From a virus, in the IMG/VR virus record IMGVR_UViG_3300010413_000039, positions 1-64,000 of that record: a stretch of 64,000 bases of DNA; one strand, written 5' to 3'. Within the stretch, counting starts at the first letter, position 1; each line of letters begins with the position of its first letter. The notes beneath the pieces were generated by a model that saw only the letters and a list, made by a program, of their open reading frames with translations, was not told the DNA's origin and did no database searches. The translations under genes were made by a program, and so were the position numbers. Shown here one piece after another: positions 1 through 64,000 of the stretch.

Positions 1-27
1 ATATAATAGTATAGAAAGGAAACGCAA

Positions 28-195
28 ATGGAAAAAGTAATTATAATAACAGTTACAGATGAGACAGAAGATTTTGATGAATTATACTTTTCAGTATTAG
101 AAAGTTTACTTGAGGATAGTATACCGTGTATTATCAGTGATGGTGAAAGAACAAATATAATATCAAACGCTGAAATACATAGTTGTCCAGTTTAG
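28..195 (+). CDS. Small protein of unknown function (55 aa)
   Basis: A short ATG frame preceded by a good ribosome binding site (agaaagga, 9 bases upstream). The product is acidic with a beta-rich N-terminus (MEKVIIITVTDETEDF) and has no family I recognise. It ends 8 bases before tRNA-Trp, so it belongs to the tRNA-containing operon that starts left of the window. Its reality rests on the ribosome binding site and the tight packing. Confidence 0.6.
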   Translation: MEKVIIITVTDETEDFDELYFSVLESLLEDSIPCIISDGERTNIISNAEIHSCPV

Positions 196-203
196 TATAT
201 AGT

Positions 204-274
204 GGTGGGATCGTCTAATGGCAGGATGGGTGTCTCCAAAACATTTGGTCAGGGTTCGAGTCCTTGTCCCACCG
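204..274 (+). tRNA. tRNA-Trp (CCA)
   Basis: Acceptor GGTGGGA (204-210) pairs with TCCCACC (267-273), with discriminator G274. The anticodon stem GGTGT/ACATT holds the 7-base loop CTCCAAA, giving anticodon CCA. The T stem CAGGG/CCTTG closes TTCGAGT. No CCA end is encoded; the next bases are CCTA. It is the first of seven tRNAs in the block. Confidence 0.93.
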
Positions 275-279
275 CCTAT

Positions 280-351
280 AGGATCGTAGTTTAGAGGCAA
301 GAACACTGGTTTCTCACACCAGTAGCAGGAGTTCGATTCTCCTCGATCCTA
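280..351 (+). tRNA. tRNA-Glu (CTC)
   Basis: Acceptor AGGATCG (280-286) pairs with CGATCCT (344-350), discriminator A351. The anticodon stem CTGGT/ACCAG holds TTCTCAC, so the anticodon is CTC, reading GAG. No CCA is encoded; the trailer is CTA. The next gene starts 3 bases after the discriminator. Confidence 0.93.
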
Positions 352-353
352 CT

Positions 354-566
354 ATGATAATCAGACAAAGACTAGTTGATTCAATATCACCGTTTTATCA
401 TCCAGAAGTTGTAGAAAGTGTTGCTGATGATATAATAAAAATGTATCAGCAGTGGGATCATGAGCAGATAAAAATACTAGTTGCAGGAAATTATCCTTAT
501 GATGGTACTGTTGAAGAGCATTCTGATGTAGGCGTTATCTTACTAACACTACCAAAGAGAATATAG
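354..566 (+). CDS. Small protein of unknown function (70 aa)
   Basis: The ATG lies 3 bases after the 3' end of tRNA-Glu, so there is no room for a Shine-Dalgarno sequence outside the tRNA itself. Translation would have to start on a leaderless message released by tRNA processing, or on read-through RNA. The protein starts MIIRQRLVDSISPFYHPEVV and looks mainly alpha-helical in its first half. I recognise no family. The stop is followed by GGAG serving the next gene. Confidence 0.6.
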   Translation: MIIRQRLVDSISPFYHPEVVESVADDIIKMYQQWDHEQIKILVAGNYPYDGTVEEHSDVGVILLTLPKRI

Positions 567-577
567 GAGTAAGTATA

Positions 578-790
578 GTGGTAGACCCATATAAAGAGTG
601 GAAAGATATGCCAGAGTTTGTTCAAGAAGATAAAGAGGCTGTTGCAAGAGTAGTAATAAATTTTGAGACAGAAGAGGACATTGATCTGTTTAATAAAGTA
701 ACTGGTCTTTCAATAACAAAGAAAACAAAGGGTGTTTTTTTCCCACTACCAAAGAAAACCACTAAGATGGTATATGTAGATGAAACCTAA
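578..790 (+). CDS. Small protein of unknown function (70 aa, GTG start)
   Basis: The GTG start is chosen because ATAGGAG lies about 9 bases upstream and no better ATG exists. The product is a small, charged soluble protein (MVDPYKEWKDMPEFVQEDKE...). The frame overlaps the start of the glycosyltransferase gene by 11 bases, implying translational coupling with it. No family recognised. Confidence 0.6.
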   Translation: MVDPYKEWKDMPEFVQEDKEAVARVVINFETEEDIDLFNKVTGLSITKKTKGVFFPLPKKTTKMVYVDET

Positions 791-1610
791 TTATCCTATC
801 TATATAATATCAAAAGGTAGGTGGGAAAATAATCTTACAAGTAAGTCTTTAGAAGAAATGGGAGTACCATATCATATTGTTGTAGAGCCACAAGAATATG
901 ATAATTATTCAAAAGTTATTGATCCAGATAAAATTTATACTTTACCATTCAGTAATTTAGGGCAGGGATCAATACCAGCACGTAATTGGGTGTGGGAACA
1001 TTCAATAAGTATTGGTGCACAACGCCATTGGATACTAGATGATAACATAAGAGGATTTGAAAGATTAAACAGAAATACAAGACACAAAGTTTTGACTGGT
1101 TCTATATTTAGAGCATCAGAAGATTTTGTCGACAGATATAAAAATGTTGCTTTGGCTGGTTTTGAGTATAGACAATTTGCTGGTGGTGCTAGAAGAAAAA
1201 AAGCACCTTTTAGATTAAATACAAGAATTTACTCTACGATACTTGTAAAAAATGATTTACCAATAAGATGGCGAGGAGTGTATAACGAAGATACAGATTT
1301 GAGTATAAGACTTCTTAAGATGGGGTATTGTACAATATTGTTTCAATGCTTTCTGCAGAATAAAGTAAAAACAATGACTATGGCTGGTGGAAATACGGAC
1401 ACTATTTATAAAGATGATTTAGATAGACGGAAATTTGCAGAGAGTTTGAAAGAACAGCATCCAGATATTGTTGATATTGTTTGGAGATATGGAAGATGGC
1501 ATCATAATGTAGACTATTCTGCATTCAAAGATAATGAATTGGTATTAAAAAACGGTCTTATTATACCAGATCGTATCAATAATTATGGTATGGTTCTTAT
1601 GCCCGATTAG
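780..1610 (+). CDS. TET-associated-type GT-A glycosyltransferase for DNA hypermodification
   Basis: The 276-residue protein has the hallmarks of the phage TET-associated glycosyltransferases: N-terminal YIISKGRW, IVVEPQEYD at residues 34-41, the block LPFSNLGQGSIPARNWVWEH near 55-74, and HWILDDNI at 83-90, whose Asp-Asp pair fits the metal/nucleotide-sugar site of a GT-A fold. In known systems these enzymes glycosylate 5-hydroxymethylcytosine in phage DNA after C5 methylation and TET oxidation. A C5 methyltransferase lies downstream in the same operon, which supports that role. No TET-like dioxygenase is visible in the window. The last 10 bases overlap tRNA-Arg, and the TAG stop is positions 8-10 of that tRNA. 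The sugar and target sequence are unknown. Confidence 0.75.
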   Translation: MKPNYPIYIISKGRWENNLTSKSLEEMGVPYHIVVEPQEYDNYSKVIDPDKIYTLPFSNLGQGSIPARNWVWEHSISIGAQRHWILDDNIRGFERLNRNTRHKVLTGSIFRASEDFVDRYKNVALAGFEYRQFAGGARRKKAPFRLNTRIYSTILVKNDLPIRWRGVYNEDTDLSIRLLKMGYCTILFQCFLQNKVKTMTMAGGNTDTIYKDDLDRRKFAESLKEQHPDIVDIVWRYGRWHHNVDYSAFKDNELVLKNGLIIPDRINNYGMVLMPD

Positions 1611-1672
1611 TGTAAGGGAAAACATACTTGGCTACGAACCAAGAGATAGGGGTTCAAATCCTCTATCGGGTA
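1601..1672 (+). tRNA. tRNA-Arg (ACG)
   Basis: Acceptor GCCCGAT (1601-1607) pairs with ATCGGGT (1665-1671), discriminator A1672. Anticodon stem CTTGG/CCAAG, loop CTACGAA, anticodon ACG, which needs host A-to-I editing to read CGN. No CCA is encoded; the trailer is CTA. Its U8-A9-G10 is the stop codon of the glycosyltransferase gene. Confidence 0.93.
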
Positions 1673-1684
1673 CTAGGAGAGAGC

Positions 1685-1954
1685 ATGGAGATTACAATAA
1701 CTGATAGAGAAATACTGGAATCAATCGGTAAATATGCATCTATAGAGACATTTGTTGTTGCAACATTAGTGGATCGTGGTGCACCACTAAAAATAAAAGC
1801 TGGTATATCACTTCCTATTCTACGATTACTGGTGTTGAAACAAGATTTTGAGTTTACAGATGGATACACATCAATGCTATATTATTATGATGAAGTCAAA
1901 AAAGTACATATTTGGAGATTTGAAAAGGAGTCACAAGATGAAAATATCCAATGA
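1685..1954 (+). CDS. Small protein of unknown function (89 aa)
   Basis: Start chosen at ATG 1685 because AGGAGA lies just upstream; an upstream in-frame TTG falls inside tRNA-Arg. The protein (MEITITDREILESIGKYAS...) looks like a soluble alpha/beta protein. No domain recognised. It overlaps the next gene by 17 bases, suggesting coupling. Confidence 0.6.
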   Translation: MEITITDREILESIGKYASIETFVVATLVDRGAPLKIKAGISLPILRLLVLKQDFEFTDGYTSMLYYYDEVKKVHIWRFEKESQDENIQ

Positions 1955-2129
1955 AAATGGTGTGGAGTTTGTTACTATTACAAGAGAAGAGTATCAGGCA
2001 CTGTTGAAGGATCAGATTTTTTTACAGTGTTTACAGAATGCTGGTGTTGATAATTGGGAAGGATACTCTGATGCTATCCAGTTGATGGAAGAGGAATACT
2101 ACCAAGAAAGAATATATGGATGTGCATAA
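1938..2129 (+). CDS. Small protein of unknown function (63 aa)
   Basis: ATG 1938 is preceded by AAAAGGAG at a 7-base spacing inside the end of the previous gene. The start MKISNENGVEFVTITREEY resembles small AbrB/antitoxin-like phage proteins only vaguely. The C-terminus is helical and acidic (LMEEEYYQERIYGCA). The stop lies 7 bases before tRNA-Phe. Confidence 0.6.
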   Translation: MKISNENGVEFVTITREEYQALLKDQIFLQCLQNAGVDNWEGYSDAIQLMEEEYYQERIYGCA

Positions 2130-2136
2130 AAAATAT

Positions 2137-2209
2137 GTGATCGTAGCTCAGTCGGTAGAGCGTTGGTCTGAAGAGCCAAGCGTCAGTGGTTCGATCCCAC
2201 TCGATCACA
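2137..2209 (+). tRNA. tRNA-Phe (GAA)
   Basis: Acceptor GTGATCG (2137-2143) pairs with CGATCAC (2202-2208), discriminator A2209. D arm GCTC/GAGC, anticodon stem TTGGT/GCCAA with loop CTGAAGA, anticodon GAA. Trailer CTA, no encoded CCA. Confidence 0.93.
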
Positions 2210-2215
2210 CTAAAA

Positions 2216-2290
2216 GGTCATGTGGTGTAACAGGTTAACATACTACCCTGTCAAGGTAGAGACGTGCGAGTTCGAGCCTCGTCATGACCG
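2216..2290 (+). tRNA. tRNA-Asp (GTC)
   Basis: Acceptor GGTCATG (2216-2222) pairs with CATGACC (2283-2289), discriminator G2290. Anticodon stem CTACC/GGTAG with loop CTGTCAA, anticodon GTC. The methyltransferase start codon lies 10 bases after its 3' end. Trailer CTA, no encoded CCA. Confidence 0.93.
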
Positions 2291-2300
2291 CTAAAACAAA

Positions 2301-3182
2301 ATGAAAGTATTAAGTTTATTCGATGGAATATCCTGTGGGCAGGTTGCTTTAGAACGATCTGGTATACATGTTACTGAGTATTTTTCATCCGAAATAAATA
2401 GATTTGCGGTAGATGTTGTATCAAAACATTACCCACATACCACACAATTAGGTGATGTTGCCCAGTGGAAAACGTGGAAACTCCCAAAGATAGATTTACT
2501 AATAGGTGGTAGTCCATGTCAGGGTTTTTCTACTGCTGGAAAGTATCTAAATTTTGATGATCCTAGAAGTGTTCTGTTTTTCAAATACGTTGATGTACTC
2601 AGATCAATAAAACCAGAATACTTTATTTTTGAAAATGTGGTAATGGATAAATCAGTTGAATATGCCATAAGTTATGAATTAGGTGTTACTCCTGTTATGT
2701 TAGATTCTTCTCTAGTATCTGCACAAAGCAGGAAAAGACATTACTGGACAAACATAAACATAAAATCTATAGAAGACCGTTTTATATATCTTGATTCTGT
2801 TCTTGACAAATCACACATACCACATCACAAAATTCAGGATAAATTTTATTATCAGATTAATGAGTATGTGGATAAAGAGTGGTTAACAATAGGATATTCT
2901 AGAAAGAATGGATTTTTAAGGGAGTTAGAAAAATCATTATCTGTTCTTGCAAGTGATTATAAAGGAAGTTCTGGTCTCAATAGAAATCAAGCCCAAACTG
3001 CTGTTGTAAATACTGTTAGCATGACATATCGAGCATTAAATTTTCTAGAGAGAGAAAGATTGCAGACACTTCCAGAAGGGTATACTGATACTCTAAGTAA
3101 TTACCAAAGGTATATGACTATTGGTAACGGGTTTACAGTAGATATTATTGTAGAGATATTAAGATCACTTATGTGCCCTTAG
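2301..3182 (+). CDS. DNA (cytosine-C5) methyltransferase, orphan, copy 1
   Basis: The 293-residue protein has the C5-methyltransferase motifs in order: I (LSLFDGISCG, cofactor site, residues 4-13), IV (GGSPCQGFS, nucleophile Cys73), VI (FENV, 110-113), VIII-like (QSRKRHYW) and the C-terminal X region (GNGFTVDII). It transfers a methyl group from S-adenosylmethionine to C5 of cytosine. No restriction endonuclease is adjacent, so it is likely self-protection, or the first step of hypermodification with the glycosyltransferase upstream. It is a clear paralogue of the enzyme at 45555-46559. No Shine-Dalgarno sequence precedes the ATG, which lies 10 bases after tRNA-Asp. The TAG stop is inside tRNA-Asn. 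Confidence 0.93.
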   Translation: MKVLSLFDGISCGQVALERSGIHVTEYFSSEINRFAVDVVSKHYPHTTQLGDVAQWKTWKLPKIDLLIGGSPCQGFSTAGKYLNFDDPRSVLFFKYVDVLRSIKPEYFIFENVVMDKSVEYAISYELGVTPVMLDSSLVSAQSRKRHYWTNINIKSIEDRFIYLDSVLDKSHIPHHKIQDKFYYQINEYVDKEWLTIGYSRKNGFLRELEKSLSVLASDYKGSSGLNRNQAQTAVVNTVSMTYRALNFLERERLQTLPEGYTDTLSNYQRYMTIGNGFTVDIIVEILRSLMCP

Positions 3183-3245
3183 CTCAGTCGGTAGAGCAAT
3201 CGGCTGTTAACCGATGTGTCGATGGTTCGAGTCCATCAGGGTACG
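3173..3245 (+). tRNA. tRNA-Asn (GTT)
   Basis: Acceptor GTGCCCT (3173-3179) pairs with AGGGTAC (3238-3244, one G-U), discriminator G3245. Anticodon stem ATCGG/CCGAT, loop CTGTTAA, anticodon GTT. Its U8-A9-G10 (3180-3182) is the stop codon of the methyltransferase gene. Trailer CTA, after which the RNase P RNA starts. Confidence 0.93.
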
Positions 3246-3248
3246 CTA

Positions 3249-3443
3249 AACCAACAAGAGGGGTCTACGCTGGAAACAGAGGAACTTCAAGACACTACTG
3301 CTTAAGGTAGGAGGGGAAACCCGTCTTACTACCGAGAGTGCAAGCCCAAGCAGACTTAGCAGGTGAGCAGTGCAATAATAGTCGGGTAGGGTGCAAAGAT
3401 AAATGTAGACATAAAACAGAATCTTGGGTACGCTCAGTTGGTT
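3249..3443 (+). ncRNA. rnpB: Compact RNase P RNA encoded inside the phage tRNA array
   Basis: The 195-base segment folds with the core of a bacterial RNase P RNA. P1 is AACCAAC (3249-3255) with GTTGGTT (3437-3443). P2 is GTCTAC (3263-3268) with GTAGAC (3405-3410). P3 is a minimal CTG-GAAA-CAG hairpin. The universal P4 is ACTTCAAGA (3284-3292) with TCTTGGGT (3422-3429), including the conserved bulged U at 3287. Matches to bacterial conserved regions include GAGGAA before P4, AGGGGAAACCCGTC, CCGAGAGTGCAAGCC, and ACAGAATCTTGGGTA at the 3' end, aligning with ACAGAACCCGGCTTA. At about half the usual length it keeps the catalytic core but much of the specificity domain is reduced. The likely role is 5' maturation of the surrounding tRNAs, with a host protein subunit. 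The assignment is from sequence and pairing by eye. Confidence 0.82.
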
Positions 3444-3447
3444 ATAT

Positions 3448-3520
<73 letters not shown>

Positions 3521-3522
3521 CT

Positions 3523-4626
3523 ATGTATAAACTTAAAAATCTTTTTATTCTATTATTGATGTTTATTACATTTACTACATCAAAGGGAGATGAGCATATG
3601 ACTTATCTTCCTTTTGTGCTTAATTATGTTTATTCATATCAGGCTAGTTGTGGTAATAAGTTATATGGATCATCAGTATACAGGGGTGTTATTGACAATG
3701 CTGATGACTGGTTGCATTTTGTTAACAACTTCTCAATAGGAACACCAGAAGTATCTTTGAAGATGGAATATACACAACCAGCCTATGGTGTTTGGGACTT
3801 TACAAAGAGCGACTATGTCGTAAACTCATTAGTTGAAGAGAATAAAAAAGTATTCGGTCACAATATATTCTGGCATATTTTCAACCCAAGCTGGTTTGAG
3901 GATGGTAATTTCTCAAAGAGCCAGATTGAACAAATGGCGTATGAAAGAATAGATAAATTAGTATCGCATTACGATAATACAATAACAGATTGGGATTTGG
4001 CTAATGAGTTAATAAATGAGTACGGTACATACAGGGATACGAAATGGAATTTCGGATATGATTATTTAGGTAAGGTTTTTGAATATGCCCACTCAAAATA
4101 TCCAGATAAGAATTTCTGGTACAATGACGTGTTTGGTCAGTATGGACTTCCTGATGGATGGAAGAACAGGATCAGGGAATTAGCACGTTCTGGAAATTTA
4201 TATGGGGTTGGTTTCCAACTGCACATAGATGGTTGGTATGATAAGACGGTTGCGTGGAATGAGATAATGGATTTTTCACGTGAATTAGGTTTTATGGGCG
4301 TGCGTGTAAGGATCAGTGAATTAGATGTTCAGGTAAGAACAGCCTGTCCAGATAACTGTTATGAAGAGACAGGTATATATCAAACAGACTTTGAAAACCA
4401 ATCAGTAATAATAAATGATGCCTATAACCTATGTGCTGATTTATGGAACTGCACAGACGTAACATGGTGGGGAATAAATGATGATAGGAATTGGAGATCG
4501 AGCGATAAGTATCCAGCTTATGGGTATGCAACAAATTGGTATGGTGATTATTATGTGCGGAATTTGGACAAACATCATATAATTTGTTATGAAGATATTG
4601 TCTATTTTGAGAGAGAGTGGAAATAG
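3523..4626 (+). CDS. Secreted glycoside hydrolase family 10 (xylanase-type)
   Basis: The 367-residue protein starts with a signal peptide (MYKLKNLFILLLMFITFTTS), then MTYLPFVLN, then a GH10 barrel. Diagnostic GH10 blocks are GHNIFWH (residues 112-118), the acid/base Glu162 in DLANE, GFQLHI (230-235) and the nucleophile Glu266 in RISELDV. Both catalytic glutamates are present, so hydrolysis of beta-1,4-xylan or a related host or biofilm glycan is expected outside the cell. The ATG lies 3 bases after tRNA-Ile with no Shine-Dalgarno. An internal ATG at 3598 with GGGAGATG upstream would give a version without signal peptide. The first start is preferred because of the signal peptide and its parallel in the gene at 26322. 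Confidence 0.85.
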   Translation: MYKLKNLFILLLMFITFTTSKGDEHMTYLPFVLNYVYSYQASCGNKLYGSSVYRGVIDNADDWLHFVNNFSIGTPEVSLKMEYTQPAYGVWDFTKSDYVVNSLVEENKKVFGHNIFWHIFNPSWFEDGNFSKSQIEQMAYERIDKLVSHYDNTITDWDLANELINEYGTYRDTKWNFGYDYLGKVFEYAHSKYPDKNFWYNDVFGQYGLPDGWKNRIRELARSGNLYGVGFQLHIDGWYDKTVAWNEIMDFSRELGFMGVRVRISELDVQVRTACPDNCYEETGIYQTDFENQSVIINDAYNLCADLWNCTDVTWWGINDDRNWRSSDKYPAYGYATNWYGDYYVRNLDKHHIICYEDIVYFEREWK

Positions 4627-4628
4627 TC

Positions 4629-4657
4629 TTGACAAATAATACTTAATGTGGTATAAT
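4629..4657 (+). promoter_or_regulatory. Strong vegetative promoter (TTGACA-N17-TATAAT)
   Basis: Perfect -35 TTGACA at 4629-4634 and -10 TATAAT at 4652-4657, 17 bases apart, with an extended -10 (TGTGG before TATAAT). The same TGTGGTATAAT context recurs in minus-strand promoters at 36.7 and 39.3 kb. The predicted start is near 4664, exactly at the base of the first hairpin of the downstream RNA. Confidence 0.9.
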
Positions 4658-4663
4658 TAATCA

Positions 4664-4737
4664 GTAACCAAGTGTGGTTACATGCGCCTCCTTTCGCTTA
4701 GAGACCTGCAGATACAAATGTGGGTCTCTTTTCTTTA
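4664..4737 (+). ncRNA. Candidate short RNA or attenuated leader with an exposed CCUCCUUU loop
   Basis: Between the promoter at 4629 and the terminator at 4700 there is room only for a transcript of about 74 bases. It would hold a 7-bp hairpin GTAACCA/TGGTTAC (4664-4681), a small GCG/CGC hairpin whose 8-base loop is CCTCCTTT (4687-4694), and the terminator hairpin. The loop equals the anti-Shine-Dalgarno tail of 16S rRNA, so the RNA could pair with ribosome binding sites. Alternatively it is the 5' leader of the late operon, with read-through controlled by an antiterminator. No open reading frame fits. Confidence 0.55.
4700..4737 (+). terminator. Rho-independent terminator
   Basis: AGAGACC (4700-4706) pairs with GGTCTCT (4723-4729), followed by TTTTCTTT. 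It ends the short transcript 70 bases before the portal gene, so it separates or attenuates the late operon. Confidence 0.8.
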
Positions 4738-4761
4738 ACATCGCATTTATTAACGATACCT

Positions 4762-4776
4762 AATTGTAGATCATAG
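4762..4776 (+). promoter_or_regulatory. Candidate late-promoter motif
   Basis: AATTGTAGATCATAG lies 32 bases before the portal start. A near copy, AATTGTAGAATATAG (10222-10236), lies 34 bases before the connector gene, in the next intergenic region after a terminator. The shared sequence and position suggest a phage-specific late promoter. Only two copies were found. Confidence 0.35.
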
Positions 4777-4807
4777 CAGTGTTGTTCCATGTACGGGAGG
4801 AACGTTT

Positions 4808-6448
4808 GTGGCATCTATTCACAGAATCGGAAAAGCATATTCTGGTGGTCGGGTAGATGTAGTTCGTGGTGTTGATATTACATCTATAGGCGGTCAAATT
4901 TTCTATACAGATGATCTAACTCCTAGTATCCAAAAATTCAATGAATTTTGGGAACTAATGGATGTTATTAAAAAGCATGGGTACATAAGAGCATCCATGT
5001 CTGTTATTGGTCGTTCTGCTGTGGGAACTGATTGGTCTATAGTTAAGAAGGACGATTATATAGGAAGTGCACCACCACTACATAAGAAAAGACTACTGGA
5101 TTTTTATACAGGTGCGTATGCAAAAGATTGGAAAAATATCAGAGACTATCGTGATATCTCTTTCAATCTTATGATAGGCGTACAATATCTAAGGTATTTT
5201 GGTCAGGTTGCTTATCACGTTATAAGAGATAAAAGCACAAAAAGAGCACTTGGCATGTACCACCTACCTGGTCTTATTGTTCCAAACGTAGATTCAAATG
5301 GATATTTCAGATCGGGTCAGCCAGCATTTATTCAATACCCATCAAGTAATCCAAGGGATAGGGTAGAGTTTCAAAACCCTATGGATATTATCTTTATAAC
5401 TACACCATCTTGGGATGGAAACCCATTAGGCGGTACTGATATAGAGGCGTTGACTGAGTTTACAATACCACTTGATCTTTATCTGCAGACAGGCGCACGT
5501 GAGTATTTAAAGAACAGGGACAAACCAGAGGTAATTTATCAGGTTGCAAGCGATCTTAATGATGATGCTTTTGATACATTCAGGAGACAAATGGAGGCTG
5601 TGCAACGTGGTAGTGCTAACTTAGGAAGAAACCCTATTATTATGCAGGGTGATCTAAAAGTTCACGAAATGAGAGATTTACCGTCATCATTACCATACCA
5701 TGAGGGCAGGGATGATGCTATGGAAGAGGAGATGGCTATCTCTGGTGTTGGTGCTGTAAAACTAGGTATCACAAAAGGGTTATCACATTCTAATATGAGG
5801 GAATATAGGCGTGAATTTCATGAAACAACTATGCTACCTATGTTCAAGATATTAGAGGGTGGTTTTTATGAGCAGATAAATGTTAGGGAGTTTGGTATTC
5901 GTGGGTGGCAGTTCCAATTTGATCATCCTGATTTCCTAACTGCTGTAGAGCAGGCAACGGTTGATATGCGTTACTATGCTATGGGTGTTCTAAATCCAAA
6001 TGAAATGAGAAGAAACAGGGGTGATGATCCTAGAAGAGATGAGCTTGGTGATCTTTACTCAGACGAACTTCAAATATATATGGAAGATAGAAGAGAAGAT
6101 GAGAGGGAAGGTTTAAAACCAACTGGTGGAGAGCAGGGGTCGCCTCCTGAGGGGCGTGAGGATGAACCAGATTCCCCAAGTAATGTTGGAGAGCCATCAG
6201 ATTCTGATCAAGACCCTGTAAGGGGTGATCAACATGATGATGCTCAGAGAATAATCTCTGAATTACGTGCGTGGAAAAACTTTGTTCTAAGGAGAGATGG
6301 AAAACCAAGTAGAAAATTCAATCCAGAGAGCATACCAGATGACGTTGCTCAATTAATAGAAGAGCAGATAAGCACATCATCTACGTCTGAGAAAATAAAA
6401 AATATTTTTGATAATGCAGTTTATGCAGTAGGAGAATTCTATGGATAA
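4808..6448 (+). CDS. Portal protein
   Basis: The 546-residue protein matches tailed-phage portal organisation: an N-terminal arm, a stem/clip region with DPRRDELGD, and a long acidic proline-rich tail (about 430-470). Typical segments include IRASMSVIGRSAVGTDW, REYLKNRDKPEVIYQ and a crown-like helical C-terminus. It would form the dodecameric vertex ring through which DNA is packaged and the tail is attached. The GTG start is chosen because GGGAGG precedes it at a good distance. It is followed directly by head genes, but no terminase lies upstream, where most siphophages have it; that gene is presumably elsewhere in the genome. Confidence 0.82.
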   Translation: MASIHRIGKAYSGGRVDVVRGVDITSIGGQIFYTDDLTPSIQKFNEFWELMDVIKKHGYIRASMSVIGRSAVGTDWSIVKKDDYIGSAPPLHKKRLLDFYTGAYAKDWKNIRDYRDISFNLMIGVQYLRYFGQVAYHVIRDKSTKRALGMYHLPGLIVPNVDSNGYFRSGQPAFIQYPSSNPRDRVEFQNPMDIIFITTPSWDGNPLGGTDIEALTEFTIPLDLYLQTGAREYLKNRDKPEVIYQVASDLNDDAFDTFRRQMEAVQRGSANLGRNPIIMQGDLKVHEMRDLPSSLPYHEGRDDAMEEEMAISGVGAVKLGITKGLSHSNMREYRREFHETTMLPMFKILEGGFYEQINVREFGIRGWQFQFDHPDFLTAVEQATVDMRYYAMGVLNPNEMRRNRGDDPRRDELGDLYSDELQIYMEDRREDEREGLKPTGGEQGSPPEGREDEPDSPSNVGEPSDSDQDPVRGDQHDDAQRIISELRAWKNFVLRRDGKPSRKFNPESIPDDVAQLIEEQISTSSTSEKIKNIFDNAVYAVGEFYG

Positions 6449-6875
6449 AATAGTTGTTAAGCAGGGTGAAAAATACATATTTGAGGAAAAATTCACGCCA
6501 AAGACAACAACAAATTTATGGGCTAGTGTAAGTATCAAATCTGGAAAAGGATTTTTTCAGCTAGCATCTTCAAGAAAGGAAGTATTTGTTGATGGGCATA
6601 AGGAAATTGTAAGATTTGAATTTCCAGAACTAGAGCCAGGCGAGTATGAATATGTTGTAACAATCGGTGATCCCTTTGAGGGTATCGCAAAATTAGAGGG
6701 TGTTCTTGTTGTTGAAGAGAAAGCTAAAAAAGCACCCTTACCTAAGAAAACAAGTCAAAAGAAAGAGCCTGTAGTTACTAAAGTGAAGGCTGATAATTCT
6801 GGTGTATTTACGAGCAGTTCTTTCTTTGGGGAGGAAGATGATGGTGAATCAGGAAGTGGAGTGGAGATGCCCTGA
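6441..6875 (+). CDS. Head-region protein of unknown function (144 aa)
   Basis: It overlaps the portal stop by 8 bases, so translation is coupled. The N-terminal 95 residues look like a beta-sandwich (KQGEKYIFEEKFTPK..., EPGEYEYVVTIGD). A lysine/proline linker and an acidic tail follow (GEEDDGESGSGVEMP). An Ig-like accessory capsid or neck protein is possible, but no family is recognised. It is one of the few genes here ending in TGA. Confidence 0.65.
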   Translation: MDKIVVKQGEKYIFEEKFTPKTTTNLWASVSIKSGKGFFQLASSRKEVFVDGHKEIVRFEFPELEPGEYEYVVTIGDPFEGIAKLEGVLVVEEKAKKAPLPKKTSQKKEPVVTKVKADNSGVFTSSSFFGEEDDGESGSGVEMP

Positions 6876-7116
6876 TTGTGGAAGTACCCTAGGAATGGTT
6901 GTAGGTGGGGAATTAGAACCATTTAATGGGAACAAGATCAGAACACGTGGGGCTAATTTAGAAATAATCTGTTCTGGATGTAATTATACAAAAGTTTGGT
7001 ATACAAATGACGCTGTAACTAAAGCAGTAAACCAGTTAATTTCTGTTATATCTGCAGAGGCGGCTAAAAGTATGATACGTCAGATAGGAAAAGCAAAGCG
7101 TGAAATGAATATATAA
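6841..7116 (+). CDS. Zinc-ribbon protein (91 aa)
   Basis: The first residues include CPDC and, 34 residues on, CSGC, a classic four-cysteine zinc ribbon. A helical C-terminus follows (AVNQLISVISAEAAKSMIRQ). Start at ATG 6841 (or 6838) because GGGGAGG lies just upstream. The frame overlaps the previous gene by 35 bases. Its position between portal and protease suggests a morphogenesis accessory or a small nucleic-acid-binding protein. Confidence 0.65.
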   Translation: MVNQEVEWRCPDCGSTLGMVVGGELEPFNGNKIRTRGANLEIICSGCNYTKVWYTNDAVTKAVNQLISVISAEAAKSMIRQIGKAKREMNI

Positions 7117-7164
7117 TTGTTTACATTTGCCTAGCAATTATAATTGGAGTATGTGAGGTATATT

Positions 7165-7443
7165 ATGGTAGCAACTGTTACAAATGTTAGTGTTAGGAGA
7201 CAGGTTTCTGGTGCGATAGAAACCCCAATAGATGGTTATATTGACGATGCATCTAATAAAATTTTATATGAAAAATGGGACGATAGGCGTTTAGGTGAAT
7301 CAATAAAGTATCGTGGTGGTGAAGTCGGGATTACTGCAGAACTTATTCTTGGTGCACCAGAAGATGCTTTAAGAGATATCTACGGAGACGAATTTGCTGT
7401 TGTACTGCTTGATATCTCACGTGGAGTCGCATCATCCTATTAG
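7165..7443 (+). CDS. Head-region protein of unknown function (92 aa)
   Basis: ATG 7165 has GTGAGG seven bases upstream; an in-frame TTG further up has no binding site. The protein (MVATVTNVSVRRQVSGAIET...) is beta-rich. It lies between the zinc-ribbon gene and the prohead protease. No domain recognised; a small capsid-assembly accessory is plausible from position only. Confidence 0.6.
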   Translation: MVATVTNVSVRRQVSGAIETPIDGYIDDASNKILYEKWDDRRLGESIKYRGGEVGITAELILGAPEDALRDIYGDEFAVVLLDISRGVASSY

Positions 7444-7451
7444 GAGAAAGT

Positions 7452-8801
7452 ATGGAAACACGTGCTAAGTTTTTTCACATGAAACTAAATGATACCAATA
7501 GGGAGAAAAGCCCTGATGGTAAACGTCTTAGTGTTCGTGGTTATTTTACATCAGATCAGAAAGATGCTGTTGGTGATGTTATTACAAAAGAGGCTACAAT
7601 GAAAGCCATACCAGACTACAGGCAGTGGGGCAATATTAGATATATGCACCAACCTAAACCAGTCGGTGTTGTAAGAGCAATAGGCGAGGATGATGGTCTG
7701 GAATGGAATGAAGTAGCATTTGATATTACAAAACCAGATGTAATAGAGGATGTTGAGAACGGTCTTTTGAAGGCACTAAGCGTTGGAATCTTAGTTGATT
7801 TCAAAGATATTGATCAACTTCAGGATGGGGGCTGGATTATAAATGGATATAAACTTGCCGAGATTTCGCTGGTTGACCATCCTGCAAATTACGATGCAAG
7901 ACTTAAAACAATGACTGGTGAAGATGCGCTCTCTTATGTTAAGAGTTTGTATGGATCATCAAGGAACGTTATTGTAGAAACAAAATCTGAGGAAACACAA
8001 CCTGTAAAAGAAGAAAAGTCATCACCTTGTAGAGAGGAAAATGAATCTAAAGAAGATTGTGTTTCTAGAAAGATACCAGAGTTAATTGACGAAGGCATGG
8101 ATCAGGATCAGGCAGTTGCGGTTGCAAATGAAATGTGCTCTGAGGCGTGCGAACAAAAATCTATTATGGAGGATAAACCTATGGATCAGGAAGAAAAGGT
8201 ATTAGAAGAGGTTGTTCCAGTAGAAGATGTTGCTGATGAAGAGTTAGTTGAAACAATCACAACTGATGAAACTTCTGCTGAAAAAGCCATCGAGCCTGAT
8301 GTTGAAGATACGGTTGTTATCCAAGAGGAAACTCTTGAAGATGTAAATACCGTAGAAGAGACTGAAAAGGAACTTGATGGCGAAGTCAATAGTCAGGCTG
8401 ATGAAATTAAAGAAGAGCCTGTTGTAGAAGAGAAGGATATCACTTCTGCAGAAGAAACTATTGTAGAAGATGAGTTTCCAGAGTGGGTAAAATCACTTAC
8501 TGAGACTATTTCAAGGCTATCTGAGGAAATCTCAGAGATGAAAGGTGCAATTTCTGACTTGGAAAATAGACTTCAAGAGGCTGACACAGAGGCTGAGATC
8601 ACGCAAGATGTTAGCGAAGTTGATGAAGAGTTAGATAAAGGACTGATTGTCGGTGAGAACGTTGCAGTAGAGCCAGATGTCCAGAAAGGGGCTATGCCTG
8701 AAACGGAAATTATCGAGCCAAAGACTGATTTGGGGAATGAAGTGCCCGTAACAAAGGTGACTCTCCGTGATGTCTTGAAAGCAAGATTTAATGTAGAATA
8801 A
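7452..8801 (+). CDS. HK97-type prohead protease fused to an acidic scaffold domain
   Basis: Residues 1-170 match the herpesvirus-assemblin-like prohead protease: RGYFTSDQKDAVGD, His66 in RYMHQPKPVGVV, Ser110 in LKALSVGIL, and AEISLVDHPANYDA. Residues 180-449 are very rich in Glu and Val, with coiled-coil character (SRLSEEISEMKGAISDLENR near 350-375), as expected of a scaffold (delta) domain. One polypeptide thus supplies scaffolding and maturation cleavage. It lies directly before the capsid gene, as in HK97-like phages that fuse the two functions. RBS TAGGAGAAAGT precedes the ATG. Confidence 0.85.
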   Translation: METRAKFFHMKLNDTNREKSPDGKRLSVRGYFTSDQKDAVGDVITKEATMKAIPDYRQWGNIRYMHQPKPVGVVRAIGEDDGLEWNEVAFDITKPDVIEDVENGLLKALSVGILVDFKDIDQLQDGGWIINGYKLAEISLVDHPANYDARLKTMTGEDALSYVKSLYGSSRNVIVETKSEETQPVKEEKSSPCREENESKEDCVSRKIPELIDEGMDQDQAVAVANEMCSEACEQKSIMEDKPMDQEEKVLEEVVPVEDVADEELVETITTDETSAEKAIEPDVEDTVVIQEETLEDVNTVEETEKELDGEVNSQADEIKEEPVVEEKDITSAEETIVEDEFPEWVKSLTETISRLSEEISEMKGAISDLENRLQEADTEAEITQDVSEVDEELDKGLIVGENVAVEPDVQKGAMPETEIIEPKTDLGNEVPVTKVTLRDVLKARFNVE

Positions 8802-8826
8802 TATTTAAAAGGGGGGTATAACAATT

Positions 8827-10128
8827 ATGCCTAGCGAACTAAAGAAAGCACTGTTGACATCTGTATCTGGTTCAGCGTTGATTCCAGAAGATTTAGACAG
8901 CGTATTACATGATGAATTACTAAAGATTCAACCTCTGGTTGAAATCCTTGACGTGATTCAGGCAGAAGGTAAAACACACGAATACAACGTGCGTTCATCT
9001 CACCCACAGGGTTGGTTTGAGGGTGAAACTACTCCTATGGCACAGCAATCTGGTACGTACACACGTGCCACAGTTCAGTTGAAGATCGCCCGTATTTGGG
9101 GTGGTGTAACTGGATTTGGTCAGGCTGTTACTGAGGCTTACATTGACGCTCTTGAAACTGAAATCATGGGTGCTGTTGAAGGTATGGCTGATGTATTTGA
9201 ATACGGTCTGATGTGGGGCATTGCAGATGATATTGGATTTACGGGAGATGCTTATCAGTATTCTGGCGTAATTCCACGTCTTCTAAAATATGCACCAACT
9301 AACGTTGTTGATGCTGGTGGAAATAAAATTGAATTGTCTGATCTTGACTCTGCTATTGCCAAGACAACTTATCGTAGAACACGTCAAGACCCACGTCTGT
9401 GGCTGATGGGTGTTCAAATGAAACAGGTTGTTGATGGTCTGCAGACAAAAGTACAGATTCCATTAACACAGGTTGAACTAGCTGATGGTAAGATTGCTAT
9501 GTCAGCTTATGACTACATTCCGATTTGGGAAAGTGACTACATTGTGCCACAGAGCACAAGCACATCACCTACCCTTGCTGATGCTATTGCGGCTGGTGGT
9601 TCTCTTGCAGATGGTGATTATGATTACAAAATCTCATCTGTAACTATGTATGGTGAGCAGGTTGTTTCTGCCGCATCTGGTGGTGTAACTGCTGGATCAG
9701 GAAATAACAAAACTAACCTTACTTGGACTGCAGATACTAACGCTAAATCATATATGATTTGGAGACAGGATGGTGGTACAGGTGATTTTACATTACTTGA
9801 CATTATCCCTGCAAAAACATATGACAGTGCTGGTACAGTAAACGGTGTGGTAGAGGCTTATACTGATGATGGAACTAAAACCAAAATTGCAGTGAAACCT
9901 CTTGCGGCTGGCGAACAGAATATTCTGTTGCTTAACTACAATCCTGCACGTGGTTCTGCCTTTGTTGGTATGGTTGACGATATGGGACAGCAAACTGGTA
10001 AACTTTTGTCTTACGTGGAACTAGCACGTACAAAAGACAGCTATGATTTCTTCCTAAAGTCTTACCATGCACTACGTTTGGTACATCCAAATCTCGTAAG
10101 TCTGATCAGACACGCCAAATTAGCGTAA
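8827..10128 (+). CDS. Major capsid protein with inserted Ig/FN3-like domain
   Basis: The 433-residue protein follows the protease-scaffold gene and has strong, G/C-biased codon use typical of a highly expressed gene. It has HK97-fold character: a long N-terminal region, an E-loop-like segment (HPQGWFEGETTPMAQQSGT) and a P-domain. Residues about 240-370 form a separate module (DGDYDYKISSVTMYGEQVVS..., NLTWTADTNAKSYMIWRQDG) resembling a fibronectin/Ig-like surface domain inserted into the A-domain. RBS AAAGGGGGG lies upstream. The terminator at 10173 closes the transcript. Confidence 0.82.
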   Translation: MPSELKKALLTSVSGSALIPEDLDSVLHDELLKIQPLVEILDVIQAEGKTHEYNVRSSHPQGWFEGETTPMAQQSGTYTRATVQLKIARIWGGVTGFGQAVTEAYIDALETEIMGAVEGMADVFEYGLMWGIADDIGFTGDAYQYSGVIPRLLKYAPTNVVDAGGNKIELSDLDSAIAKTTYRRTRQDPRLWLMGVQMKQVVDGLQTKVQIPLTQVELADGKIAMSAYDYIPIWESDYIVPQSTSTSPTLADAIAAGGSLADGDYDYKISSVTMYGEQVVSAASGGVTAGSGNNKTNLTWTADTNAKSYMIWRQDGGTGDFTLLDIIPAKTYDSAGTVNGVVEAYTDDGTKTKIAVKPLAAGEQNILLLNYNPARGSAFVGMVDDMGQQTGKLLSYVELARTKDSYDFFLKSYHALRLVHPNLVSLIRHAKLA

Positions 10129-10172
10129 TCTGAGTAGTTTTACACAATTTAATCTTCCTCCTGTACACTTAC

Positions 10173-10211
10173 CGACAGGCTACCTCTTTCGGGGCTAGCC
10201 TGTCGTTTTTT
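10173..10211 (+). terminator. Rho-independent terminator after the capsid gene
   Basis: CGACAGGCTA (10173-10182) pairs with TAGCCTGTCG (10196-10205), followed by six T. It separates the head operon from the connector/tail operon. Confidence 0.92.
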
Positions 10212-10221
10212 ATTACAATAC

Positions 10222-10236
10222 AATTGTAGAATATAG
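10222..10236 (+). promoter_or_regulatory. Candidate late-promoter motif, second copy
   Basis: AATTGTAGAATATAG differs at two positions from the copy at 4762-4776. It lies directly after a terminator and before the connector gene, where a promoter is expected. Confidence 0.35.
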
Positions 10237-10240
10237 TTTT

Positions 10241-10256
10241 AGTACACATTTGTACT
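10241..10256 (+). promoter_or_regulatory. Palindromic operator candidate AGTACA-N4-TGTACT
   Basis: AGTACACATTTGTACT has perfect 6-bp arms and lies between the putative late promoter and the ribosome binding site. The same palindrome recurs at 44828, 54168, 58574 and, with one change, 63019, always in intergenic DNA. Confidence 0.45.
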
Positions 10257-10269
10257 CAGGAGTATAATT

Positions 10270-10830
10270 ATGGCATGGGAACTTTGCACAAAAGATGATG
10301 TAATGGCTATGACATCCGTTCCAGAGGATGAACTTAGGGACATGTGGTCAGATATTTCTGAGCAAATGATCAGGGATTATATAGGAACGCCTAACTTAGG
10401 TACATCTTTGGTAATAACTGGTGAGATACATAATGGTGATGGGACACCAATACTAATTGTTAAGCAACCTGTTATAACATCCGTGTCTGCAGTTCGTATA
10501 AGTGATGGGACTTTGACAGCAACGGATTATGAGGTTTTTCCGAATTATGTTGAACTATCATCTGGTGTATTTCCTGTTGGAATTCATAATGTAGAGATTG
10601 ATTATACATCTGGTGGTTCTGTGTCTGCAAGAGTTAGACTTACTGCTACACTTATGGTGATAGCGTGCCTTAATTATCGTAGGAGAAGAGGTGCAGATAC
10701 AAGTTCAAAGTTTGCTATTCCAGATACAAACACAGGTGAAGAGACCGCTAACATGAATATTGGTTTAGTTTCCCATCTTGATATGATAATGAAACAATCT
10801 TTACAAAGACAGGTGATGAGCTTTGGGTAA
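10270..10830 (+). CDS. Head-tail connector (gp6-like)
   Basis: The 186-residue protein begins with a helical region (DDVMAMTSVPEDELRDMWSDISEQMIRDYIG), like gp6/Gp15-type adaptors. A beta-region (QPVITSVSAVRISDGTLTATDY) and a C-terminal helix (LTATLMVIACLNYRRRRG) follow. By position, just after the capsid gene, and by layout it is the adaptor ring under the portal. RBS CAGGAG precedes the ATG. It overlaps the next gene by 8 bases. Confidence 0.65.
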   Translation: MAWELCTKDDVMAMTSVPEDELRDMWSDISEQMIRDYIGTPNLGTSLVITGEIHNGDGTPILIVKQPVITSVSAVRISDGTLTATDYEVFPNYVELSSGVFPVGIHNVEIDYTSGGSVSARVRLTATLMVIACLNYRRRRGADTSSKFAIPDTNTGEETANMNIGLVSHLDMIMKQSLQRQVMSFG

Positions 10831-11617
10831 CATTATAAAGATAAGACTTCTACCGACTGCAAGTGCGCTTGCAAACTCGTTAAAAAATGCTGATGATGTT
10901 GCTGACGATCTAACATCCACTGCAGGTAAAGAAGTTGCAAACAGACTTAAAGAGCTATTAAGAGCACCACTTGCCAAACACCCTGCTGGAATAGGTGCTA
11001 GTGGTAAGTCTTATTCATCAGTTCGTTATAGGAAAGGAAGTACATCTAAAGGACGTGCTGAGTATATTATATATGAAGATGGTTCTGGTGCTAACGAAAA
11101 AATAAGGAAAGGGATCAAGCCAGGCGAACAGGGATCAATAGCAAGTCTTAGGGAGTGGGCGATATCAAAGAGACTTTCACTAGTACACCCTGATAATTTC
11201 AAGACAGGTTCTGGAACTTCAACTGGTACTCAAAGGGAGTTGTTAAGCAGTGGCAGGGATAGTAAACCTGTTAGTTATATCAGCCCTAGTCAGAAACGTA
11301 GGATAAGACCATATAAAAGAGATGAGGATAAATTTACTGCGGCTATCTCAGCAATTTATCGTGCATTAGATAGAGAAGGAACTAATAGAGAACCAAATCC
11401 ACCAGTTATGGGGGCTAATTGGTGGAGATATTATCCAGAGGGGCAAGGTAGATTTGATTATGTTGCCTATGTTATTAGGACAAAACAACCAGAAATAAGG
11501 TCTATGATAAGTGATGCATCTAGAGATGTAAAATCTGGAATTATTAATTATGTTTTGAGTGGTAGAAAATCTGGTGGAATGAGTATGCCTATTACAATAA
11601 ATAGGTATAAGGGGTAA
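10823..11617 (+). CDS. Probable neck / tail-completion protein (gp10-like)
   Basis: A 264-residue basic protein with TTG start (GGTGATGAG upstream). N-terminal helices (SALANSLKNADDVADDLTSTAGKEVANRLKELL) recall HK97 gp10-like proteins. A basic, glycine/serine-rich middle follows (RYRKGSTSKGRAEYIIYEDG). Position between connector and tail terminator supports a neck role. Longer than the usual gp10 (about 120-150 aa), so the assignment is tentative. Confidence 0.5.
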   Translation: MGNIIKIRLLPTASALANSLKNADDVADDLTSTAGKEVANRLKELLRAPLAKHPAGIGASGKSYSSVRYRKGSTSKGRAEYIIYEDGSGANEKIRKGIKPGEQGSIASLREWAISKRLSLVHPDNFKTGSGTSTGTQRELLSSGRDSKPVSYISPSQKRRIRPYKRDEDKFTAAISAIYRALDREGTNREPNPPVMGANWWRYYPEGQGRFDYVAYVIRTKQPEIRSMISDASRDVKSGIINYVLSGRKSGGMSMPITINRYKG

Positions 11618-11619
11618 TT

Positions 11620-12078
11620 ATGGGACAAGCAGTAGGATTTACAGCATGTTATGATGCAATTATAGACAGGTTCAAAACATTCTTTCTTGGGACTATAAGA
11701 CCAGATGCTGTAGGAAAAGCACTGTTTGATGTCACTGACTATATCTATAGGAATGAACTAGAGTACGGTTTATGGGTAGAGTTTGCTACAGGAGAGCAGG
11801 AGGTACTTCCACCATTCAGAAAACATATGTGGATATGGACATTGGATGGTGCTTTGTTGATACGTTATACTGGTGATGATACCTCAATGGAAGAAAGACT
11901 TAGTGAGATGGTTGATAAGTTGTTTTATACATTTGCAACACCTAACCATGCTATTGATGACATCACGCCATATGTAAAAATTCCTTGGATAGGGAAACCA
12001 GAGGCTGTCTCTGTTGAAGATACACCTTTTTATTTCCTGCCTTTTATTATAAAAATTATAGATGATCGTGGAGGATAA
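11620..12078 (+). CDS. Probable tail terminator protein
   Basis: A 152-residue alpha/beta protein (AIIDRFKTFFLGTIRPDAVG..., EQEVLPPFRKHMWIWTLDGALLIRYTGDDTSMEERLSEMVDKLF). Size, order and alternation of helix and strand fit tail-terminator proteins that cap the tail tube. RBS AAGGGGTAATT lies upstream. No motif is specific enough for a firm call. Confidence 0.5.
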   Translation: MGQAVGFTACYDAIIDRFKTFFLGTIRPDAVGKALFDVTDYIYRNELEYGLWVEFATGEQEVLPPFRKHMWIWTLDGALLIRYTGDDTSMEERLSEMVDKLFYTFATPNHAIDDITPYVKIPWIGKPEAVSVEDTPFYFLPFIIKIIDDRGG

Positions 12079-12082
12079 TCTA

Positions 12083-12502
12083 ATGACAGAATTTGATGAA
12101 TTTGAACCAATTGAAGTAGCAGTAGAAGTTGAACCAGAACCAGTTATGGTTGAAGAGAAAGAAGAAACCGTGAAACTCCCAAAGGTTTTCACAGAGCCAC
12201 CAGAAAGGATTGGTAATCCTAGAAGTCCTTTCAAGAACTATCTGATCCTAGATTATGATAGGGTTGTTAGATTTGCTAGGAATGCCAACGAAAGAGTTAG
12301 GGGAAAGATGCATTATGCTGTTATCACGGAAGATGCGAATGATTATCCTAATTCATCTGACACAATCTTATGGTGGGCGTGTCAATCTCTAAAAAGCGGT
12401 GGTACTCTGTACGTTCTTGATAATTATGTTGATCATGAGTTCCTATCTGGTTGGGAAAAAGGACGTAAAAAAGAGGGGTACGTATCATATATCAAACCGT
12501 AG
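12083..12502 (+). CDS. Protein of unknown function with acidic N-terminus (139 aa)
   Basis: ATG 12083 follows GTGGAGG at a good distance. The first 40 residues are acidic and disordered (EFDEFEPIEVAVEVEPEPVM). The remainder looks folded (YLILDYDRVVRFARNANERVRGKMHYAV). It sits between the tail terminator and the tail tube genes. No family recognised. Confidence 0.6.
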   Translation: MTEFDEFEPIEVAVEVEPEPVMVEEKEETVKLPKVFTEPPERIGNPRSPFKNYLILDYDRVVRFARNANERVRGKMHYAVITEDANDYPNSSDTILWWACQSLKSGGTLYVLDNYVDHEFLSGWEKGRKKEGYVSYIKP

Positions 12503-12558
12503 CGTTTGAAGTAACTGAACAGGTGGAAGTTTTTACCTTTTATGGAGGATAACATATT

Positions 12559-12975
12559 ATGGCGGCTATCGTAGGAATTGATGCAAAAGTTGAATGGAGT
12601 ACGGATGATGTTACTTACACTGCCTTTACAGAGCGTAATGAATTTAGCATCACCATCAACGTTGATATTGCCGAGCATCGTGTTTTTGTAGCAAGTCTGG
12701 CGGATGCGTGGGTTGGAAAAGCACGTACATGGATGAACTGGAACGGGTCATTAAGTGGATATTATGATGATGCAAATGATGATATCTACGATACAGTAGT
12801 AGCTGGTGAGGCTGTTTATATTAAGTTTTATGACAGCTATGATCGTGCACCTACTAAGTATTGGAAGGGACAGGTGATCCTGACTTCCGTTGATCGTTCT
12901 ACAGGAACAGAAGACTTTGCAACATTGAACGTAGACTTTGAAGGTCTTGGCGAATTAACAAGAGTTACTTCATAA
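12559..12975 (+). CDS. Major tail tube protein
   Basis: A 138-residue beta-rich protein with features of siphophage tail tube subunits: ITINVDIAEHRVF, the WNGSLSGYYDDANDDIYD segment, and a C-terminal GQVILTSVDRSTGTED strand pair. Order (before chaperones and tape measure) and capsid-like codon use support it. RBS TGGAGGATAAC. The hairpin downstream may stabilise or attenuate its message. Confidence 0.75.
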   Translation: MAAIVGIDAKVEWSTDDVTYTAFTERNEFSITINVDIAEHRVFVASLADAWVGKARTWMNWNGSLSGYYDDANDDIYDTVVAGEAVYIKFYDSYDRAPTKYWKGQVILTSVDRSTGTEDFATLNVDFEGLGELTRVTS

Positions 12976-13001
12976 TTACTAAAAGTAATTATCAGTTAAA
13001 C

Positions 13002-13038
13002 ACCTAACACCTGATGACTTAGTTATTGGGTGTTAGGT
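13002..13038 (+). terminator. Hairpin after the tail tube gene (attenuator-like)
   Basis: ACCTAACACC (13002-13011) pairs with GGTGTTAGGT (13029-13038). There is no run of T, so it may reduce rather than stop transcription into the chaperone gene, or protect the 3' end of the abundant tube message. Confidence 0.55.
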
Positions 13039-13063
13039 CACATATATTTTTGGAGTGTGAGAC

Positions 13064-13513
13064 ATGACAGAAGAGGTTGTTGCAGTGGAAGAAAAGAAAA
13101 ATGTAATCGTTGTTGGTGATTCTGAATATCCCCTAATTAAAAGAGGAAGAGCACAGGCTGACCAAGTTGCCGGTATTGCACGCTGGATTAAATTGTATGG
13201 TCTTCCAGCGGCACAGGAAGTTGGAACTGCTGATATGGCTAACGGTATGCAGTTCCTGCTAAATATTGTTGGTGGTTTAAGCAGTGATGCTCTTATTGAT
13301 CTGTTCATTATTATCTCTGGTTGTACATATTCTGAGGCTGAGGAGAATTTTGATATTGCTCAGTTAATTGATATTGCAGTACAAACATATGAGGGTCAAC
13401 CATCATTCAAGAAAGTTATTGACCGTTTTTTACCAGGGTTAGCATCAACAGAGCCTACGGAGAACTCAAAGGAAGAATCTTCCATGACATCAGAAGAGCC
13501 TACGGATGGTTAG
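13064..13513 (+). CDS. Tail assembly chaperone, short (G) product
   Basis: A 149-residue protein between the tube and tape-measure genes, the usual place of the lambda G/T pair. The helical core (ADQVAGIARWIKLYGLPAAQEV..., LSSDALIDLFIIISGC) and the acidic tail fit the family, which binds tape measure during tail assembly. A slippery TTTTTTA at 13426-13432 in the zero frame would direct part of translation into the T frame. Confidence 0.75.
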   Translation: MTEEVVAVEEKKNVIVVGDSEYPLIKRGRAQADQVAGIARWIKLYGLPAAQEVGTADMANGMQFLLNIVGGLSSDALIDLFIIISGCTYSEAEENFDIAQLIDIAVQTYEGQPSFKKVIDRFLPGLASTEPTENSKEESSMTSEEPTDG

Positions 13514-13860
13514 ATGATCAAATAATAGACCATGTTGAAGAGTATGGTCTTGAATGGTTATGGGAAACTTGGAAATTAATAAGAGAAGATAAAGCAGAAT
13601 TTTTCAGTATGCTCTTCTCTATCGTCCCATTAGCACAAACACCTTGGGACAAAAGACATGCAAGTTCGCAAAGAAACCACTCTGGAAGAGTGCAGAAAGC
13701 AATAGAAAGCATAGCACCTTGGCAGTACAGTGGTCGTGCTCGTAGCAAGCTGGCACATCTACGAGATAAGGTGAAACCTGGAGAAGTAGTCGTAATGCTG
13801 GATGCAGGAGATCAAGCAAACCTTAGCCTATATGAAGATGCTAAGATTATGAGGGAGTAA
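13426..13860 (+). CDS. Tail assembly chaperone T extension, made by -1 frameshift
   Basis: The frame that is -1 to the G gene is open from 13424 to the stop at 13860 and has no ATG with a binding site near its beginning. The canonical heptamer T TTT TTA at 13426-13432 lies exactly in the overlap. After slippage the product continues with GELKGRIFHDIRRAYGWLDD and then a conserved-looking helical region (HVEEYGLEWLWETWKLIRED). This gives a GT fusion of about 265 residues. The tape-measure ATG starts 6 bases after its stop. Confidence 0.75.
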   Translation, partial: FFTRVSINRAYGELKGRIFHDIRRAYGWLDDQIIDHVEEYGLEWLWETWKLIREDKAEFFSMLFSIVPLAQTPWDKRHASSQRNHSGRVQKAIESIAPWQYSGRARSKLAHLRDKVKPGEVVVMLDAGDQANLSLYEDAKIMRE

Positions 13861-13865
13861 CCTTA

Positions 13866-16800
13866 ATGGCTGAACAGGAAATCTTTAGAATTGAAGGTGA
13901 TGCTAGTGATGCTATACAAGCATTAGAGCAACTTGCAAGTGCCTTAGAAAACTTACCTGCTATTGTACAGAAAATATCTAAGTCTATATCTTCTATGGGA
14001 ACTAGTGTTGATAAGTCCCTTAAAAAGATAGAGACACGTATTGATTCCCTTAATGCAAAATTAGAAACAAACCAACAGAAGTTTAAGGAAACTGGTGCAT
14101 CTATTACAAGTATAAGCAGACGTGCCAATACCCTGAATACTAAAATGGAAACTCAGGGTAAAATATATTCTGATGTACATAAATCTGTAGGTAGTGTTAA
14201 TACAGCATCAAAACAATTAAATACCAGTCTTTCAAATGTTTCAAAATCTATGGAAAAGGTTGGTTCTAGTGCACAAGCATCTACATCTACAGCATCAACT
14301 GGTCTTAAGAAAGTAAATACACAGGCACAGGCGGTAGCATCAACTCTTTCAGCAAAACCATCAACTGCAGGCGGTGCTAGTATTGGGGGCACAAGTGTTG
14401 CTGGAATTACCAAATTTTCTAAATCACTAAGTACATTAGGAACTATTACTACTGGTGTTGTGGCTGGATTCAAGGTTGTTGGTGGGGCTGTACAACAAGC
14501 ATTCAAAGGTGCTGGTTCTTTAATACAAGGTTTTGGTAGGGGTCTAATGACCATACATAATACAACCATGACACTTGTTAATTCTGTACGTATGCTTGCT
14601 CAGGGTATAACAAACGCTGGTAGAGCCATGATGTTTTTTGTGTCTCTTCCATTAATTGGTTTCCTAACAAAGGCAACAACAACAGCCATTGATTTTGAAG
14701 ATGCTTTAGTACGTACAGGTAAAACAACCAATCTTTGGTGGGGTAGTGGTCTAGATGAACTAAAAAGCGGACTTAGGGAACTTGCTAAATATACATCTAC
14801 GTCACATACAGAACTTGCTGTTATGGCAGAGCAAGTTGGTCAGTTAGGTGTTCGTGGTGTTGATAATATATTGAATCTGGTAGATTTGTTCAATACCATG
14901 ACAATAACAACTGATTTATCAGCAGATTCTGTTGCTAAGAGTATGGGTAAGATTGGTAATGCCTTTGGGTATAATCTGAGTTCTGCTGGTGGTGTTAGAA
15001 ACTTAACTGCTCTCGCAACAACGATCAACAGGCTAGAAAATGAGACAGCGGCTAGTGCTGATGAAATCGTTACATCTATGTTGAAGTGGGCACAAATGGC
15101 AAGCCAAATGAAGATATCAGCGGCTGAGGCGGCAGGTTTATCTGCAAGCATGATTGCTTTGGGTATGTCTGAGGAAGAGTCTGGTACTGCCTTAAAGAAT
15201 GCATCTTTGTACATGGCGGCTAAAATTGATAAATTACAAAGTGCCCTTAGATTACAAGAGAAATACAACACAATAGAAAAAACAAGACAGCAGTTAGACA
15301 GAGATCAGGTGGGGGTATTTCTTGATCTTGCAGAGGCGGCTAAAGAGTATGGTTCTAACTCAGAGGCTATGACTACGCTTATAGAAATCGGTAATTTGCG
15401 TGGTGGTAGGGCACTTATGGCTATGGCAACAAATGTTAACTTTGTAAGGGAGAACTTACAAAGAGCAAATAGTGAGTGGGAACACGGTAACTCATTATTT
15501 GAAGAATATGAAAAAGCCATGACATCAACAAAGAATCAGTTAGGTGTTCTAAAAAATAATATTAGTGATGTCGGGATAACTCTTGGAGAAACATTACTTC
15601 CTCAAATAAATAAACTTGTAAGTGTTTTAATACCCGCAGTACAGGAATTTAATAAATGGTTTGAAAGTCTGGATTCAAAGACAAAACTATTGGCTGTTGG
15701 TATAGCACTATTAATTATAGTTATCGGCCCATTGTTGTTCTTTTTTGGTCAAATCATACATGCTGTATCACTTATAGCATGGGGTTTTGGTACATTAATT
15801 GGTTTAGTTCCTAAACTTATAATGGGGATTGGCAGTCTCATTATGACAATAGCTGGTCTTGGTAAATTTGCACTCCTAATTCCTGTTGGAATCGTAGGCG
15901 GTATATTACTCCTAATGAAGTTTTTGGGAAAGACTGGTGCGGATATAGCAAAAGTATTTACAGACATAGCAAGTAAGGCTACTCAGTGGGGAAATAACCT
16001 AGCAAGGAACTTTGGTCAGGGATTCCTTGCTGGTGCTGTTAAATTTATTGCAACAGCGATAGCAACGGTTGCTAGAATGATTGCTGGATTCTTTGAATCA
16101 CACTCTCCTCCTAAAGAAGGCCCACTAAAAGGAATAAATAAGTGGGGAACTGCATTAATGGAAACCTACCTAAAAGGTTTTGAGCTTGCAGATTTTGGCA
16201 TACTAAAAGATATCTCTGGATATATAGAAAAAATATTAACTATGGGCAAAGAGGGTATGCCTCTTGCAGAGTCCCTTGGAAACTTAGCAAAGGCAAGAGT
16301 TATAATTTCACAAGTTGTTGATAGATTTAATAAGACTGGTCAAATTGCTTATGATCTTCTTGATAAAATGGTTAAGGGTACTGGAAAATACGGAAGTAAG
16401 TTAAAGGACTTACTTGTAACCCAACTACAGTATAAAAAAGTACAGCAAGAATTAGCCAATATAGAAAATAGAAGAAAAGAAATTGATCAGGAATTTAGGG
16501 ATTCAATAAAAAGAATATCACAGGCTGGTGATGTTGGGTATAAGGTATCAGAAATAAGAAAGGCGAAAAGAGCACGTGATGATGAATTACGCTCATTAAA
16601 GATGAGAGAGGAGATGCTTGAACGTCAGGAAGAGTACCTTAAAGAGCAAGTAGAACTTCAAAAAGCTATGCTAGATGCTCTTCTTGATCAAGAAGATATA
16701 TTCCAAAGAATTGCTGATATTATAAAGAGTTTGGGAGAAAGTCAAGGCGGTGGTGGTGATCTAGGTGGTGTTGCATTTCCTGATCCTGATGAGATGAGTG

Positions 16801-18749
16801 ATGTTAGAAATGCGATAGATGAGGCAGGTCGTACATTTGAATCATTCAAAGAAAGAATCGGGGAGGCTAAAGAGGCATTCCAAGGATTTTTGGATGGTTT
16901 CTCAGGAACTGATATGAAATCCCTAGAAGAGTTTGCTAACATTGACTGGACTACGGGAACAACAGCAGAAAATATAAAAGAACTATTAGATAGTAAACCA
17001 CTATATGAGTTTTATACACAACTATATAATATAGGGCAAACAGCAGGAGAGATAAAAGGAAAGATAGCAACATTTGCAAGTACGGTTTCTGTTTATTGGG
17101 AAAATCTTAAAACATTTTTTGGTGGTGTTAGTGCATTCTTTACAGAACTTAGCAAGCCAGAAAGTCCACACATGAGAAATATAGGACTTCGTGGAGAAGA
17201 ACTTGCTGGTGGTGGTGCTAGTCAGTTAGACAATATACAAAAATTTGTTGATACGGTTAAGAAAGTAATTGACATACCAGTTGATCTACTAAAGGGGATT
17301 TTCGAGAATATATTAGCCTATTTAACAGGTTTTTATAAAGGAATGGAGGGTACTGATTTCATTGCACTCTCTGGTGCAATAAAAAGATTTATTGACGTTC
17401 TTTCTGTAGATTCTGGTGAAGGTAGTTGGGCAGAGGCTGGTGGAAAATTAGTTAAAATTATATCATTTATTATAGGATTAACCGCTGGTAGTGGTATTAG
17501 AAGGGCTATTGGTGGTTTCTCAATGCTTATCGAACTTATAACGCAATTTATTGGGGCACTAAAAGGACAACCAGCAGACTGGTCTAACTTAACTAAGATG
17601 TGGGATGCATTTTGGTCACTATCACCGTCAGAAGAACAATTGGTCGGGTTCTTTAGTAAGGGAGAAGACGCTGGAACTTTTCTTGCAGACGGATTTAACG
17701 CAGGCGTTGAAGAAAATATTCAACCATTTACTCCCCCTATGGGTGGATATGATTTTACTGGTGCATATAGTGGTGGGACTGGTGGAGTTCCAGCAACTTT
17801 TTGGAGTGATATACTAATAGGAGATGGTGGAGACCTAGAGAAGGTTGGGAGTAGCGCACTTAGTATTGTACAAGAGGGTCTTGTAAGTACAGAGAAATCA
17901 TCAGTTCCTATAGCCGAGACATTATTTGGAGAACCAAAGAATGCTTTTGAGGAGTGGGCAACCAGCGCAATAGATGGGTTATTTGGATTTTTGGCTGAAC
18001 CGAAAGATGGTGTGGAAACAAGTCCTTTTATTACAGCCATGTTTGGTGATGCAGAAAATAACGCATCTACTGTCGGCCAAGATATTATGACTGGTATTGG
18101 TACTGGTATATCAACAAGTGATGCTGGAACTACAGCAATTAAAGATGCATCACAGCAGATAATTGATATGGCTAAAGAGAAATTTGGCATTAAATCTCCA
18201 TCAGAAGTATTTTCTGCTATGGGTATTGATTTGATGCTTGGTTTGGAAGAGGGTATTTTATCTAAAGTGGGTTCTGTATTTGCTAGTGCAAGTGGTGCTA
18301 TAAATACTGCTATCCAAGGGATGACAGCAAGCGGTAAAGGTGCTATGAGGCAGATGGGTATAGCACTTGGTTCTGGATTTGTTGAAGGTATCCGTACAAT
18401 ACTTCTTGCAATAGCAGGTAGAGCACCATCCCCATTTGCAGAATATTTGACACAACTTGCTAAGGGTTTGAGTATCAGTTCCCCATCAAAAGTTGCTGAG
18501 GAAATAGGTACATACTTTGGAGAAGGTTTTGTTCAGGGTGTTGCTGGTGTTATGGACGCTAATGCATTTGCATACGATGCGGCTAGTTTCTATGAAACAA
18601 ACAACGGAGTTATGAGTCCAACTATCATCATAGATAATCCGATTGTGTCTGATTCTGCAGATATTGATCTGATGGTAGAGAAAATAAAGGATGCTTTGGC
18701 GCACGATGTATATAAAGCAACAAAGTTTGGTGGGTATACGAGTTTCTAA
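13866..18749 (+). CDS. Tape measure protein
   Basis: At 1627 residues it is by far the largest tail gene and lies directly after the chaperones. N-terminal 200 residues are coiled coil with Ser/Thr/Gln-rich repeats (KKIETRIDSLNAKLETNQQK). Residues about 255-460 contain a TP901-type tape-measure core (SADSVAKSMGKIGNAFG, ASADEIVTSMLKWAQMA). Hydrophobic segments lie near 625-720 (LLAVGIALLIIVIGPLLFFF; LIPVGIVGGILLLMKFL). Long helices follow at 860-960. KSPSEVFSAMGIDLMLGLEEG and ISSPSKVAEEIGTYFGEGFV near the end are typical tape-measure repeats. It sets tail length and probably helps DNA cross the membrane. Confidence 0.9.
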   Translation: MAEQEIFRIEGDASDAIQALEQLASALENLPAIVQKISKSISSMGTSVDKSLKKIETRIDSLNAKLETNQQKFKETGASITSISRRANTLNTKMETQGKIYSDVHKSVGSVNTASKQLNTSLSNVSKSMEKVGSSAQASTSTASTGLKKVNTQAQAVASTLSAKPSTAGGASIGGTSVAGITKFSKSLSTLGTITTGVVAGFKVVGGAVQQAFKGAGSLIQGFGRGLMTIHNTTMTLVNSVRMLAQGITNAGRAMMFFVSLPLIGFLTKATTTAIDFEDALVRTGKTTNLWWGSGLDELKSGLRELAKYTSTSHTELAVMAEQVGQLGVRGVDNILNLVDLFNTMTITTDLSADSVAKSMGKIGNAFGYNLSSAGGVRNLTALATTINRLENETAASADEIVTSMLKWAQMASQMKISAAEAAGLSASMIALGMSEEESGTALKNASLYMAAKIDKLQSALRLQEKYNTIEKTRQQLDRDQVGVFLDLAEAAKEYGSNSEAMTTLIEIGNLRGGRALMAMATNVNFVRENLQRANSEWEHGNSLFEEYEKAMTSTKNQLGVLKNNISDVGITLGETLLPQINKLVSVLIPAVQEFNKWFESLDSKTKLLAVGIALLIIVIGPLLFFFGQIIHAVSLIAWGFGTLIGLVPKLIMGIGSLIMTIAGLGKFALLIPVGIVGGILLLMKFLGKTGADIAKVFTDIASKATQWGNNLARNFGQGFLAGAVKFIATAIATVARMIAGFFESHSPPKEGPLKGINKWGTALMETYLKGFELADFGILKDISGYIEKILTMGKEGMPLAESLGNLAKARVIISQVVDRFNKTGQIAYDLLDKMVKGTGKYGSKLKDLLVTQLQYKKVQQELANIENRRKEIDQEFRDSIKRISQAGDVGYKVSEIRKAKRARDDELRSLKMREEMLERQEEYLKEQVELQKAMLDALLDQEDIFQRIADIIKSLGESQGGGGDLGGVAFPDPDEMSDVRNAIDEAGRTFESFKERIGEAKEAFQGFLDGFSGTDMKSLEEFANIDWTTGTTAENIKELLDSKPLYEFYTQLYNIGQTAGEIKGKIATFASTVSVYWENLKTFFGGVSAFFTELSKPESPHMRNIGLRGEELAGGGASQLDNIQKFVDTVKKVIDIPVDLLKGIFENILAYLTGFYKGMEGTDFIALSGAIKRFIDVLSVDSGEGSWAEAGGKLVKIISFIIGLTAGSGIRRAIGGFSMLIELITQFIGALKGQPADWSNLTKMWDAFWSLSPSEEQLVGFFSKGEDAGTFLADGFNAGVEENIQPFTPPMGGYDFTGAYSGGTGGVPATFWSDILIGDGGDLEKVGSSALSIVQEGLVSTEKSSVPIAETLFGEPKNAFEEWATSAIDGLFGFLAEPKDGVETSPFITAMFGDAENNASTVGQDIMTGIGTGISTSDAGTTAIKDASQQIIDMAKEKFGIKSPSEVFSAMGIDLMLGLEEGILSKVGSVFASASGAINTAIQGMTASGKGAMRQMGIALGSGFVEGIRTILLAIAGRAPSPFAEYLTQLAKGLSISSPSKVAEEIGTYFGEGFVQGVAGVMDANAFAYDAASFYETNNGVMSPTIIIDNPIVSDSADIDLMVEKIKDALAHDVYKATKFGGYTSF

Positions 18750-18761
18750 TTTGGAGATAAC

Positions 18762-20252
18762 ATGGCATTATTTACATTATCACTAACAAATAACAGCGAG
18801 ACTATTGATTTCTTAGACAGCACTACTTTCAAAGTAATGGATGGTGGGTTTGATATAGGCACTCCATCAAATAAGAGAACACTAGCACCTATTCGTGAAG
18901 GTTTTTACATACCACTTAATTCACCAGCGTCTTATAGAGAATCAACTATAAAATTCTCTATTCACGGTACAACAAGATCAAACTGTATTTCATCGTTACA
19001 GAAATTACAGAGGATAATAAATAGTATTCATAGACGTGAGTTCATAGAGCAGGGTAGAAGAGGTCAGTTATCGTATGCATGGTCTGGTGCAACAAATGTA
19101 ACCTATTTCGAGGTGTTTGGTGCAGATTTTATTGAACAGCCAGATGACATTCTATCTGTGGAAAAGATACATAGGAACATAGGAGGTGATTATGTAATAC
19201 CTGATTTGAAAATAAAACTATATCTGAGTGCTGTTGGATACGGTCTTTCAATATACTCTGCAGTAACAAATGAGTTACAGCTATCAACAGCCTATGAATC
19301 AGCAAAGACAGGTGGTGTTGGGATAGAGAATGCTGGTAATGATACGGGTAACAGTAATTGGGTGCAAATAGCAAGTACACAAGTTCCTGGTTCAAGTCCT
19401 TACATTATTAAATTATACCTACAAAGTGGATCAACTTACTCTTTATGGAATACCATGTACATTACCCATCAAATTGGGGATACATCAAAACTAACAATCT
19501 TTGATGTTCAAGATGGTACAGACTTAATTGGTGGTATAGGCTCACTTGTAACGGATGACTATGCAAACTATAATTCAGCCAAGACAACAAGAAAATATTT
19601 CCAGATACCGATAGATGGGGATGATGGATTTTATTCACAAGAAATTGTGTTTGGTTGGGACTTACCAAATCAGATAGGTACATTTCTTGCATTACTTCAC
19701 TCAACTTCTCAAAAATTTAGCACCAGTGTTGCTTATAGATTTGCTTTAGGGTATTCAAGTTATTGGGATCATGTTATTAATTACGATTGGATTTCATCAG
19801 CAAATTACTATATGTTGCCTCTAGGGATAGTTACTCTACCGCCTGGCGACAAAGATATTTATCAGGCAGGGAATATAGAATCATTAAAGATGGGATTTGG
19901 TTTGAATGGTAGCCCAAACGGGGGTGTTGGTTATAACACATACGTTGATTATCTAGAACTCATGCCAGCTAACAATGGGGTAAGAATACTAACAAATAAA
20001 ACACAGGTAGGAAGTACAAATACTGGTATATTTATTGATGATTATTGGCAGGGACTGGCATATTATTTGCGTACTGGTGGGTATGTATCAAACATTGTCC
20101 CTCTCATGTCACCAATATTCCTAGAACCAGCAACTACACAGAGATTATATTTCCATAGTTGTGGTTATGAGAATCATGGGACAGTTGAGAGAGGGAGGGA
20201 ATTTACTGTAAAATTGTATGCTGTCCCAACTTATGAGACTTTAGCGGAATAA
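18762..20252 (+). CDS. Distal tail (Dit-like) protein with large C-terminal extension
   Basis: The N-terminal about 150 residues resemble the Dit hub domain (DSTTFKVMDGGFDIGTPS, REGFYIPLNSPASYRESTIKFSIHGTTR). Residues about 180-480 are an extra beta-rich module that may bind host glycan. It lies first after the tape measure, the usual Dit position. RBS TTGGAGATAAC. Call from layout and N-terminal style. Confidence 0.6.
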   Translation: MALFTLSLTNNSETIDFLDSTTFKVMDGGFDIGTPSNKRTLAPIREGFYIPLNSPASYRESTIKFSIHGTTRSNCISSLQKLQRIINSIHRREFIEQGRRGQLSYAWSGATNVTYFEVFGADFIEQPDDILSVEKIHRNIGGDYVIPDLKIKLYLSAVGYGLSIYSAVTNELQLSTAYESAKTGGVGIENAGNDTGNSNWVQIASTQVPGSSPYIIKLYLQSGSTYSLWNTMYITHQIGDTSKLTIFDVQDGTDLIGGIGSLVTDDYANYNSAKTTRKYFQIPIDGDDGFYSQEIVFGWDLPNQIGTFLALLHSTSQKFSTSVAYRFALGYSSYWDHVINYDWISSANYYMLPLGIVTLPPGDKDIYQAGNIESLKMGFGLNGSPNGGVGYNTYVDYLELMPANNGVRILTNKTQVGSTNTGIFIDDYWQGLAYYLRTGGYVSNIVPLMSPIFLEPATTQRLYFHSCGYENHGTVERGREFTVKLYAVPTYETLAE

Positions 20253-20256
20253 CATT

Positions 20257-21939
20257 ATGAAATTTTATGCTCTCATTTATGATGATATAACAGAGAAGGT
20301 TTCTACTGGATCACATGATGTCTCAGATACCGTTAGTTTTTCAACTAAAGTACACGGTGGTTATTCAGCATGTAGCTTTGATATATACGGTTCTGCATCA
20401 GACAGACTTGAGATGTTTAGTTCTTATTTAGGTAAATCGGTTGTTGTTGTTGACATGTTTGGTTTCAGGTGTTTTGAGGGAAGGATCACAAGCCTGTCAA
20501 ATCAGAAAGGATTATTGGCAACTGAATGCTCTGGATATTATGAAGATGGGGCTAATGTGTTTGATGACCTTATCTATCTTGCTGATCCTGCAAAAACAAA
20601 CTATATAAATAATCCTAGTTTCGAGAATAACGTAACCGATTCATGGACACATAATGGGGAGGGAACTGTTGCACAGGATTCATCACAGGCATTCTACGGA
20701 TATGATAGCTTAAAAGCTACACAACCATCAAGTTCTGGTGATGAATTAGAGTTTTATACCACAATAAATACGACAGGAACTTCATTTACATTCTCTTTAT
20801 ATGCCAAAAATGGCAACATAGAGACAACGCCTCAGATATATATCATTCAAAAAGATGGAACTGGTGGAGGTGGTAGTGAATTAAAGTCGTCTTCAAAGAG
20901 TTTATCTGCTATGTCTGATTCACAGTGGATAAGATACTCTGTATACATAGAACAATCTGAAACTGGTATTCAAAGTGTCATATTAAAACTTACAGTAAAA
21001 GGTGACAGTAAGCAGGGGTATTTCTACGTGGATGCTGTGCAGTTTGAGGGAGAAGATATAAGCTCTTACCTAGATGGCGATCTTGGTGATGGGTATGATT
21101 GGACTGGAACTGCACATAACAGCCCAAGTACACGTGAAAATATGTATCCCTATGCCAGAGATATTATTCAGGATGCTTGTGATCTAGTACCCTCTTGGGG
21201 AAAACCAGTATACTCTGGAAACTTTGATTCAAGAATAGATGTAGATATGGACTTTTCTCAGGTAAAAGTATCGGATGCTGTGGTTGATACATTGAAGTTT
21301 GGTTTTAGTAATACTTACTTTCTTCCAGCATACCTTGTAATATATACAACAAGAATTCCACAGATCGTAGTTGAGCAAACATCAGTCAACCCTGATTGGT
21401 ATCTCGATGTTAAATTATTGACAAATGATTCTATTGGTATGGAAGTCTCACTTAACGATGTGTTTAATAGAGTATTCGCTGTATATGATAATGCCAATGA
21501 TGGTATAAGTGTTACAGAACCTGCCAATAACTATGCATCACAGGTAAGATACGGGGTAAGAGAGGGTTTGATAGATAATGGCGATACGCCAGGCGGTCTT
21601 GCATTAGCGGAAGATTTGAGAGATACAGCACTCGAAAAGTATAAAAATCCTAGACGTGTTGTATCTATAACACTTGGTGGTTATGTTAGGAACGGGTCTG
21701 GTTCTAGGGACTATGTGTACAAAATACGTGCTGGACAAAATGCTGTCTTATCTGATCTTGATTTATTTAGTTCTCAGGCAAATTATCTTAGTTCTGAATC
21801 GAGCGTACCTTTGAACGGGTTTATATTTTCTACAGACTATGATGTTAAAAATAATACAATTAAGATAGATATAGGTACAGATGATCTTTCGTTTGAAGTG
21901 TTAATGAGCAGGTTAGGTTTGAGTGGGGGATTGAAATAA
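20257..21939 (+). CDS. Tail-tip hub (Tal/gp27-like) protein with inserted carbohydrate-binding-like module
   Basis: The 560-residue protein starts with a hub-like beta domain (MKFYALIYDDITEKVSTG, GKSVVVVDMFGFRCFEGRI). Residues about 120-280 read as a CBM4/9-like jelly roll (INNPSFENNVTDSWTHNGEG ... YFYVDAVQFEGED), and the C-terminus resumes hub-like sequence. It would form the tail-tip ring below Dit and contact cell-surface glycans. It overlaps the fibre gene by one base (TAATG). Confidence 0.6.
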   Translation: MKFYALIYDDITEKVSTGSHDVSDTVSFSTKVHGGYSACSFDIYGSASDRLEMFSSYLGKSVVVVDMFGFRCFEGRITSLSNQKGLLATECSGYYEDGANVFDDLIYLADPAKTNYINNPSFENNVTDSWTHNGEGTVAQDSSQAFYGYDSLKATQPSSSGDELEFYTTINTTGTSFTFSLYAKNGNIETTPQIYIIQKDGTGGGGSELKSSSKSLSAMSDSQWIRYSVYIEQSETGIQSVILKLTVKGDSKQGYFYVDAVQFEGEDISSYLDGDLGDGYDWTGTAHNSPSTRENMYPYARDIIQDACDLVPSWGKPVYSGNFDSRIDVDMDFSQVKVSDAVVDTLKFGFSNTYFLPAYLVIYTTRIPQIVVEQTSVNPDWYLDVKLLTNDSIGMEVSLNDVFNRVFAVYDNANDGISVTEPANNYASQVRYGVREGLIDNGDTPGGLALAEDLRDTALEKYKNPRRVVSITLGGYVRNGSGSRDYVYKIRAGQNAVLSDLDLFSSQANYLSSESSVPLNGFIFSTDYDVKNNTIKIDIGTDDLSFEVLMSRLGLSGGLK

Positions 21940-24900
21940 TGAATATCAATAAGCAGGTTGTTGACCAACTTAGCAGGTGGTTTGTCAGGAGAGACAAAGA
22001 TACCACTTTTGGTGGGCATTTACTTCCTAGTGCAGAGAGTACCTATAATATAGGATCGTCTGATAGGAGAGTAAATGTTTTATATGCAAGGGCTGTTGTT
22101 GCTGATAATCTAGGTACAACGGAAGGCGGTGGTATAGGTAATGCAGATACAGTTGATGGGTATGATGCATCATCAACACCTACCGCAAGTACGCTGTTAC
22201 CCCTAGATGGTTCTGCTCAGTTTCCAACATCTGTATACCCTAATGCTCTGCTTGTTGATGGTTCTAGGGCACTGACTGGAAACCTATCTGTAAATGCTGG
22301 TATAACAATAGATGGCGTTGATATAGGTGCACATGCAAGTAATGCAGATGCCCACCACAGCAGATCACACGGTATTACAAGCTCATCAGACCATACTGTA
22401 ACAGGGTCTACACAGCAACTTGTTGGATTAACTGGCACTAATACTTTAGGTTTGTTGACACCATCAAGCAGTCCTGGCGCATCTTCTCAAATATTAAAGA
22501 GTGATACGGATGGTAGACTTCGTTTAGAGGAGTTGGGTCTTGGAAATTCTCCAAGCGCATACTATAAACTATATGCTGTACAATCAAAAACATCACCTGG
22601 GGTAGGAGTTGGTGGTATATATAGTCAAGCGGTTATATCAGACGTTGCTACATATTATGGAAGTGGTTTATTTCTTTTAGAACAAGCTCAAACAGCGTCT
22701 AATAACAGTTTGACGATGACTAACCTGCTTGCACGTTATGTACACAATACGACATATAACCATACTGGTGCTATTTATAATCTCGTAAGTGAAACATACT
22801 CGTATAGTACAGGAGATATAAGTAATGTATATGATATAGTTGCTGGTGCTGGATATGATCAGTATAGCAGTACGATTTTAGGTAATAGGTTTGGTGTTCT
22901 TGTACAAGATTCAAGTTTCTCTATATCTGGTGCTCAATATGGTTTATATGTTAGCTCATTAACAAAAGGTGTCGATAACTATGCGATACTAACAAATAAC
23001 GGATATGTTAAATTTGGGGATAATGTTGCTATTGTTGGTAGCCCATCAGAATACACAGGTTTATATATTGTTAGGGAGGGGTCTGGTGCTAGTGCTGTAC
23101 ATGTTTACGGTGAGCATATATTTGCATACTCTACAGATCATCAAGATGCATATAGTCTAACAGCATTATATGCACAGGCATATTTTCAAGACACATCAAG
23201 CTCAAGTGTTGGTCTTGTTGGTGGCGAAATATCAGTATTCCATAGTACGGGGTCTACTTTAACAAGTGCAATAGGAGTTCAAACTAATGCATACTTGTAT
23301 TCAAGTGGAGAGATTAGCAATTGGTATGGTTTCTTTGTTGGTGGATCATTCCTACCAAGTGGGGGTTCTGTAGAATACAGGCGTGGTTTATTTGTAGCAC
23401 AACCAGCAACTGGTGTAGTTAATAATTACGCTATTCAAATAGAAGACCAGAGAAATGCAAGCGGTTTTACTTATGCAATATATTCTGGTGGTGGTGATAT
23501 TCACTTTGCATACGGTGACATGACTTTAAATGATATAGACATTGAAACATCTAATTATGTATCACAGACTACTGGATGGGCAATCGGGTATGATGGTTCT
23601 GCAGACTTTAGAAGTCTATATTCAGATGAAATAGTGACAAAAGCATTCATTGCAGAGGTATACGAATCTCTTGTTGGTGCTATTATTGTAACAAAATCAC
23701 GTGCTAAATTATCAAGATCATTTACCGTACCATTTGGTACTGAGATAGTAGGTATTTCTAGCAGTCTTACAGGAGTAAGCATAGTTGCTGTTGATACAGG
23801 CTCTGAGTATTTTTCTATATCTGGTGATCATACATCAGAAATAGCGGTTGGGGATAAGTTCACAGTAGCAGGATCAACTGGAAATGACGGTATTTGGACG
23901 GTAGCATCTACATCTTATGTTGATCCAAATACAAGAATATTTGTTTCTGGTGATATAACAGATGCAACAGTCGATGGGACTATATCTTTCCACCACTATT
24001 TCAGCATAGATGGAAACCATACTGCTAAGTTTAGCGTGTCTGATACAATTTACATAAACTACTCTACTGGTAATGATGGATCATATACTGTCGAAAGCAC
24101 ATACTATGATTCTGGAAATGATGAAACTGATATTTACCCAACAACAGCCATACCAGTATTGACTGTAGATGGTAATCTAGGTAAAGGAAGTACAATTTAT
24201 CTGCAGGACTTGGAAGGATTAGAGGGTACACAGGTATTTTCTGCTAATGACTTTGTTGAGTTACGTGTAATTGATACATCAGGTGGCGGTCTTATCATGG
24301 TAAATGCTTGGGGGTCTGTAAGTAATTATACAGACTTGACTGGTGGTGAGCAATCATGGTTATTTGAGGCTGTTTACTCTGAATCTGGTTATGGTCTTAC
24401 AGTAAATAGCGGAAGTCTTGTATTGGATTATGGTCAACCAAGTTCTGGAAGTAGGGGTGTTGTAGAAATAACTGTTCTTGATTCTGCAGGATCGCCTTAT
24501 TCTCAGGTAAAAACGTGGGAAACAAATCCATACAACCCTGCTAACTGGACAACACATTTGAGAGAGGGTAATCTTGATGGTATCTCTGGTATTGATCTAG
24601 AGTATGGTTTGTGGGCAGGTCAGGGTACAGGTGCTACTGATACGTGGATACTTCTATCAGACCAGAGTGCAGAAATTCACAACATGCCACTAAAAATAAA
24701 TGATGGGTCTAACAACACTATCTTATTAGAACCATCAACGCCTTATTTTAGCATAGGTTCTACAGCACCTACATCATATAGCAGTGGTTCTGGTATATGG
24801 ATGGGTAAAGATAGTGGTGCGTTCAAGTTCCGTGTTGGAAACCCATCAGGAATAAGGTTTGCTTGGGATGGCACTGATGTTTATGTTGGTGGGTCTGCAG

Positions 24901-26309
24901 AGTATGTTAAGGTTTCATCATCTGGTCTTAGCTTATATGGTAACAGCACAGAAGTAATAAAATTAGATACCTCTGGAAATGCTATATTTGGTCAGGTTGC
25001 AACGGATCAAGGAAATATGTACTGGAATGTAACAACTAAACAACTTCAGTTTAGAGGAGACACGTCTGGTACTGTAGTAAAAGCATATATTGATACAGAC
25101 GGTAGTCTATCAGTTGGAGAAGGGACATTAAAATTTGATCATCTAGGAGAAACCATAACTACCCCTGGTAGAGTGTTTGAGGGGTTAGTTACTGAGATAG
25201 ATTCTGATCCAATCGGCGGTATCTATATGGATTATAATTCAGATGCTGTTGATGGTGATGTTGTTAGTAGGTTCTGGTTTGATCGTGGCGAGTATGGTAC
25301 TGAACAAATAACAAATGGCACATTTGAATCTGGTCTTACAGGATGGACATTCACAGAGACAGGAGATACGTCTTATACACAATCCAGTGTTTCTAAGGTT
25401 GGTGATTATTCTATGTATCTCACAGCATCATATGATCTTGGTATATCGGACATTGTTGCTAAATCAAACTCTATCACAGCAACTACTGGTGATAGGTTCA
25501 TAATAACTTTTTACTACAGAACATCACTTACTGGAACATCACTTGATCATGGTACAATATCTGTATATTCTTATGGTGCTGGTGTATCTGGTGTTATAAA
25601 TTATCTTCCTATACAGCCTACAGGAAGATGGAGGTATGTTCATGTAGTAACCCCACCATGCCCATCAGGAACAACATCTGCAGAACTTCGTCTGAGGGTA
25701 GCAAGTGGTTATTCTGGAACTGTAGGAATTTACTTTGATCAGGTCTCAGTAAAAAAGATAACATACTATTCATCTATTCTTTTGGATCAAACATCTATTG
25801 AGATGTACAACGATGTTGGTATAAATTATGGTGATTTCTATGTAAGAAATGGCGGTCTTTCTGTTGGAAGTTCTACAGCACCTGATGAAGGGAGTGTTCT
25901 TTACACTGGAAACCTTGTGAGTATGCCTGCTGGTTTTGGTGGGACTGAGTATGACGTATACGCCTACTATGCACTAACAACGAAATCCGTACATACTTCT
26001 TGGGATGGTGACAGTAAGTCTACGGGAGAATCTACAGTAAGCCTGACATCAACATGGACAATTACAGTTCCATCATATGCTAAGGCTATTCAAATAAGAA
26101 TGAGAGTAGAAAGTGCGACTGCTGGTGCTAGTGTTTCTGTAGGAAATAGTACAGATAAGTATCAAATGACGTTGTTTGCACCTGCATCAAGTACAAGTGT
26201 TCCATCTGGTGGTAACGGTATTATCACCCTAGATAATACAAATATATATGTAAATGTAGCGGGTGCAACATGTAATGTCTATATATGGATATTGGGATGG
26301 TTTATCTAA
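21939..26309 (+). CDS. Giant tail fibre / receptor-binding protein (1456 aa)
   Basis: The N-terminus contains a typical phage fibre head (GGHLLPSAESTYNIGSSDRRVNVLYARAVVADN) followed by GNADTVDGYDASSTP, a common trimeric-fibre motif. The long middle is Ser/Gly/Tyr/Thr-rich beta repeat. A CBM4/9-like module occurs near 1120-1280 (ITNGTFESGLTGWTFTETGD ... IYFDQVSVKKI). The C-terminus (ATCNVYIWILGWFI) is compact and hydrophobic, as in fibre tips. It probably recognises the host surface. Confidence 0.75.
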   Translation: MNINKQVVDQLSRWFVRRDKDTTFGGHLLPSAESTYNIGSSDRRVNVLYARAVVADNLGTTEGGGIGNADTVDGYDASSTPTASTLLPLDGSAQFPTSVYPNALLVDGSRALTGNLSVNAGITIDGVDIGAHASNADAHHSRSHGITSSSDHTVTGSTQQLVGLTGTNTLGLLTPSSSPGASSQILKSDTDGRLRLEELGLGNSPSAYYKLYAVQSKTSPGVGVGGIYSQAVISDVATYYGSGLFLLEQAQTASNNSLTMTNLLARYVHNTTYNHTGAIYNLVSETYSYSTGDISNVYDIVAGAGYDQYSSTILGNRFGVLVQDSSFSISGAQYGLYVSSLTKGVDNYAILTNNGYVKFGDNVAIVGSPSEYTGLYIVREGSGASAVHVYGEHIFAYSTDHQDAYSLTALYAQAYFQDTSSSSVGLVGGEISVFHSTGSTLTSAIGVQTNAYLYSSGEISNWYGFFVGGSFLPSGGSVEYRRGLFVAQPATGVVNNYAIQIEDQRNASGFTYAIYSGGGDIHFAYGDMTLNDIDIETSNYVSQTTGWAIGYDGSADFRSLYSDEIVTKAFIAEVYESLVGAIIVTKSRAKLSRSFTVPFGTEIVGISSSLTGVSIVAVDTGSEYFSISGDHTSEIAVGDKFTVAGSTGNDGIWTVASTSYVDPNTRIFVSGDITDATVDGTISFHHYFSIDGNHTAKFSVSDTIYINYSTGNDGSYTVESTYYDSGNDETDIYPTTAIPVLTVDGNLGKGSTIYLQDLEGLEGTQVFSANDFVELRVIDTSGGGLIMVNAWGSVSNYTDLTGGEQSWLFEAVYSESGYGLTVNSGSLVLDYGQPSSGSRGVVEITVLDSAGSPYSQVKTWETNPYNPANWTTHLREGNLDGISGIDLEYGLWAGQGTGATDTWILLSDQSAEIHNMPLKINDGSNNTILLEPSTPYFSIGSTAPTSYSSGSGIWMGKDSGAFKFRVGNPSGIRFAWDGTDVYVGGSAEYVKVSSSGLSLYGNSTEVIKLDTSGNAIFGQVATDQGNMYWNVTTKQLQFRGDTSGTVVKAYIDTDGSLSVGEGTLKFDHLGETITTPGRVFEGLVTEIDSDPIGGIYMDYNSDAVDGDVVSRFWFDRGEYGTEQITNGTFESGLTGWTFTETGDTSYTQSSVSKVGDYSMYLTASYDLGISDIVAKSNSITATTGDRFIITFYYRTSLTGTSLDHGTISVYSYGAGVSGVINYLPIQPTGRWRYVHVVTPPCPSGTTSAELRLRVASGYSGTVGIYFDQVSVKKITYYSSILLDQTSIEMYNDVGINYGDFYVRNGGLSVGSSTAPDEGSVLYTGNLVSMPAGFGGTEYDVYAYYALTTKSVHTSWDGDSKSTGESTVSLTSTWTITVPSYAKAIQIRMRVESATAGASVSVGNSTDKYQMTLFAPASSTSVPSGGNGIITLDNTNIYVNVAGATCNVYIWILGWFI

Positions 26310-26321
26310 TGGAGTTTTGTG

Positions 26322-26846
26322 ATGAGAAAAATTTTATATGTGACTGTGTTCTTTCTGTGTTTTTTCTTGGTATCCCTATCACCTAATACAGGTGCTGAAA
26401 AAACATACCTGCCTTTGATCCACAATAAAGTTCCTCTGTCATTTGTTCCAGCACGTGTTGTTGGTAAACTTGTTGATGCTGATGGAAACCCAAAGGCTAA
26501 TACTATAGTGAGATTGGCTGAGGTTTGGTGTACTAATTATGATCTAAAATATAATTGTGCTGTACTTCTTGATCTGGCAAATGATCCTGCAGACTGCACC
26601 AATCAGAACGGTGAATACGAACTTTCAATTGATGCGTGGTATTTAGAGAATGTTAAGGGCTGGTTATTTCTTTCAGGTGATGTAATAAATGGTGATTATC
26701 AGCTACACTATTCATCATATGATGATATTATAGAAGTATATTCTGGTCAGATACATGACATGGGTAATGTTATCACTATTGTTAATAATGAAACATGCAA
26801 TATACGTGAGCAGTTGGACATTGACAAAATCATAAAAGTGTGGTAA
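26322..26846 (+). CDS. Secreted protein with Chloroflexota-style YLPL motif (174 aa)
   Basis: Signal peptide (MRKILYVTVFFLCFFLVSL), then EKTYLPLIHNK, then a regulatory-like beta domain (ARVVGKLVDADGNPKANTIVRLAEVW ... TNQNGEYELSIDAWYLENVKGWLF) resembling carboxypeptidase-regulatory folds of exported proteins. Four to five cysteines may form disulphides outside the cell. ATG 26322 is chosen over a GTG one codon upstream because GGAG is well spaced. A strong promoter for the next gene overlaps its last codons, and its TAA stop lies in that -10. Confidence 0.65.
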   Translation: MRKILYVTVFFLCFFLVSLSPNTGAEKTYLPLIHNKVPLSFVPARVVGKLVDADGNPKANTIVRLAEVWCTNYDLKYNCAVLLDLANDPADCTNQNGEYELSIDAWYLENVKGWLFLSGDVINGDYQLHYSSYDDIIEVYSGQIHDMGNVITIVNNETCNIREQLDIDKIIKVW

Positions 26847-26849
26847 AAT
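26821..26849 (+). promoter_or_regulatory. Promoter (TTGACA-N17-TAAAAT) embedded in a gene end
   Basis: TTGACA at 26821-26826 and TAAAAT at 26844-26849, 17 bases apart, with the extended context TGTGG. It overlaps the end of the upstream secreted-protein gene and would drive the lysis-region genes from 26881. Confidence 0.75.
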
Positions 26850-26880
26850 AGATAGGTTAATTTATTTTGTGGAGGGTGTT

Positions 26881-27258
26881 ATGACACGCAATAGAGTGAG
26901 CAAGAGACTTTCATCTGAGTATGAATTTGAGCTACCTGTAATTCAGGTACTGCAGGTATCGTGGTTATTGGCAAAAGAAAATAGAGGGTATAATCTTACA
27001 GAAGGTAGATATGTAAGTGCTATCATTGAAGAATTTGATCTAGAAAGTTATCCAGAAGTATCAGAAAAAGACCTTAAGAAGATGGTAAAGGCATCACTAT
27101 CTGGTTATGAACTCGAATTCCTGAAAGGTTTAATAGCAGAAGAGTTTGATAAGAGGTCTATACCGGCAGTAAGAGTAACGCCTGTTCTTAATCTGTACGA
27201 TCTTATTGAAAGTATGCTTTCAAAACCAGTTGATGAATCAACCATAGAGGAAGAGTAA
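26881..27258 (+). CDS. Protein of unknown function (125 aa)
   Basis: First gene after the embedded promoter; GTGGAGGG precedes the ATG. The protein is helical and charged (MTRNRVSKRLSSEYEFELPV, KMVKASLSGYELEFLKGLIAEEF). No family recognised. A regulator or tail accessory is possible, but nothing in the sequence decides. Confidence 0.6.
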   Translation: MTRNRVSKRLSSEYEFELPVIQVLQVSWLLAKENRGYNLTEGRYVSAIIEEFDLESYPEVSEKDLKKMVKASLSGYELEFLKGLIAEEFDKRSIPAVRVTPVLNLYDLIESMLSKPVDESTIEEE

Positions 27259-27322
27259 CACTACATAAATATGCTTTGCCCGTTTGAAGTATTTAACTAA
27301 TACTTAAGGGTGAGGCATTATA

Positions 27323-27718
27323 ATGGATGATACTAAAATCCTAATTGAGCTACAAAAACTCAATGATGGGCAAGATCATGTTACAGATAAGATAGATAAC
27401 ATAGCAAGAGACGTTGATAGCCTTAATAAAACAGTTAGGGGGTTCAACGGAAGTCCAGGTTTAGTAACTCAGGTTGTTACTCTACAAAACAGTATGACAG
27501 TAATGAGTGAGGACATTGCTGAACTAAAGTTATGTGTAAAGGAAGTAGAGAGAACGAGCGCATCAACTAATAGTAATAGTGAACCAGTTGATAAAAAGGC
27601 TAAATCACTTAGTAAAGAGTGGTTTTTTGATAAGGTGGAATACCTAGGATTAGCGTTTCTTGTCTGGTTTTTACTGGACATATTGCCTAGGATAATAGAA
27701 CATTTTGGAACACCATAG
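27323..27718 (+). CDS. Coiled-coil protein with C-terminal membrane segment (XhlA/spanin-like)
   Basis: Residues 1-70 form a heptad-rich coiled coil (QKLNDGQDHVTDKIDNIARDV). Residues about 107-125 form one transmembrane helix (YLGLAFLVWFLLDILPRII). This layout matches XhlA-type holin-associated proteins, and the gene lies in front of the lysin and holin. A lysis accessory role is likely. Confidence 0.55.
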   Translation: MDDTKILIELQKLNDGQDHVTDKIDNIARDVDSLNKTVRGFNGSPGLVTQVVTLQNSMTVMSEDIAELKLCVKEVERTSASTNSNSEPVDKKAKSLSKEWFFDKVEYLGLAFLVWFLLDILPRIIEHFGTP

Positions 27719-27728
27719 GGAGGATAAT

Positions 27729-28130
27729 ATGGAAGAAAGATTACAAAGTTGGTTAGATTTTCTAGTAGGGTTGAAAAATGAGGGCGTTCAGTTCTCACTC
27801 CAAATTGATTTGGGGGAAGAGTTTGGTGAAGTTTATGTTGAAATTCCAGATGATGGGGGCAGTTCTGGTGGTAATGGTGGTGGTACTCCTGTAACAAGGC
27901 AGAGATACATTGTAGATACAACTGGAAAGAATAACAATAAAGTTAAGGTTCGTCCATTACCATCTAACTCATATGGGGAACATGATTTTGTGTTGAATGG
28001 CGAGATCATAGAAGGCCCTAAAGGCAAGGCTCAGGATAATTTTATCTTTATTGATGATAGGGTAAATCCAAATACTAATCTTGTTGCTGGTTGGGTAGAG
28101 GCACAGTACCTAAGAATCTATAACGAATAA
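27729..28130 (+). CDS. Protein with SH3-like C-terminal domain (133 aa)
   Basis: ATG 27729 follows AGGGAGGATAAT. The N-terminus is helical, a Gly/Ser linker (GGSSGGNGGG) follows, and the last 75 residues look like a bacterial SH3 module (VDTTGKNNNKVKVRPLPSNS ... WVEAQYLRIYNE). Next to the lysin it may assist wall binding or be a tail-associated wall-binding protein. Confidence 0.55.
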   Translation: MEERLQSWLDFLVGLKNEGVQFSLQIDLGEEFGEVYVEIPDDGGSSGGNGGGTPVTRQRYIVDTTGKNNNKVKVRPLPSNSYGEHDFVLNGEIIEGPKGKAQDNFIFIDDRVNPNTNLVAGWVEAQYLRIYNE

Positions 28131-28146
28131 TTTCGGGGGGATTATC

Positions 28147-29061
28147 ATGGGGGGAAACCAATCTCTACCAGAAGGATTAGATTTTTCTAGATGGAATCCT
28201 GACTGGCAACCAGAAGTCTCAATATCTAGGGGCAGTAAATTCATAATTAACAGGTTATCTGTTGGTACATATTATGAAGATGCCACATATAAAGAAAATT
28301 ATGTAAAAGCTAGACAGTATGGACTTCCGTATTCGGCATATCATGTTGTAAAACCATCCTATTCTGCAGTATCACAGATGAATTATGCTTTCGGTTTATT
28401 GAAATCATATCCTGCAGATAGGATTGTGCTTGATATAGAAGTACACGATAAACAAACACCAGAAAAAATAACTGATGTTGTATATGGATGTATGATGGAA
28501 TGTGTTGATAGGGGTCACATTCCAATAATATACACATCTGCCGGTTTCTGGAACTATTACATTCTTAGAAAATCGCTTTGGAAAAATTACCCACTTCACG
28601 TTGCTAACTACGGTGTTCTATACCCAACAATACCAGTAGATTGGCAAGGTGTTGGCTGGAAATTGTGGCAATACAGTGCGGATGGGAACTATCTTGGGTC
28701 GTACTATGGGGTTAGCTCACGACATGTTGATGTAAATAAATTCAATGGGACTTTAGAGGAAATGTATTCCTTTTTCAATGCAACCATGCCGAATCCAGAC
28801 CCTGACCCTGATCCAGAACCACAACCAGAACAAGACTACATTAATGCATATCTTTGGAAGACACTTACCAGATTAAATGTAAGAACAAAGCCAAGTACAT
28901 CATCTAGTATTGTTCGCACACTTCCAAGTAATACGATTGTAGAAGAATTAGAGAGTATAGACGATAACAGCAATAGGTGGATTAGAATAGGTAATTCTCA
29001 GTATTGCGCTGTTACGTATAATGGAAATAAATATCTCACACCAATTTATAAGGAGAGTTAG
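28147..29061 (+). CDS. Endolysin: GH25 muramidase with SH3b wall-binding domain
   Basis: Residues 8-205 are a GH25 lysozyme domain: GLDFSRW with Asp12 and the catalytic DxE motif in IVLDIEV (Asp96, Glu98), plus VDWQGVGWKLWQYS near the end of the barrel. A proline-rich linker (DPDPDPEPQPE) leads to an SH3b domain (LNVRTKPSTSSSIVRTLPSN). It cuts the MurNAc-GlcNAc bond of peptidoglycan at lysis. There is no signal peptide, so the holin encoded next should release it. RBS GGGGGG. A monoderm host is implied by the architecture. Confidence 0.92.
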   Translation: MGGNQSLPEGLDFSRWNPDWQPEVSISRGSKFIINRLSVGTYYEDATYKENYVKARQYGLPYSAYHVVKPSYSAVSQMNYAFGLLKSYPADRIVLDIEVHDKQTPEKITDVVYGCMMECVDRGHIPIIYTSAGFWNYYILRKSLWKNYPLHVANYGVLYPTIPVDWQGVGWKLWQYSADGNYLGSYYGVSSRHVDVNKFNGTLEEMYSFFNATMPNPDPDPDPEPQPEQDYINAYLWKTLTRLNVRTKPSTSSSIVRTLPSNTIVEELESIDDNSNRWIRIGNSQYCAVTYNGNKYLTPIYKES

Positions 29062-29063
29062 AA

Positions 29064-29441
29064 ATGGAATTCACATTTGATATTGGCGAAGTTTTACAGC
29101 TTATTATTCAGATCATCATAACTGTTTTACTTCCAGTTGTTTTAACATATGTTGGGGTGGCTGTTCGTGCGTGGTGGATTAAGATTAAGGCTCAAATCCC
29201 TGCAGAGCAATATGCGTTTGCATCTACTTTAGTTTCTCAACTGGTTCTTGCGGCTGAACAATCTGGATTGGCTGGAATTCTGTCAAATGAGTCACAGGCA
29301 AAGAAAGCATGGGTTATTGAACGTGCAGAGGCAGAACTTGCTAAGATGGGTATCAAGATGGACTTGGAAACAATCTCTGATCTGATCGAGGCGGCAGTAA
29401 AAGCAGAATTAAATAAAGATAAAGTACCTGCAGAGGGATAA
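29064..29441 (+). CDS. Holin, phage LL-H type
   Basis: A 125-residue protein with an N-terminal hydrophobic stretch (residues 9-35, VLQLIIQIIITVLLPVVLTYVG) and an amphipathic C-terminal half (EQYAFASTLVSQLVLAAEQSG ... KKAWVIERAEAELAKMGI). This is the layout of LL-H-family holins. It starts 2 bases after the lysin stop, in the classical lysin-holin pair. Unusually high G/C codon use suggests strong expression. Confidence 0.8.
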   Translation: MEFTFDIGEVLQLIIQIIITVLLPVVLTYVGVAVRAWWIKIKAQIPAEQYAFASTLVSQLVLAAEQSGLAGILSNESQAKKAWVIERAEAELAKMGIKMDLETISDLIEAAVKAELNKDKVPAEG

Positions 29442-29466
29442 TACTTTATTCTTTACGGAGGTTTAG

Positions 29467-29835
29467 ATGGCAAGAGCAGAATTATCTTTAATAACAACAA
29501 CGAGACCTGGGACAGCAGTTACTTTTACAGCGGCAACAGCAGACGGACACGCATTCCAGAACGAAAGAGAGAATGTTATCCTGTTAGTGAAAAACGATTC
29601 TGGTGGTGCTGTAACAGTTTCAATCAATACGCCAGGTACAGTTGATGGGTTGGCAATTCCAGATCAGGGTGGTTCGGTTTCTGCTGGAACTATAAAGGCA
29701 TTCGGCCCATTTAGGAAATCTTTGTATAACCAAGATGATAGCGGAGGCGATACTGGTCTAACAGAGGCTGTGTTTGTAAACACAAGTGTTCAAACAAGTA
29801 TCTCATACTCTGCAGTTAAACTTGGTACAAAGTAG
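29467..29835 (+). CDS. Small virion-type beta protein (122 aa)
   Basis: A Thr/Ala/Gly-rich beta protein (MARAELSLITTTRPGTAVTF, VTVSINTPGTVDGLAIPDQG), with capsid-like codon use and a TACGGAGG binding site. This style fits head-decoration or small structural proteins, which are usually highly expressed. No specific family assigned. Confidence 0.55.
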   Translation: MARAELSLITTTRPGTAVTFTAATADGHAFQNERENVILLVKNDSGGAVTVSINTPGTVDGLAIPDQGGSVSAGTIKAFGPFRKSLYNQDDSGGDTGLTEAVFVNTSVQTSISYSAVKLGTK

Positions 29836-29844
29836 GAGTGAATT

Positions 29845-30216
29845 ATGGGAAAATCAGTTAGTAATACAGTTCTTGATGCGGCATTAAATTATATTAAAAA
29901 CAATGCTGACTTAATGACTGCTTGTAGTGCAGAACCAACAAACCTTACAGAGGCTGTGACAACTTATGCTCTTGCAGATGTTGCCATGACTGGTACAGAT
30001 TTTACCGTTGGTGATGGTGATACAAATGGTCGTAAGGTAGCGGTTGGTGCAAAAGCAGATGTACTGGTTGATGCAAGTGATACTGCAACTCATGTTGCGC
30101 TTGTAGATTCTGGTACAGAACTTCTTTATGTAACTACATGTACGTCACAAGCACTTACGTCTGGAAATACAGTAGATTTCCCAACATGGGATATCGAAAT
30201 TGCTGATCCTACATAA
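29845..30216 (+). CDS. Small virion-type protein (123 aa)
   Basis: Starts 9 bases after the previous stop with TAGGAGTG. Thr/Ala/Asp-rich (LNYIKNNADLMTACSAEPTN ... ALTSGNTVDFPTWDIEIADP). The N-terminal helix followed by a beta part recalls head-fibre or decoration subunits of other siphophages. Capsid-like codon use. A terminator follows at 30273. Confidence 0.55.
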   Translation: MGKSVSNTVLDAALNYIKNNADLMTACSAEPTNLTEAVTTYALADVAMTGTDFTVGDGDTNGRKVAVGAKADVLVDASDTATHVALVDSGTELLYVTTCTSQALTSGNTVDFPTWDIEIADPT

Positions 30217-30272
30217 TTATAATGTAGGGTAATAAAAATTTAGTATTTAACAACACTGCAATTTAATAATTA

Positions 30273-30308
30273 AATAGGTAGGTATACATGTGTACCTGCC
30301 TATTTTTT
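30273..30308 (+). terminator. Rho-independent terminator
   Basis: AATAGGTAGGTA (30273-30284) pairs with TACCTGCCTATT (30293-30304, one G-U), followed by T6. The loop and upper stem (GGTATACATGTGTACC) resemble the GTACACATGTGTAC palindrome found elsewhere, so the site could also bind that regulator. Confidence 0.9.
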
Positions 30309-30323
30309 ATTTAGAGGGATATT

Positions 30324-30734
30324 ATGATAGACTATAAACTTATTTCTACACCAACATTTCAATCAAATTTTGAAACCAATGCACCAACAATTATAAGCTG
30401 GATAAAGAATAATCCTGGAAAAACATATCAACAAATAGCAACTGGTACTGGATTTTCTTTGGGAATAGTGCAGGATTTTTGTAATATACTTGCAAATATG
30501 GGTCTTGCTCTTGAAGTAGCTGGTGGTTCTGGTGAAACTGTGGTATGGCATGTTTCAGACTGGTCTAGTGAATTAGAATCTAATATACAGAATGCCAGAA
30601 ACTGGTTAGATACACACAATAATCAGCTTATGACACATATGCAAGCAGACTTGGGAGTCCCGTATGAGATTGCAGAAAGACTAGGGTATTTCTTACAGGT
30701 AGAAGGTTCTGCTATGAGACTTACAGCAGTCTAG
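30324..30734 (+). CDS. Winged-helix-like protein (136 aa)
   Basis: Contains a helix-turn-helix-like segment (WIKNNPGKTYQQIATGTGFSLGIVQDFCNILANMGLALEV) ending in a predicted wing, and a second similar half (ADLGVPYEIAERLGYFLQVEG). MarR/ArsR-like winged helices have this pattern. Lying alone between structural genes, it may be a regulator or a DNA-binding virion protein. RBS AGAGGG. Confidence 0.5.
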   Translation: MIDYKLISTPTFQSNFETNAPTIISWIKNNPGKTYQQIATGTGFSLGIVQDFCNILANMGLALEVAGGSGETVVWHVSDWSSELESNIQNARNWLDTHNNQLMTHMQADLGVPYEIAERLGYFLQVEGSAMRLTAV

Positions 30735-30744
30735 GAAATTGTAA

Positions 30745-33700
30745 ATGGCTCAATATGCACGTCCCGATAGTGATATTGTTACTGGCGGTTGGGGAACTGC
30801 ACCTCTTTATCAGAATGTAGACGAGATAACCTATAGTGACACAGATTACATTCAAGGCCCAACTCGTGAAGACGGTACTTGTGAACTGGGTCTTTCAACT
30901 GTTACAGACCCGTCTAGTTCCAGTGGGCATATTGTTAGGGTTCGTGCTAAAAAGAACAGTTCGTCTGCGGTAGTAAATCTTACCGCCTATTTATATCAAG
31001 GTGCAACACAGAAAGCAAGTTTTTCTGTTTCTCTATCTGCCAGTTATGCAACAACTGAATACACACTAAGCAGTGGTGAGGCTGATAGTATTACTGATTA
31101 CTCAGACCTCCGCATTAAATTATTTAATGACTGGGTATCTGGTGTTCAGAGCGTATCTTCTGTATCTTGGGTGGAGTTTGAAGTACCAGATTCAGCAGGA
31201 GTAGAATTAGTTATAGCGTCTGCAACACACTCTCACACTGCAGATAATATAGCACTTACCCAAGATCATCAGCTAACTATTCAATCAGCCACACATTCAC
31301 AGACTGCAGACAATGTTGTCTTAGTACAAGATCACCAGATTGTAATTCAATCTGCAGACCATTCACATACTGCGGATAATCTAGAACTTACACAGCATTC
31401 AACATTAACAATCCAGTCTGCGGATCATTCCCATACTGCGGATAATATTGATTTAACTCAGGATCACCAGCTTGTTGTTCAGTCTGCGGATCATTCACAC
31501 ATTGCAGATAATATTATACTTGTACAAGATCACCAACTTGTTGTACAGGAATCAGCCCACGATCATACATCAGATAATATAAGTCTTACACAAGATCATC
31601 AGTTATCAATAAATTCTGCAGATCACTCACATTCTGCAGATAACATCCTATTAACACAGGATCATCAACTTGTAATACAGTCATCAGACCACTCTCATAC
31701 TGCGGATAATCTTGATCTTGCACAGGATCATCAACTTGTAGTACAAGAATCAACGCACTCCCATACTGCAGATAATGTAGAACTTGTACCTCAGACATCA
31801 GTCGAGCTTATAATACAATCAGCAGTACATTCTCAAACATCCGATAATATTGATCTTGCTCAAAAGTCTACTCTGGTAATTGGTTCTGGAACTCACTCAC
31901 ATACTGCAGATAATATCTCGATAACTCAGCACCATGTTCTTGAAATATCTGGTCAAGAATACAGCAATAAAGTTTTAGGATTATCCCCAATTGCTTACTG
32001 GATTTTAGGTGAGAAGTCTGGTTCAACAGCAGTTGATCAGGTAAATCCTAGCCAAAATGGTACTTATTCAAATGTAAGCCTGAATTATGATACTGGAATA
32101 GATGATCAAGACGGTGATAAAGATCATAATGTAACCCCACTATTTCAAATAGCAAGTAATTCGAGAGTAAATATTCAATCAAGTTCTCTAGAATCTGCCT
32201 TTGACGGTAATTCTGGAACTATGTCACTATGGGTAAAAACAAACTGGTCTACTGGAAGTGGAAATAGGACTATATTAATAATTTCTTATGCTAGTAATTA
32301 TTATATAAACATATATAGACCAACAACAGCCAATACTTTATCTGTACTACGCTCTGCAGGAACAACCTACACTTTATCTAAATCTGGCATAACTAGTAGT
32401 GATTGGATTCATGTAGGTTTTACTTGGGATTATGCTAGTGGAAAAAGTTACCTGTATGTAAATGGTGTTTTAGCCCAAAGCAAAGAAGATGGTATCGGAA
32501 ATTGGACTGACACAACAATGTTTTCAGGATATAACAACATAGGTTGTTTTAGTCTTGGAACTGCTCATTTCGAGGGTCAGGTTTCACACGTTACTGTTTT
32601 TGATAAAGCGTTATCAGAAGAAAATATCATTGCTCTGGCAGATATACCACCAGAATTAGTACACACCCATACTGCAGACAACCTAGATTTAACACAGGAT
32701 CACCAGCTTGATATAAACTCATCAGATCACTCCCATACTGCAGATAGCATAGAGTTAACACAGCATCATACTCTTGTTGTCCAGCAATCAGCACATTCAC
32801 ACAGTTCTGATAACATAGATTTAACACAGTCACAGGTTCTTGTAGTACAGTCTGCAGATCACTCCCATACAGCAGATAATGTTCCTATTGCACAAACACA
32901 TAATCTGGTAGTACAGCAGTCAAATCATGGGCACACTGCAGATAATATTAGCCTAGTGCAGGATCACCAGCTAGATGTACAATCATCAGATCATGGTCAT
33001 ACATCCGATAATATAGATTTAGTGCAGGATCACCAGTTAGTAATACAATCTTCAAGCCACTCACAGACATCTGAAAATATTAGTTTGTCTCAAACCCATA
33101 AACTAACTGTACAATCAAGCGAACACCAGCATACTGCAGGCAACATAGACTTAACACAAGACCACCATTTAGTAATAAATGATTCAAGTCATGTGCACTA
33201 TGCTGAAAATGTTGATATATCAAGTGGCATAGAACTTGAAATTAGTGGATCATCCCACTCCCATACTGCAGATAATATAAGTCTTGTTCAAGATCACCAA
33301 CTGGTTATCCAAGAAAGCAGTCATGCCCATACTGCGGATAATATATATCTTGGTGCTGATCTTCTGGTAGATGGCTCTGCTCATGCAGTAACATCAGATA
33401 ACATTTCGTTAACACAAGCCCATACGATTGTAATACAGTCATCAGATCATACTCATTCTGCAGACAGTATTGATTTAACACAACATCATTATCTAGTAAT
33501 AGGCAGTGCCAGTCATTCACATACTGCTGATAATATCGGTTTATCACAATCACATAAACTATCTATAAATAGTGGTTTACACCAACATACTGCAGACAAT
33601 ATAGTTCTTACACAAGATCACCAACTTGTTATTAATAGCTCAAATCATGTACACACAGCAGATAATGTATCTATTTCAAGCGGAACTCTATTAGAAATAG

Positions 33701-34977
33701 ACAGTACAAATCACTCACATACTGTTGAAAATATAACCATTACTCAGGATCATCAGCTAGTAGTACAAGATTCTGCTCACTCACACACAGCAGACAATAT
33801 AGATTTAGTAAGCGGTCTATCGCTTGATATTGATAGTGCTGTTCATACACAAAGTGCCGATAACCTTGATCTTGTTCAGGATCACCAGCTTTCTGTAAAC
33901 AGCAGTGACCACCAGCATACTGCGGATAACATAGACTTAACACAAAACCATGTGTTACAGGTACAATCAGCAACCCATAACCATACTGCAGATAATATTG
34001 TTATTACACAGTACCACGTATTAATAATAGACGGTTCTTCTCATAGTCATACTGCAGATAACATATCTCTTACACAAGCACACACACTATCTATAAACGA
34101 AACTCTGCACGATCATTATTCAGAGAACATTACATTACTTGTAAGTGGTGCTCTAGAAATTGAAAGTACATCCCATGCTGTATCATCAGATAATATTGAT
34201 CTGGCACAGACACATGTATTGTCAATAAATGACAGCACTCACCAACATTATGCAGATGAATGTTTAGTAAGTCCAGATTTAGTTATATACTCTATACATC
34301 ACCCACACTATGCGGATAATATTGATCTTACTCAAACACACGTACTTTCAATAAATAGTGCGGATCATGCAACATACTCAGATAACATATCCCTGAATAT
34401 AAGTATACCGATTAATTCAGGACATCACGATCATTCAGCAGATAATATAACACTGACACAGCACCATGTTCTAAACATACATAGCGCACAACATCAGCAG
34501 TCATCTGATAATATAAATCTATCTCAGGATCATGTTCTTGTAATAGACAGCAGTACACACAACCACATAGCGGATAATGTCAGCCTGGCACAGGCACATT
34601 ACCTTATTATTAATGATGGTCTTTCTTCTCAGACTGCAGACAATATTACATTCTCCGTACATTCATATCTTGATGTTGATAGTGGGCATCACTCACTTGA
34701 ATCAGATAACATAACACTAGCACAATCCCATGTGCTTGTAATAGACAGTACAACACATGCTCATTATGCAGATGAATTTTATATTACAAAACTACTTCAA
34801 CCGCATATAAACCTGTATGCAGAGATAAATACAACAGACACAAGAGATGTTGAACTTGTTATGTTGTTTGAAGAACAAGCTGAAATAAATACAACAGATA
34901 CAAGGGAAGTAGAGTTAGTAACAAATGTATCTATATTTGCAGAAATAAATAGGGACGATCAATCAGAATGGCAATAA
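30745..34977 (+). CDS. Giant His-rich repeat fibre with LamG-like domain (1410 aa)
   Basis: Residues 1-150 are a beta sandwich. Then come 44 degenerate repeats of about 20-22 residues, with consensus near SADHSHTADNIDLTQDHQLVI. Eleven precede, and 33 follow, a concanavalin/LamG-like domain (about 405-630; GTMSLWVKTNW ... SGKSYLYVNGVLAQSKEDG). Nearly every repeat carries HxH or HxQ followed by DN. In T4 gp37 HxH motifs in three chains coordinate iron along the needle; by analogy this could be a long metal-clasped trimeric shaft. A different repeat (EINTTDTRDVELV) closes the protein. It is probably a tail or head fibre with a glycan-binding domain. Confidence 0.7.
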   Translation: MAQYARPDSDIVTGGWGTAPLYQNVDEITYSDTDYIQGPTREDGTCELGLSTVTDPSSSSGHIVRVRAKKNSSSAVVNLTAYLYQGATQKASFSVSLSASYATTEYTLSSGEADSITDYSDLRIKLFNDWVSGVQSVSSVSWVEFEVPDSAGVELVIASATHSHTADNIALTQDHQLTIQSATHSQTADNVVLVQDHQIVIQSADHSHTADNLELTQHSTLTIQSADHSHTADNIDLTQDHQLVVQSADHSHIADNIILVQDHQLVVQESAHDHTSDNISLTQDHQLSINSADHSHSADNILLTQDHQLVIQSSDHSHTADNLDLAQDHQLVVQESTHSHTADNVELVPQTSVELIIQSAVHSQTSDNIDLAQKSTLVIGSGTHSHTADNISITQHHVLEISGQEYSNKVLGLSPIAYWILGEKSGSTAVDQVNPSQNGTYSNVSLNYDTGIDDQDGDKDHNVTPLFQIASNSRVNIQSSSLESAFDGNSGTMSLWVKTNWSTGSGNRTILIISYASNYYINIYRPTTANTLSVLRSAGTTYTLSKSGITSSDWIHVGFTWDYASGKSYLYVNGVLAQSKEDGIGNWTDTTMFSGYNNIGCFSLGTAHFEGQVSHVTVFDKALSEENIIALADIPPELVHTHTADNLDLTQDHQLDINSSDHSHTADSIELTQHHTLVVQQSAHSHSSDNIDLTQSQVLVVQSADHSHTADNVPIAQTHNLVVQQSNHGHTADNISLVQDHQLDVQSSDHGHTSDNIDLVQDHQLVIQSSSHSQTSENISLSQTHKLTVQSSEHQHTAGNIDLTQDHHLVINDSSHVHYAENVDISSGIELEISGSSHSHTADNISLVQDHQLVIQESSHAHTADNIYLGADLLVDGSAHAVTSDNISLTQAHTIVIQSSDHTHSADSIDLTQHHYLVIGSASHSHTADNIGLSQSHKLSINSGLHQHTADNIVLTQDHQLVINSSNHVHTADNVSISSGTLLEIDSTNHSHTVENITITQDHQLVVQDSAHSHTADNIDLVSGLSLDIDSAVHTQSADNLDLVQDHQLSVNSSDHQHTADNIDLTQNHVLQVQSATHNHTADNIVITQYHVLIIDGSSHSHTADNISLTQAHTLSINETLHDHYSENITLLVSGALEIESTSHAVSSDNIDLAQTHVLSINDSTHQHYADECLVSPDLVIYSIHHPHYADNIDLTQTHVLSINSADHATYSDNISLNISIPINSGHHDHSADNITLTQHHVLNIHSAQHQQSSDNINLSQDHVLVIDSSTHNHIADNVSLAQAHYLIINDGLSSQTADNITFSVHSYLDVDSGHHSLESDNITLAQSHVLVIDSTTHAHYADEFYITKLLQPHINLYAEINTTDTRDVELVMLFEEQAEINTTDTREVELVTNVSIFAEINRDDQSEWQ

Positions 34978-35004
34978 CGATTGTAGTAACATGCGAGGTA
35001 AATT

Positions 35005-35364
35005 ATGACAGATGTTAGAAGATTACATGTAAATGAAGTAGGGACTATTTTAAAAATACTAGTTCAGGAACGTGATGAAAATGATGTTCTCCAAATCGTA
35101 GACTTAGCATCTATGGTTCAGGCACACATTGCTTTCGTGAAAGGGGAGGGGGGTGAAATAATCTCACGTGCTCTTTGGCACTATACTGATGGCACAGACG
35201 GTCTTCTTGTATATATTTTCCAAGAGGGTGATCTTGATACAGAGGGCAGGTGGGATTGGCAAATGTTTGTTCAGATGCCATCAGGAAAATGGTACTCACG
35301 TAAATCCTATATATACGTTGATGATGTTTTTGAAACATATGATGATGAGGATATACCTAATTAG
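35005..35364 (+). CDS. Baseplate-type N-terminal domain protein (119 aa)
   Basis: Reads like the N-terminal domain of BppU-type baseplate or fibre-adaptor proteins: LHVNEVGTILKILVQERDEN near the start and GRWDWQMFVQMPSGKWYSRK near the end. It lies just after the giant fibre and may anchor it. ATG preceded by GCGAGG. Confidence 0.5.
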   Translation: MTDVRRLHVNEVGTILKILVQERDENDVLQIVDLASMVQAHIAFVKGEGGEIISRALWHYTDGTDGLLVYIFQEGDLDTEGRWDWQMFVQMPSGKWYSRKSYIYVDDVFETYDDEDIPN

Positions 35365-35372
35365 GAGGTTGT

Positions 35373-35864
35373 ATGGGAATAAAGGAAGTTTTATCTGGAA
35401 CACAGGGGGCTATACCAGTTTGGGAAAACCTCGATCTAATAGTAGATGGCAGTGAAGTTGCAACAACAGTATATACACAAAAGTCATATACCTACATAGA
35501 AAGAATTATATGGTTATTATATTTTGAGTCATCAACCGTTGATTGGGAATTATTTGGCGGTGATACAGCACTGACAAGTGGTATAAATATTGTATATAAT
35601 GGCTCTATTCTGACACTAGATCATGCGATTAAAAGTAATGAGGATTTCCACGTATGGGGTTTTGATGTAACTATACAATCGGATGATAAGACACCAAAGG
35701 GTAATGTTGTTTCTTCTAGGTGGACATTCTCTAAGTCTGTGCCAAATGGATTAAGCATGTGGGACGGTGAGACATTCGGTTTTCTTATTTCCGAGGATAT
35801 AACAGCATTGACAAGCCTAGATGAGTTTCATGTTGCTGTTCAAGGGTGGTTGATACCAGAATAA
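35373..35864 (+). CDS. Structural protein of unknown function (163 aa)
   Basis: Last gene of the rightward virion block; TTAGGAGGTTGT precedes its ATG. Beta-rich with many aromatics (YTYIERIIWLLYFESSTVDWELFGG ... in the first half). No domain recognised; position suggests a fibre or baseplate accessory. Confidence 0.55.
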   Translation: MGIKEVLSGTQGAIPVWENLDLIVDGSEVATTVYTQKSYTYIERIIWLLYFESSTVDWELFGGDTALTSGINIVYNGSILTLDHAIKSNEDFHVWGFDVTIQSDDKTPKGNVVSSRWTFSKSVPNGLSMWDGETFGFLISEDITALTSLDEFHVAVQGWLIPE

Positions 35865-35865
35865 A

Positions 35866-35893
35866 AATACCCCACAGTTTCCTATGGGGTATT
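35866..35893. terminator. Bidirectional terminator between convergent operons
   Basis: AATACCCC (35866-35873) pairs with GGGGTATT (35886-35893). On the minus strand it is followed by TTTTTATT; on the plus strand by an A/T-rich tail. It separates the structural block from the replication block. Confidence 0.85.
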
Positions 35894-35909
35894 ATAACAC
35901 TATCTTATT

Positions 35910-36659
35910 TTACCATCCCAAGCAGGATAATAAATCTTTTGCCACATCACGAATAGTATTACCGTCTGTATCTGTTGGAACAAAGTCTGGAATCTTTGTA
36001 GATGAATAAGTGCCTGCCAACCATTCAAGTGTTTTTACAGACAGCATAGAATGCTCTGCAACCAAGCTAGAAAGACTTTGACCAGCAAGTGGGTGTGGTT
36101 CTGGAACAAATAAGACAGTCGCATCTTTCAAAAGATTAGAAAATTGATCAAACTGTTTCGGGTCTGTTGGGATATCAAGAGTATATTCAGCAGACGGTAG
36201 GAGTTCTTTAGGAAGAGTAAGTGGTTCGATTGGGGGTGATCCGTATTCCTGTTTTACAGAAACCCACCTTGGCTCATAGCTGTATAGGTATCTACCTATT
36301 CCCCACTGTACACCTGCTCTTTTCATGGCATTTGAAATACCGCCTTTTACTGGTTCAAAGTTTGTGGGTTCAGCACCATCCCATTTAGTAATCCACTCAT
36401 CACCAATCCTGATAGAAATACCACACATGATACCATTGTTAACTGGCGAGATACTAAATTCGTTCTTCCAGTTTTCAGCACCACACACCTCATCGAGTCT
36501 TTCCATGATTGCTCTGTTATCCACATAAGGTACATACAGAACCATTGTAGGAAACTTAGCATTAGAATCTTTTCTCTGCAGGGATTTCAGATTAGTTGAT
36601 GTTGCTAACCAACCAATATCTTCAAGTGGAAACGGTCTTTTTAATTGTTCTAAGTTCAT
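35910..36659 (-). CDS. Rad52-like single-strand annealing recombinase
   Basis: The 249-residue protein has the Rad52/Sak pattern: KRPFPLEDIGWLATS, ALMERLDEVCGAENW-type motif (RAIMERLDEVCGAENWKNEF, residues about 48-67), IRIGDEWITKWDG, GGISNAMKRAGVQWGIGRYLYSY. It would anneal single strands during phage recombination and replication. A long proline-containing C-terminal tail follows. RBS AAAGGATAAAC. Transcribed from the promoter at 36686. Confidence 0.85.
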   Translation of the reverse strand: MNLEQLKRPFPLEDIGWLATSTNLKSLQRKDSNAKFPTMVLYVPYVDNRAIMERLDEVCGAENWKNEFSISPVNNGIMCGISIRIGDEWITKWDGAEPTNFEPVKGGISNAMKRAGVQWGIGRYLYSYEPRWVSVKQEYGSPPIEPLTLPKELLPSAEYTLDIPTDPKQFDQFSNLLKDATVLFVPEPHPLAGQSLSSLVAEHSMLSVKTLEWLAGTYSSTKIPDFVPTDTDGNTIRDVAKDLLSCLGW

Positions 36660-36685
36660 TTGTTTATCCTTTCGTATGATTTATT

Positions 36686-36714
36686 ATTATACCACATAAC
36701 TTACTACAGGTCAA
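36686..36714 (-). promoter_or_regulatory. Promoter TTGACC-N17-TATAAT (minus strand)
   Basis: On the minus strand, -35 TTGACC (36714-36709) and -10 TATAAT (36691-36686) with 17-base spacing and an ATGTGG extension. It overlaps the end of the upstream gene and serves the Rad52-like gene. Confidence 0.85.
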
Positions 36715-37687
36715 GGTATACAACCTGCCTGTTTGAGATAGGTAATCTTGTAACCAAGTCTTGTAAAATCTCTACTGGAATTTCTGGTGAATCTAATAAT
36801 AGATTCACAGTCTCTATGCTCTCTGTAAACTTTTCCCCTGTGTCTGCAACGGATGTACGTGCTAGGCTGATCTCTATATAACCTCCCTCCTGTATCCATC
36901 TATAATGAATTTCTGGTTTTGTCAGGATATCATGTTTTACAAATCTCATAGCATCTTTAGCGGTATCTTGATTAGTAACCTCATCAAGTAACTGCCTGAT
37001 GTATGGTTTCATGGTTTCTACTAGGTTTCCATTACTTCTACTTGGATCAAGTTTAGCCTTTTCGATTAGTGGCATGATTGTGTCCACATTATTTGGGTCA
37101 AGCTGATTGACTATACTAAGTGCTATGTCTGGATTAATACCTACCAGTTTTCTTCTCGTATCGGTGTCCCACTCAAGAACATTCTTTAAAGTCTCTCTGA
37201 ATGCGTGTGCATATTTGTTAAGATACTCATACGATTCCTCTAAAGATATCCCTACCTGCATAGCACGATCTATGGCCGCCATGTTTCTAAAGATAATATC
37301 ACGTGATACATGGGCATCGTGAGAAAACCAGTCAACAAACTCAGTCATATTCCTGAAAGGTCTTTCTTCATACGGGTGATTGAAGTATTGAAAGATTGGT
37401 ATGCCTTCCACTTTTTCATTAACAAGCCTGTAGAATAGCATGATGCCACGATTACGAAACAGACGACTTAGATTTATGTCCCTGCTAACTCTTGTAAGGT
37501 CTTTCTCTATATCACCAGACAGTTCTGGTAACTCAACGGAAAATATCTCAGATAAGGAAGACAGTAACTTCATAATAGATGGGTCTTGTCCACTTATCCT
37601 AGACACATCAAGAAGTCCCATATCAAGCAACGTTCTGTTTACTTCCTCAACTGCTGTATCATGAAATACTACTGCTAAATCTTTCAT
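36704..37687 (-). CDS. Protein of unknown function in replication operon (327 aa)
   Basis: A mostly helical, charged 327-residue protein (MKDLAVVFHDTAVEEVNRTL ... LPISNRQVVYLDL). Overlaps the next upstream gene by 4 bases (ATGA-type), so it is coupled to the coiled-coil and ATPase genes. No nuclease or polymerase motif is seen. A replication or recombination accessory is likely from context alone. Confidence 0.6.
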   Translation of the reverse strand: MKDLAVVFHDTAVEEVNRTLLDMGLLDVSRISGQDPSIMKLLSSLSEIFSVELPELSGDIEKDLTRVSRDINLSRLFRNRGIMLFYRLVNEKVEGIPIFQYFNHPYEERPFRNMTEFVDWFSHDAHVSRDIIFRNMAAIDRAMQVGISLEESYEYLNKYAHAFRETLKNVLEWDTDTRRKLVGINPDIALSIVNQLDPNNVDTIMPLIEKAKLDPSRSNGNLVETMKPYIRQLLDEVTNQDTAKDAMRFVKHDILTKPEIHYRWIQEGGYIEISLARTSVADTGEKFTESIETVNLLLDSPEIPVEILQDLVTRLPISNRQVVYLDL

Positions 37688-38232
37688 AGTGCAAATTTCT
37701 CCATGTATTTATCGAAAGGGAATTCCTCCCTGAATTTTTTCAGCGTGCCTTCTCTGAATCTAAGGAACGCCATCCTACCCCACCATGTTACGGGACACAT
37801 TTCTACAAATACATTACCGTCATCAGATAGAAACTGTATGCCTTTGTGATTATGTGAGCTATCCTCTGGACAGTACACCATTGTTTTTTTAGTAAGGTTT
37901 GACAAATCCCTTATCTCATTTTCTAGTCTACTCCCCTGTTTTTCCATTTCATCCACTCTCTTATGGTTAAAATAGTTTTCATCTTCAAGTACAGATGTGT
38001 ACCCCATAACCTTAATAATACGTGACATTTCTGATAAATTTTCACTTGTTTGTTTCATGTAATGAAGTACCTCTTGGTACTTATCATCTCTTCTATTCTG
38101 ATCTTCTTTCTCATCTAGACGAAATATCTTTTTCATTCTCGCTAATTCACTGCCGAGGTCTGACATTTGTCTGTATAAAGACTTTATATCAGTCTGATTT
38201 ATTTCAAATAATTCTTGTGGTGTTGTTGCCAT
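37684..38232 (-). CDS. Coiled-coil protein in replication operon (182 aa)
   Basis: Residues 5-110 form long heptad-bearing helices (MSDLGSELARMKKIFRLDEK, HYMKQTSENLSEMSRIIKVM). The C-terminus is a compact domain (CPEDSSHNHKGIQFLSDDGN). It overlaps both neighbours by 1-4 bases, indicating a tightly coupled operon with the ATPase. Could be a helicase loader or scaffold; unproven. Confidence 0.6.
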   Translation of the reverse strand: MATTPQELFEINQTDIKSLYRQMSDLGSELARMKKIFRLDEKEDQNRRDDKYQEVLHYMKQTSENLSEMSRIIKVMGYTSVLEDENYFNHKRVDEMEKQGSRLENEIRDLSNLTKKTMVYCPEDSSHNHKGIQFLSDDGNVFVEMCPVTWWGRMAFLRFREGTLKKFREEFPFDKYMEKFAL

Positions 38233-39296
38233 TAGAATAAATCCTTTTGCTCTAAATCATTTCGGTTTGCTATTGACATTGCTTGCTTGTCCCACTCCTT
38301 TGGCAGGTAAGCATCACCAAAGAATGCGCCCGATTCATCATCTATCTTTTGATACATAGCAAATCCACCAGATTTTCTACTCTCTTCCAGAGTGATCTTT
38401 ACAAATCCACTGTTATCTTCGTACTTTGTGCTGAGGATAGAGTTAGCCTCTTGATGTCCTTTCTTTCCACCAGATGCTGTAAGCCCTATACCTCCCTGAT
38501 CTCTTTGAGACCACAGACTTACCTGAGATAATAGAAATACAACTGTCTTTGTTTCAGCAACAAATGAACCAACCTTACTAACAGCCTGTAATTGTTTCTC
38601 ATAATCTGTTGCTGTCTCACTAATATTGTACTGCTGTACGTGATCTATAACAAAGATATTGTAACCCTGCTCTGCTAGGTATCTCCATCTAATGTCACTG
38701 GTTTTCAGGTCTCGTGTAGTACCCTGTATATGACTAGCACCATATAGATTTAAATTCCAGCTATGCATTTCTTCCTTAGCCCGATCTATTGCTTTATATT
38801 GCTCTGGTGATCTGGAAACAAACTTAAGAAACTCTGGTGATAGTCTTAGTTCTTTACATTGTTCTGATCCACATACAGGGCATCTACCATGTGATGGTGG
38901 TACGTGCCCTCTGTCTATTAATACCTGTGATGCTATGATAGAAAGAAGTGTGTCTCTATTTCGTTCTGGTGGACTTCCAGATTCAAGACTATCCAGAACA
39001 ACCTTTACACCAACATCTGGATTTTTATTCTTGAATATATTTCTTACTATATTGAGAATGAACGTAGTCTTTCTTTGTTTCTCAGGCCCTAATATCATAT
39101 TCATTTCGCCTGATGCTGTGTCTATACCCCACAGTGCCTTATCAAGTGGTTTTACACCCCATTTGATAAGGTTCTTTAGGTTTGTTTCGGGGTCTCCCCA
39201 ATCACTGTCTGTCTTTGCTAACAGACCCTGTATTGTAGGATCATAATCCTCAGACTGCCACCTTAACTCAGGTGCGCTTTCTTTTATTGGTGTCAT
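38232..39296 (-). CDS. RecA/DnaB-fold ATPase, probable replicative helicase
   Basis: A 354-residue P-loop protein: GPEKQRKTT at the Walker A position (about 70-78) and YNIFVIDHVQQY as Walker B (about 216-227). FLLSQVSLW and SSGGKKGHQEANSILST-like segments resemble the DnaB/KaiC sensor region. It contains a zinc knuckle CPVCGSEQC near 138-146. The Walker A lacks the second glycine of GxxxxGK[ST], having Arg instead, an oddity. It lies with the polymerase and Rad52-like genes. Helicase is the likeliest role; a recombination ATPase is the alternative. Confidence 0.65.
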   Translation of the reverse strand: MTPIKESAPELRWQSEDYDPTIQGLLAKTDSDWGDPETNLKNLIKWGVKPLDKALWGIDTASGEMNMILGPEKQRKTTFILNIVRNIFKNKNPDVGVKVVLDSLESGSPPERNRDTLLSIIASQVLIDRGHVPPSHGRCPVCGSEQCKELRLSPEFLKFVSRSPEQYKAIDRAKEEMHSWNLNLYGASHIQGTTRDLKTSDIRWRYLAEQGYNIFVIDHVQQYNISETATDYEKQLQAVSKVGSFVAETKTVVFLLSQVSLWSQRDQGGIGLTASGGKKGHQEANSILSTKYEDNSGFVKITLEESRKSGGFAMYQKIDDESGAFFGDAYLPKEWDKQAMSIANRNDLEQKDLF

Positions 39297-39326
39297 ATAT
39301 TATCCTCTAAAAGGGGTTATCTATAT

Positions 39327-39355
39327 ATTATACCACAGACCTTTCACTTAGTCAA
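39327..39355 (-). promoter_or_regulatory. Promoter TTGACT-N17-TATAAT (minus strand)
   Basis: Minus-strand -35 TTGACT (39355-39350) and -10 TATAAT (39332-39327), spacing 17, extension CTGTGG. It overlaps the last codons of the DUF4338/Mom-like gene and serves the ATPase operon. Confidence 0.85.
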
Positions 39356-39905
39356 GTTTCTTACAAAATACAAGTTTCTGTGTACCATCAGACCAAATTC
39401 TTTTACCTGACCAATTTTCTGTATGATCTGGATCAGGTATTCTTGTTGCGGTTCTGCCTCTGGTAGTACCTATCCACGCCCACCCTGCTCTGCGATAGAG
39501 TTCTCCATCACGTGGTGGTTCTACCAGAGTTTCAAAACCTAAAACAACATCATTATACTTGGTTTCCCAATCTACCCGTATTAAACGTTCCCACTCTTCT
39601 ACTACCCGTGAAGTGAAGTTTCTCATGGGATATTTTCCTTGCACTTTTTCTACGTGATAGAAAATATTGTTTACAACGGAGTTTAATTGGGACTGATCTA
39701 TCCCCAAAAACTCATTCCTGTTTGGTAAATGGAGTGTTGCAGAGCCACCAAGTATGTGACCGTAGTATGTGCCATCATATAAGATAGCATATGCTATCTT
39801 TCTACCTACAAACCAAGAACGTTTTCCCTGTGTAGTGTAGTGTTTGTTATCCATAAGATAAAGCAAACGTCTATCATTTGCTTTTGTCATGACAAGATTT
39901 ATCAT
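39348..39905 (-). CDS. DUF4338 / Mom-like protein, possible DNA-modification acyltransferase
   Basis: A 185-residue protein starting at ATG 39905, overlapping the upstream stop as ATGA. Central features: YYGHILGGSATLHLPNRNEF, NSVVNNIFYHVEKVQGKYPMRN, WERLIRVDWETKYNDVVLGFETLVEP and YRRAGWAWIGTTRGRTATRIPD. This order (asparagine motif, RW..KY...ETFV-like, YR.AGW..IG.T.GR) is that of DUF4338 and the related Mom family. Mom converts adenine to carbamoylmethyl-adenine in phage Mu; other DUF4338 proteins occur in defence loci. In a phage with two C5 methyltransferases and a glycosyltransferase a base-modification role is attractive, but substrate is unknown. Confidence 0.55.
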   Translation of the reverse strand: MINLVMTKANDRRLLYLMDNKHYTTQGKRSWFVGRKIAYAILYDGTYYGHILGGSATLHLPNRNEFLGIDQSQLNSVVNNIFYHVEKVQGKYPMRNFTSRVVEEWERLIRVDWETKYNDVVLGFETLVEPPRDGELYRRAGWAWIGTTRGRTATRIPDPDHTENWSGKRIWSDGTQKLVFCKKLD

Positions 39906-40099
39906 TCTAATGGAAGTCCTAATACTAACATTATAACAGGCAGTGATGCTATTCCACCACATATAATCATTAGGACAGTATAGATAAGCCACTTTACAGC
40001 AGTCTCAAAACTGTCTTCAACACGACCTAGTTTATAAATCTCAGTTGATATTAAAGAAGACATATAAATAAATACGATACTGATTATCATTATAAACAT
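39902..40099 (-). CDS. Small membrane protein (65 aa)
   Basis: Two predicted membrane helices (MFIMIISIVFIYMSSLIS; LIYTVLMIICGGIASLPVIM) joined by a short charged loop. It overlaps the polymerase stop and the next start, so it is coupled to both. Function unknown. Confidence 0.6.
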   Translation of the reverse strand: MFIMIISIVFIYMSSLISTEIYKLGRVEDSFETAVKWLIYTVLMIICGGIASLPVIMLVLGLPLE

Positions 40100-41967
40100 T
40101 ATTTAGCATCTCCCCAAGACTTACCATAATTCGGATCAGCCTTTATTGGTACTGTTATATTGAAAACATCTTCAACACTTTCCATAAGCACCTGCGCTTT
40201 ATGTGCCATGTGTTCAACGGAATCTGTAGGTACTTCCCATATTAGCTCATCGTGCACCTGCCCAACAAGAGAAGAACCATAAACATCCCTTAATATTTTC
40301 TGTTCTTCTATCATAACATACCTCATAAGTGAGGCGGCTGTGCCCTGAATGACAGCGTTTGGTGCTTGTCTCTCGGCACGTGCTCTCTCTGAGTTTAGTT
40401 TTGATGTCAGATCGGGAAGTCTACGCTTGTGACCATCTATGGTTTTTACATAACCTAGCTTACGTCCCCACTGCAGTACCTTTCCTTTCCAAGTACCAGC
40501 ACCAGGAAAAACTACCTCAAAGTCATTCAACCATTTACCAGCCTCACGCTCATTCGGTCTTTCAGCACCAGTCTTTTCTATCGCATCAGCAAGACCACGA
40601 CCGCCTATACCATACACCCATCCAAAGTTTACACCTTTGGCATTTCTTCTACTAATACCTATCATGTCAGCAGTCATCTGGTGTGGATCACCACCTTCCA
40701 TAAAAGTCTTTACAAGATTAGGGTCTTTTGAATAATGTGCAAGCAGTCTAAGCTCAAGTTGTGAGTAGTCGCTGACAACTATTGAATACCCGTCCTTTGC
40801 TATAAACACATACCTTAATTCAGACCCCATTCCAAATCCTGGGATATTCTGCAAATTCGGATTAGATGATGTAAGTCTGCTTGTTACAGTACCATATGTA
40901 CTGTCCCTACCTGATGTGGAATTATAACTGGTATGTATCCTTCCATCGTGCTGTTTATCAAGCAGTGGTTCTATGTACGTACCTAGTATCTTTGTTGACT
41001 GTCTGTATGAGATAACGTCCATTAAAAATTTCGTGTTTTGGTCTGCTAGATTTGGTTCTCCGTCCTTATATTTCATCAAACGTCTGAGCGCAACGATGTC
41101 TGTTGCTGGTTGACCTTTATCTGTAAATTTTGTTGCTCTCATTCCTAGTGTACCGAACAGATAATCTGATAACTGGTCTGTGCTGTTGGGGTTTTCTATT
41201 CCATCTTTCTGTATTTTCTCATAATACTGGTCTCGTAAATCGGTATATTCAGCAACCATCTTTTCAAGTCTAGGAATATCAAGTTGAAATCCTGTCTCTT
41301 CCATATCAAGAAGTACCCACATCATGGGCATTTCATTGTTCCAGAATAGATCAAGCATACCCTCTTCCTGCATTTCCCTGATACACACTGGTACTAGATC
41401 AAGAGTAATTCTTGTATCTCTGGCCGCATAGGGTGCTAACCTGTTCAGTGGTATCATGTCGATAGTCACTTTACCCTGTGTCATCTTATATGCTTTAGCA
41501 GTATCCCTAACCAAATCTTTATAGGTAGGAAGATCATCATCTATTCCTGTCTTCCATGCCAAAGACTTAAGCGCAAGCCTCTGGTTCTCATCAACCAGCA
41601 TCTGAGCTATCAGGGTATCAAAAATTTTCTGTGGTCTGACACCCCACTTATTAAGAATATGCATATCGTATCGTGCATTATGCATAGCCACTGTTTTATT
41701 GGGGCTATCTACCAGTTTCCTAAGATCAGGAAGTATTGCTTTTTCAGCACCTCCTGTTAGATACCAGTCCCTATCATCCACTGAAAAGGATATACCATGT
41801 AAGTCTGCAACCATCCAGTCCAGTGATGTTGTTTCAGTATCTAAGGCAAATAGATCGTGTTTATCAAGCTCATTAAGAACATCCCCAACTTCATTCACGT
41901 CCTGAATAAGTTTGAAATTCTTTGTGTATAGAAAATCTTTAGGGTTATCAAATAACATCATTGTCAT
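40099..41967 (-). CDS. polA: DNA polymerase I-type (family A) replicative polymerase
   Basis: The 622-residue enzyme has a 3'-5' exonuclease domain (Asp43 and Glu45 in ALDTETTSL; AARDTRITLDL) and a complete family A polymerase domain. Visible are SSNPNLQNIP, motif A DYSQLELRLLAHYS, the O-helix RRNAKGVNFGWVYG, and motif C QVHDELIWEV. The O-helix has Phe at the position corresponding to E. coli Phe762. There is no 5'-3' exonuclease domain, as in other phage replicative family A polymerases. It starts with an ATGA overlap onto the preceding gene. Confidence 0.95.
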   Translation of the reverse strand: MTMMLFDNPKDFLYTKNFKLIQDVNEVGDVLNELDKHDLFALDTETTSLDWMVADLHGISFSVDDRDWYLTGGAEKAILPDLRKLVDSPNKTVAMHNARYDMHILNKWGVRPQKIFDTLIAQMLVDENQRLALKSLAWKTGIDDDLPTYKDLVRDTAKAYKMTQGKVTIDMIPLNRLAPYAARDTRITLDLVPVCIREMQEEGMLDLFWNNEMPMMWVLLDMEETGFQLDIPRLEKMVAEYTDLRDQYYEKIQKDGIENPNSTDQLSDYLFGTLGMRATKFTDKGQPATDIVALRRLMKYKDGEPNLADQNTKFLMDVISYRQSTKILGTYIEPLLDKQHDGRIHTSYNSTSGRDSTYGTVTSRLTSSNPNLQNIPGFGMGSELRYVFIAKDGYSIVVSDYSQLELRLLAHYSKDPNLVKTFMEGGDPHQMTADMIGISRRNAKGVNFGWVYGIGGRGLADAIEKTGAERPNEREAGKWLNDFEVVFPGAGTWKGKVLQWGRKLGYVKTIDGHKRRLPDLTSKLNSERARAERQAPNAVIQGTAASLMRYVMIEEQKILRDVYGSSLVGQVHDELIWEVPTDSVEHMAHKAQVLMESVEDVFNITVPIKADPNYGKSWGDAK

Positions 41968-42437
41968 AATTCACGCCATCCTATTCTGTCAAGTGTTGTA
42001 TCTGCCTGTTGCTGTAATTCCTTTTCCTTTTCCAGTATGTCGGATGCTATGACCTTTGTACTGTACAGATCATTCAACGTGAAGATCAGGGTTGAATAAT
42101 TTCTGTACTTCCACCTTGAATCAGTAAACAGTATTTCCAAAGATTTTATAGCAAGTTCTATATCACCATTGAAGATGTTAAATAATATTTCTTTAGCCTG
42201 TGCTGTCTCTCTTGCTATTTTGTGTTTGTTTATTCTCCAAGCACTCTGAGAAGTACCCTTAGTAAGCCATAGAGAATAAAGTTTTTCATACTTACGGATG
42301 AATATATTAATTGGGTCTTCAACATCTTCTGAAAACCAGTCTCCATTGTGTATAATTATGCTTGTTCCACATGATGGGCATACCCCGCCCTTACGCCTTT
42401 TGCTGTGTTCAGTATTGCATTTAGGACATATCGGCAT
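41964..42437 (-). CDS. Zinc-finger protein upstream of the polymerase (157 aa)
   Basis: ATG 42437 follows AAAGGACTTGATA. The N-terminus is a four-cysteine zinc ribbon (CPKCNTEH ... CPSCGTS) and the rest is helical (INIFIRKYEKLYSLWLTKG). It is coupled to the polymerase by an ATGA overlap. It may be a primase-like or single-strand-binding accessory, but no catalytic motif is seen. Confidence 0.6.
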   Translation of the reverse strand: MPICPKCNTEHSKRRKGGVCPSCGTSIIIHNGDWFSEDVEDPINIFIRKYEKLYSLWLTKGTSQSAWRINKHKIARETAQAKEILFNIFNGDIELAIKSLEILFTDSRWKYRNYSTLIFTLNDLYSTKVIASDILEKEKELQQQADTTLDRIGWREL

Positions 42438-42690
42438 TATCAAGTCCTTTCTTTTTCATGATCATTTTTCTGACATTATCAAACGTAGGATCATTAAGAA
42501 CTAACTGCCTCCCATATGTATTAAATTCTACCATAAATTCACCGAGACATTCTCTGAGAAGTGTGGTTTTATCTATGTTGTTATGTCCAGCAAACTCAGT
42601 TAACCACTCATCAACATCCTGTGTAACTGTAAATCTAAGCATTACGTCTTTTCTTTTACCTGCAGGTAATGGTTTTCTACCTCTCTTCAT
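42421..42690 (-). CDS. Ribbon-helix-helix-like small DNA-binding protein (89 aa)
   Basis: ATG 42690 follows AGGAG at 8 bases. The basic N-terminus MKRGRKPLPAGKRKDV is followed by MLRFTVTQDVDEWLTEFAGHN, a strand-helix-helix layout typical of RHH/CopG-type regulators. It could regulate the early or replication operon. Overlaps both neighbours. Confidence 0.55.
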   Translation of the reverse strand: MKRGRKPLPAGKRKDVMLRFTVTQDVDEWLTEFAGHNNIDKTTLLRECLGEFMVEFNTYGRQLVLNDPTFDNVRKMIMKKKGLDNADMS

Positions 42691-42871
42691 GGTTATCACT
42701 CCTACTATCCAGTATAATCACGTCATCCGAATTTTCTATAGACCTTCCATAAATTAGATATGGTTTATCTTGATCATAGTAATATTCACGCCCGTTATAT
42801 TTAAATACGAAAACTACTTTCCTACCAAATATCCTTGATGGTATTGTTGGGCTGATAAAATTAGGCATCAT
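42677..42871 (-). CDS. Small protein of unknown function (64 aa)
   Basis: AAGGAG lies seven bases before the ATG. Beta-rich, basic and aromatic (VVFVFKYNGREYYYDQDK). Overlaps both neighbours. No family recognised. Confidence 0.55.
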   Translation of the reverse strand: MMPNFISPTIPSRIFGRKVVFVFKYNGREYYYDQDKPYLIYGRSIENSDDVIILDSRSDNHEER

Positions 42872-43064
42872 TCTCTAACTCCTTATCGAAAGGAAGTACC
42901 ATGAGAATACAGTCCCCAACTATTTCTTGTAGTTTAGAATCTTCTATCACGGATAATCCATATGGAAGTCTATCTAATTTTTCATTAGCACTTTTCTCGT
43001 CCTTGAATAGCTGATACCACACACCAACTATATCAAAAGGTAATTCTATAATCAGTCTGTACAT
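42861..43064 (-). CDS. Small protein of unknown function (67 aa)
   Basis: Overlaps the upstream gene by 13 bases and the downstream one by 11. Sequence MYRLIIELPFDIVGVWYQLF... suggests a small alpha/beta fold. GAGGGTGAAG upstream may act as binding site. Confidence 0.5.
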   Translation of the reverse strand: MYRLIIELPFDIVGVWYQLFKDEKSANEKLDRLPYGLSVIEDSKLQEIVGDCILMVLPFDKELENDA

Positions 43065-43588
43065 TCTTCACCCTCTGGTACTTCATATACCCCATACAGA
43101 CTAATATCGTTTAGCGTTATAGTTGTTACTGTTAGTACATTTATTGGTTCTTCTATAATACCGTTATAGTATAGGGCATCTAAAACAAACTCTGATACAT
43201 TACCGGCATCAAGTGACATGATCCTTTTTGTATAAACCCTATCAGCAAGTTTATGATAGCGTGATGGGCACAGGTTATATAAAGTTTCACGCCCTATAAT
43301 CATATAATTTCCTAGACTATGCATGTCTATTGATTTAGTCAGATCAACTTTTGTTTCCCCACCTATTATATTAAAGTAAACCCTAAAGACATCTTCCTTT
43401 TCTGATACTGTACCAACTGCTATCTCTCCACCAAAGAGATCATTGACAACCAGTGCTGTTACATCATCTTGAAGAAACCCTGGGTTTTCGGGATTCCACA
43501 CACCACTAGAACGTGCTGTATTTCTAGACCATGCGTGCCAAAGATGTTTATATACATTGTCCATATTTTTATTATTCAGTTCTAACAT
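43052..43588 (-). CDS. Protein of unknown function (178 aa)
   Basis: Start ATG 43588 with AAGGTGATTT upstream. A soluble alpha/beta protein (LWHAWSRNTARSSGVWNPEN ... ). The stop lies inside the next gene. No motif recognised. Confidence 0.6.
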   Translation of the reverse strand: MLELNNKNMDNVYKHLWHAWSRNTARSSGVWNPENPGFLQDDVTALVVNDLFGGEIAVGTVSEKEDVFRVYFNIIGGETKVDLTKSIDMHSLGNYMIIGRETLYNLCPSRYHKLADRVYTKRIMSLDAGNVSEFVLDALYYNGIIEEPINVLTVTTITLNDISLYGVYEVPEGEECTD

Positions 43589-43625
43589 AAATCACCTTAA
43601 CCGTCAGATTTGAAAAGCACTTGTC

Positions 43626-43838
43626 TTAAGTATCTATCTCAGATAGAACGTCCAAGACAAGTAAGTATATTTGTTCTATGTTATTGTCCCCCACAGTTGC
43701 AGTCCAAGTTTTATTAGCTGTGTGAAGTCTTATATTACTGCCATCGAATATAATGCTGAAACCATTCGTAATTTCAGATAGTCTGCTAAGTCCTGCAGAT
43801 AATCCAGCAAACCCGTTTGTCTTTACATCTATTCTCAT
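43626..43838 (-). CDS. Small protein of unknown function (70 aa)
   Basis: Start placed at ATG 43838, where TGGAGA lies 10-12 bases upstream; an alternative ATG at 43856 overlaps the DUF1360 gene. Protein MRIDVKTNGFAGLSAGLSRL... has a helix plus beta-hairpin look. No family. Confidence 0.5.
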   Translation of the reverse strand: MRIDVKTNGFAGLSAGLSRLSEITNGFSIIFDGSNIRLHTANKTWTATVGDNNIEQIYLLVLDVLSEIDT

Positions 43839-43845
43839 ATTATTA

Positions 43846-44313
43846 TTATTCTCCATCAGGTGAGATTTTACCACAACTAACACGGAATAACCGTCCTCCC
43901 CAAGATAACCATTCTCCAAGATTGTATAGCATCTCGCTACCACCAGCAAGTGCTAGGATGATAATCAAAACCTTTCCGAAAGATGGTATTAGTGTGTACA
44001 CAGCTACAAGAATTAATGCACTCCACGTGCCAGTGCAGATGGGACATGCAAGCAGTCCACCTATCGCACGTACAAAACCAGTACCTTTTGGCACTACTCC
44101 CTGACCAGCACCACATGTATCTGGAAGTGTTTCAGTAAACGGTTCACGTAACCATTCCATAATCTCATTCTCACTGATTGTCCTAGCCATTCTCATTACC
44201 GCTAATGTGGTAAGCAGAATTAACCATACAGGCATATCAAATGGTTTAGTAGATATAATGTAGATTGAAGTGAAGAATATAATTTCCAGAACAAACAGCG
44301 TGAGTTTTTTCAT
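43846..44313 (-). CDS. DUF1360 membrane protein
   Basis: ATG 44313 follows AGAAAGGATTCCTG. The 155-residue protein has about four membrane helices and the DUF1360 signature ACPICTGTWSALILVAVY near residues 103-120, whose CxxC...W motif faces the membrane edge. DUF1360 proteins are common in phages and sporulating bacteria; function unknown. First gene after the promoter at 44354. Confidence 0.7.
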   Translation of the reverse strand: MKKLTLFVLEIIFFTSIYIISTKPFDMPVWLILLTTLAVMRMARTISENEIMEWLREPFTETLPDTCGAGQGVVPKGTGFVRAIGGLLACPICTGTWSALILVAVYTLIPSFGKVLIIILALAGGSEMLYNLGEWLSWGGRLFRVSCGKISPDGE

Positions 44314-44353
44314 CAGGAATCCTTTCTGTATACAATAGGTAAAATATCCTATT

Positions 44354-44382
44354 ATTATAGCACATAAATTCAATTAAGTCAA
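44354..44382 (-). promoter_or_regulatory. Promoter TTGACT-N17-TATAAT (minus strand)
   Basis: Minus-strand TTGACT (44382-44377) and TATAAT (44359-44354), spacing 17, extended ATGTGC. It starts the operon reading from the DUF1360 gene towards the polymerase. Confidence 0.85.
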
Positions 44383-44387
44383 GTGGG

Positions 44388-44600
44388 CTATTTAAGGATG
44401 TAGCATTTACGCTCACGTCTGCAAGCTGTCCAACCTATATAAAATATAATACAGTGAACAGCATAAACAATAACGTAATCCACCCAATCTGGATAGCTTG
44501 TAGGAATAAAGTTGACTAAAGAATATATAGATATAAATGTTATAGGCAACACCATTGTTATACAAAATATGATAAACCTGAGTATCTTTTTTCCACGCAT
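44388..44600 (-). CDS. Small membrane protein (70 aa)
   Basis: Start at ATG 44600 with TAGGAAT upstream; an ATG at 44633 has no binding site. Two membrane helices (ILRFIIFCITMVLPITFISI; YVIVYAVHCIIFYIGWTAC) and a basic C-terminus. Function unknown. Confidence 0.55.
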   Translation of the reverse strand: MRGKKILRFIIFCITMVLPITFISIYSLVNFIPTSYPDWVDYVIVYAVHCIIFYIGWTACRRERKCYILK

Positions 44601-44681
44601 TTTGTTTATTCCTAAGTGAAAGGGTAAATACATTGGGGGTTATCTATAGTACCCTTTACCCGTCCTTTATGTACTACAAAC

Positions 44682-44816
44682 TTAACTAGAATATGTCTGC
44701 ATAATCTCGATAACAGTCTGCATAATAGTGATGATCAGTTCTAATACAGGTTCAAACACTATGCATAGTAGTAATACAAATCCTAGTAAAAGTAAAAAAT
44801 ACACTGTTAATTTCAT
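44682..44816 (-). CDS. Very small membrane protein (44 aa)
   Basis: Reads MKLTVYFLLLLGFVLLLCIV, then an amphipathic helix ending in MQTYSS. TGGAA lies just before the ATG, and the 16-bp palindrome at 44828 overlaps this leader. It resembles phage membrane micro-proteins. Confidence 0.45.
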   Translation of the reverse strand: MKLTVYFLLLLGFVLLLCIVFEPVLELIITIMQTVIEIMQTYSS

Positions 44817-44827
44817 AATGATTTCCA

Positions 44828-44843
44828 AGTACACATGTGTACT
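44828..44843. promoter_or_regulatory. 16-bp palindromic operator AGTACACATGTGTACT
   Basis: A perfect palindrome identical to that at 54168. It lies between two small early genes, immediately before the ribosome binding site of the 44-residue membrane protein, where a repressor would block expression. Confidence 0.5.
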
Positions 44844-44861
44844 AGCAATAGGGATTTCTCC

Positions 44862-45107
44862 CTATGTTACAACTGAGTGGATATGTTCTGTAGGTACATA
44901 ACCGAAAGCACCTAGCTCTTCTACCAACTTCCATACGTACTCATCTTCCTCTTTTGTCTGCAGTCCACTGACAAGTACATTCCATCCAACCTTATCTGTT
45001 TTCTGAGCATTGAATCCCTCTTCCTTAAGTACGTTGATCATGGAATCTATTCCAAGTAATTCCCTCTTACCATCGTTTACTGTTTCCTGTCTTACCATTA
45101 GGTACAT
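44862..45107 (-). CDS. Small protein of unknown function (81 aa)
   Basis: RBS AAGGAGAATATA before the ATG. Alpha/beta sequence (LLGIDSMINVLKEEGFNAQK ... VSGLQTKEEDEYVWKLVEEL). No family recognised. Confidence 0.6.
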   Translation of the reverse strand: MYLMVRQETVNDGKRELLGIDSMINVLKEEGFNAQKTDKVGWNVLVSGLQTKEEDEYVWKLVEELGAFGYVPTEHIHSVVT

Positions 45108-45120
45108 TATATTCTCCTTA

Positions 45121-45426
45121 TCAGAATTCTCTTATCTGTGATATTAAGTCTCGTTCAGTTTTATAGTAGTCAACATGGTCACACAACCCATACCACCATT
45201 CCATAAACGTTTCCTGATCTTCTGGTTTTATTGTAGTGACAGTTGCTACCCTCGGTGTCCTATAGAAGTAGAACCAGTATCTTTTGCCTTTTACCAGCAT
45301 ATAGATAATGTCCATATCTCTAAGCAGGTACGTTACCCGTCCTTTATCATCAACTATCCCACGTAGTGGAAGAGTACGTTCTGTATTTTCTACAAAACTT
45401 TCTATTGCTTTTGTGAGATTACTCAT
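45121..45426 (-). CDS. Small protein of unknown function (101 aa)
   Basis: AAGGAGAAAGC before ATG; its start overlaps the end of the 48-residue membrane protein. Soluble, basic, aromatic (MLVKGKRYWFYFYRTPRVAT). No family recognised. Confidence 0.6.
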   Translation of the reverse strand: MSNLTKAIESFVENTERTLPLRGIVDDKGRVTYLLRDMDIIYMLVKGKRYWFYFYRTPRVATVTTIKPEDQETFMEWWYGLCDHVDYYKTERDLISQIREF

Positions 45427-45565
45427 GCTTTCTCCTTATTGCTGTTATAAGAATGAATGCTGATACAGATATTGGTACTGCTAACCACTGTTCTGGTACT
45501 TCTATACGGAACATAAGTGATACCAGCAGTCCTATCGTAATGGATGCCAAGAAATTAAGAGCCAT
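45419..45565 (-). CDS. Very small membrane protein (48 aa)
   Basis: Reads MALNFLASITIGLLVSLMFR ... SVSAFILITAIRRKHE: two hydrophobic segments and a basic tail. ATG overlaps the end of the methyltransferase gene by 11 bases, and its end overlaps the next start, so it sits snugly in the operon. Confidence 0.5.
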   Translation of the reverse strand: MALNFLASITIGLLVSLMFRIEVPEQWLAVPISVSAFILITAIRRKHE

Positions 45566-46559
45566 TATGCAGTCCTTTCAGTATATGTGTTGTTACGTCT
45601 ACAGTCCAGCTATTACCAAGAGCCTTATAACGTTGATGGTTGCTGATCTTCTTTACTCTCCCATCGAAATTTCCGTAGGCTGTATACCCGTCCTCAAATG
45701 TTTGAAGTCTTTCACATTCTATTGGATCAAACTTACGTACACACTTTTCCGTGATCAGTACGTTGTAAGGTACTCCCTTACGAAAGTTTGCTACCACTGC
45801 AGATGATTTGTTGTCCTTTACGTCTGAGTGATGATTGAAATTCCAGTGTGTCCTACCATCCTTTACCTGCCTGTTCATGTACTCCATTTCATTATCTGAC
45901 AGGATCAGATAAGGTATATGCCCACCACCACTATTTGGACGTATTGCAGGTGATTTGTCATAGTATGCACGTGGTTCATGCTCTCCCCACCTACCATACA
46001 TATCATGCAGTGCTGGTGGGTGAACGTCATCAAGAATGATGTCCTTTAGCAGGATACCTGCATCTTTTGGCTGAGTGATCTCAAAGTTTGACCAGTAAAC
46101 TCTCGGTCTTTTCTGTGCTGATAAGAGAGCACTGTTGATATGGATAGGATCAACTCCTACGAATGATGTCATGGTATCTATCCATTCAGTTTTCATCTTG
46201 ACATTCTCAAGCAGGAATTTAACATCAGGGTTGTTGTGCTCACGTACCCATTTCAGGATGTCAACGAATGTGAAGAACAGTTTTGATCTAGGATCATCGA
46301 AATTCAAACCATCGCCCGCAGGCGAGAAACCCTGACATGGCGAACCTGCAAGGATCAAATCTATCTTATCGGTAAAGATGTCCCAAGATTCCCATTCCTG
46401 CACATCACCCAACTGGATAGTATCTGGATAGTTGTGTTGTGTAATGGCTATTGCATACTTATCTATTTCACTGGCATAGTATTTATCAACCTGAATACCT
46501 GCACGTTCAAGTGAAACACGTCCTGCTGATATGCCATCAAACAAAGAGAGCACTATCAT
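45555..46559 (-). CDS. DNA (cytosine-C5) methyltransferase, orphan, copy 2
   Basis: A 334-residue C5 methyltransferase: motif I LSLFDGISAG, motif IV AGSPCQGFSPAG with nucleophile Cys75, motif VI LENV (117-120), QKRPRVYW, and GNSWTVDVTTHIL at the C-terminus. It is about half identical by eye to the copy at 2301 in the first 160 residues, including LNFDDPRS after motif IV, but the target-recognition regions differ. This points to duplication with a new target sequence. No endonuclease is adjacent. It is read from the type B promoter at 46996, so it is likely made early. Confidence 0.94.
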   Translation of the reverse strand: MIVLSLFDGISAGRVSLERAGIQVDKYYASEIDKYAIAITQHNYPDTIQLGDVQEWESWDIFTDKIDLILAGSPCQGFSPAGDGLNFDDPRSKLFFTFVDILKWVREHNNPDVKFLLENVKMKTEWIDTMTSFVGVDPIHINSALLSAQKRPRVYWSNFEITQPKDAGILLKDIILDDVHPPALHDMYGRWGEHEPRAYYDKSPAIRPNSGGGHIPYLILSDNEMEYMNRQVKDGRTHWNFNHHSDVKDNKSSAVVANFRKGVPYNVLITEKCVRKFDPIECERLQTFEDGYTAYGNFDGRVKKISNHQRYKALGNSWTVDVTTHILKGLHNGS

Positions 46560-46741
46560 TCGCTGTATTCTCCTGATTTACCTTTGTTATGCCCATCTAA
46601 CCAGTTATCCTGTCCCCATAGCCATATGATATCAAGTACCTCATTCTGATCAAGGGATTCAGTGAGTTTAGGGAACATATCTACAAATTCTGTTCTTGAT
46701 TCGCACTCCATTAAACGTTCTCCGATTTCACGCCTATTCAT
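46556..46741 (-). CDS. Small acidic protein (61 aa)
   Basis: Start at ATG 46741 (MNRREIGERLMECESRTEFV), preceded by GGAAAG. Overlaps the methyltransferase start by ATGA and the upstream gene by 8 bases. Helical and acidic. No family. Confidence 0.55.
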   Translation of the reverse strand: MNRREIGERLMECESRTEFVDMFPKLTESLDQNEVLDIIWLWGQDNWLDGHNKGKSGEYSE

Positions 46742-46970
46742 AGCTTTCCTCCAGAAAATATTCCAGCTTGAAATGTTCAACAAATTCCTCTGCAGTAGGT
46801 GTGTAGTCATTTTCTATGGTGTAGATCATGTTATCTGTGATAACACATGCAGTAGGATCACCGTCATTTACCAGCCTGATAGCCTCTTTAGCAAATGGTA
46901 TAATGGAAAGAGGCTTTCCCCATTCATAAACCATGTAATTTTCTAACTGAATTTCCATATGCAAGTCCAT
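46734..46970 (-). CDS. Small protein of unknown function (78 aa)
   Basis: First gene after the type B promoter at 46996; GAAAGGAGTTATC precedes its ATG. Sequence MDLHMEIQLENYMVYEWGKP, alpha/beta. No family. Confidence 0.6.
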   Translation of the reverse strand: MDLHMEIQLENYMVYEWGKPLSIIPFAKEAIRLVNDGDPTACVITDNMIYTIENDYTPTAEEFVEHFKLEYFLEESYE

Positions 46971-46995
46971 GATAACTCCTTTCGTTTACTCTTTA

Positions 46996-47039
46996 ATTAT
47001 ACCATAGTCAGGCACAAATTAGATTAAGGTTTGATTAGT
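46996..47039 (-). promoter_or_regulatory. Type B promoter (two 11-bp-spaced boxes, TATAAT)
   Basis: Minus strand: ACTAATC (47039-47033), CTTAATC (47028-47022), TATAAT (47001-46996). Box 2 overlaps the -35 position and there is no TTGACA. Same geometry as seven other promoters. Serves the methyltransferase 2 operon. Confidence 0.75.
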
Positions 47040-47045
47040 GCTGTA

Positions 47046-47300
47046 TTAAGAACCTGCCATTAGAAGTTTGAGGGCATCATCATTATCATAGTTATATATC
47101 CACATTGCCATGCAGAATACTTGAAAAGCATACTCAAAGCTAGGAAAGTAATCTGATTCATGTACTATCCTGTTTGGTATAGGATCAGACAAATCCACTA
47201 TGAGATAGTACCAACCTCTCTCCCCAAACTCTGCAGATGGTGCATCGTTGAAATACAGTCGGTATTCAAAACCATTTAGAATATAAGTATCAACTAGCAT
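47046..47300 (-). CDS. Small protein of unknown function (84 aa)
   Basis: Overlaps the upstream gene by 11 bases; AGAGGTTACAATTCT before ATG. Sequence MLVDTYILNGFEYRLYFNDA ... suggests a beta-rich fold with a C-terminal helix. No family. Confidence 0.55.
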   Translation of the reverse strand: MLVDTYILNGFEYRLYFNDAPSAEFGERGWYYLIVDLSDPIPNRIVHESDYFPSFEYAFQVFCMAMWIYNYDNDDALKLLMAGS

Positions 47301-47589
47301 AGAATTGTAACCTCTCTTGTAATTTATTCAGGCTGTTTGTTTCCGATATCAGGACTTCCCATCCAGTCATCACATCCCATACCTTCTGGCATTCGCTGAT
47401 GACTTTCAAAACGATCACCTGATTTTTATTCACAGCGTATAGCTCACCAGTGTCCTCTACCCAACTTACCCGATATGGTATAGGATCGCCTTCCAGTTTC
47501 CACCACACGCCGAAATCACGTTCATTTGATTTCAGTCTTACATCTGATTCCATCAACCACTTTTCGTACACACTGAATATGTTATCCAT
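47290..47589 (-). CDS. Small protein of unknown function (99 aa)
   Basis: Its ATG lies 1 base after the upstream stop, with GGATATGTGG upstream. Soluble alpha/beta protein (MDNIFSVYEKWLMESDVRLK). No family. Confidence 0.55.
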   Translation of the reverse strand: MDNIFSVYEKWLMESDVRLKSNERDFGVWWKLEGDPIPYRVSWVEDTGELYAVNKNQVIVLKVISECQKVWDVMTGWEVLISETNSLNKLQERLQFYAS

Positions 47590-47590
47590 T

Positions 47591-48028
47591 TTACCACATA
47601 TCCTCTGGTATAAATTCCCATGTGAATGTTACCCGTCCTTCATTATCCGCATCTATCTTAGTGCATTTAAACAGTTTGCGGATTATGTAACGTGGATCAC
47701 GATGTTCTATAGTAAACCACTTACGATCTCCAAACACAGCACTGTTATGTGGGTGTGCAGGATCATCTATCAGGGCACTTCCATATTCCTGCAGATCGTG
47801 GAAGAATGACACTGGTTTGGTGGGCTTTGGTGATAGAACATAGTCCACCACTACTCCATTTAATGAAAGGTTTATATCTGATATAGTAGCCTTATACATA
47901 TTTCCAGTAGCGTATCGGTAGACATATGTCTTAGTCGGTATGTTTGCAAACTCAGCATTTTCAACATCGAGCCGATGGATGAGTATGTCATCTTTAGTCC
48001 AGTAGTTTAGTTTCAGATTTACTGCCAT
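47591..48028 (-). CDS. Protein of unknown function (145 aa)
   Basis: TGGAGGAATC precedes the ATG. Beta-rich 145-residue protein (MAVNLKLNYWTKDDILIHRL). It overlaps the upstream gene by 10 bases. No family. Confidence 0.6.
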   Translation of the reverse strand: MAVNLKLNYWTKDDILIHRLDVENAEFANIPTKTYVYRYATGNMYKATISDINLSLNGVVVDYVLSPKPTKPVSFFHDLQEYGSALIDDPAHPHNSAVFGDRKWFTIEHRDPRYIIRKLFKCTKIDADNEGRVTFTWEFIPEDMW

Positions 48029-48267
48029 GATTCCTCCATATCCACTGCATACACATTCTTATAACCGATATCTTCAAGCTCTTCCAGCAGGGACTGATAC
48101 TCACCTCTCCATGCAGGTGTGGTATCTTCTCTTACCCAAGCACGTGAGCACTCACCATGTTGACCGACATGAGCATAGCACAAGTAATTCCCTGCATTGG
48201 CTTGCTCTTGGATCAACACTGCAGTGATCTCACCTTCAAACTTGCAGAAATAAACTGGTGTACCCAT
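48019..48267 (-). CDS. Small protein of unknown function (82 aa)
   Basis: Start at ATG 48267 because GAGGAGAATC precedes it; a more distal ATG at 48300 lies too close to the -10 at 48307. Sequence MGTPVYFCKFEGEITAVLIQ ... acidic C-terminus. No family. Confidence 0.6.
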   Translation of the reverse strand: MGTPVYFCKFEGEITAVLIQEQANAGNYLCYAHVGQHGECSRAWVREDTTPAWRGEYQSLLEELEDIGYKNVYAVDMEESWQ

Positions 48268-48306
48268 GATTCTCCTCACGTGACTTTCAAATGTTGACAT
48301 GTAAAT

Positions 48307-48350
48307 ATTATACCACAGGATAATGTCAGTAACATTAGAGAATGATTAAT
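48307..48350 (-). promoter_or_regulatory. Type B promoter
   Basis: Minus strand: ATTAATC (48350-48344), TCTAATG (48339-48333), TATAAT (48312-48307). Overlaps the end of the upstream gene. Confidence 0.75.
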
Positions 48351-48714
48351 CTTCATTGCACAAAGCACAACGTCTGCGAAAGAAGTCAGTACCATTGACA
48401 GTATCCATGAAATACCCTTTACCATGACAGTCTGGACAAGATACCTTTGTCATCTTGGTGATCTTCATATTTTCAGATTGTTTATTCACACTCCACCTGT
48501 AACCATGATATTCAAACTCCATATAATCAGGTGAATAATGAAGTAGCTCACCATCATCCAAGAGCGCATCATACATTGGATCATCTTCTGAGAGTTTCTT
48601 CTCATTCAGATAGAAATTGAAACCATCCGCATAAGCACCGGCATTCTCTGGAATGTAGGTAAAACCAAACTTGGCATCACGATAACCTATTTGAAAATCA
48701 GACATATAAGACAT
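48346..48714 (-). CDS. Zinc-knuckle protein (122 aa)
   Basis: AAAGGAGATAACTG precedes ATG. The C-terminus has CPDCHGKGYF ... CALCNED, a DnaJ-like half zinc finger; the N-terminus (SDFQIGYRDAKFGFTYIPEN) recalls small ribosome- or tRNA-modulating phage proteins only loosely. Confidence 0.6.
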   Translation of the reverse strand: MSYMSDFQIGYRDAKFGFTYIPENAGAYADGFNFYLNEKKLSEDDPMYDALLDDGELLHYSPDYMEFEYHGYRWSVNKQSENMKITKMTKVSCPDCHGKGYFMDTVNGTDFFRRRCALCNED

Positions 48715-48735
48715 CAGTTATCTCCTTTGGTATGA

Positions 48736-48987
48736 TTAATTCCATCCGTGACAGCCATCATAGTGACTGTCGTATCTCTTATCAGGCTGATACTTGAAGA
48801 AAGGCAGGGTGTCCTTAGATGGTACGGTTCTCCCGCACTCCATACACATTGACATTCTACCTGATAGATCAGGTGTATCATTGTCTACCACATTATAACC
48901 TGCGTTGATACCTGCACAGATAACACATACTGGATTTCCATTACGATCTGAACCGTTTGCCATATGACCACATTTCATCTTAGGCAT
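48736..48987 (-). CDS. Small zinc-finger protein (83 aa)
   Basis: ATG 48987 is chosen: GGAGG lies 6 bases upstream, while ATG 48993 has no spacing. MPKMKCGHM...CVIC and MCMECGRTVPSK give two zinc-knuckle pairs. Possibly a host-takeover protein. Confidence 0.6.
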   Translation of the reverse strand: MPKMKCGHMANGSDRNGNPVCVICAGINAGYNVVDNDTPDLSGRMSMCMECGRTVPSKDTLPFFKYQPDKRYDSHYDGCHGWN

Positions 48988-49192
48988 TTTCATCCTCCAT
49001 TATTGCACATATAATAACTGTCGTGTCTCTTTCCTGATCAAACAAGATAACCAAAGGTTTAGTCCTGACAAATGTATCATTGTCTACCTTGAATGATACG
49101 ATGTGATTGACGTTGACAGATGTAAAATCTTTCAGGTTGATCTCTATGGTGATATTCTGGTGTTTATATGGTAGTACATATTCAGCTTTCAT
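48980..49192 (-). CDS. Small protein of unknown function (70 aa)
   Basis: CGGAGATAAT before ATG. Beta-rich (MKAEYVLPYKHQNITIEINL). Overlaps the zinc-finger gene by 8 bases. No family. Confidence 0.55.
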   Translation of the reverse strand: MKAEYVLPYKHQNITIEINLKDFTSVNVNHIVSFKVDNDTFVRTKPLVILFDQERDTTVIICAIMEDENA

Positions 49193-49255
49193 ATTATCTC
49201 CGTTTAACCCTACAGTACCGAAAGAACGAGCCGACCCCGATTTTTCCCCATCAGA

Positions 49256-49450
49256 TTATAGTATCAAGAATAGGAGTATACAGGGTAAGCACAACACTGC
49301 TAATGAGACTAATCCTATCAGAATACTCATGATACTTATAGTACATGATGCCAGTCCAGCCAGCATCTTCATTGGAAGAATGATAAGTATCTCGAACACT
49401 AACAGGATCACGTCAAATATATTTTCTAAAAAAGATTTATTTTTTGTCAT
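49256..49450 (-). CDS. Small membrane protein (64 aa), apparently leaderless
   Basis: Hydrophobic protein with two long membrane helices (IFDVILLVFEILIILPMKML; ISIMSILIGLVSLAVLCLPC). The ATG starts 7 bases after the TATAAT of its promoter, so the mRNA should begin at or near the start codon. Confidence 0.55.
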   Translation of the reverse strand: MTKNKSFLENIFDVILLVFEILIILPMKMLAGLASCTISIMSILIGLVSLAVLCLPCILLFLIL

Positions 49451-49457
49451 AAAGTTA

Positions 49458-49501
49458 ATTATACCTCAGATTTATTCTGATAAAATTAATATAAGATTAG
49501 T
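49458..49501 (-). promoter_or_regulatory. Type B promoter, leaderless output
   Basis: Minus strand: ACTAATC (49501-49495), ATTAATT (49490-49484), TATAAT (49463-49458). The start codon of the membrane protein is 7 bases downstream. Confidence 0.75.
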
Positions 49502-49508
49502 AAATTAT

Positions 49509-49925
49509 TTACAGGGTTTCCAGATATGTGAACAGTTTATCCAGATGATCACGATCAAACATCTCGGTGCTATGGATGTACCCTGTGTATGCACCTTTCA
49601 CATCTACACGTACACATTCACCCACTGTTACCCGTACTATATCAGAATTTGATCCGTCTTTATTGATACGGTTTACAGCGTCCATTAACTCTTCTATTGT
49701 CCTCATGTTATCCTTTATATCAACATATATATTGGTGTAGGTAGGTGATAGGTAGATGCCCATACCCTGTTGATGCTTTTCCATGATCCTTTGTACTCTT
49801 TCTGTGCTGGCTGATGTAAGTTTCATATATGATCTTACAGTACCATTACACCTCATAAAGTTTACATTAGAAAATCCAGCTTTGATGTGTGACCAGTAGG
49901 ATACAGAAGTAATATAAGTCTTCAT
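49509..49925 (-). CDS. Small early protein, paralogue 1 of 3 (138 aa)
   Basis: TTGGAGAGATAAT precedes ATG 49925. Shares a layout with the next two genes: S-x-W near the N-terminus (SVSYWSHIKAGFSNVNFMRC), an AS/TS-x-x-R motif (SASTERVQRIMEKH) and SPTYTNIYVD. The C-terminal 60 residues are extra. Function unknown. Confidence 0.6.
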   Translation of the reverse strand: MKTYITSVSYWSHIKAGFSNVNFMRCNGTVRSYMKLTSASTERVQRIMEKHQQGMGIYLSPTYTNIYVDIKDNMRTIEELMDAVNRINKDGSNSDIVRVTVGECVRVDVKGAYTGYIHSTEMFDRDHLDKLFTYLETL

Positions 49926-49926
49926 A

Positions 49927-50142
49927 TTATCTCTCCAAGATGACAGATACATTGGTATGGATTGGCGTAATCACTACGCTGGTATTGTATTTATACGCCT
50001 CAAATATTCTTGAAAGTCTTCTGCAGGATGCTTTGGTAGGGTGTGGATACCTGCCTATTTTCAGGGATTCCCCTTCATGCCTGATAAACCTTACAACGGA
50101 TAAACCGTCATTGAATGTCCAGTGTGAAATTAGAAGTCTCAT
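49927..50142 (-). CDS. Small early protein, paralogue 2 of 3 (71 aa)
   Basis: Preceded by AAGGACGGGTATA. MRLLISHWTFNDGLSVVRFI ... KASCRRLSRIFEAYKYNTSV ... ITPIHTNVSV aligns with its two neighbours. Starts after, and may be coupled to, the gene at 50154. Confidence 0.6.
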   Translation of the reverse strand: MRLLISHWTFNDGLSVVRFIRHEGESLKIGRYPHPTKASCRRLSRIFEAYKYNTSVVITPIHTNVSVILER

Positions 50143-50153
50143 TATACCCGTCC

Positions 50154-50393
50154 TTATTCAAACAGTATAAATAGATTGGTATAATGGCTGGATAGGTTTA
50201 CGTTAACCCTGTCTCTATGCTTGAAGAATACTTCATCCAGCCTCTTATATGATGCAGGTGTAATATTCCTGTATGTATGACGTGATGCATACACATATCC
50301 CCTATCCACAGGATCACTCCTACAAAAGTTTACACTCTGCCAAGTATTTTGGGTATAATTCCAGTATGAGATCATACTGATTCTATTCTTCAT
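50154..50393 (-). CDS. Small early protein, paralogue 3 of 3 (79 aa)
   Basis: AGGGTAAC upstream of ATG. MKNRISMISYWNYTQNTWQS ... NITPASYKRLDEVFFKHRDR ... LSSHYTNLFI aligns with the two downstream genes. Its TAA stop is part of the AAGGACGGGTA binding site of the next gene. Confidence 0.6.
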   Translation of the reverse strand: MKNRISMISYWNYTQNTWQSVNFCRSDPVDRGYVYASRHTYRNITPASYKRLDEVFFKHRDRVNVNLSSHYTNLFILFE

Positions 50394-50394
50394 G

Positions 50395-50601
50395 TTACCC
50401 TACCTTATTGGATTCAACTACATCAGGTGAAAGATATCCATTGGTTGCCACACTTGTGGGAACAACAGCCCACTTGTCGAGGGTGAACCATCGACTGTAC
50501 AGATCATTGCCATATGCTTTGGCATCTTCAACAGTTTCAAACTCCAAAGCATTGGTTGCATATGAACGTCCACCTACTTCTAAACACCACACTTTATACA
50601 T
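50395..50601 (-). CDS. Small protein of unknown function (68 aa)
   Basis: AGGAGG precedes two adjacent ATGs (50604, 50601); the second has better spacing. YKVWCLEVGGRSYATNALEF ... resembles small SH3-like or DUF-type proteins. No firm family. Confidence 0.55.
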   Translation of the reverse strand: MYKVWCLEVGGRSYATNALEFETVEDAKAYGNDLYSRWFTLDKWAVVPTSVATNGYLSPDVVESNKVG

Positions 50602-50610
50602 CATATCCTC

Positions 50611-50874
50611 CTATGAATTTGACCATTCAACTAACAGTTCTTTAATGACGTGTTCTGCATCTGAGAAATTATCCCCGTATAACTTCTCGGAGAGGAAACT
50701 AGCCAGATCATACAGACCTGCAACACACATTGTCTTCACCAGTTGTTTGTTATGCTGTAGGCGTTCTTTCTCGCTCAGCTTTTCATCTTCTGCAGTAATC
50801 ATCTCTTCCATATTCCGAATAATGATTACTTTATTTCCAAGTGCCGGTAACAAATATTGTATGTCAGCTTTCAT
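50611..50874 (-). CDS. Small helical protein (87 aa)
   Basis: ATG 50874 follows GGAGGTTCAA; an ATG at 50898 lies 3 bases from the -10. Helical, acidic (KADIQYLLPALGNKVIIIRN ... VIKELLVEWSNS). No family. Confidence 0.6.
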   Translation of the reverse strand: MKADIQYLLPALGNKVIIIRNMEEMITAEDEKLSEKERLQHNKQLVKTMCVAGLYDLASFLSEKLYGDNFSDAEHVIKELLVEWSNS

Positions 50875-50900
50875 TTGAACCTCCATTTCGATATGCATTA

Positions 50901-50944
50901 ATTATAGCACACATTTACACACTTTACATTAATATCACATTAGA
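50901..50944 (-). promoter_or_regulatory. Type B promoter
   Basis: Minus strand: TCTAATG (50944-50938), ATTAATG (50933-50927), TATAAT (50906-50901). Serves the operon from 50874 leftward. Confidence 0.75.
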
Positions 50945-51163
50945 AATTTGGGTGTCCTATTACCCGTCCTTTTAAGTGGTGTCCTATACCCGTCCTTTAA
51001 TAAGACTAACCAGGTAGGAATTATCCAGGATAAATCGGATAGGATTGGTAGAAATAAGCTATTGGATAAATAAGATAAACTTTGTCCGATTTATTCCCTC
51101 GGGTGGATTATCATCCTCTCAGCCACAGGGTCGACACTGCACAGGGGTGTGTGTTTTCTGATG
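50945..51163 (-). ncRNA. Structured non-coding region, member of the 'TAATCCACCC' family
   Basis: No gene in 219 bases between two type B promoters. The upstream promoter at 51171 would transcribe only this segment before the next promoter. Reading the minus strand it contains GATGATAATCCACCC (near 51113-51099) followed by a hairpin GGAATAAAT/ATTTATCC, shared with the regions at 54.3 and 58.7 kb. Near 50960-51000 there are two tandem copies of a binding-site-like unit (AAAGGACGGGTA) without start codon, perhaps remains of lost genes. Confidence 0.5.
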
Positions 51164-51170
51164 TAGTTAT

Positions 51171-51214
51171 ATTATACCACAATCCAATCCCCCTGAGATT
51201 AATATTAGATTAGA
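51171..51214 (-). promoter_or_regulatory. Type B promoter for the 51-kb RNA
   Basis: Minus strand: TCTAATC (51214-51208), ATTAATC (51203-51197), TATAAT (51176-51171), with GGGGGATTGG between box 2 and the -10, as also at 52673. Confidence 0.75.
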
Positions 51215-51223
51215 AAAACCTGG

Positions 51224-51469
51224 CTAAACAAGGAAACACTGGCTGTTGTGATCCCAAGTAATGTGTACGAGGGCATCATCATTATAAAACTCTTTAAGAG
51301 CCTGCAGGATAGGTTCTTTATCCAGCTTTATATAAGTGAAGAAGATGTAGTGATATACCGGCACTTCATCGTAGCTCAGGATTTCAACCAGCTTTTCAAC
51401 AGTGAGCCAAACCTGTGCAGTACCAGCACTGGCATTCCCAACCATCTTGTCAAATTTAGTTTTGTACAT
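51224..51469 (-). CDS. Small protein of unknown function (81 aa)
   Basis: Preceded by the recurrent AAGGACGGGTAACA binding site. Alpha/beta (MYKTKFDKMVGNASAGTAQV ... ALVHITWDHNSQCFLV). No family. Confidence 0.55.
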   Translation of the reverse strand: MYKTKFDKMVGNASAGTAQVWLTVEKLVEILSYDEVPVYHYIFFTYIKLDKEPILQALKEFYNDDALVHITWDHNSQCFLV

Positions 51470-51481
51470 TGTTACCCGTCC

Positions 51482-51772
51482 TTATACTTGATTCGTTTCT
51501 TCAAGATAATCTATAACCATTGACCTGCAGACCCTATTGATGCAGTATCTGAATTTCTTTTTATCTATACCATAATCATCATTCTCATTATACAGATCAC
51601 ATGCTCTGTTAACTACCTCAGTGATCCCGTCTGAGTTAACCATCTGATATAGAATCCACGCAAGGTTTCTTCCCTCATGTTCATAGTCAGGTTCATCCAG
51701 CATTCCTGCTTTAGGGTCAACGATCTTTGTGCCTTCTGGTACATATAATTCCACTTCCATATACTGTGTCAT
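51482..51772 (-). CDS. Small protein of unknown function (96 aa)
   Basis: Preceded by AAAAGGACGGGTAAAG, which also encodes the end of the upstream gene. Acidic N-terminus, helical remainder (MTQYMEVELYVPEGTKIVDP ... CRSMVIDYLEETNQV). No family. Confidence 0.55.
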   Translation of the reverse strand: MTQYMEVELYVPEGTKIVDPKAGMLDEPDYEHEGRNLAWILYQMVNSDGITEVVNRACDLYNENDDYGIDKKKFRYCINRVCRSMVIDYLEETNQV

Positions 51773-51774
51773 CT

Positions 51775-51924
51775 TTACCCGTCCTTTTTAGTAAATATAA
51801 ATATACCTGATATTATACCACATGAAATTACGATCAGGTTATTAATCAGATTAAACTCTGGTGAGAATAACCATATCCAGCCGACAGATAATATAACTAT
51901 AATGATCCCTATTACACGTAACAT
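51775..51924 (-). CDS. Very small membrane protein ending KKDG (49 aa)
   Basis: Reads MLRVIGIIIVILSVGWIWLF ... NNLIVISCGIISGIFIFTKKDG: two membrane helices. Start preceded by AAAGGACGGGTAACG. Its final codons and stop (AAG GAC GGG TAA) are the binding site of the next gene. A type B promoter lies inside it. Confidence 0.6.
   Translation of the reverse strand: MLRVIGIIIVILSVGWIWLFSPEFNLINNLIVISCGIISGIFIFTKKDG
51812..51855 (-). promoter_or_regulatory. Type B promoter inside a gene
   Basis: Minus strand: TTTAATC (51855-51849), a weaker TAATAAC (51844-51838), TATAAT (51817-51812) with TGTGG. Geometry identical to the other seven although it lies in the coding sequence of the 49-residue protein. 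Confidence 0.65.
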
Positions 51925-51926
51925 CG

Positions 51927-52196
51927 TTACCCGTCCTTTAAATTAACTGTCATAACAGGCTGACGCTTTGTATACCTGTCTTTTAATTCCTCTTCCGATA
52001 CGTACTTGTATGTAGGGTGTCCTATGCGTTTCATGTGATACAGCTTGCAGTCCCCATAATTCTGCACAGCTATAGCATCATAAGCATAGTCAACTACCCA
52101 TAGAGTCTTGGATCGGTTGTTAATATAGACATCTCCGCATTCATCTGGATAGTCCCCTACATAGACATCTATGCCAAGAGAGTTCCTTATAAACAT
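51927..52196 (-). CDS. Small protein of unknown function ending NLKDG (89 aa)
   Basis: Start ATG 52196 after AGGGACGGGTAAA. Beta-rich protein (MFIRNSLGIDVYVGDYPDEC ... QPVMTVNLKDG). The last codons form the next gene's binding site. No family. Confidence 0.6.
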   Translation of the reverse strand: MFIRNSLGIDVYVGDYPDECGDVYINNRSKTLWVVDYAYDAIAVQNYGDCKLYHMKRIGHPTYKYVSEEELKDRYTKRQPVMTVNLKDG

Positions 52197-52197
52197 T

Positions 52198-52404
52198 TTA
52201 CCCGTCCCTCTTTGCTTTAACCCACTGCATGACGGTTTGGATTTCTTCAAATGTCATAGGTGCTTGGTTAACAAACAGTGGGCGCAGGGTGTGTACCCTG
52301 AATACAAGCATGGCATTAATAGCCACGCCAAATTGATTCTCGATATCCACAACTACAGAGTCGTCCTTCTCAGGATACTCTCTGAAATTAAAATAAGTCG
52401 GCAT
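52198..52404 (-). CDS. Small protein of unknown function ending AKRDG (68 aa)
   Basis: Three ATGs in a row; the third (52404) is best spaced from GGAAG. Alpha/beta (MPTYFNFREYPEKDDSVVVD ... FEEIQTVMQWVKAKRDG). Overlaps the upstream zinc protein. Ends in the KRDG-stop form of the GGACGGGTAA unit. Confidence 0.55.
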   Translation of the reverse strand: MPTYFNFREYPEKDDSVVVDIENQFGVAINAMLVFRVHTLRPLFVNQAPMTFEEIQTVMQWVKAKRDG

Positions 52405-52654
52405 CATCATCTTCCATCCCGAACATATTAGAGAAACATGTACCGCATATGCCAGTCATCATCAGTTCCCTATTATCACGAGAGACATAGGGGAATGCTG
52501 TCTGGATATGCATTCCGTTGTGATAGTTGTATAGATCACGGGCGTTGATGGTGATGTCGGTCACACTGCCACAGTCCACACATTTGCAGTGGAATGTGTA
52601 CTCATGATCTGGTTCATATGTTTCATCATAAGGTTGTGTTAAGAAATGTTGCAT
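52388..52654 (-). CDS. Small zinc-finger protein (88 aa)
   Basis: ATG 52654 follows ACGGAGGATAAT; the ATG at 52672 touches the -10 and cannot be transcribed. CKCVDCGSVT ... CGTCFSN supply zinc ligands. Acidic end (MEDDDADLF). No family. Confidence 0.6.
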   Translation of the reverse strand: MQHFLTQPYDETYEPDHEYTFHCKCVDCGSVTDITINARDLYNYHNGMHIQTAFPYVSRDNRELMMTGICGTCFSNMFGMEDDDADLF

Positions 52655-52672
52655 ATTATCCTCCGTACTCAT

Positions 52673-52716
52673 ATTATACCATAAACCAATCCCCCAAACA
52701 TTAATGTTAGCTTAGA
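52673..52716 (-). promoter_or_regulatory. Type B promoter
   Basis: Minus strand: TCTAAGC (52716-52710), ATTAATG (52705-52699), then GGGGGATTGG, TATAAT (52678-52673). Overlaps the end of the upstream gene. Confidence 0.75.
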
Positions 52717-53126
52717 GAGGGGTATACGTCCTCAAAGTAATCTACCCAACCTTCCATGATGTTTGCGCTCTTCTCCGCATATCCACTAACTACTGCACAG
52801 ATCAGGGTACGTACCATATGGTTGTCCTTAGACAGATATTCATCACACAACTGCTGGAATGCCTTCCGAGAAAATCTGCTGGTGCTCTTCACACCACAGT
52901 ATACCCCATCAGTGGGTACATACTCTCTAACCATGTCACTGTATGTCATTGGCTGGACTGACAGGTAGTACCCACGTTCTACGTCCTTACCTGTAAAGTA
53001 ATTATATCCCCCCAAATTATAATACATTTTCACTTCCATAGCGTTAACCTTTGGCAAACCATCTGCCTGCAGGATAATGCTATTCTCAAACTTATTATTG
53101 ATTTTCTTTATAATTTCGCCTATCAT
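52707..53126 (-). CDS. Protein of unknown function (139 aa)
   Basis: GAAAGGACACAGATACT precedes ATG. Sequence MIGEIIKKINNKFENSIILQ ... with CGVKSTSRFSRKAFQQLCDE. Alpha/beta, no known motif. Confidence 0.6.
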   Translation of the reverse strand: MIGEIIKKINNKFENSIILQADGLPKVNAMEVKMYYNLGGYNYFTGKDVERGYYLSVQPMTYSDMVREYVPTDGVYCGVKSTSRFSRKAFQQLCDEYLSKDNHMVRTLICAVVSGYAEKSANIMEGWVDYFEDVYPSLS

Positions 53127-53169
53127 AGTATCTGTGTCCTTTCCTCAGAATAAATCGCTAAAATGTGCC

Positions 53170-53769
53170 TTATTTTCTAATTTCAAAGGGCTTATCCCAC
53201 TTACCTACACCAGTGTGTAACCAGTAGTTTGTGCAGAAGTAATCTACCATAGGATCACTCTTATCCCACCTGTAATACAGTGCTATGGTATATACCAGTT
53301 CCATCAGTGCACGTCCTCTTGCAGTAAGACGATACTCATTCTTAGGGTAATAGTGATTGGTCTGCATATAATGATCGCTCTCATTCATGCAAACCTCATA
53401 CGGTGCAGACATCAGGTATACATTAATGCAGTCAGTCCCTGATCCTCTACCATCACGAGTCACTGAGAATTTAATGTCCTTTCCAAAGACGTATTTCAGG
53501 GTTGACCTGATCCATTTAACGATCTCATGTGCTGGCATTCCAGATACGGGTGTGCTGTGGATAACCTCTTCCCACCTGTCGTACTCTTCATCGAAATTAA
53601 CAGGATCGGATTCCCCGTCCTCATTAACTCTAATATGATGATAGTGCTCATATCTGAGCAGGGTATAGTTTGTTAACCTTACAGCATCATCATATCCCCC
53701 CTCAACGTCTACTTTGGTTTCCCCTAACTGATTATCATTTTCATCATACCACTTGATATTATATTTCAT
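53170..53769 (-). CDS. Protein of unknown function (199 aa)
   Basis: ATG 53769 follows TGGAGGCAGTC. One of the largest proteins of the right arm: an N-terminal beta domain (MKYNIKWYDENDNQLGETKV) and a middle with KFSVTRDGRGSGTDCINVYL, followed by a helical end. No family recognised. Confidence 0.6.
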   Translation of the reverse strand: MKYNIKWYDENDNQLGETKVDVEGGYDDAVRLTNYTLLRYEHYHHIRVNEDGESDPVNFDEEYDRWEEVIHSTPVSGMPAHEIVKWIRSTLKYVFGKDIKFSVTRDGRGSGTDCINVYLMSAPYEVCMNESDHYMQTNHYYPKNEYRLTARGRALMELVYTIALYYRWDKSDPMVDYFCTNYWLHTGVGKWDKPFEIRK

Positions 53770-53787
53770 GACTGCCTCCATACATAT

Positions 53788-53831
53788 ATTATATCACAAT
53801 AATGTCCCCCTAACATTAATGTGTGATTAGC
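53788..53831 (-). promoter_or_regulatory. Type B promoter
   Basis: Minus strand: GCTAATC (53831-53825), ATTAATG (53820-53814), TATAAT (53793-53788). GGGGGACATT lies between box 2 and the -10. Confidence 0.75.
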
Positions 53832-54075
53832 GCATCAACTCAAACTGAACAGTGATATTTCCACGAGTATCAAGATAAATTCCACTGAGCTTGCCGGTCA
53901 TTCGCTCACCAGCTACATCAAATGCATACGGACAGTCGCTGGCATATACCTTAAGGTTAAGGTAGCGGTTCTCTTCTGGTGCTGGTTCATTGACCTCAGT
54001 AGTATTAATCGCCAGAATGCTTTCCTTCCCTTTCTTCTCACTGTCAAATAAGACTTCCTCGATTATCAGTTTCAT
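53827..54075 (-). CDS. Small protein of unknown function (82 aa)
   Basis: ATGGAGGCACGCAG before ATG. Beta-rich, charged (MKLIIEEVLFDSEKKGKESI ... ). G/C-richer than its neighbours. No family. Confidence 0.6.
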   Translation of the reverse strand: MKLIIEEVLFDSEKKGKESILAINTTEVNEPAPEENRYLNLKVYASDCPYAFDVAGERMTGKLSGIYLDTRGNITVQFELMR

Positions 54076-54104
54076 CTGCGTGCCTCCATCTGTAAGATGT
54101 CTAC

Positions 54105-54165
54105 ATTATACTACGATCTGCAGGTTAAGCAAGAGTAAATTGATCACTCTCATGAAACATTAATG
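54105..54165 (-). promoter_or_regulatory. Type A promoter (boxes upstream of -35)
   Basis: Minus strand: CATTAAT (54165-54159), CATGAGA (54154-54148), -35 TTGCTT (54132-54127), 16 bases, TATAAT (54110-54105). Serves the 82-residue gene. Confidence 0.75.
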
Positions 54166-54167
54166 TT

Positions 54168-54183
54168 AGTACACATGTGTACT
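54168..54183. promoter_or_regulatory. 16-bp palindromic operator AGTACACATGTGTACT
   Basis: Identical to the site at 44828, placed 2 bases upstream of the first box of the type A promoter at 54105. Confidence 0.5.
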
Positions 54184-54478
54184 GGATAAATTGGATCAGC
54201 TTTATCGGATATATCCAGTCCGAAAAAGCTAACAAAGTAGACCAGGATTGTCGCATTAGTATGTGGATAAATCGGATCGGAGTAGTCCGAATTTATTCCA
54301 GGGGTGGATTATCATCTTCTTGGTCTCCTGGTCACACCACACAAGGGTCTGGTTATCATGCCACCTATACGGGCTGTTATGTGTGGTGGAGGACTACTGT
54401 CCCGTCCCCCACCATCTTTGGATTTCTCTCCGTTTACCTGATCCCGTTGCACTCTCCTTTTGTCTACTCCGTTCTTAT
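54184..54478 (-). ncRNA. Structured non-coding RNA, 'TAATCCACCC' family (about 295 nt)
   Basis: No coding frame fits on the minus strand, yet a strong promoter (54485) feeds exactly this segment, which ends before the next promoter. In minus orientation it contains GATGATAATCCACCC, then a hairpin with arms GGAATAAAT and ATTTATCC enclosing CGGAC/TCCG pairs, then GACAATCCTGGTC, and the 3' core TATCCGATAAAGCTGATCC. The same order is found near 58.7 kb, with compensating base changes in the hairpin. The 5' half has complementary GGTGG / CCACC segments. Confidence 0.6.
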
Positions 54479-54484
54479 GATACA

Positions 54485-54545
54485 ATTATACCAGATACCG
54501 GCAGACTGTCAAGGGTATCTGGTATGTTCTCATAAAACATTAATA
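54485..54545 (-). promoter_or_regulatory. Type A promoter with inverted repeat around the -35
   Basis: Minus strand: TATTAAT (54545-54539), TATGAGA (54534-54528), TTGACA (54512-54507), 16 bases, TATAAT (54490-54485). A perfect 12-bp inverted repeat, ATACCAGATACC (54488-54499) and GGTATCTGGTAT (54514-54525), flanks the -35, so a dimeric repressor could cover the promoter. Confidence 0.82.
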
Positions 54546-54884
54546 TAAGAATGATCTCTTTTCAACATGATCTATGCACAGATCGAGTGTATACCGTCTG
54601 ATCAGGTTATCATTAGAATCCCTGATCTCAGCACCAGTAACACCATCTTCTGTGTTCATTATAGTTTCAACTACCTTAAAGATCAGAGCAGGTGTAGCCA
54701 TATCACCACGAATGATAACGGTTTCCCCACTGGTAAAATAGATTGATGCTATCATCTGAATAGATGTTATGACTGGTTTATACCCACAGTCAAAGCAGTT
54801 CGTGTTCAGTGATCCCATCTGCCCACCACAGTGTGGACACTGTTCTGGCCAGCTTGTAATATTTCCATCTTTCCAGTTCGTCAT
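54540..54884 (-). CDS. Zinc-ribbon protein (114 aa)
   Basis: N-terminal CPHCGGQMGSLNTNCFDCGY is a clear zinc ribbon. Then a beta-rich domain (IASIYFTSGETVIIRGDMAT). Its ATG overlaps the stop of the basic protein upstream (ATGA). RBS AGAGAGGTAAGAA. Confidence 0.65.
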   Translation of the reverse strand: MTNWKDGNITSWPEQCPHCGGQMGSLNTNCFDCGYKPVITSIQMIASIYFTSGETVIIRGDMATPALIFKVVETIMNTEDGVTGAEIRDSNDNLIRRYTLDLCIDHVEKRSFLY

Positions 54885-55009
54885 TTCTTACCTCTCTTTA
54901 CCTGTTCCTGCTGGATAATGAATACAGATTTGCTGTCTACCTGCATACCACGCTTACGCTTGCGTTTCTGTTCTCGTTTCTCTGATTTATATTCTGATCG
55001 TGTTCTCAT
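54881..55009 (-). CDS. Very basic 42-residue protein
   Basis: Reads MRTRSEYKSEKREQKRKRKR, then GMQVDSKSVFIIQQEQVKRG and KK. Joined to both neighbours by ATGA overlaps, which makes it a credible coupled gene despite its size. Strong positive charge suggests RNA or DNA binding. Confidence 0.6.
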   Translation of the reverse strand: MRTRSEYKSEKREQKRKRKRGMQVDSKSVFIIQQEQVKRGKK

Positions 55010-55347
55010 GATACCTTTGCCTCAAACTCCAAGATATTTCTGGTGTCATAGGTGTTTCCAGTTGAGTGTATATCACTCTCAAAAGCTATCTTGCCTTCAC
55101 GATATCCCATGTGAATCTCAGTGATCCCGTCCAGATCAACGTTTCCAAAGATACCGTGTCTCATGATAACATTAAATGATGGTGGTTTGATCTCACGATG
55201 ACCATATACACTGTAGTTATCATAAGGATGCTGGCTGTGAAGAACATCTAAAGCCTCAGCCAGATTGTCAGCCTGAATCTCTTCAAGCGAAACATGGACT
55301 ATCTCAACCCCATCTGTGAAAGCTACAGCTAAAATGTATGTGTTCAT
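55006..55347 (-). CDS. Protein of unknown function (113 aa)
   Basis: AGGAGGCACACAT before ATG. Beta-rich N-terminus (MNTYILAVAFTDGVEIVHVS), later GYREGKIAFESDIHSTGNTY. First of a three-gene coupled operon from promoter 55377. No family. Confidence 0.6.
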   Translation of the reverse strand: MNTYILAVAFTDGVEIVHVSLEEIQADNLAEALDVLHSQHPYDNYSVYGHREIKPPSFNVIMRHGIFGNVDLDGITEIHMGYREGKIAFESDIHSTGNTYDTRNILEFEAKVS

Positions 55348-55376
55348 ATGTGTGCCTCCTGTATCGTTATATGTGT

Positions 55377-55437
55377 ATTATAACAGAAAAACCCCTGATG
55401 TCAAGAGCTATCAGGGGTTTCTCATGTTGCTCTAATG
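55377..55437 (-). promoter_or_regulatory. Type A promoter with inverted repeat around the -35
   Basis: Minus strand: CATTAGA (55437-55431), CATGAGA (55426-55420), TTGACA (55404-55399), 16 bases, TATAAT (55382-55377). AAACCCCTGA (55389-55398) and TCAGGGGTTT (55411-55420) form a 10-bp inverted repeat across the -35; it could also act as terminator for the RNA arriving from upstream. Confidence 0.82.
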
Positions 55438-55616
55438 TTAGCGGAGGCGGTCTAACACTAGACAATAGGGTCTTATGGTTTGCGTTCAGTCTCCCTAACT
55501 TACCATGAGCTAGATCATCAACAGCCTACATAAGACCCTGATCTGACGTGCGCCCACCAGCACACACTCTCCTATCGAGTGGATTTGTCGTCAACGTGCA
55601 CCCTATTGGTCAGTCC

Positions 55617-56006
55617 TAGCACTGCAGGGACTCGAACCCTGTCAGTCAGTGTGCACTCCCACAACACAGGATACCAGCCTGTGTTCACAGAGATTTTATG
55701 AGCATTCAGGGGAATGTGAGAGTTTATCTCGTCAGGTTACAAACAAGGGTGTGGTATACTCCGAGTCTATCTGACATATAGGGTAGGATTTCACTAAAAC
55801 AGGCTTACCACACTTCCCTGCAAATGTCCTCCAGCCTTCCATTCCCCTGATTGCCCATAATTCTAGTTCTAGGGTCTGACTCTCACACCTGTACATGGTG
55901 ATCGGTAGTAGTGTACTTACAAGTTGGGTCATGCCAACCTAGGATTTACACTTTATCTGCACTCTTCCTATCTAATGCGAGTCACCTACTTGAGTCATTC
56001 AGTGCT
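55617..56006 (-). ncRNA. tRNA-like (acceptor plus T-arm) closure of a 390-nt domain
   Basis: Minus strand: AGCACTG (56006-56000) pairs with CAGTGCT (55624-55618). The 3' half is preceded directly by a perfect T arm, CAGGG-TTCGAGT-CCCTG (55641-55625). This is the arrangement of a tRNA or tmRNA, but with about 350 bases between acceptor and T arm. An arm ACAGG-CTGGTAT-CCTGT lies shortly before the T arm. tmRNA signature bases (GATTCGAC after the acceptor, G-U third pair) are absent, so it is called tRNA-like only. Confidence 0.55.
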
Positions 56007-56196
56007 ATCTAGAAATCTCTATGCTGTCCTGCAGTACAGTATAGTGTGTTTGTGAGACAGGTTGTACTGACCTGTATGTATCTCAGAGGCGAGTCGGACA
56101 TTTCATTCTAATTAGTCCTTGAATTTCTTATGTGGCATCCCGCTTTTACACCATCCCTGCTGACAGCAGGTAAACTTTTGAACCGCAAACCTCGGC

Positions 56197-56317
56197 GGAC
56201 GGTGGTGGGATTCAAACCCACAACCTCCCATCTTTCCCTAGTGTTGATCAGACACTTTCCGAGGATGATCAATCCTCTACAGGATCATGAGTGCTCTACC
56301 AGTTGAGCTACACCGCC
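56197..56317 (-). ncRNA. tRNA-like domain with 55-nt insertion in place of the anticodon loop
   Basis: Minus strand: acceptor GGCGGTG (56317-56311) with CACCGTC (56204-56198); D arm GCTC-AACTGGTA-GAGC; anticodon-type stem CTCAT with ATGGG; variable AGGTT; T arm GTGGG-TTTGAAT-CCCAC. Everything is standard tRNA length except the anticodon loop, where 55 bases replace 7. The insert holds AGTGT-CTGATCA-ACACT, itself like an anticodon arm, and an ATCC/GGAT hairpin. It may be a decoded-out tRNA serving as an RNA end structure, or a tRNA with an unusual intron. Confidence 0.6.
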
Positions 56318-56394
56318 ATATTATTTGAGGTTCATTCCAGTGATCAAATCTGGATTGTAAGATTCATATTCAGTTGTTAAGGTTCGATGTTATA

Positions 56395-56454
56395 ATTATA
56401 CTACAATTTCTTTGTTTGTCAAGGGTATTTCGTGTTTCTAATCTTACATTAATA
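56395..56454 (-). promoter_or_regulatory. Type A promoter for the 950-nt RNA
   Basis: Minus strand: TATTAAT (56454-56448), GATTAGA (56443-56437), TTGACA (56422-56417), 16 bases, TATAAT (56400-56395). Confidence 0.82.
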
Positions 56455-56913
56455 TCGTGGGACTTTCACCCACATGGTGGGACTTTCCCACCAGTATTAT
56501 TCTTTACCTGTCCATTGGATTTAGTCCTCCAGTGAGACACATATTTTATCTGGATGGTCTCACGCTGTCCAGTGATTATCTTCTACACTCTTGGGGGCAT
56601 TCTACGTCACAGCCATTGTAGACATCGGTCTTTGGCTATCGGCTGTCTGACCTGCCCCCAAGAGGGCAGAAAATCTCAGGCTATTGTGATCTCTCGGACA
56701 CTTATCACCTTACTTAGCTGGTCGGTCGTTTCCACTACCAGTACCTGAAATATTCTGTTGTTAAGGTTCTGACAGAACCCCTCCAGTCTTAGTGCCTAGT
56801 GTAGGTCTAGTGGGTCTTCGAGTCTCGCTCTACTTGCCTCACCGCTCACTACCTGTTATGGTAGGTGCACATTGGCTGGACTGCCTACTCAGAATGTTAA
56901 GGTTCTGTCTTAT
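56455..56913 (-). ncRNA. Second structured RNA (about 460 nt)
   Basis: From the type A promoter at 56920 to the boxes of the next promoter there is no gene. The minus strand begins AGAACCTTAACA, as does the 950-nt RNA; a third copy lies at 56769. A perfect 10-bp pairing CTTGGGGGCA/TGCCCCCAAG joins 56662-56653 with 56599-56590 as inverted repeats. The 3' end has two tandem GAAA-loop hairpins (56492-56476 and 56473-56457), both with GTGGG/CCCAC-type stems. GGTTCTGTCAGAACC forms another hairpin. Confidence 0.6.
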
Positions 56914-56919
56914 GTCACT

Positions 56920-56979
56920 ATTATAGCATGTTTCAGATATTTGTCAAGGGTTTTAAGGTGTTCTCATGAAACATTAATG
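56920..56979 (-). promoter_or_regulatory. Type A promoter for the 460-nt RNA (three boxes)
   Basis: Minus strand: CATTAAT (56979-56973), CATGAGA (56968-56962), CTTAAAA (56957-56951), TTGACA (56947-56942), 16 bases, TATAAT (56925-56920). The three boxes are exactly 11 bp apart. Confidence 0.85.
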
Positions 56980-57237
56980 TTAGGGTGTTACCCCTATTAC
57001 CCCTATTAAACACTGCTCACCACCTTGGCATGGAAAGCCAAACACAGGTTCATTGCCAACAACGTGGTTTCTGATGTCGTTTAAGTATACCTTATAAGTA
57101 CAGACTGTATCACCTATCTCACCACCAGTGCAGGTGTCGGTCAACGGATTCGACCCTGCATCCACAGGTTGTACAGCCACCAACAACATTACCACACCTA
57201 CCACCAGCACTACCAGAATAAGCACAACGGTTTTCAT
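56980..57237 (-). CDS. Small secreted or membrane-anchored protein (85 aa)
   Basis: AAAAGGAGTCAATC before ATG. Signal-type N-terminus (MKTVVLILVVLVVGVVMLLV AVQPVDA cleavage site), then a short Cys-rich exported domain (CTGGEIGDTVCTYKV ... FPCQGGEQCLIG). It may modify the host surface, for example in superinfection exclusion; unproven. Confidence 0.6.
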   Translation of the reverse strand: MKTVVLILVVLVVGVVMLLVAVQPVDAGSNPLTDTCTGGEIGDTVCTYKVYLNDIRNHVVGNEPVFGFPCQGGEQCLIGVIGVTP

Positions 57238-57479
57238 GATTGACTCCTTTTAATCTTCTCTATTAGAGTATTAACTGTTATACATACCGACATGAATTGA
57301 CCTACTTCTACAGGATACTCATAATAAATAGTATGCTCTTCACTTTCATATGGTTCTTTATATGAGAATGTTAATCCAGTAGAGTCAAACTCCATACTAA
57401 CGTAGTAGCCACTATCGTTAATATACATTAACTTTTCTGTTAGCACAGACACACATTGACTAGTAGTTGCCATCCACAT
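57234..57479 (-). CDS. Small protein of unknown function (81 aa)
   Basis: GGAGGTTTCTA before ATG 57479. Beta-rich (YINDSGYYVSMEFDSTGLTF). Ends with an ATGA overlap onto the next gene. No family. Confidence 0.6.
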   Translation of the reverse strand: MWMATTSQCVSVLTEKLMYINDSGYYVSMEFDSTGLTFSYKEPYESEEHTIYYEYPVEVGQFMSVCITVNTLIEKIKRSQS

Positions 57480-57533
57480 TAGAAACCTCCATAAAATAGG
57501 ATCAATAAGGTGGGATTTCTCCCACCTGTAATA

Positions 57534-57950
57534 TTAGATGTATCGTTGCAGTTTTATTTCGCCACTGTCAACCATCTGTGAGATTTTCTGAGCAGTCTCA
57601 ACAGCCTGTCGGTTTCTGTCGTCAGCGTATTGCTGTTCTGCCAGTCCACAGATAATCCCCAAGCAGAAGTTGACAGCCAGCCCCTGCAGTGTCCTGTGAG
57701 TACCTCGCAACCTTAACCCGATCTGTACACCCTCTCCGAAATTCTTTCCTCCGCTGTTCAACCAGTCATCAAACAGACGGGTAAACCGATTGGTTGTGAG
57801 TGCCCTCTTTAGGCTAAAGGTGCTGATTTCTACATACTCGCCGGTCTCGTATCCAGTCTCAACTTCCCACTTTGAGTCCGCTACCCACTCTCTGAGGTCT
57901 ACCCGTTCCTTCTCGAGTCTCTCTTTAATCCTGTCTACATAGATGTTCAT
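57534..57950 (-). CDS. Helical protein of unknown function (138 aa)
   Basis: ACGGAGGCACAAACGA before ATG. Strongly helical and basic (MNIYVDRIKERLEKERVDLR; FTRLFDDWLNSGGKNFGEGV). G/C-rich codons compared with its neighbours suggest a different origin. First gene after promoter 57982. Confidence 0.6.
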   Translation of the reverse strand: MNIYVDRIKERLEKERVDLREWVADSKWEVETGYETGEYVEISTFSLKRALTTNRFTRLFDDWLNSGGKNFGEGVQIGLRLRGTHRTLQGLAVNFCLGIICGLAEQQYADDRNRQAVETAQKISQMVDSGEIKLQRYI

Positions 57951-57981
57951 TCGTTTGTGCCTCCGTTTCTAAGATGTCCTC

Positions 57982-58042
57982 ATTATATCAGGTTATAGTA
58001 TCCTGTCAATAGTATTTTAGGTATTCTCATAATTCTTTAATG
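57982..58042 (-). promoter_or_regulatory. Type A promoter
   Basis: Minus strand: CATTAAA (58042-58036), TATGAGA (58031-58025), CTAAAAT-like third box, TTGACA (58009-58004), 16 bases, TATAAT (57987-57982). Confidence 0.82.
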
Positions 58043-58212
58043 TGGGTGGTGGGCTACAAATTCCCGTCTCTTTTATCACTCACGTGGAGAGGCTTACAAC
58101 CCTCTCAGGACTTTACACCGACACCTGCCACCTAGTAGTGTTCTCAGGTACACTGCCACCTGTACCGCAGGGTCTTGACGTAGGGTCTCCGATATGTCCC
58201 TACACCACCCAC
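58042..58212 (-). ncRNA. Structured 3' region closed by a 10-bp stem
   Basis: GTGGGTGGTG on the minus strand (58212-58203) pairs perfectly with CACCACCCAC (58051-58042), closing 150 bases that contain no gene and several GC-rich complementary pieces (GGAGAGG-type, GGTGGCAG repeated twice). It lies after the gene at 58220 and may be its 3' untranslated structure or a separate small RNA. Confidence 0.5.
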
Positions 58213-58219
58213 ACTCCAG

Positions 58220-58480
58220 CTATACAACACCTACAAATACAAACCCTCTTCCTACACAGTCTACTGCAGTCTCATGCACTGGTCTCTCAGTCTCGTGGTG
58301 TCCCTCGCACCACACCCCAAAGCATGAATGCTCTACAGTATGAGAACCGTCACCGTTCATTCTGATTCTCACAGTGTCGGGTGTGTCTCCGCACACCTCC
58401 CACTTGGCAACCCTACCAGACCACGCTCGATTCTCTTCATCATTCATTGCTCGCATGTTCCTAGTCCAGTTGTGCCTCAT
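58220..58480 (-). CDS. Small protein of unknown function (86 aa)
   Basis: CGGAGGCGAAA before ATG supports the start. MRHNWTRNMRAMNDEENRAW ... a basic, Trp/His-rich protein with a Cys pair. Composition differs from the AT-rich neighbours. No family. Confidence 0.55.
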   Translation of the reverse strand: MRHNWTRNMRAMNDEENRAWSGRVAKWEVCGDTPDTVRIRMNGDGSHTVEHSCFGVWCEGHHETERPVHETAVDCVGRGFVFVGVV

Positions 58481-58509
58481 TTTCGCCTCCGTGTTCCTGT
58501 TATGTCTAC

Positions 58510-58569
58510 ATTATAACACATTATAGAATGTTGTCAAGTGTTTTAAGCCTCTCTAATCAAACATTAATC
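58510..58569 (-). promoter_or_regulatory. Type A promoter (three boxes)
   Basis: Minus strand: GATTAAT (58569-58563), GATTAGA (58558-58552), CTTAAAA (58547-58541), TTGACA (58537-58532), 16 bases, TATAAT (58515-58510). Boxes exactly 11 bp apart. Confidence 0.85.
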
Positions 58570-58573
58570 TTTC

Positions 58574-58589
58574 AGTACACATGTATACT
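58574..58589. promoter_or_regulatory. Palindromic operator AGTACACATGTATACT
   Basis: One base from perfect symmetry; lies 4 bases upstream of the first box of the promoter at 58510, the same arrangement as at 54168. Confidence 0.45.
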
Positions 58590-58797
58590 TGACAAATCAG
58601 ACCAGCTTTATCCGATAAAGATTGTCCACAAATAGGATCGAAATAGTCCAGGATTGTGCCGGCGTGCATGTGGACAAACTGGATAGGATTAGTCCGAATA
58701 GTTTGCAGGGGTGGATTACCTTCCTTGCATTGCCTGTGGTCGATTTGCCTGGGATGCTGGTTTCTTCTTCACCAGTCTGGAAGTGTGTCTGTCTTAT
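58590..58797 (-). ncRNA. Structured non-coding RNA, 'TAATCCACCC' family (about 208 nt)
   Basis: Driven by the promoter at 58804; no gene fits. Minus strand order: GGTAATCCACCCC, hairpin GCAAACT/AGTTTGTCC (where the 54-kb copy has GAATAAAT/ATTTATCC, so both arms changed together), CACAATCCTGG, then TATCGGATAAAGCTGGTC and GATTTGTC. It ends just before the palindrome and boxes of the next promoter, as at 54 kb. Confidence 0.6.
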
Positions 58798-58803
58798 GAT
58801 CTA

Positions 58804-58863
58804 AGTATACCAGAAAATCCCCTCTTGTCAAGGGGATTCTGGCTTTCTCATGAAACATTAATC
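58804..58863 (-). promoter_or_regulatory. Type A promoter with inverted repeat around the -35
   Basis: Minus strand: GATTAAT (58863-58857), CATGAGA (58852-58846), TTGACA (58831-58826), 16 bases, TATACT (58809-58804). CCAGAAAATCCCC (58810-58822) and GGGGATTCTGG (58832-58842) form an imperfect inverted repeat across the -35. Confidence 0.8.
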
Positions 58864-59039
58864 TATGCGAGTCTCGTGCCTCGGATGTATAGAGGAAAGG
58901 ATTCTTCATCATCTTCAAGAATCACCTCGCCTGAGAAATCATAATCATCAGAGAAATCATCCTCTAGGCACTGGTCACACAGCCCATCATCTTCCTCGTT
59001 TATTAATGTTCCACATCCCACGCAAAGATATCTTTCCAT
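58863..59039 (-). CDS. Small acidic zinc-ribbon protein (58 aa)
   Basis: AAGGAGTCTAAT before ATG 59039. MERYLCVGCGTLINEEDDGL, then CDQC, gives a compact zinc ribbon; the rest is very acidic (DDFSDDYDFSGEV, LEDDEESF). The layout resembles small phage proteins that bind host RNA polymerase or nucleases, but nothing identifies a target. Confidence 0.6.
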   Translation of the reverse strand: MERYLCVGCGTLINEEDDGLCDQCLEDDFSDDYDFSGEVILEDDEESFPLYIRGTRLA

Positions 59040-59049
59040 ATTAGACTCC

Positions 59050-59283
59050 TTATGCTGTAAGATTTAAATCTGGATCAGCACTAAAATCCACAGGGTGGAT
59101 TATTAATGCTGGTATAATTGTACTTACCACTTCACCACTACCATCTATAAATTCAACGTACTCCACCTGCCCACTGAACAGCAGGGTATCAACCGCCATT
59201 CTCACATCCTGTTCTGGTGATGTCCAGTCAGATGTGATAGTAATTTGACCTCCATTAGTAAAATTCACGTAAGCTGTAAACAT
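59050..59283 (-). CDS. Small protein of unknown function (77 aa)
   Basis: GGGAGGCTTAA before ATG. Beta-rich (MFTAYVNFTNGGQITITSDW). Lies in a short operon with 59284 and 58863. No family. Confidence 0.6.
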   Translation of the reverse strand: MFTAYVNFTNGGQITITSDWTSPEQDVRMAVDTLLFSGQVEYVEFIDGSGEVVSTIIPALIIHPVDFSADPDLNLTA

Positions 59284-59478
59284 TTAAGCCTCCCACTTAA
59301 TAACTGTATTCTGCAAAGCGTCCAGCAGTTGCTTTGCGTTGACCACTGTTGATGCAGGTTCGATACCAGTCTCAACCGTGAGGATCGCATTACCATTTGT
59401 CAAGATCACGATCTCAAAACCCTGTCCCTTGATTGCGCTGTCTGCATAAATTCCATTTACCTTGATAATTTCTAACAT
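59284..59478 (-). CDS. Small protein of unknown function (64 aa)
   Basis: CGGAGGCGAAAC before ATG. MLEIIKVNGIYADSAIKGQG ... NAKQLLDALQNTVIKWEA, alpha/beta. First gene after promoter 59507. No family. Confidence 0.6.
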   Translation of the reverse strand: MLEIIKVNGIYADSAIKGQGFEIVILTNGNAILTVETGIEPASTVVNAKQLLDALQNTVIKWEA

Positions 59479-59506
59479 GTTTCGCCTCCGTGTTTATGAT
59501 GATTAC

Positions 59507-59566
59507 ATTATACCAGAAAATGCTAGCCTGTCAAGCGATTTAAGACATTCTAATAAATCTCTAATG
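59507..59566 (-). promoter_or_regulatory. Type A promoter (three boxes)
   Basis: Minus strand: CATTAGA (59566-59560), TATTAGA (59555-59549), CTTAAAT (59544-59538), TTGACA (59534-59529), 16 bases, TATAAT (59512-59507). Confidence 0.85.
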
Positions 59567-59640
59567 TGACAAATCGGACTAGCTTTATCGGATAATTTCA
59601 CTCCGAATAAGCTGATAAAGTTGACCAGGATTGTCCTATT
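59567..59640 (-). repeat. Short copy of the structured RNA core repeat
   Basis: Minus strand: GGACAATCCTGGTCAACTT, then TTATCCGATAAAGCTAGTCC and GATTTGTC. It matches the 3' halves of the 54-kb and 58-kb RNAs, but the 5' half (TAATCCACCC part) is missing. It follows the terminator of the gene at 59694. Confidence 0.6.
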
Positions 59641-59647
59641 TCCTGGT

Positions 59648-59680
59648 AAAAAATAAGGCTTGCCTCCCTGACAAGCCTCA
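59648..59680 (-). terminator. Rho-independent terminator (minus strand)
   Basis: On the minus strand AGGCTTG (59678-59672) pairs with CAAGCCT (59662-59656), then TATTTTTT. Ends the transcript of the gene at 59694. Confidence 0.85.
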
Positions 59681-59693
59681 TTATATTGCAGGT

Positions 59694-59909
59694 TTAAGAT
59701 ACTTTGGTTATAATACCCTCCGCTACCTCTACAGTAGCATACCATTTGCGGTTGCGGTAGGGGTCAGGGCCGACAACCGTGAATTTACCAGTTCCAGATT
59801 CAGGGATTTCATTCCCAAACAGGGATGTTTCCACAAACCTACCTGCTGAAATTCCCTGCCCTACCTGTTCCTTGAGTTCCTTTTTAGTCTTGCGATATGA
59901 TCCTACCAT
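59694..59909 (-). CDS. Small basic protein (71 aa)
   Basis: CGGAGGTAGTGAA before ATG. MVGSYRKTKKELKEQVGQGI ... FTVVGPDPYRNRKWYATVEV, basic alpha/beta. Single-gene transcript between promoter 59944 and terminator 59648. No family. Confidence 0.6.
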   Translation of the reverse strand: MVGSYRKTKKELKEQVGQGISAGRFVETSLFGNEIPESGTGKFTVVGPDPYRNRKWYATVEVAEGIITKVS

Positions 59910-59943
59910 TTCACTACCTCCGTTTTTTATTTGTTATGTCCTA

Positions 59944-59999
59944 ATTGTACCAGTTATTAGATCGCTTGTCAAGTTAAACTTGGTTAAGGTTTGGTTAAG
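59944..59999 (-). promoter_or_regulatory. Variant promoter with CTTAACC direct repeats
   Basis: Minus strand: CTTAACC (59999-59993) and CTTAACC (59988-59982), period 11; then TTGACA (59972-59967), 17 bases, TACAAT (59949-59944). Boxes are nearer the -35 than in type A. Confidence 0.75.
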
Positions 60000-60321
60000 A
60001 CTTTCGCCATACGTGATTATAGATATCACGTAGAATCTGCAGTTTAACATAGTATCCTGCAGGGAGTCTGCCATCAGGGGTTAAGGATTCCCTGAATGCA
60101 GACATTGCATTATATAATGCTGTCCTCTTTGTTTCACCAGAAAATAAGTTGTTGAGGGGTAGATTAAACCCCTCTAAACTAACAGTAAACATATCACCAG
60201 CCTTTTTTAAATAAATGCCCATCCAGCAGGAGGCAACATAGCCCACTATTGTTTCCTCCTCCCCATCTATGAGCCTTTCAAATTCGGCTGTCATTCCCAT
60301 CGGTTTTAATGTAAATTCCAT
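59995..60321 (-). CDS. Protein of unknown function (108 aa)
   Basis: CGGAGGATTAAA before ATG. Alpha/beta (MEFTLKPMGMTAEFERLIDG ... TLYNAMSAFRESLTP-like helix). The stop overlaps the CTTAACC repeats of the next promoter. No family. Confidence 0.6.
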   Translation of the reverse strand: MEFTLKPMGMTAEFERLIDGEEETIVGYVASCWMGIYLKKAGDMFTVSLEGFNLPLNNLFSGETKRTALYNAMSAFRESLTPDGRLPAGYYVKLQILRDIYNHVWRKS

Positions 60322-60349
60322 TTTAATCCTCCGTTTATTTGGTCAATGT

Positions 60350-60372
60350 GGGGAGGCTGTCCTAGCCTCCCC
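60350..60372. promoter_or_regulatory. Intercistronic hairpin
   Basis: GGGGAGGCT (60350-60358) pairs with AGCCTCCCC (60364-60372). On the minus strand it is followed by ACATTGACCAAA and then the next binding site, exactly as at 60984. On the plus strand it is followed by T6, so it could also stop antisense transcription. Confidence 0.55.
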
Positions 60373-60380
60373 ATTATTTT

Positions 60381-60728
60381 TTACTGCAGTCTATAGGTGA
60401 TGGTCACACCGTCAACCGCTGTCATCTTTCGGTGCAGGTGTTCCCACCCTACCTCACCCTGTCTTATTGTCGCTTTGTACTGTGACAGTGAGCTATCCTC
60501 ATTAATCATGTGGTTTATAACAGCCACTGTATGACTGCAGAATGAGGGGGAGGGTGCTGTCCTAGTACCACCACGAGTCGCCCACTTGCAAGAGCATGCA
60601 GGAATGCCATCGTTGACAAACACAGGGTAAGATTCACCACTTTCACATGATATCACCTCGAATCCCCATGAGCGTACCTCAACCTGATGTCCCAAACCTT
60701 TATTAATAATATTTTTAATGTGTCGCAT
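60381..60728 (-). CDS. SWIM-type zinc-finger protein (115 aa)
   Basis: CGGAGGTTAAA before ATG. Contains ACSCKWA ... FCSHTVAVINHM, i.e. CxC-xn-CxH, the SWIM zinc-finger signature, at residues about 44-70. SWIM domains bind DNA or proteins in recombination and transposition factors. Here the domain stands almost alone, so a host-directed DNA-binding role is possible. Confidence 0.7.
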   Translation of the reverse strand: MRHIKNIINKGLGHQVEVRSWGFEVISCESGESYPVFVNDGIPACSCKWATRGGTRTAPSPSFCSHTVAVINHMINEDSSLSQYKATIRQGEVGWEHLHRKMTAVDGVTITYRLQ

Positions 60729-60760
60729 TTTAACCTCCGTGTTTTATTTGTTATGTCCTT

Positions 60761-60822
60761 ATAATACTACGAATTTTAATTCTTGCATAGGGTAAATTCG
60801 ATACTCTAATAATCCTTTAATG
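60761..60822 (-). promoter_or_regulatory. Type A promoter (weak -35)
   Basis: Minus strand: CATTAAA (60822-60816), TATTAGA (60811-60805), TCGAATT (60801-60795), -35 ATGCAA (60788-60783), 16 bases, -10 TATTAT (60766-60761). A poor core with good boxes suggests strong dependence on the box-binding protein. Confidence 0.65.
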
Positions 60823-60951
60823 TTGTCCTTTAGTACCTAAAATTAACCATAGTCCAAACATAACACCTAATACTAATAGTACAGTGCTTAAACTCACGTC
60901 ATATGATTGTATATTTATATAATCCGTTAGTATTGTCATTATTATGTCCAT
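60817..60951 (-). CDS. Very small membrane protein (44 aa)
   Basis: ATG 60951 follows AAAGGATATATA. MDIIMTILTDYINIQSYDVS, then a membrane helix (VLLVLGVMFGLWLILG) and TKGQH. Function unknown. Confidence 0.5.
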   Translation of the reverse strand: MDIIMTILTDYINIQSYDVSLSTVLLVLGVMFGLWLILGTKGQH

Positions 60952-60983
60952 TATATATCCTTTAATCCGTGTTTGGTCAATGT

Positions 60984-61014
60984 CCAGTGAGTAGACATAT
61001 AATCTACTCACTGG
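60984..61014. promoter_or_regulatory. Intercistronic hairpin, second copy
   Basis: CCAGTGAGTAGA (60984-60995) pairs perfectly with TCTACTCACTGG (61003-61014). As at 60350, on the minus strand the hairpin is followed by ACATTGACCAAA and a ribosome binding site. The stems differ but flanks agree, so structure plus flank is conserved. Confidence 0.55.
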
Positions 61015-61023
61015 TATTATTTA

Positions 61024-61314
61024 TTAGTTGATAATATCGTTAATTATATCCTCCATTAATTCTATGCTATCATCAAATATCTGTCTATGATTATAATATA
61101 CCATTATTTGATCGTTTTTAAGGTCTATGCTATAGGTTAAACCGCTTACGTAGTGCTTATTAATGCTATTATGATATACTCCGTTACAGTACATCAACTC
61201 GATAACATAAACTATGTCCTCGATCAAAGCACAGGCCGTCCCTACATCTAAGGTAAGATTAATAAATTTTACTTCATCCCCATGCTTATTAATTAATTCG
61301 CTCACTAGACTCAT
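61024..61314 (-). CDS. Small protein of unknown function (96 aa)
   Basis: ATG 61314 is preceded by TGGAGGCTAAA, which itself follows an upstream ATG without a site. MSLVSELINKHGDEVKFINL ... acidic, alpha/beta. No family. Confidence 0.6.
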   Translation of the reverse strand: MSLVSELINKHGDEVKFINLTLDVGTACALIEDIVYVIELMYCNGVYHNSINKHYVSGLTYSIDLKNDQIMVYYNHRQIFDDSIELMEDIINDIIN

Positions 61315-61326
61315 TTTAGCCTCCAT

Positions 61327-61650
61327 TTATGATAATTTATGTCCTAATTGTCCGCTATGCCTTAACATAACGGTTTTAACTGTCACTGTTCGAGGGTCTA
61401 CGCATGCTATTACTACATTGCCATGTGACCCATTAATATGACAAACCTTGTCCAGTTTTTTAATTACTACCATAACCTGATCACGATCTGATAATTTGGA
61501 CAATTCTGGTCTGAATTTATTTATAATGTCCTCTACCTCAGAAACTGATGTAATTCCGACAAACCTGGTCTTAATTCTCTCTATTGCGTGATTTGTCATC
61601 AGTTTGTTGGTTATAATTCGATCTTGCTCATGCCATCTTAATTTAGACAT
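61327..61650 (-). CDS. Small basic protein (107 aa)
   Basis: ATG 61650 follows GGAGTGAAA. MSKLRWHEQDRIITNKLMTN, HAIERIKTRF, HINGSHGNVVIACVDPRTVT. A basic alpha/beta protein; the central part resembles small DUF4258-like or nuclease-toxin folds, but no catalytic pattern is clear. Confidence 0.5.
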   Translation of the reverse strand: MSKLRWHEQDRIITNKLMTNHAIERIKTRFVGITSVSEVEDIINKFRPELSKLSDRDQVMVVIKKLDKVCHINGSHGNVVIACVDPRTVTVKTVMLRHSGQLGHKLS

Positions 61651-61697
61651 TTTCACTCCAATTGGTAGGATATCCCCCTAATATCCTACGATTAATC

Positions 61698-62621
61698 CTA
61701 GTGTAAGTTTAGCACAAATGGTATATGATTAATTATATAATAAATATCATCCTCTACACTATCGCAAGCTGTAGGGAGGTGATTATAATCACCCTCATTA
61801 ATTCGGACAAATGCTGTCGGAATTGTCGGGATATTATTTTCATCGTAGATTAACTCACTGTCAAATATACTTCCGTGACTATATGTTAGATGAAAATTTT
61901 CACCCCACAGGTGCATGTAATCACGAACATATTGAATCACCTTAGTATACCCGTAAAAAAGTACATCCTTTAAATACATGCTAGCCAAAAGCCATGCGAT
62001 AAAATAGGATGTACTTGCCATCCCCCCAGCGGAATGAATTCGGACTATTTTCATCCGATTTACCTTGATTGTCTTAATAAGGGTCATGGCTTGCGCTAGG
62101 ATATCATCCTTTAAGGATAGTATAATTTTCGTGTTATACATTCTTGCATGCCATGTGTCGGAGTATTGATTCTCTTCACCAGCACTATAGCAGTACCCGA
62201 TTTTATCATCCCCACTACCAGTTAAGGTATTTTTTATTAATATTGTCCCCGTCCTATTTGGACTATTCTTGTCCATTTTAGCGTAGGCCTTGCATAGCCA
62301 TGCGGCCGGACAAGTGTATCCACTGCTTAAGTTTATACTTGCCACTTGATACAGGTATTTAATTATAAAATTAATGTCTATATCACCTGATTTTAATTCC
62401 CTTGCCATTTTAACGATTTTGTGATTGTGAGATATTTTTAGGGAATTAACCCTATTTAACCCGTCATTATTTTCTATCTCATTAATCAATTCAGCATAAA
62501 GAACATTTAAACCACTACGGGTTAAATACTCTTTATTTTTATTTATATCTTTAGCGATTCTACTCTTTAATACGAGTATATCACTAGTTAAATTTTTATA
62601 AATAACATTTGATTTAGACAT
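61698..62621 (-). CDS. GP88-like phage protein (307 aa)
   Basis: TGGAGGTGTTATA before ATG. It has the GP88 family pattern known from mycobacteriophages and many other phages: TCPAAWLCKAYA (about 103-114), CYSAGEENQYSDTWHARMYN, VRIHSAGGMASTSYFIAWLL, VLFYGYTKVIQYV. Several conserved Cys, His and Asp suggest a metal-containing enzyme, but the function of the family is not established. It is read from the region with CTTAAC direct repeats and is the largest early protein of the right end. Confidence 0.75.
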   Translation of the reverse strand: MSKSNVIYKNLTSDILVLKSRIAKDINKNKEYLTRSGLNVLYAELINEIENNDGLNRVNSLKISHNHKIVKMARELKSGDIDINFIIKYLYQVASINLSSGYTCPAAWLCKAYAKMDKNSPNRTGTILIKNTLTGSGDDKIGYCYSAGEENQYSDTWHARMYNTKIILSLKDDILAQAMTLIKTIKVNRMKIVRIHSAGGMASTSYFIAWLLASMYLKDVLFYGYTKVIQYVRDYMHLWGENFHLTYSHGSIFDSELIYDENNIPTIPTAFVRINEGDYNHLPTACDSVEDDIYYIINHIPFVLNLH

Positions 62622-62677
62622 TATAACACCTCCATATAAGATACCGTAAGGATACCATGAAATACAAGACTCTGTCT

Positions 62678-62725
62678 GTTAAGAGACGGTTAAGGTATAG
62701 TTAAGATCATGTTAAGATATTTAAG
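62678..62725 (-). promoter_or_regulatory. Array of CTTAAC direct repeats at exact 11-bp period
   Basis: Plus-strand GTTAAG at 62678, 62689, 62700 and 62711 (CTTAAC on the minus strand), plus a degenerate TTTAAG at 62720. Period is exactly 11 bp over four copies. It lies 57 bases upstream of the GP88-like gene. A weak TTGTAT-N18-TATCTT follows. The layout is that of Pho-box-like binding sites for OmpR-family regulators. Confidence 0.7.
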
Positions 62726-63121
62726 GCTTATTCAGATAAATTAGACTAGCTTAGTCGGATATAAATTGTCTGAATTATGTATATATATGCATAGATAATA
62801 TGATAATCCAGGTCGGAATTGCCGGTATTAGAGTATTCACATATGCCGATATGTGTATATGCATATATTCGCATATGTGCATAAGTAATCGGATAATTCA
62901 GACCATTGTTGGGGGAATTGAGCTTGACCCCGGCCGACGAAGTGGGTCAGACGAAAATTTTTTTATAATTTTCAAATATCCCTTTTCCATAGCAAATAAA
63001 TTCATCTATCCCCACGCAGGTACACATGTATACTGGACTATTATGATCTTATTACTCCCCTACTGATCATACCAGTCGATATTTGCGATTCTCAGAAATA
63101 AGCCAGGACGGACACTATAAT
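62726..63121. other. 396-base non-coding region with palindromes; possible origin
   Basis: No gene. It holds a copy of the RNA core repeat (62733-62761), and palindromes such as CACATATGCCGATATGTG (62839-62856) and alternating TATATATGCATA tracts. TGACCC/GGGTCA flanks a GC-rich centre near 62928-62955, followed by AAAATTTTTTTATAATTTTC. A palindrome GGTACACATGTATACT lies at 63019-63034. The mixture of palindromes and an AT tract in the longest clean gap of the right end makes a replication origin or packaging-related site possible. Confidence 0.35.
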
Positions 63122-63146
63122 AAAAAACCCCCCAAGCAGGGGGGTT
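63122..63146 (-). terminator. Strong rho-independent terminator (minus strand)
   Basis: On the minus strand AACCCCCC (63146-63139) pairs with GGGGGGTT (63133-63126), followed by TTTTTTA. It begins at the stop codon of the gene at 63145 and isolates the right-end operon from the region to its left. Confidence 0.93.
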
Positions 63147-63519
63147 AGTATCTTTTCTTTGCTATTTCAAGCCATTCTTTAAGTTCTGGTGGAAGATCAC
63201 CGTATTCTTCTAAGATATACACCATTGATCTCACCATATTTTCATCATCAAGTTTCTTATCTTTCAGAACAGCGTTCTTTGCATATTCTATTGTTTCTTT
63301 ATAGAATCTCATCTTATCGTTTGGTAGTCCAACCCTATCATATATATAGAGAATATCGCTAAGGGTTTTCATATAAGTCATATCTGATGTTGTATCGTCT
63401 GCAAGAATATTCATAGCATAGATAATAATATACCTGTAATCTCTGAGCTTATCCCCCAATCCCTCAGCCATCATTTTACTTATTAGTTTTTCTAAAGCCA
63501 CTTCTGAATTACTTGCCAT
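63145..63519 (-). CDS. Helical protein of unknown function (124 aa)
   Basis: ATG 63519 follows ACGGATAAATATT and overlaps the upstream gene by 11 bases. Wholly helical (MASNSEVALEKLISKMMAEG ... LPPELKEWLEIAKKRY). No family; last gene of an operon entering from the right. Confidence 0.6.
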   Translation of the reverse strand: MASNSEVALEKLISKMMAEGLGDKLRDYRYIIIYAMNILADDTTSDMTYMKTLSDILYIYDRVGLPNDKMRFYKETIEYAKNAVLKDKKLDDENMVRSMVYILEEYGDLPPELKEWLEIAKKRY

Positions 63520-63733
63520 AATATTTATCCGTTGGTTCAAAGTATATATGTGTAATAAATGGAGAAGTTACTATCTCCGAGAATTTCAGTAAACCTGATA
63601 TGTTGATCAGTCTATCCAGCCTATCTGATGATTCCAGAGTAATGGTATAGTTACGTTCACTATTCATTCTTTCAAAGAACACTTCTGTGCCCCACTTATC
63701 ACGTCTTACGGATACAGATACTATCTCATTCAT
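63509..63733 (-). CDS. Small protein of unknown function (74 aa)
   Basis: MNEIVSVSVRRDKWGTEVFF ... beta-rich N-terminus. Starts 3 bases after the upstream stop; the run CAAAGGTGACTGATAT supplies a binding site. No family. Confidence 0.6.
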   Translation of the reverse strand: MNEIVSVSVRRDKWGTEVFFERMNSERNYTITLESSDRLDRLINISGLLKFSEIVTSPFITHIYFEPTDKYYGK

Positions 63734-63736
63734 ATA

Positions 63737-63934
63737 TCAGTCACCTTTGTATCTTATTTCGAGTATCTTGTGGTAGGGTATTGCTACTGCAGTATTGTCT
63801 TCTTCGATAACGAGAAAACCAAACCTCTTTATTGATTCGAGCAGGTCAAGATAGGAACGAAAGTCATGTATATGTGCAAGAACATGTTCAACCTGTTCGT
63901 TATTTACAGTGTAGCATACAGTTACTTTATCCAT
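63737..63934 (-). CDS. Small protein of unknown function (65 aa)
   Basis: MDKVTVCYTVNNEQVEHVLA ... alpha/beta. Its ATG overlaps the TAA of the upstream frame (TAATG), implying coupling. No family. Confidence 0.6.
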   Translation of the reverse strand: MDKVTVCYTVNNEQVEHVLAHIHDFRSYLDLLESIKRFGFLVIEEDNTAVAIPYHKILEIRYKGD

Positions 63935-64000
63935 TAGAAAGGTATCCCGTAGTATCCTGCAGACAGCCTGAGAAAACCAAGCTGAATTATAATTGATTTA
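63934..64000 (-). CDS. C-terminal end of a gene continuing beyond the window
   Basis: The minus strand is open from the window edge to a TAA at 63936-63934 that overlaps the next ATG. The visible end reads KSIIIQLGFLRLSAGYYGIP plus F. Too short to identify; the overlap with the downstream start is the main support. Confidence 0.45.
   Translation of the reverse strand, partial: KSIIIQLGFLRLSAGYYGIPF

Follow-up and report, generated by a model that had tools for sequence, protein, structure and literature searches.

A promoter-driven RNA of about 1 kb, here called RNA-A, is predicted on the minus strand of the phage record G000, a 68,390-base virus record of IMG/VR of which a 64,000-nt part forms the window. 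The reading preferred here is that RNA-A is a real untranslated phage RNA with tRNA mimicry embedded in it, resembling the large RNAs GOLLD and ROOL in context and unrelated to them in sequence. Judged from the sequence, this reading is given about one chance in two. The features on which it draws are listed in Table 1.

Table 1. Features of RNA-A and of the preceding segment RNA-B, in window positions.
Feature	Position	Strand	Basis
RNA-A, putative untranslated transcript of about 970-1000 nt	55385..56388	-	Promoter to terminator without a credible ORF
Sigma-70 promoter of RNA-A, TTGACA-N16-TATAAT	56395..56422	-	12/12 consensus
boxA-like leader GAACCTTAACAACTGAA	56369..56385	-	Rare motif, position after the promoter
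Helix flanking TLS1, GAACCTCAAA (56333-56324) with TTTGCGGTTC (56189-56180)	56180..56333	-	Pair probabilities 0.7-0.9
TLS1, tRNA-like domain	56198..56317	-	Rfam tRNA 45.6 bits; strict descriptor
TLS1 acceptor, 7 bp	56317-56311/56204-56198	-	
TLS1 D-arm, GCTC-AACTGGTA-GAGC	56308-56293	-	
TLS1 anticodon stem, CTCAT/ATGGG, opening into a three-way junction	56291-56287/56231-56227	-	
Hairpin AGTGT-CUGAUCA-ACACT within the enlarged anticodon arm	56240..56256	-	CUGAYC hairpin also in tRNA-likes of G002 (two) and G005
TLS1 T-arm, GTGGG-TTTGAAT-CCCAC	56221-56205	-	
TLS2: T-arm 55641-55625, acceptor strand 55624-55618, possible partner 56006-56000	55618..56006	-	T-arm far above chance
11-bp 3' long-range hairpin, AGGGTCTTATG/CATAAGACCCT	55467..55539	-	Pair probability about 1; p about 0.02
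Second 11-bp hairpin, TCTAGTGTTAG/CTAACATTAGA	55431..55462	-	Pair probability 0.74-1
Intrinsic terminator, AAACCCCTGA...TCAGGGGTTTTT	55385..55420	-	Sequence, stem, stem energy
RNA-B, noncoding segment preceding RNA-A, promoter 56947-56920	56425..56930	-	Two boxA-like motifs

The predicted transcription unit of RNA-A and its boxA-like leader

RNA-A lies in the longest gene-free stretch of the G000 record (55348-56979), within the arm right of about 36 kb in which the genes are on the minus strand and which also carries the replication genes. At least nine near-identical minus-strand promoters are found in this right arm, alike also just past the -10 hexamer, and the terminator of RNA-A is overlapped by the next promoter (55404-55377). 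The preliminary description had seen a promoter reading into some 950 bases devoid of a credible gene, and both points were borne out. The promoter with all 12 consensus positions and the terminator at 55420-55385 delimit about 970 nt on the minus strand, in which the longest ORF is 66 aa, a length equalled in 71% of shuffled sequences. No Shine-Dalgarno sequence was found before any RNA-A ORF of at least 30 aa, clear ones being present for most flanking genes, and the ORFs tested had no match in Pfam. A coding reading was rejected on the missing Shine-Dalgarno sequence, the missing Pfam match and the ordinary ORF length. That the RNA-A transcript exists is, on the sequence, probable, and more so than any role for it. 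The preliminary description took RNA-A to be probably abundant early in infection, a proposal that rests on the strong promoter and the boxA-like leader in the arm with the replication genes.

The boxA-like motif starts about 10 nt past the -10 hexamer of the RNA-A promoter and agrees at 8 of 12 positions with the E. coli rrn boxA, from which that of the host may differ. The pattern AAC[CT]TTAACA occurs four times in the 68 kb, three of them within RNA-A and RNA-B; no clear terminator was found for RNA-B before RNA-A. A boxA-like sequence right after the promoter is also present in RNA-B and in the relative G014, and in a looser form in the relative G002. The layout in G014 is a promoter at 4831, the boxA-like sequence, a tRNA-like element (4894-4987) and about 590 nt free of genes up to the next tRNA gene, this similar promoter-boxA-tRNA-like-noncoding arrangement spanning 4831-5575. 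The promoter of G002 at 59711 is followed by the loose boxA-like sequence and then by up to about 960 nt, inside which there is a 69-aa ORF with a possible Shine-Dalgarno sequence, and G011 holds a looser boxA-like copy inside a gene-free stretch of about 670 nt. When IMG/VR was searched with the boxA pattern, one relevant new match was obtained, before a 29-tRNA array in L084/L087; the remaining matches look like chance. Long noncoding RNAs, among them 16S rRNA and CRISPR arrays, are known to be preceded by boxA, which raises their full-length transcription (PMC7862264).

Some other elements were observed around RNA-A. Inverted-repeat promoters are present on the minus strand at 55420-55377, 58834-58804 and 54512-54485, with the TTGACA at or near the hairpin loop and the 3' arm in the spacer, and at the first two of these a terminator-like stem and its T-run reach into the next promoter. 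A 22-nt repeat, TCTCATGAAACATTAATGTTAG, with the palindromic core AACATTAATGTT, has eight copies within 52689-58867, most of them located just upstream of promoters, and is a possible operator. Finally, a noncoding element occurs in four related minus-strand copies (54485-54130, 58718-58551, 59635-59568 and 51151-51063, with 73-82% to the first), of which the first is promoter-driven; with the gathering cut-off, nothing in Rfam matched the element.

tRNA-like domains and folding of RNA-A

The Rfam tRNA model matched TLS1 at 56317-56197 on the minus strand with 45.6 bits (cut-off 29, E = 1.6e-6). The acceptor, D, anticodon and T stems are intact and the variable region reads AGGTT, and yet TLS1 is without a 7-nt anticodon loop bearing a usable anticodon. 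In the place of this loop, 55 nt separate the two strands of the anticodon stem and fold into a three-way junction with two hairpins. A strict descriptor of such an expanded tRNA-like had no match in 1.15 Mb of shuffled sequence. The helix continuing past the acceptor stem should hinder RNase P, and because of this helix and the missing anticodon loop TLS1 is read as a mimic that stays embedded in RNA-A. RNase P is known to be slowed when leader and trailer pair and so lengthen the acceptor stem (PMC9433436), which makes an embedded, uncut mimic plausible.

Five further tRNA-likes with an enlarged anticodon arm were identified across four relatives: two in G002 (58888-59023 and 60796-60931), one each in G005 (26978-27095) and G017 (47022-47139), and the element of G014 at 4894-4987, in which the anticodon loop is smaller (26 nt). 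A hairpin with CUGAYC in the loop lies inside the arm in four of the six tRNA-likes, those of G000 and G005 and both of G002. Hairpins of this kind with 5 bp and a 7-nt loop number nine in all sequence examined, three of them within these short arms, and the descriptor joining the CUGAYC hairpin and the tRNA-like had no match in five shuffles; some discount applies to the motif, since it was noticed post hoc. The same pattern gave five matches in IMG/VR, four of which were tandem ordinary tRNAs and the fifth (L091) a real expanded tRNA-like.

L091 (IMG/VR 3300037461_000726) is a phage without known kinship to the G000 family. Its region 4300-4700 (minus strand) displays tandem tRNA-likes with inserts of 60-80 nt in the anticodon region, and the inserts share motifs such as GGYGTAG...TACTTCAY.

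The tRNA-likes of G005 and G017 are found inside longer helices. One of these reads ACCCGTG/CACGGGT in G017 and ACCAGTG/CACTGGT in G005, with one compensating change; the second, CATCAG/CTGATG versus CATCTG/CAGATG, has two. The expanded-anticodon tRNA-like is here enclosed by a conserved noncoding RNA (G005 26880-27001, G017 46925-47045, 75% identity), the hairpins of which show compensating changes. A hammerhead was considered in G005 and G017 and rejected by eye, its core not fitting.

TLS1 might instead be a tRNA gene whose anticodon loop is interrupted by a short intron, in which case RNA-A would mainly be a tRNA precursor with its trailer. The four intact stems, the fact that each of the six inserts starts within the anticodon arm and the common motifs in the inserts of the tandem L091 tRNA-likes speak for an intron. 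However, stems of 5-8 bp run on into the insert, and about 600-700 nt of RNA-A would be left unexplained. The inserts are also below the size of group I introns, and no bacterial splicing system is known for them. An intron is considered very unlikely.

Strict T-arms (stem of 5, loop TTYRANY) were detected exactly twice on the RNA-A strand, at 56221-56205 and 55641-55625. Shuffling gave an expectation of 0.0015, two T-arms were seen in none of 2000 shuffles, and elsewhere in the 68 kb, tRNA genes left aside, there were only two, which were weaker. The second T-arm, that of TLS2, is followed by CAGTGCT, for which a perfect 7-bp partner, AGCACTG (56006-56000), is located about 360 nt upstream (p = 0.022). 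This closure would give a tmRNA-like domain of about 390 nt, at a cost of 2.7 kcal/mol when enforced; the alternative is a local 5-bp stem, and the unconstrained fold favours neither. A search with the exact TLS2 pattern returned two stray matches. Two tRNA-like closures had been proposed for this RNA; that of TLS1 stands, while of TLS2 only the T-arm is certain and its closure may be either the 360-nt partner or the 5-bp stem.

A strongly diverged tmRNA is an extremely improbable reading of the TLS2 domain (56006-55618). The 7-bp acceptor partner, a possible P2 helix and the sequence GACTCAAGTAGG, which comes after AGCACTG and resembles the D-loop of the relatives' tmRNA, would suit such an origin, as would the presence of tmRNA in most island-bearing relatives. 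Against it, tmRNA (RF00023) was found in RNA-A neither by Rfam nor by ARAGORN, neither a G3-U70 pair nor a tag frame is present, and a P2 helix at the usual spacing is no more than chance would give. A canonical tmRNA was rejected. RNA-A and tmRNA are alike in that other RNA replaces the anticodon arm of the tRNA-like part, and tmRNA is encoded by phages of the G000 family, but TLS1 retains a D-stem, is contiguous and lacks the tag, the alanine G3-U70 pair and a model match. The T-arm minihelix of TLS2 is also reminiscent of mascRNA and viral tRNA-like structures, with a weak mascRNA match of 22.2 bits (E = 0.26) that is below the cut-off of 42.5, and which in this case comes from a bacterial virus and another context.

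The long 3' hairpin of the preliminary description (11 bp, 55539-55467, p about 0.02) was confirmed and is accompanied by the second one of 11 bp at 55462-55431. The dense complementary segments, taken as a whole, were not confirmed. The MFE z-score of RNA-A (-2.1) is in the same range as those of coding controls (-0.7, -4.9 and -2.6), so that MFE alone is no evidence for RNA-A, and its 150-nt sub-windows are mostly unremarkable, only those starting at 55800 and 55575 standing out.

Relatives, genome setting and known RNA classes

The G000 genome carries tailed-phage genes for the portal, major capsid and tape measure proteins, an Erf-like annealing protein and a helicase. Its DNA polymerase is similar to many phage polymerases, and its capsid protein resembles, among cultured phages, only those of Leptospira phages (28%). 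Searching IMG/VR with the major capsid protein revealed a family of uncultivated phages related to G000 (25 loci), none of which covered the early region of a close relative, and no such relative was found in the genome contigs collection. When the gene orders of G000 and G002 are compared, RNA-A falls into the interval occupied in G002 by the tRNA island. The seven tRNAs of G000 are all at the far left, the nearest about 52 kb from RNA-A. Both a tmRNA and many tRNAs were observed in the IMG/VR relatives G002, G004, G005, G008, G013, G014, G016 and G017 (26-39 tRNAs in several); the tmRNA of G017 was recognised by its similarity to that of G004.

A homologue of RNA-A was found neither by blastn in phages or related viral records nor by way of the neighbour proteins (55006-55347 and 61698-62621) in IMG/VR or by way of the DNA polymerase. 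RNA-A is not similar in sequence to the noncoding parts of the relatives, and as these do not align with it, homology to the relatives' RNAs is claimed no further than the tRNA-like. The noncoding RNAs of G002 and G014 had no match in cultured phages. An apparent 1.5-kb gap in G020 was dropped, its printed sequence reading as an open reading frame.

It is distinctly unlikely that RNA-A is the remnant of a decaying tRNA island, in which a pseudo-tRNA amid junk DNA would be transcribed without function. The seven tRNAs of G000 as against 26-39 in the full relatives would agree with decay, and so would the unremarkable global folding energy and the lack of a conserved homologue. A remnant would, however, not be expected to keep the TLS1 stems intact or to have a dedicated consensus promoter, a boxA-like motif and a terminator, nor is it in keeping with the recurrence of enlarged anticodon arms, with a shared hairpin, in five elements of the relatives.

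GOLLD (RF02032) and ROOL (RF03087) are striking large phage RNAs. With E values allowed up to 5, neither covariance model matched within window positions 54500-57500, nor did either match G000 or 14 other phage records with E allowed up to 1, in a search without a positive control. Rfam scans of the window and the relatives in gathering and E-value modes, with the same library, which did detect tRNAs in the window, found none of the large RNAs, GOLLD and ROOL included. RNA-A had been proposed as a member or new relative of these classes. Membership finds no support in the models, and the looser idea of a relative in kind would fit the context, namely a phage, the relatives' tRNA-island site and the size. 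GOLLD is likewise phage-encoded, about 0.8-1 kb long and associated with tRNA islands and may include tRNA sequence, but its model has no match in G000 or relatives and the tRNA-like of RNA-A is not a decoding tRNA. ROOL is a large phage RNA often near tRNA islands, again differing in the absence of a model match.

A closer kinship, in which RNA-A would be a structural RNA of the GOLLD/ROOL type that might form an RNA-only cage, with the tRNA-like as a passenger, is unlikely. It would fit the phage, the tRNA-island setting of the relatives and the length of about 1 kb, and a passenger has a parallel in the tRNAs present in the linker of some GOLLD RNAs (PMC12286853), but it is opposed by the lack of a model match and the ordinary global fold energy. 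Unusual anticodon loops in tRNA-rich phages have been reported before (PMC10264068); those belong to decoding tRNAs with point changes, in contrast to the enlarged arms within a longer RNA described here.

RNase P RNA and a possible role of the proposed embedded mimic

An RNase P RNA was identified on the plus strand of G000 at window 3253-3439, between tRNA-Asn and tRNA-Ile. Its best Rfam match was RNaseP_arch with 47.9 bits (E = 1.2e-12 in a small search), which does not reach the curated cut-off of 84. Homologous DNA is present in G005 (35179-35338), G002 (62383-62540) and G014 (9798-9904), and the class A RNase P model scored 66.2 bits (E = 1.8e-21) at G014 9578-9919 and matched in G005 with E = 1.9e-13. 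By these matches, an RNase P RNA is encoded by G000 and at least three relatives. That of G000 had no blastn match in cultured phages, and no paper on a phage RNase P RNA of this kind was found in the literature searched.

For the preferred reading of RNA-A as an untranslated RNA with an embedded mimic, the course of events may be depicted as follows: The host RNA polymerase would start at the strong RNA-A promoter, and boxA would recruit the Nus antitermination complex, giving a full-length untranslated RNA that may persist as a folded particle. TLS1 would be a mimic rather than a tRNA, and through its tRNA elbow it might serve as a dock or decoy for factors that handle tRNA (RNase P, RNase Z, CCA enzyme, EF-Tu or host defences that attack tRNA).

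More tentatively, and with the odds rather against it, RNA-A may represent an undescribed class of phage RNA. Such a class would consist of tRNA mimics with a three-way-junction anticodon arm and a conserved CUGAYC hairpin, in long boxA-led untranslated RNAs, from tRNA-rich phages that also encode RNase P RNA and tmRNA, and its members would engage or mislead the host tRNA machinery. A large RNA with a built-in tRNA mimic that lacks a usable anticodon loop would be a second setting beside GOLLD and ROOL, and it offers a testable handle in binding to RNase P, EF-Tu or tRNA-cutting defences. With its tRNAs, tmRNA and RNase P RNA, the G000 family may enter the host equipped with its own system for tRNA maturation.
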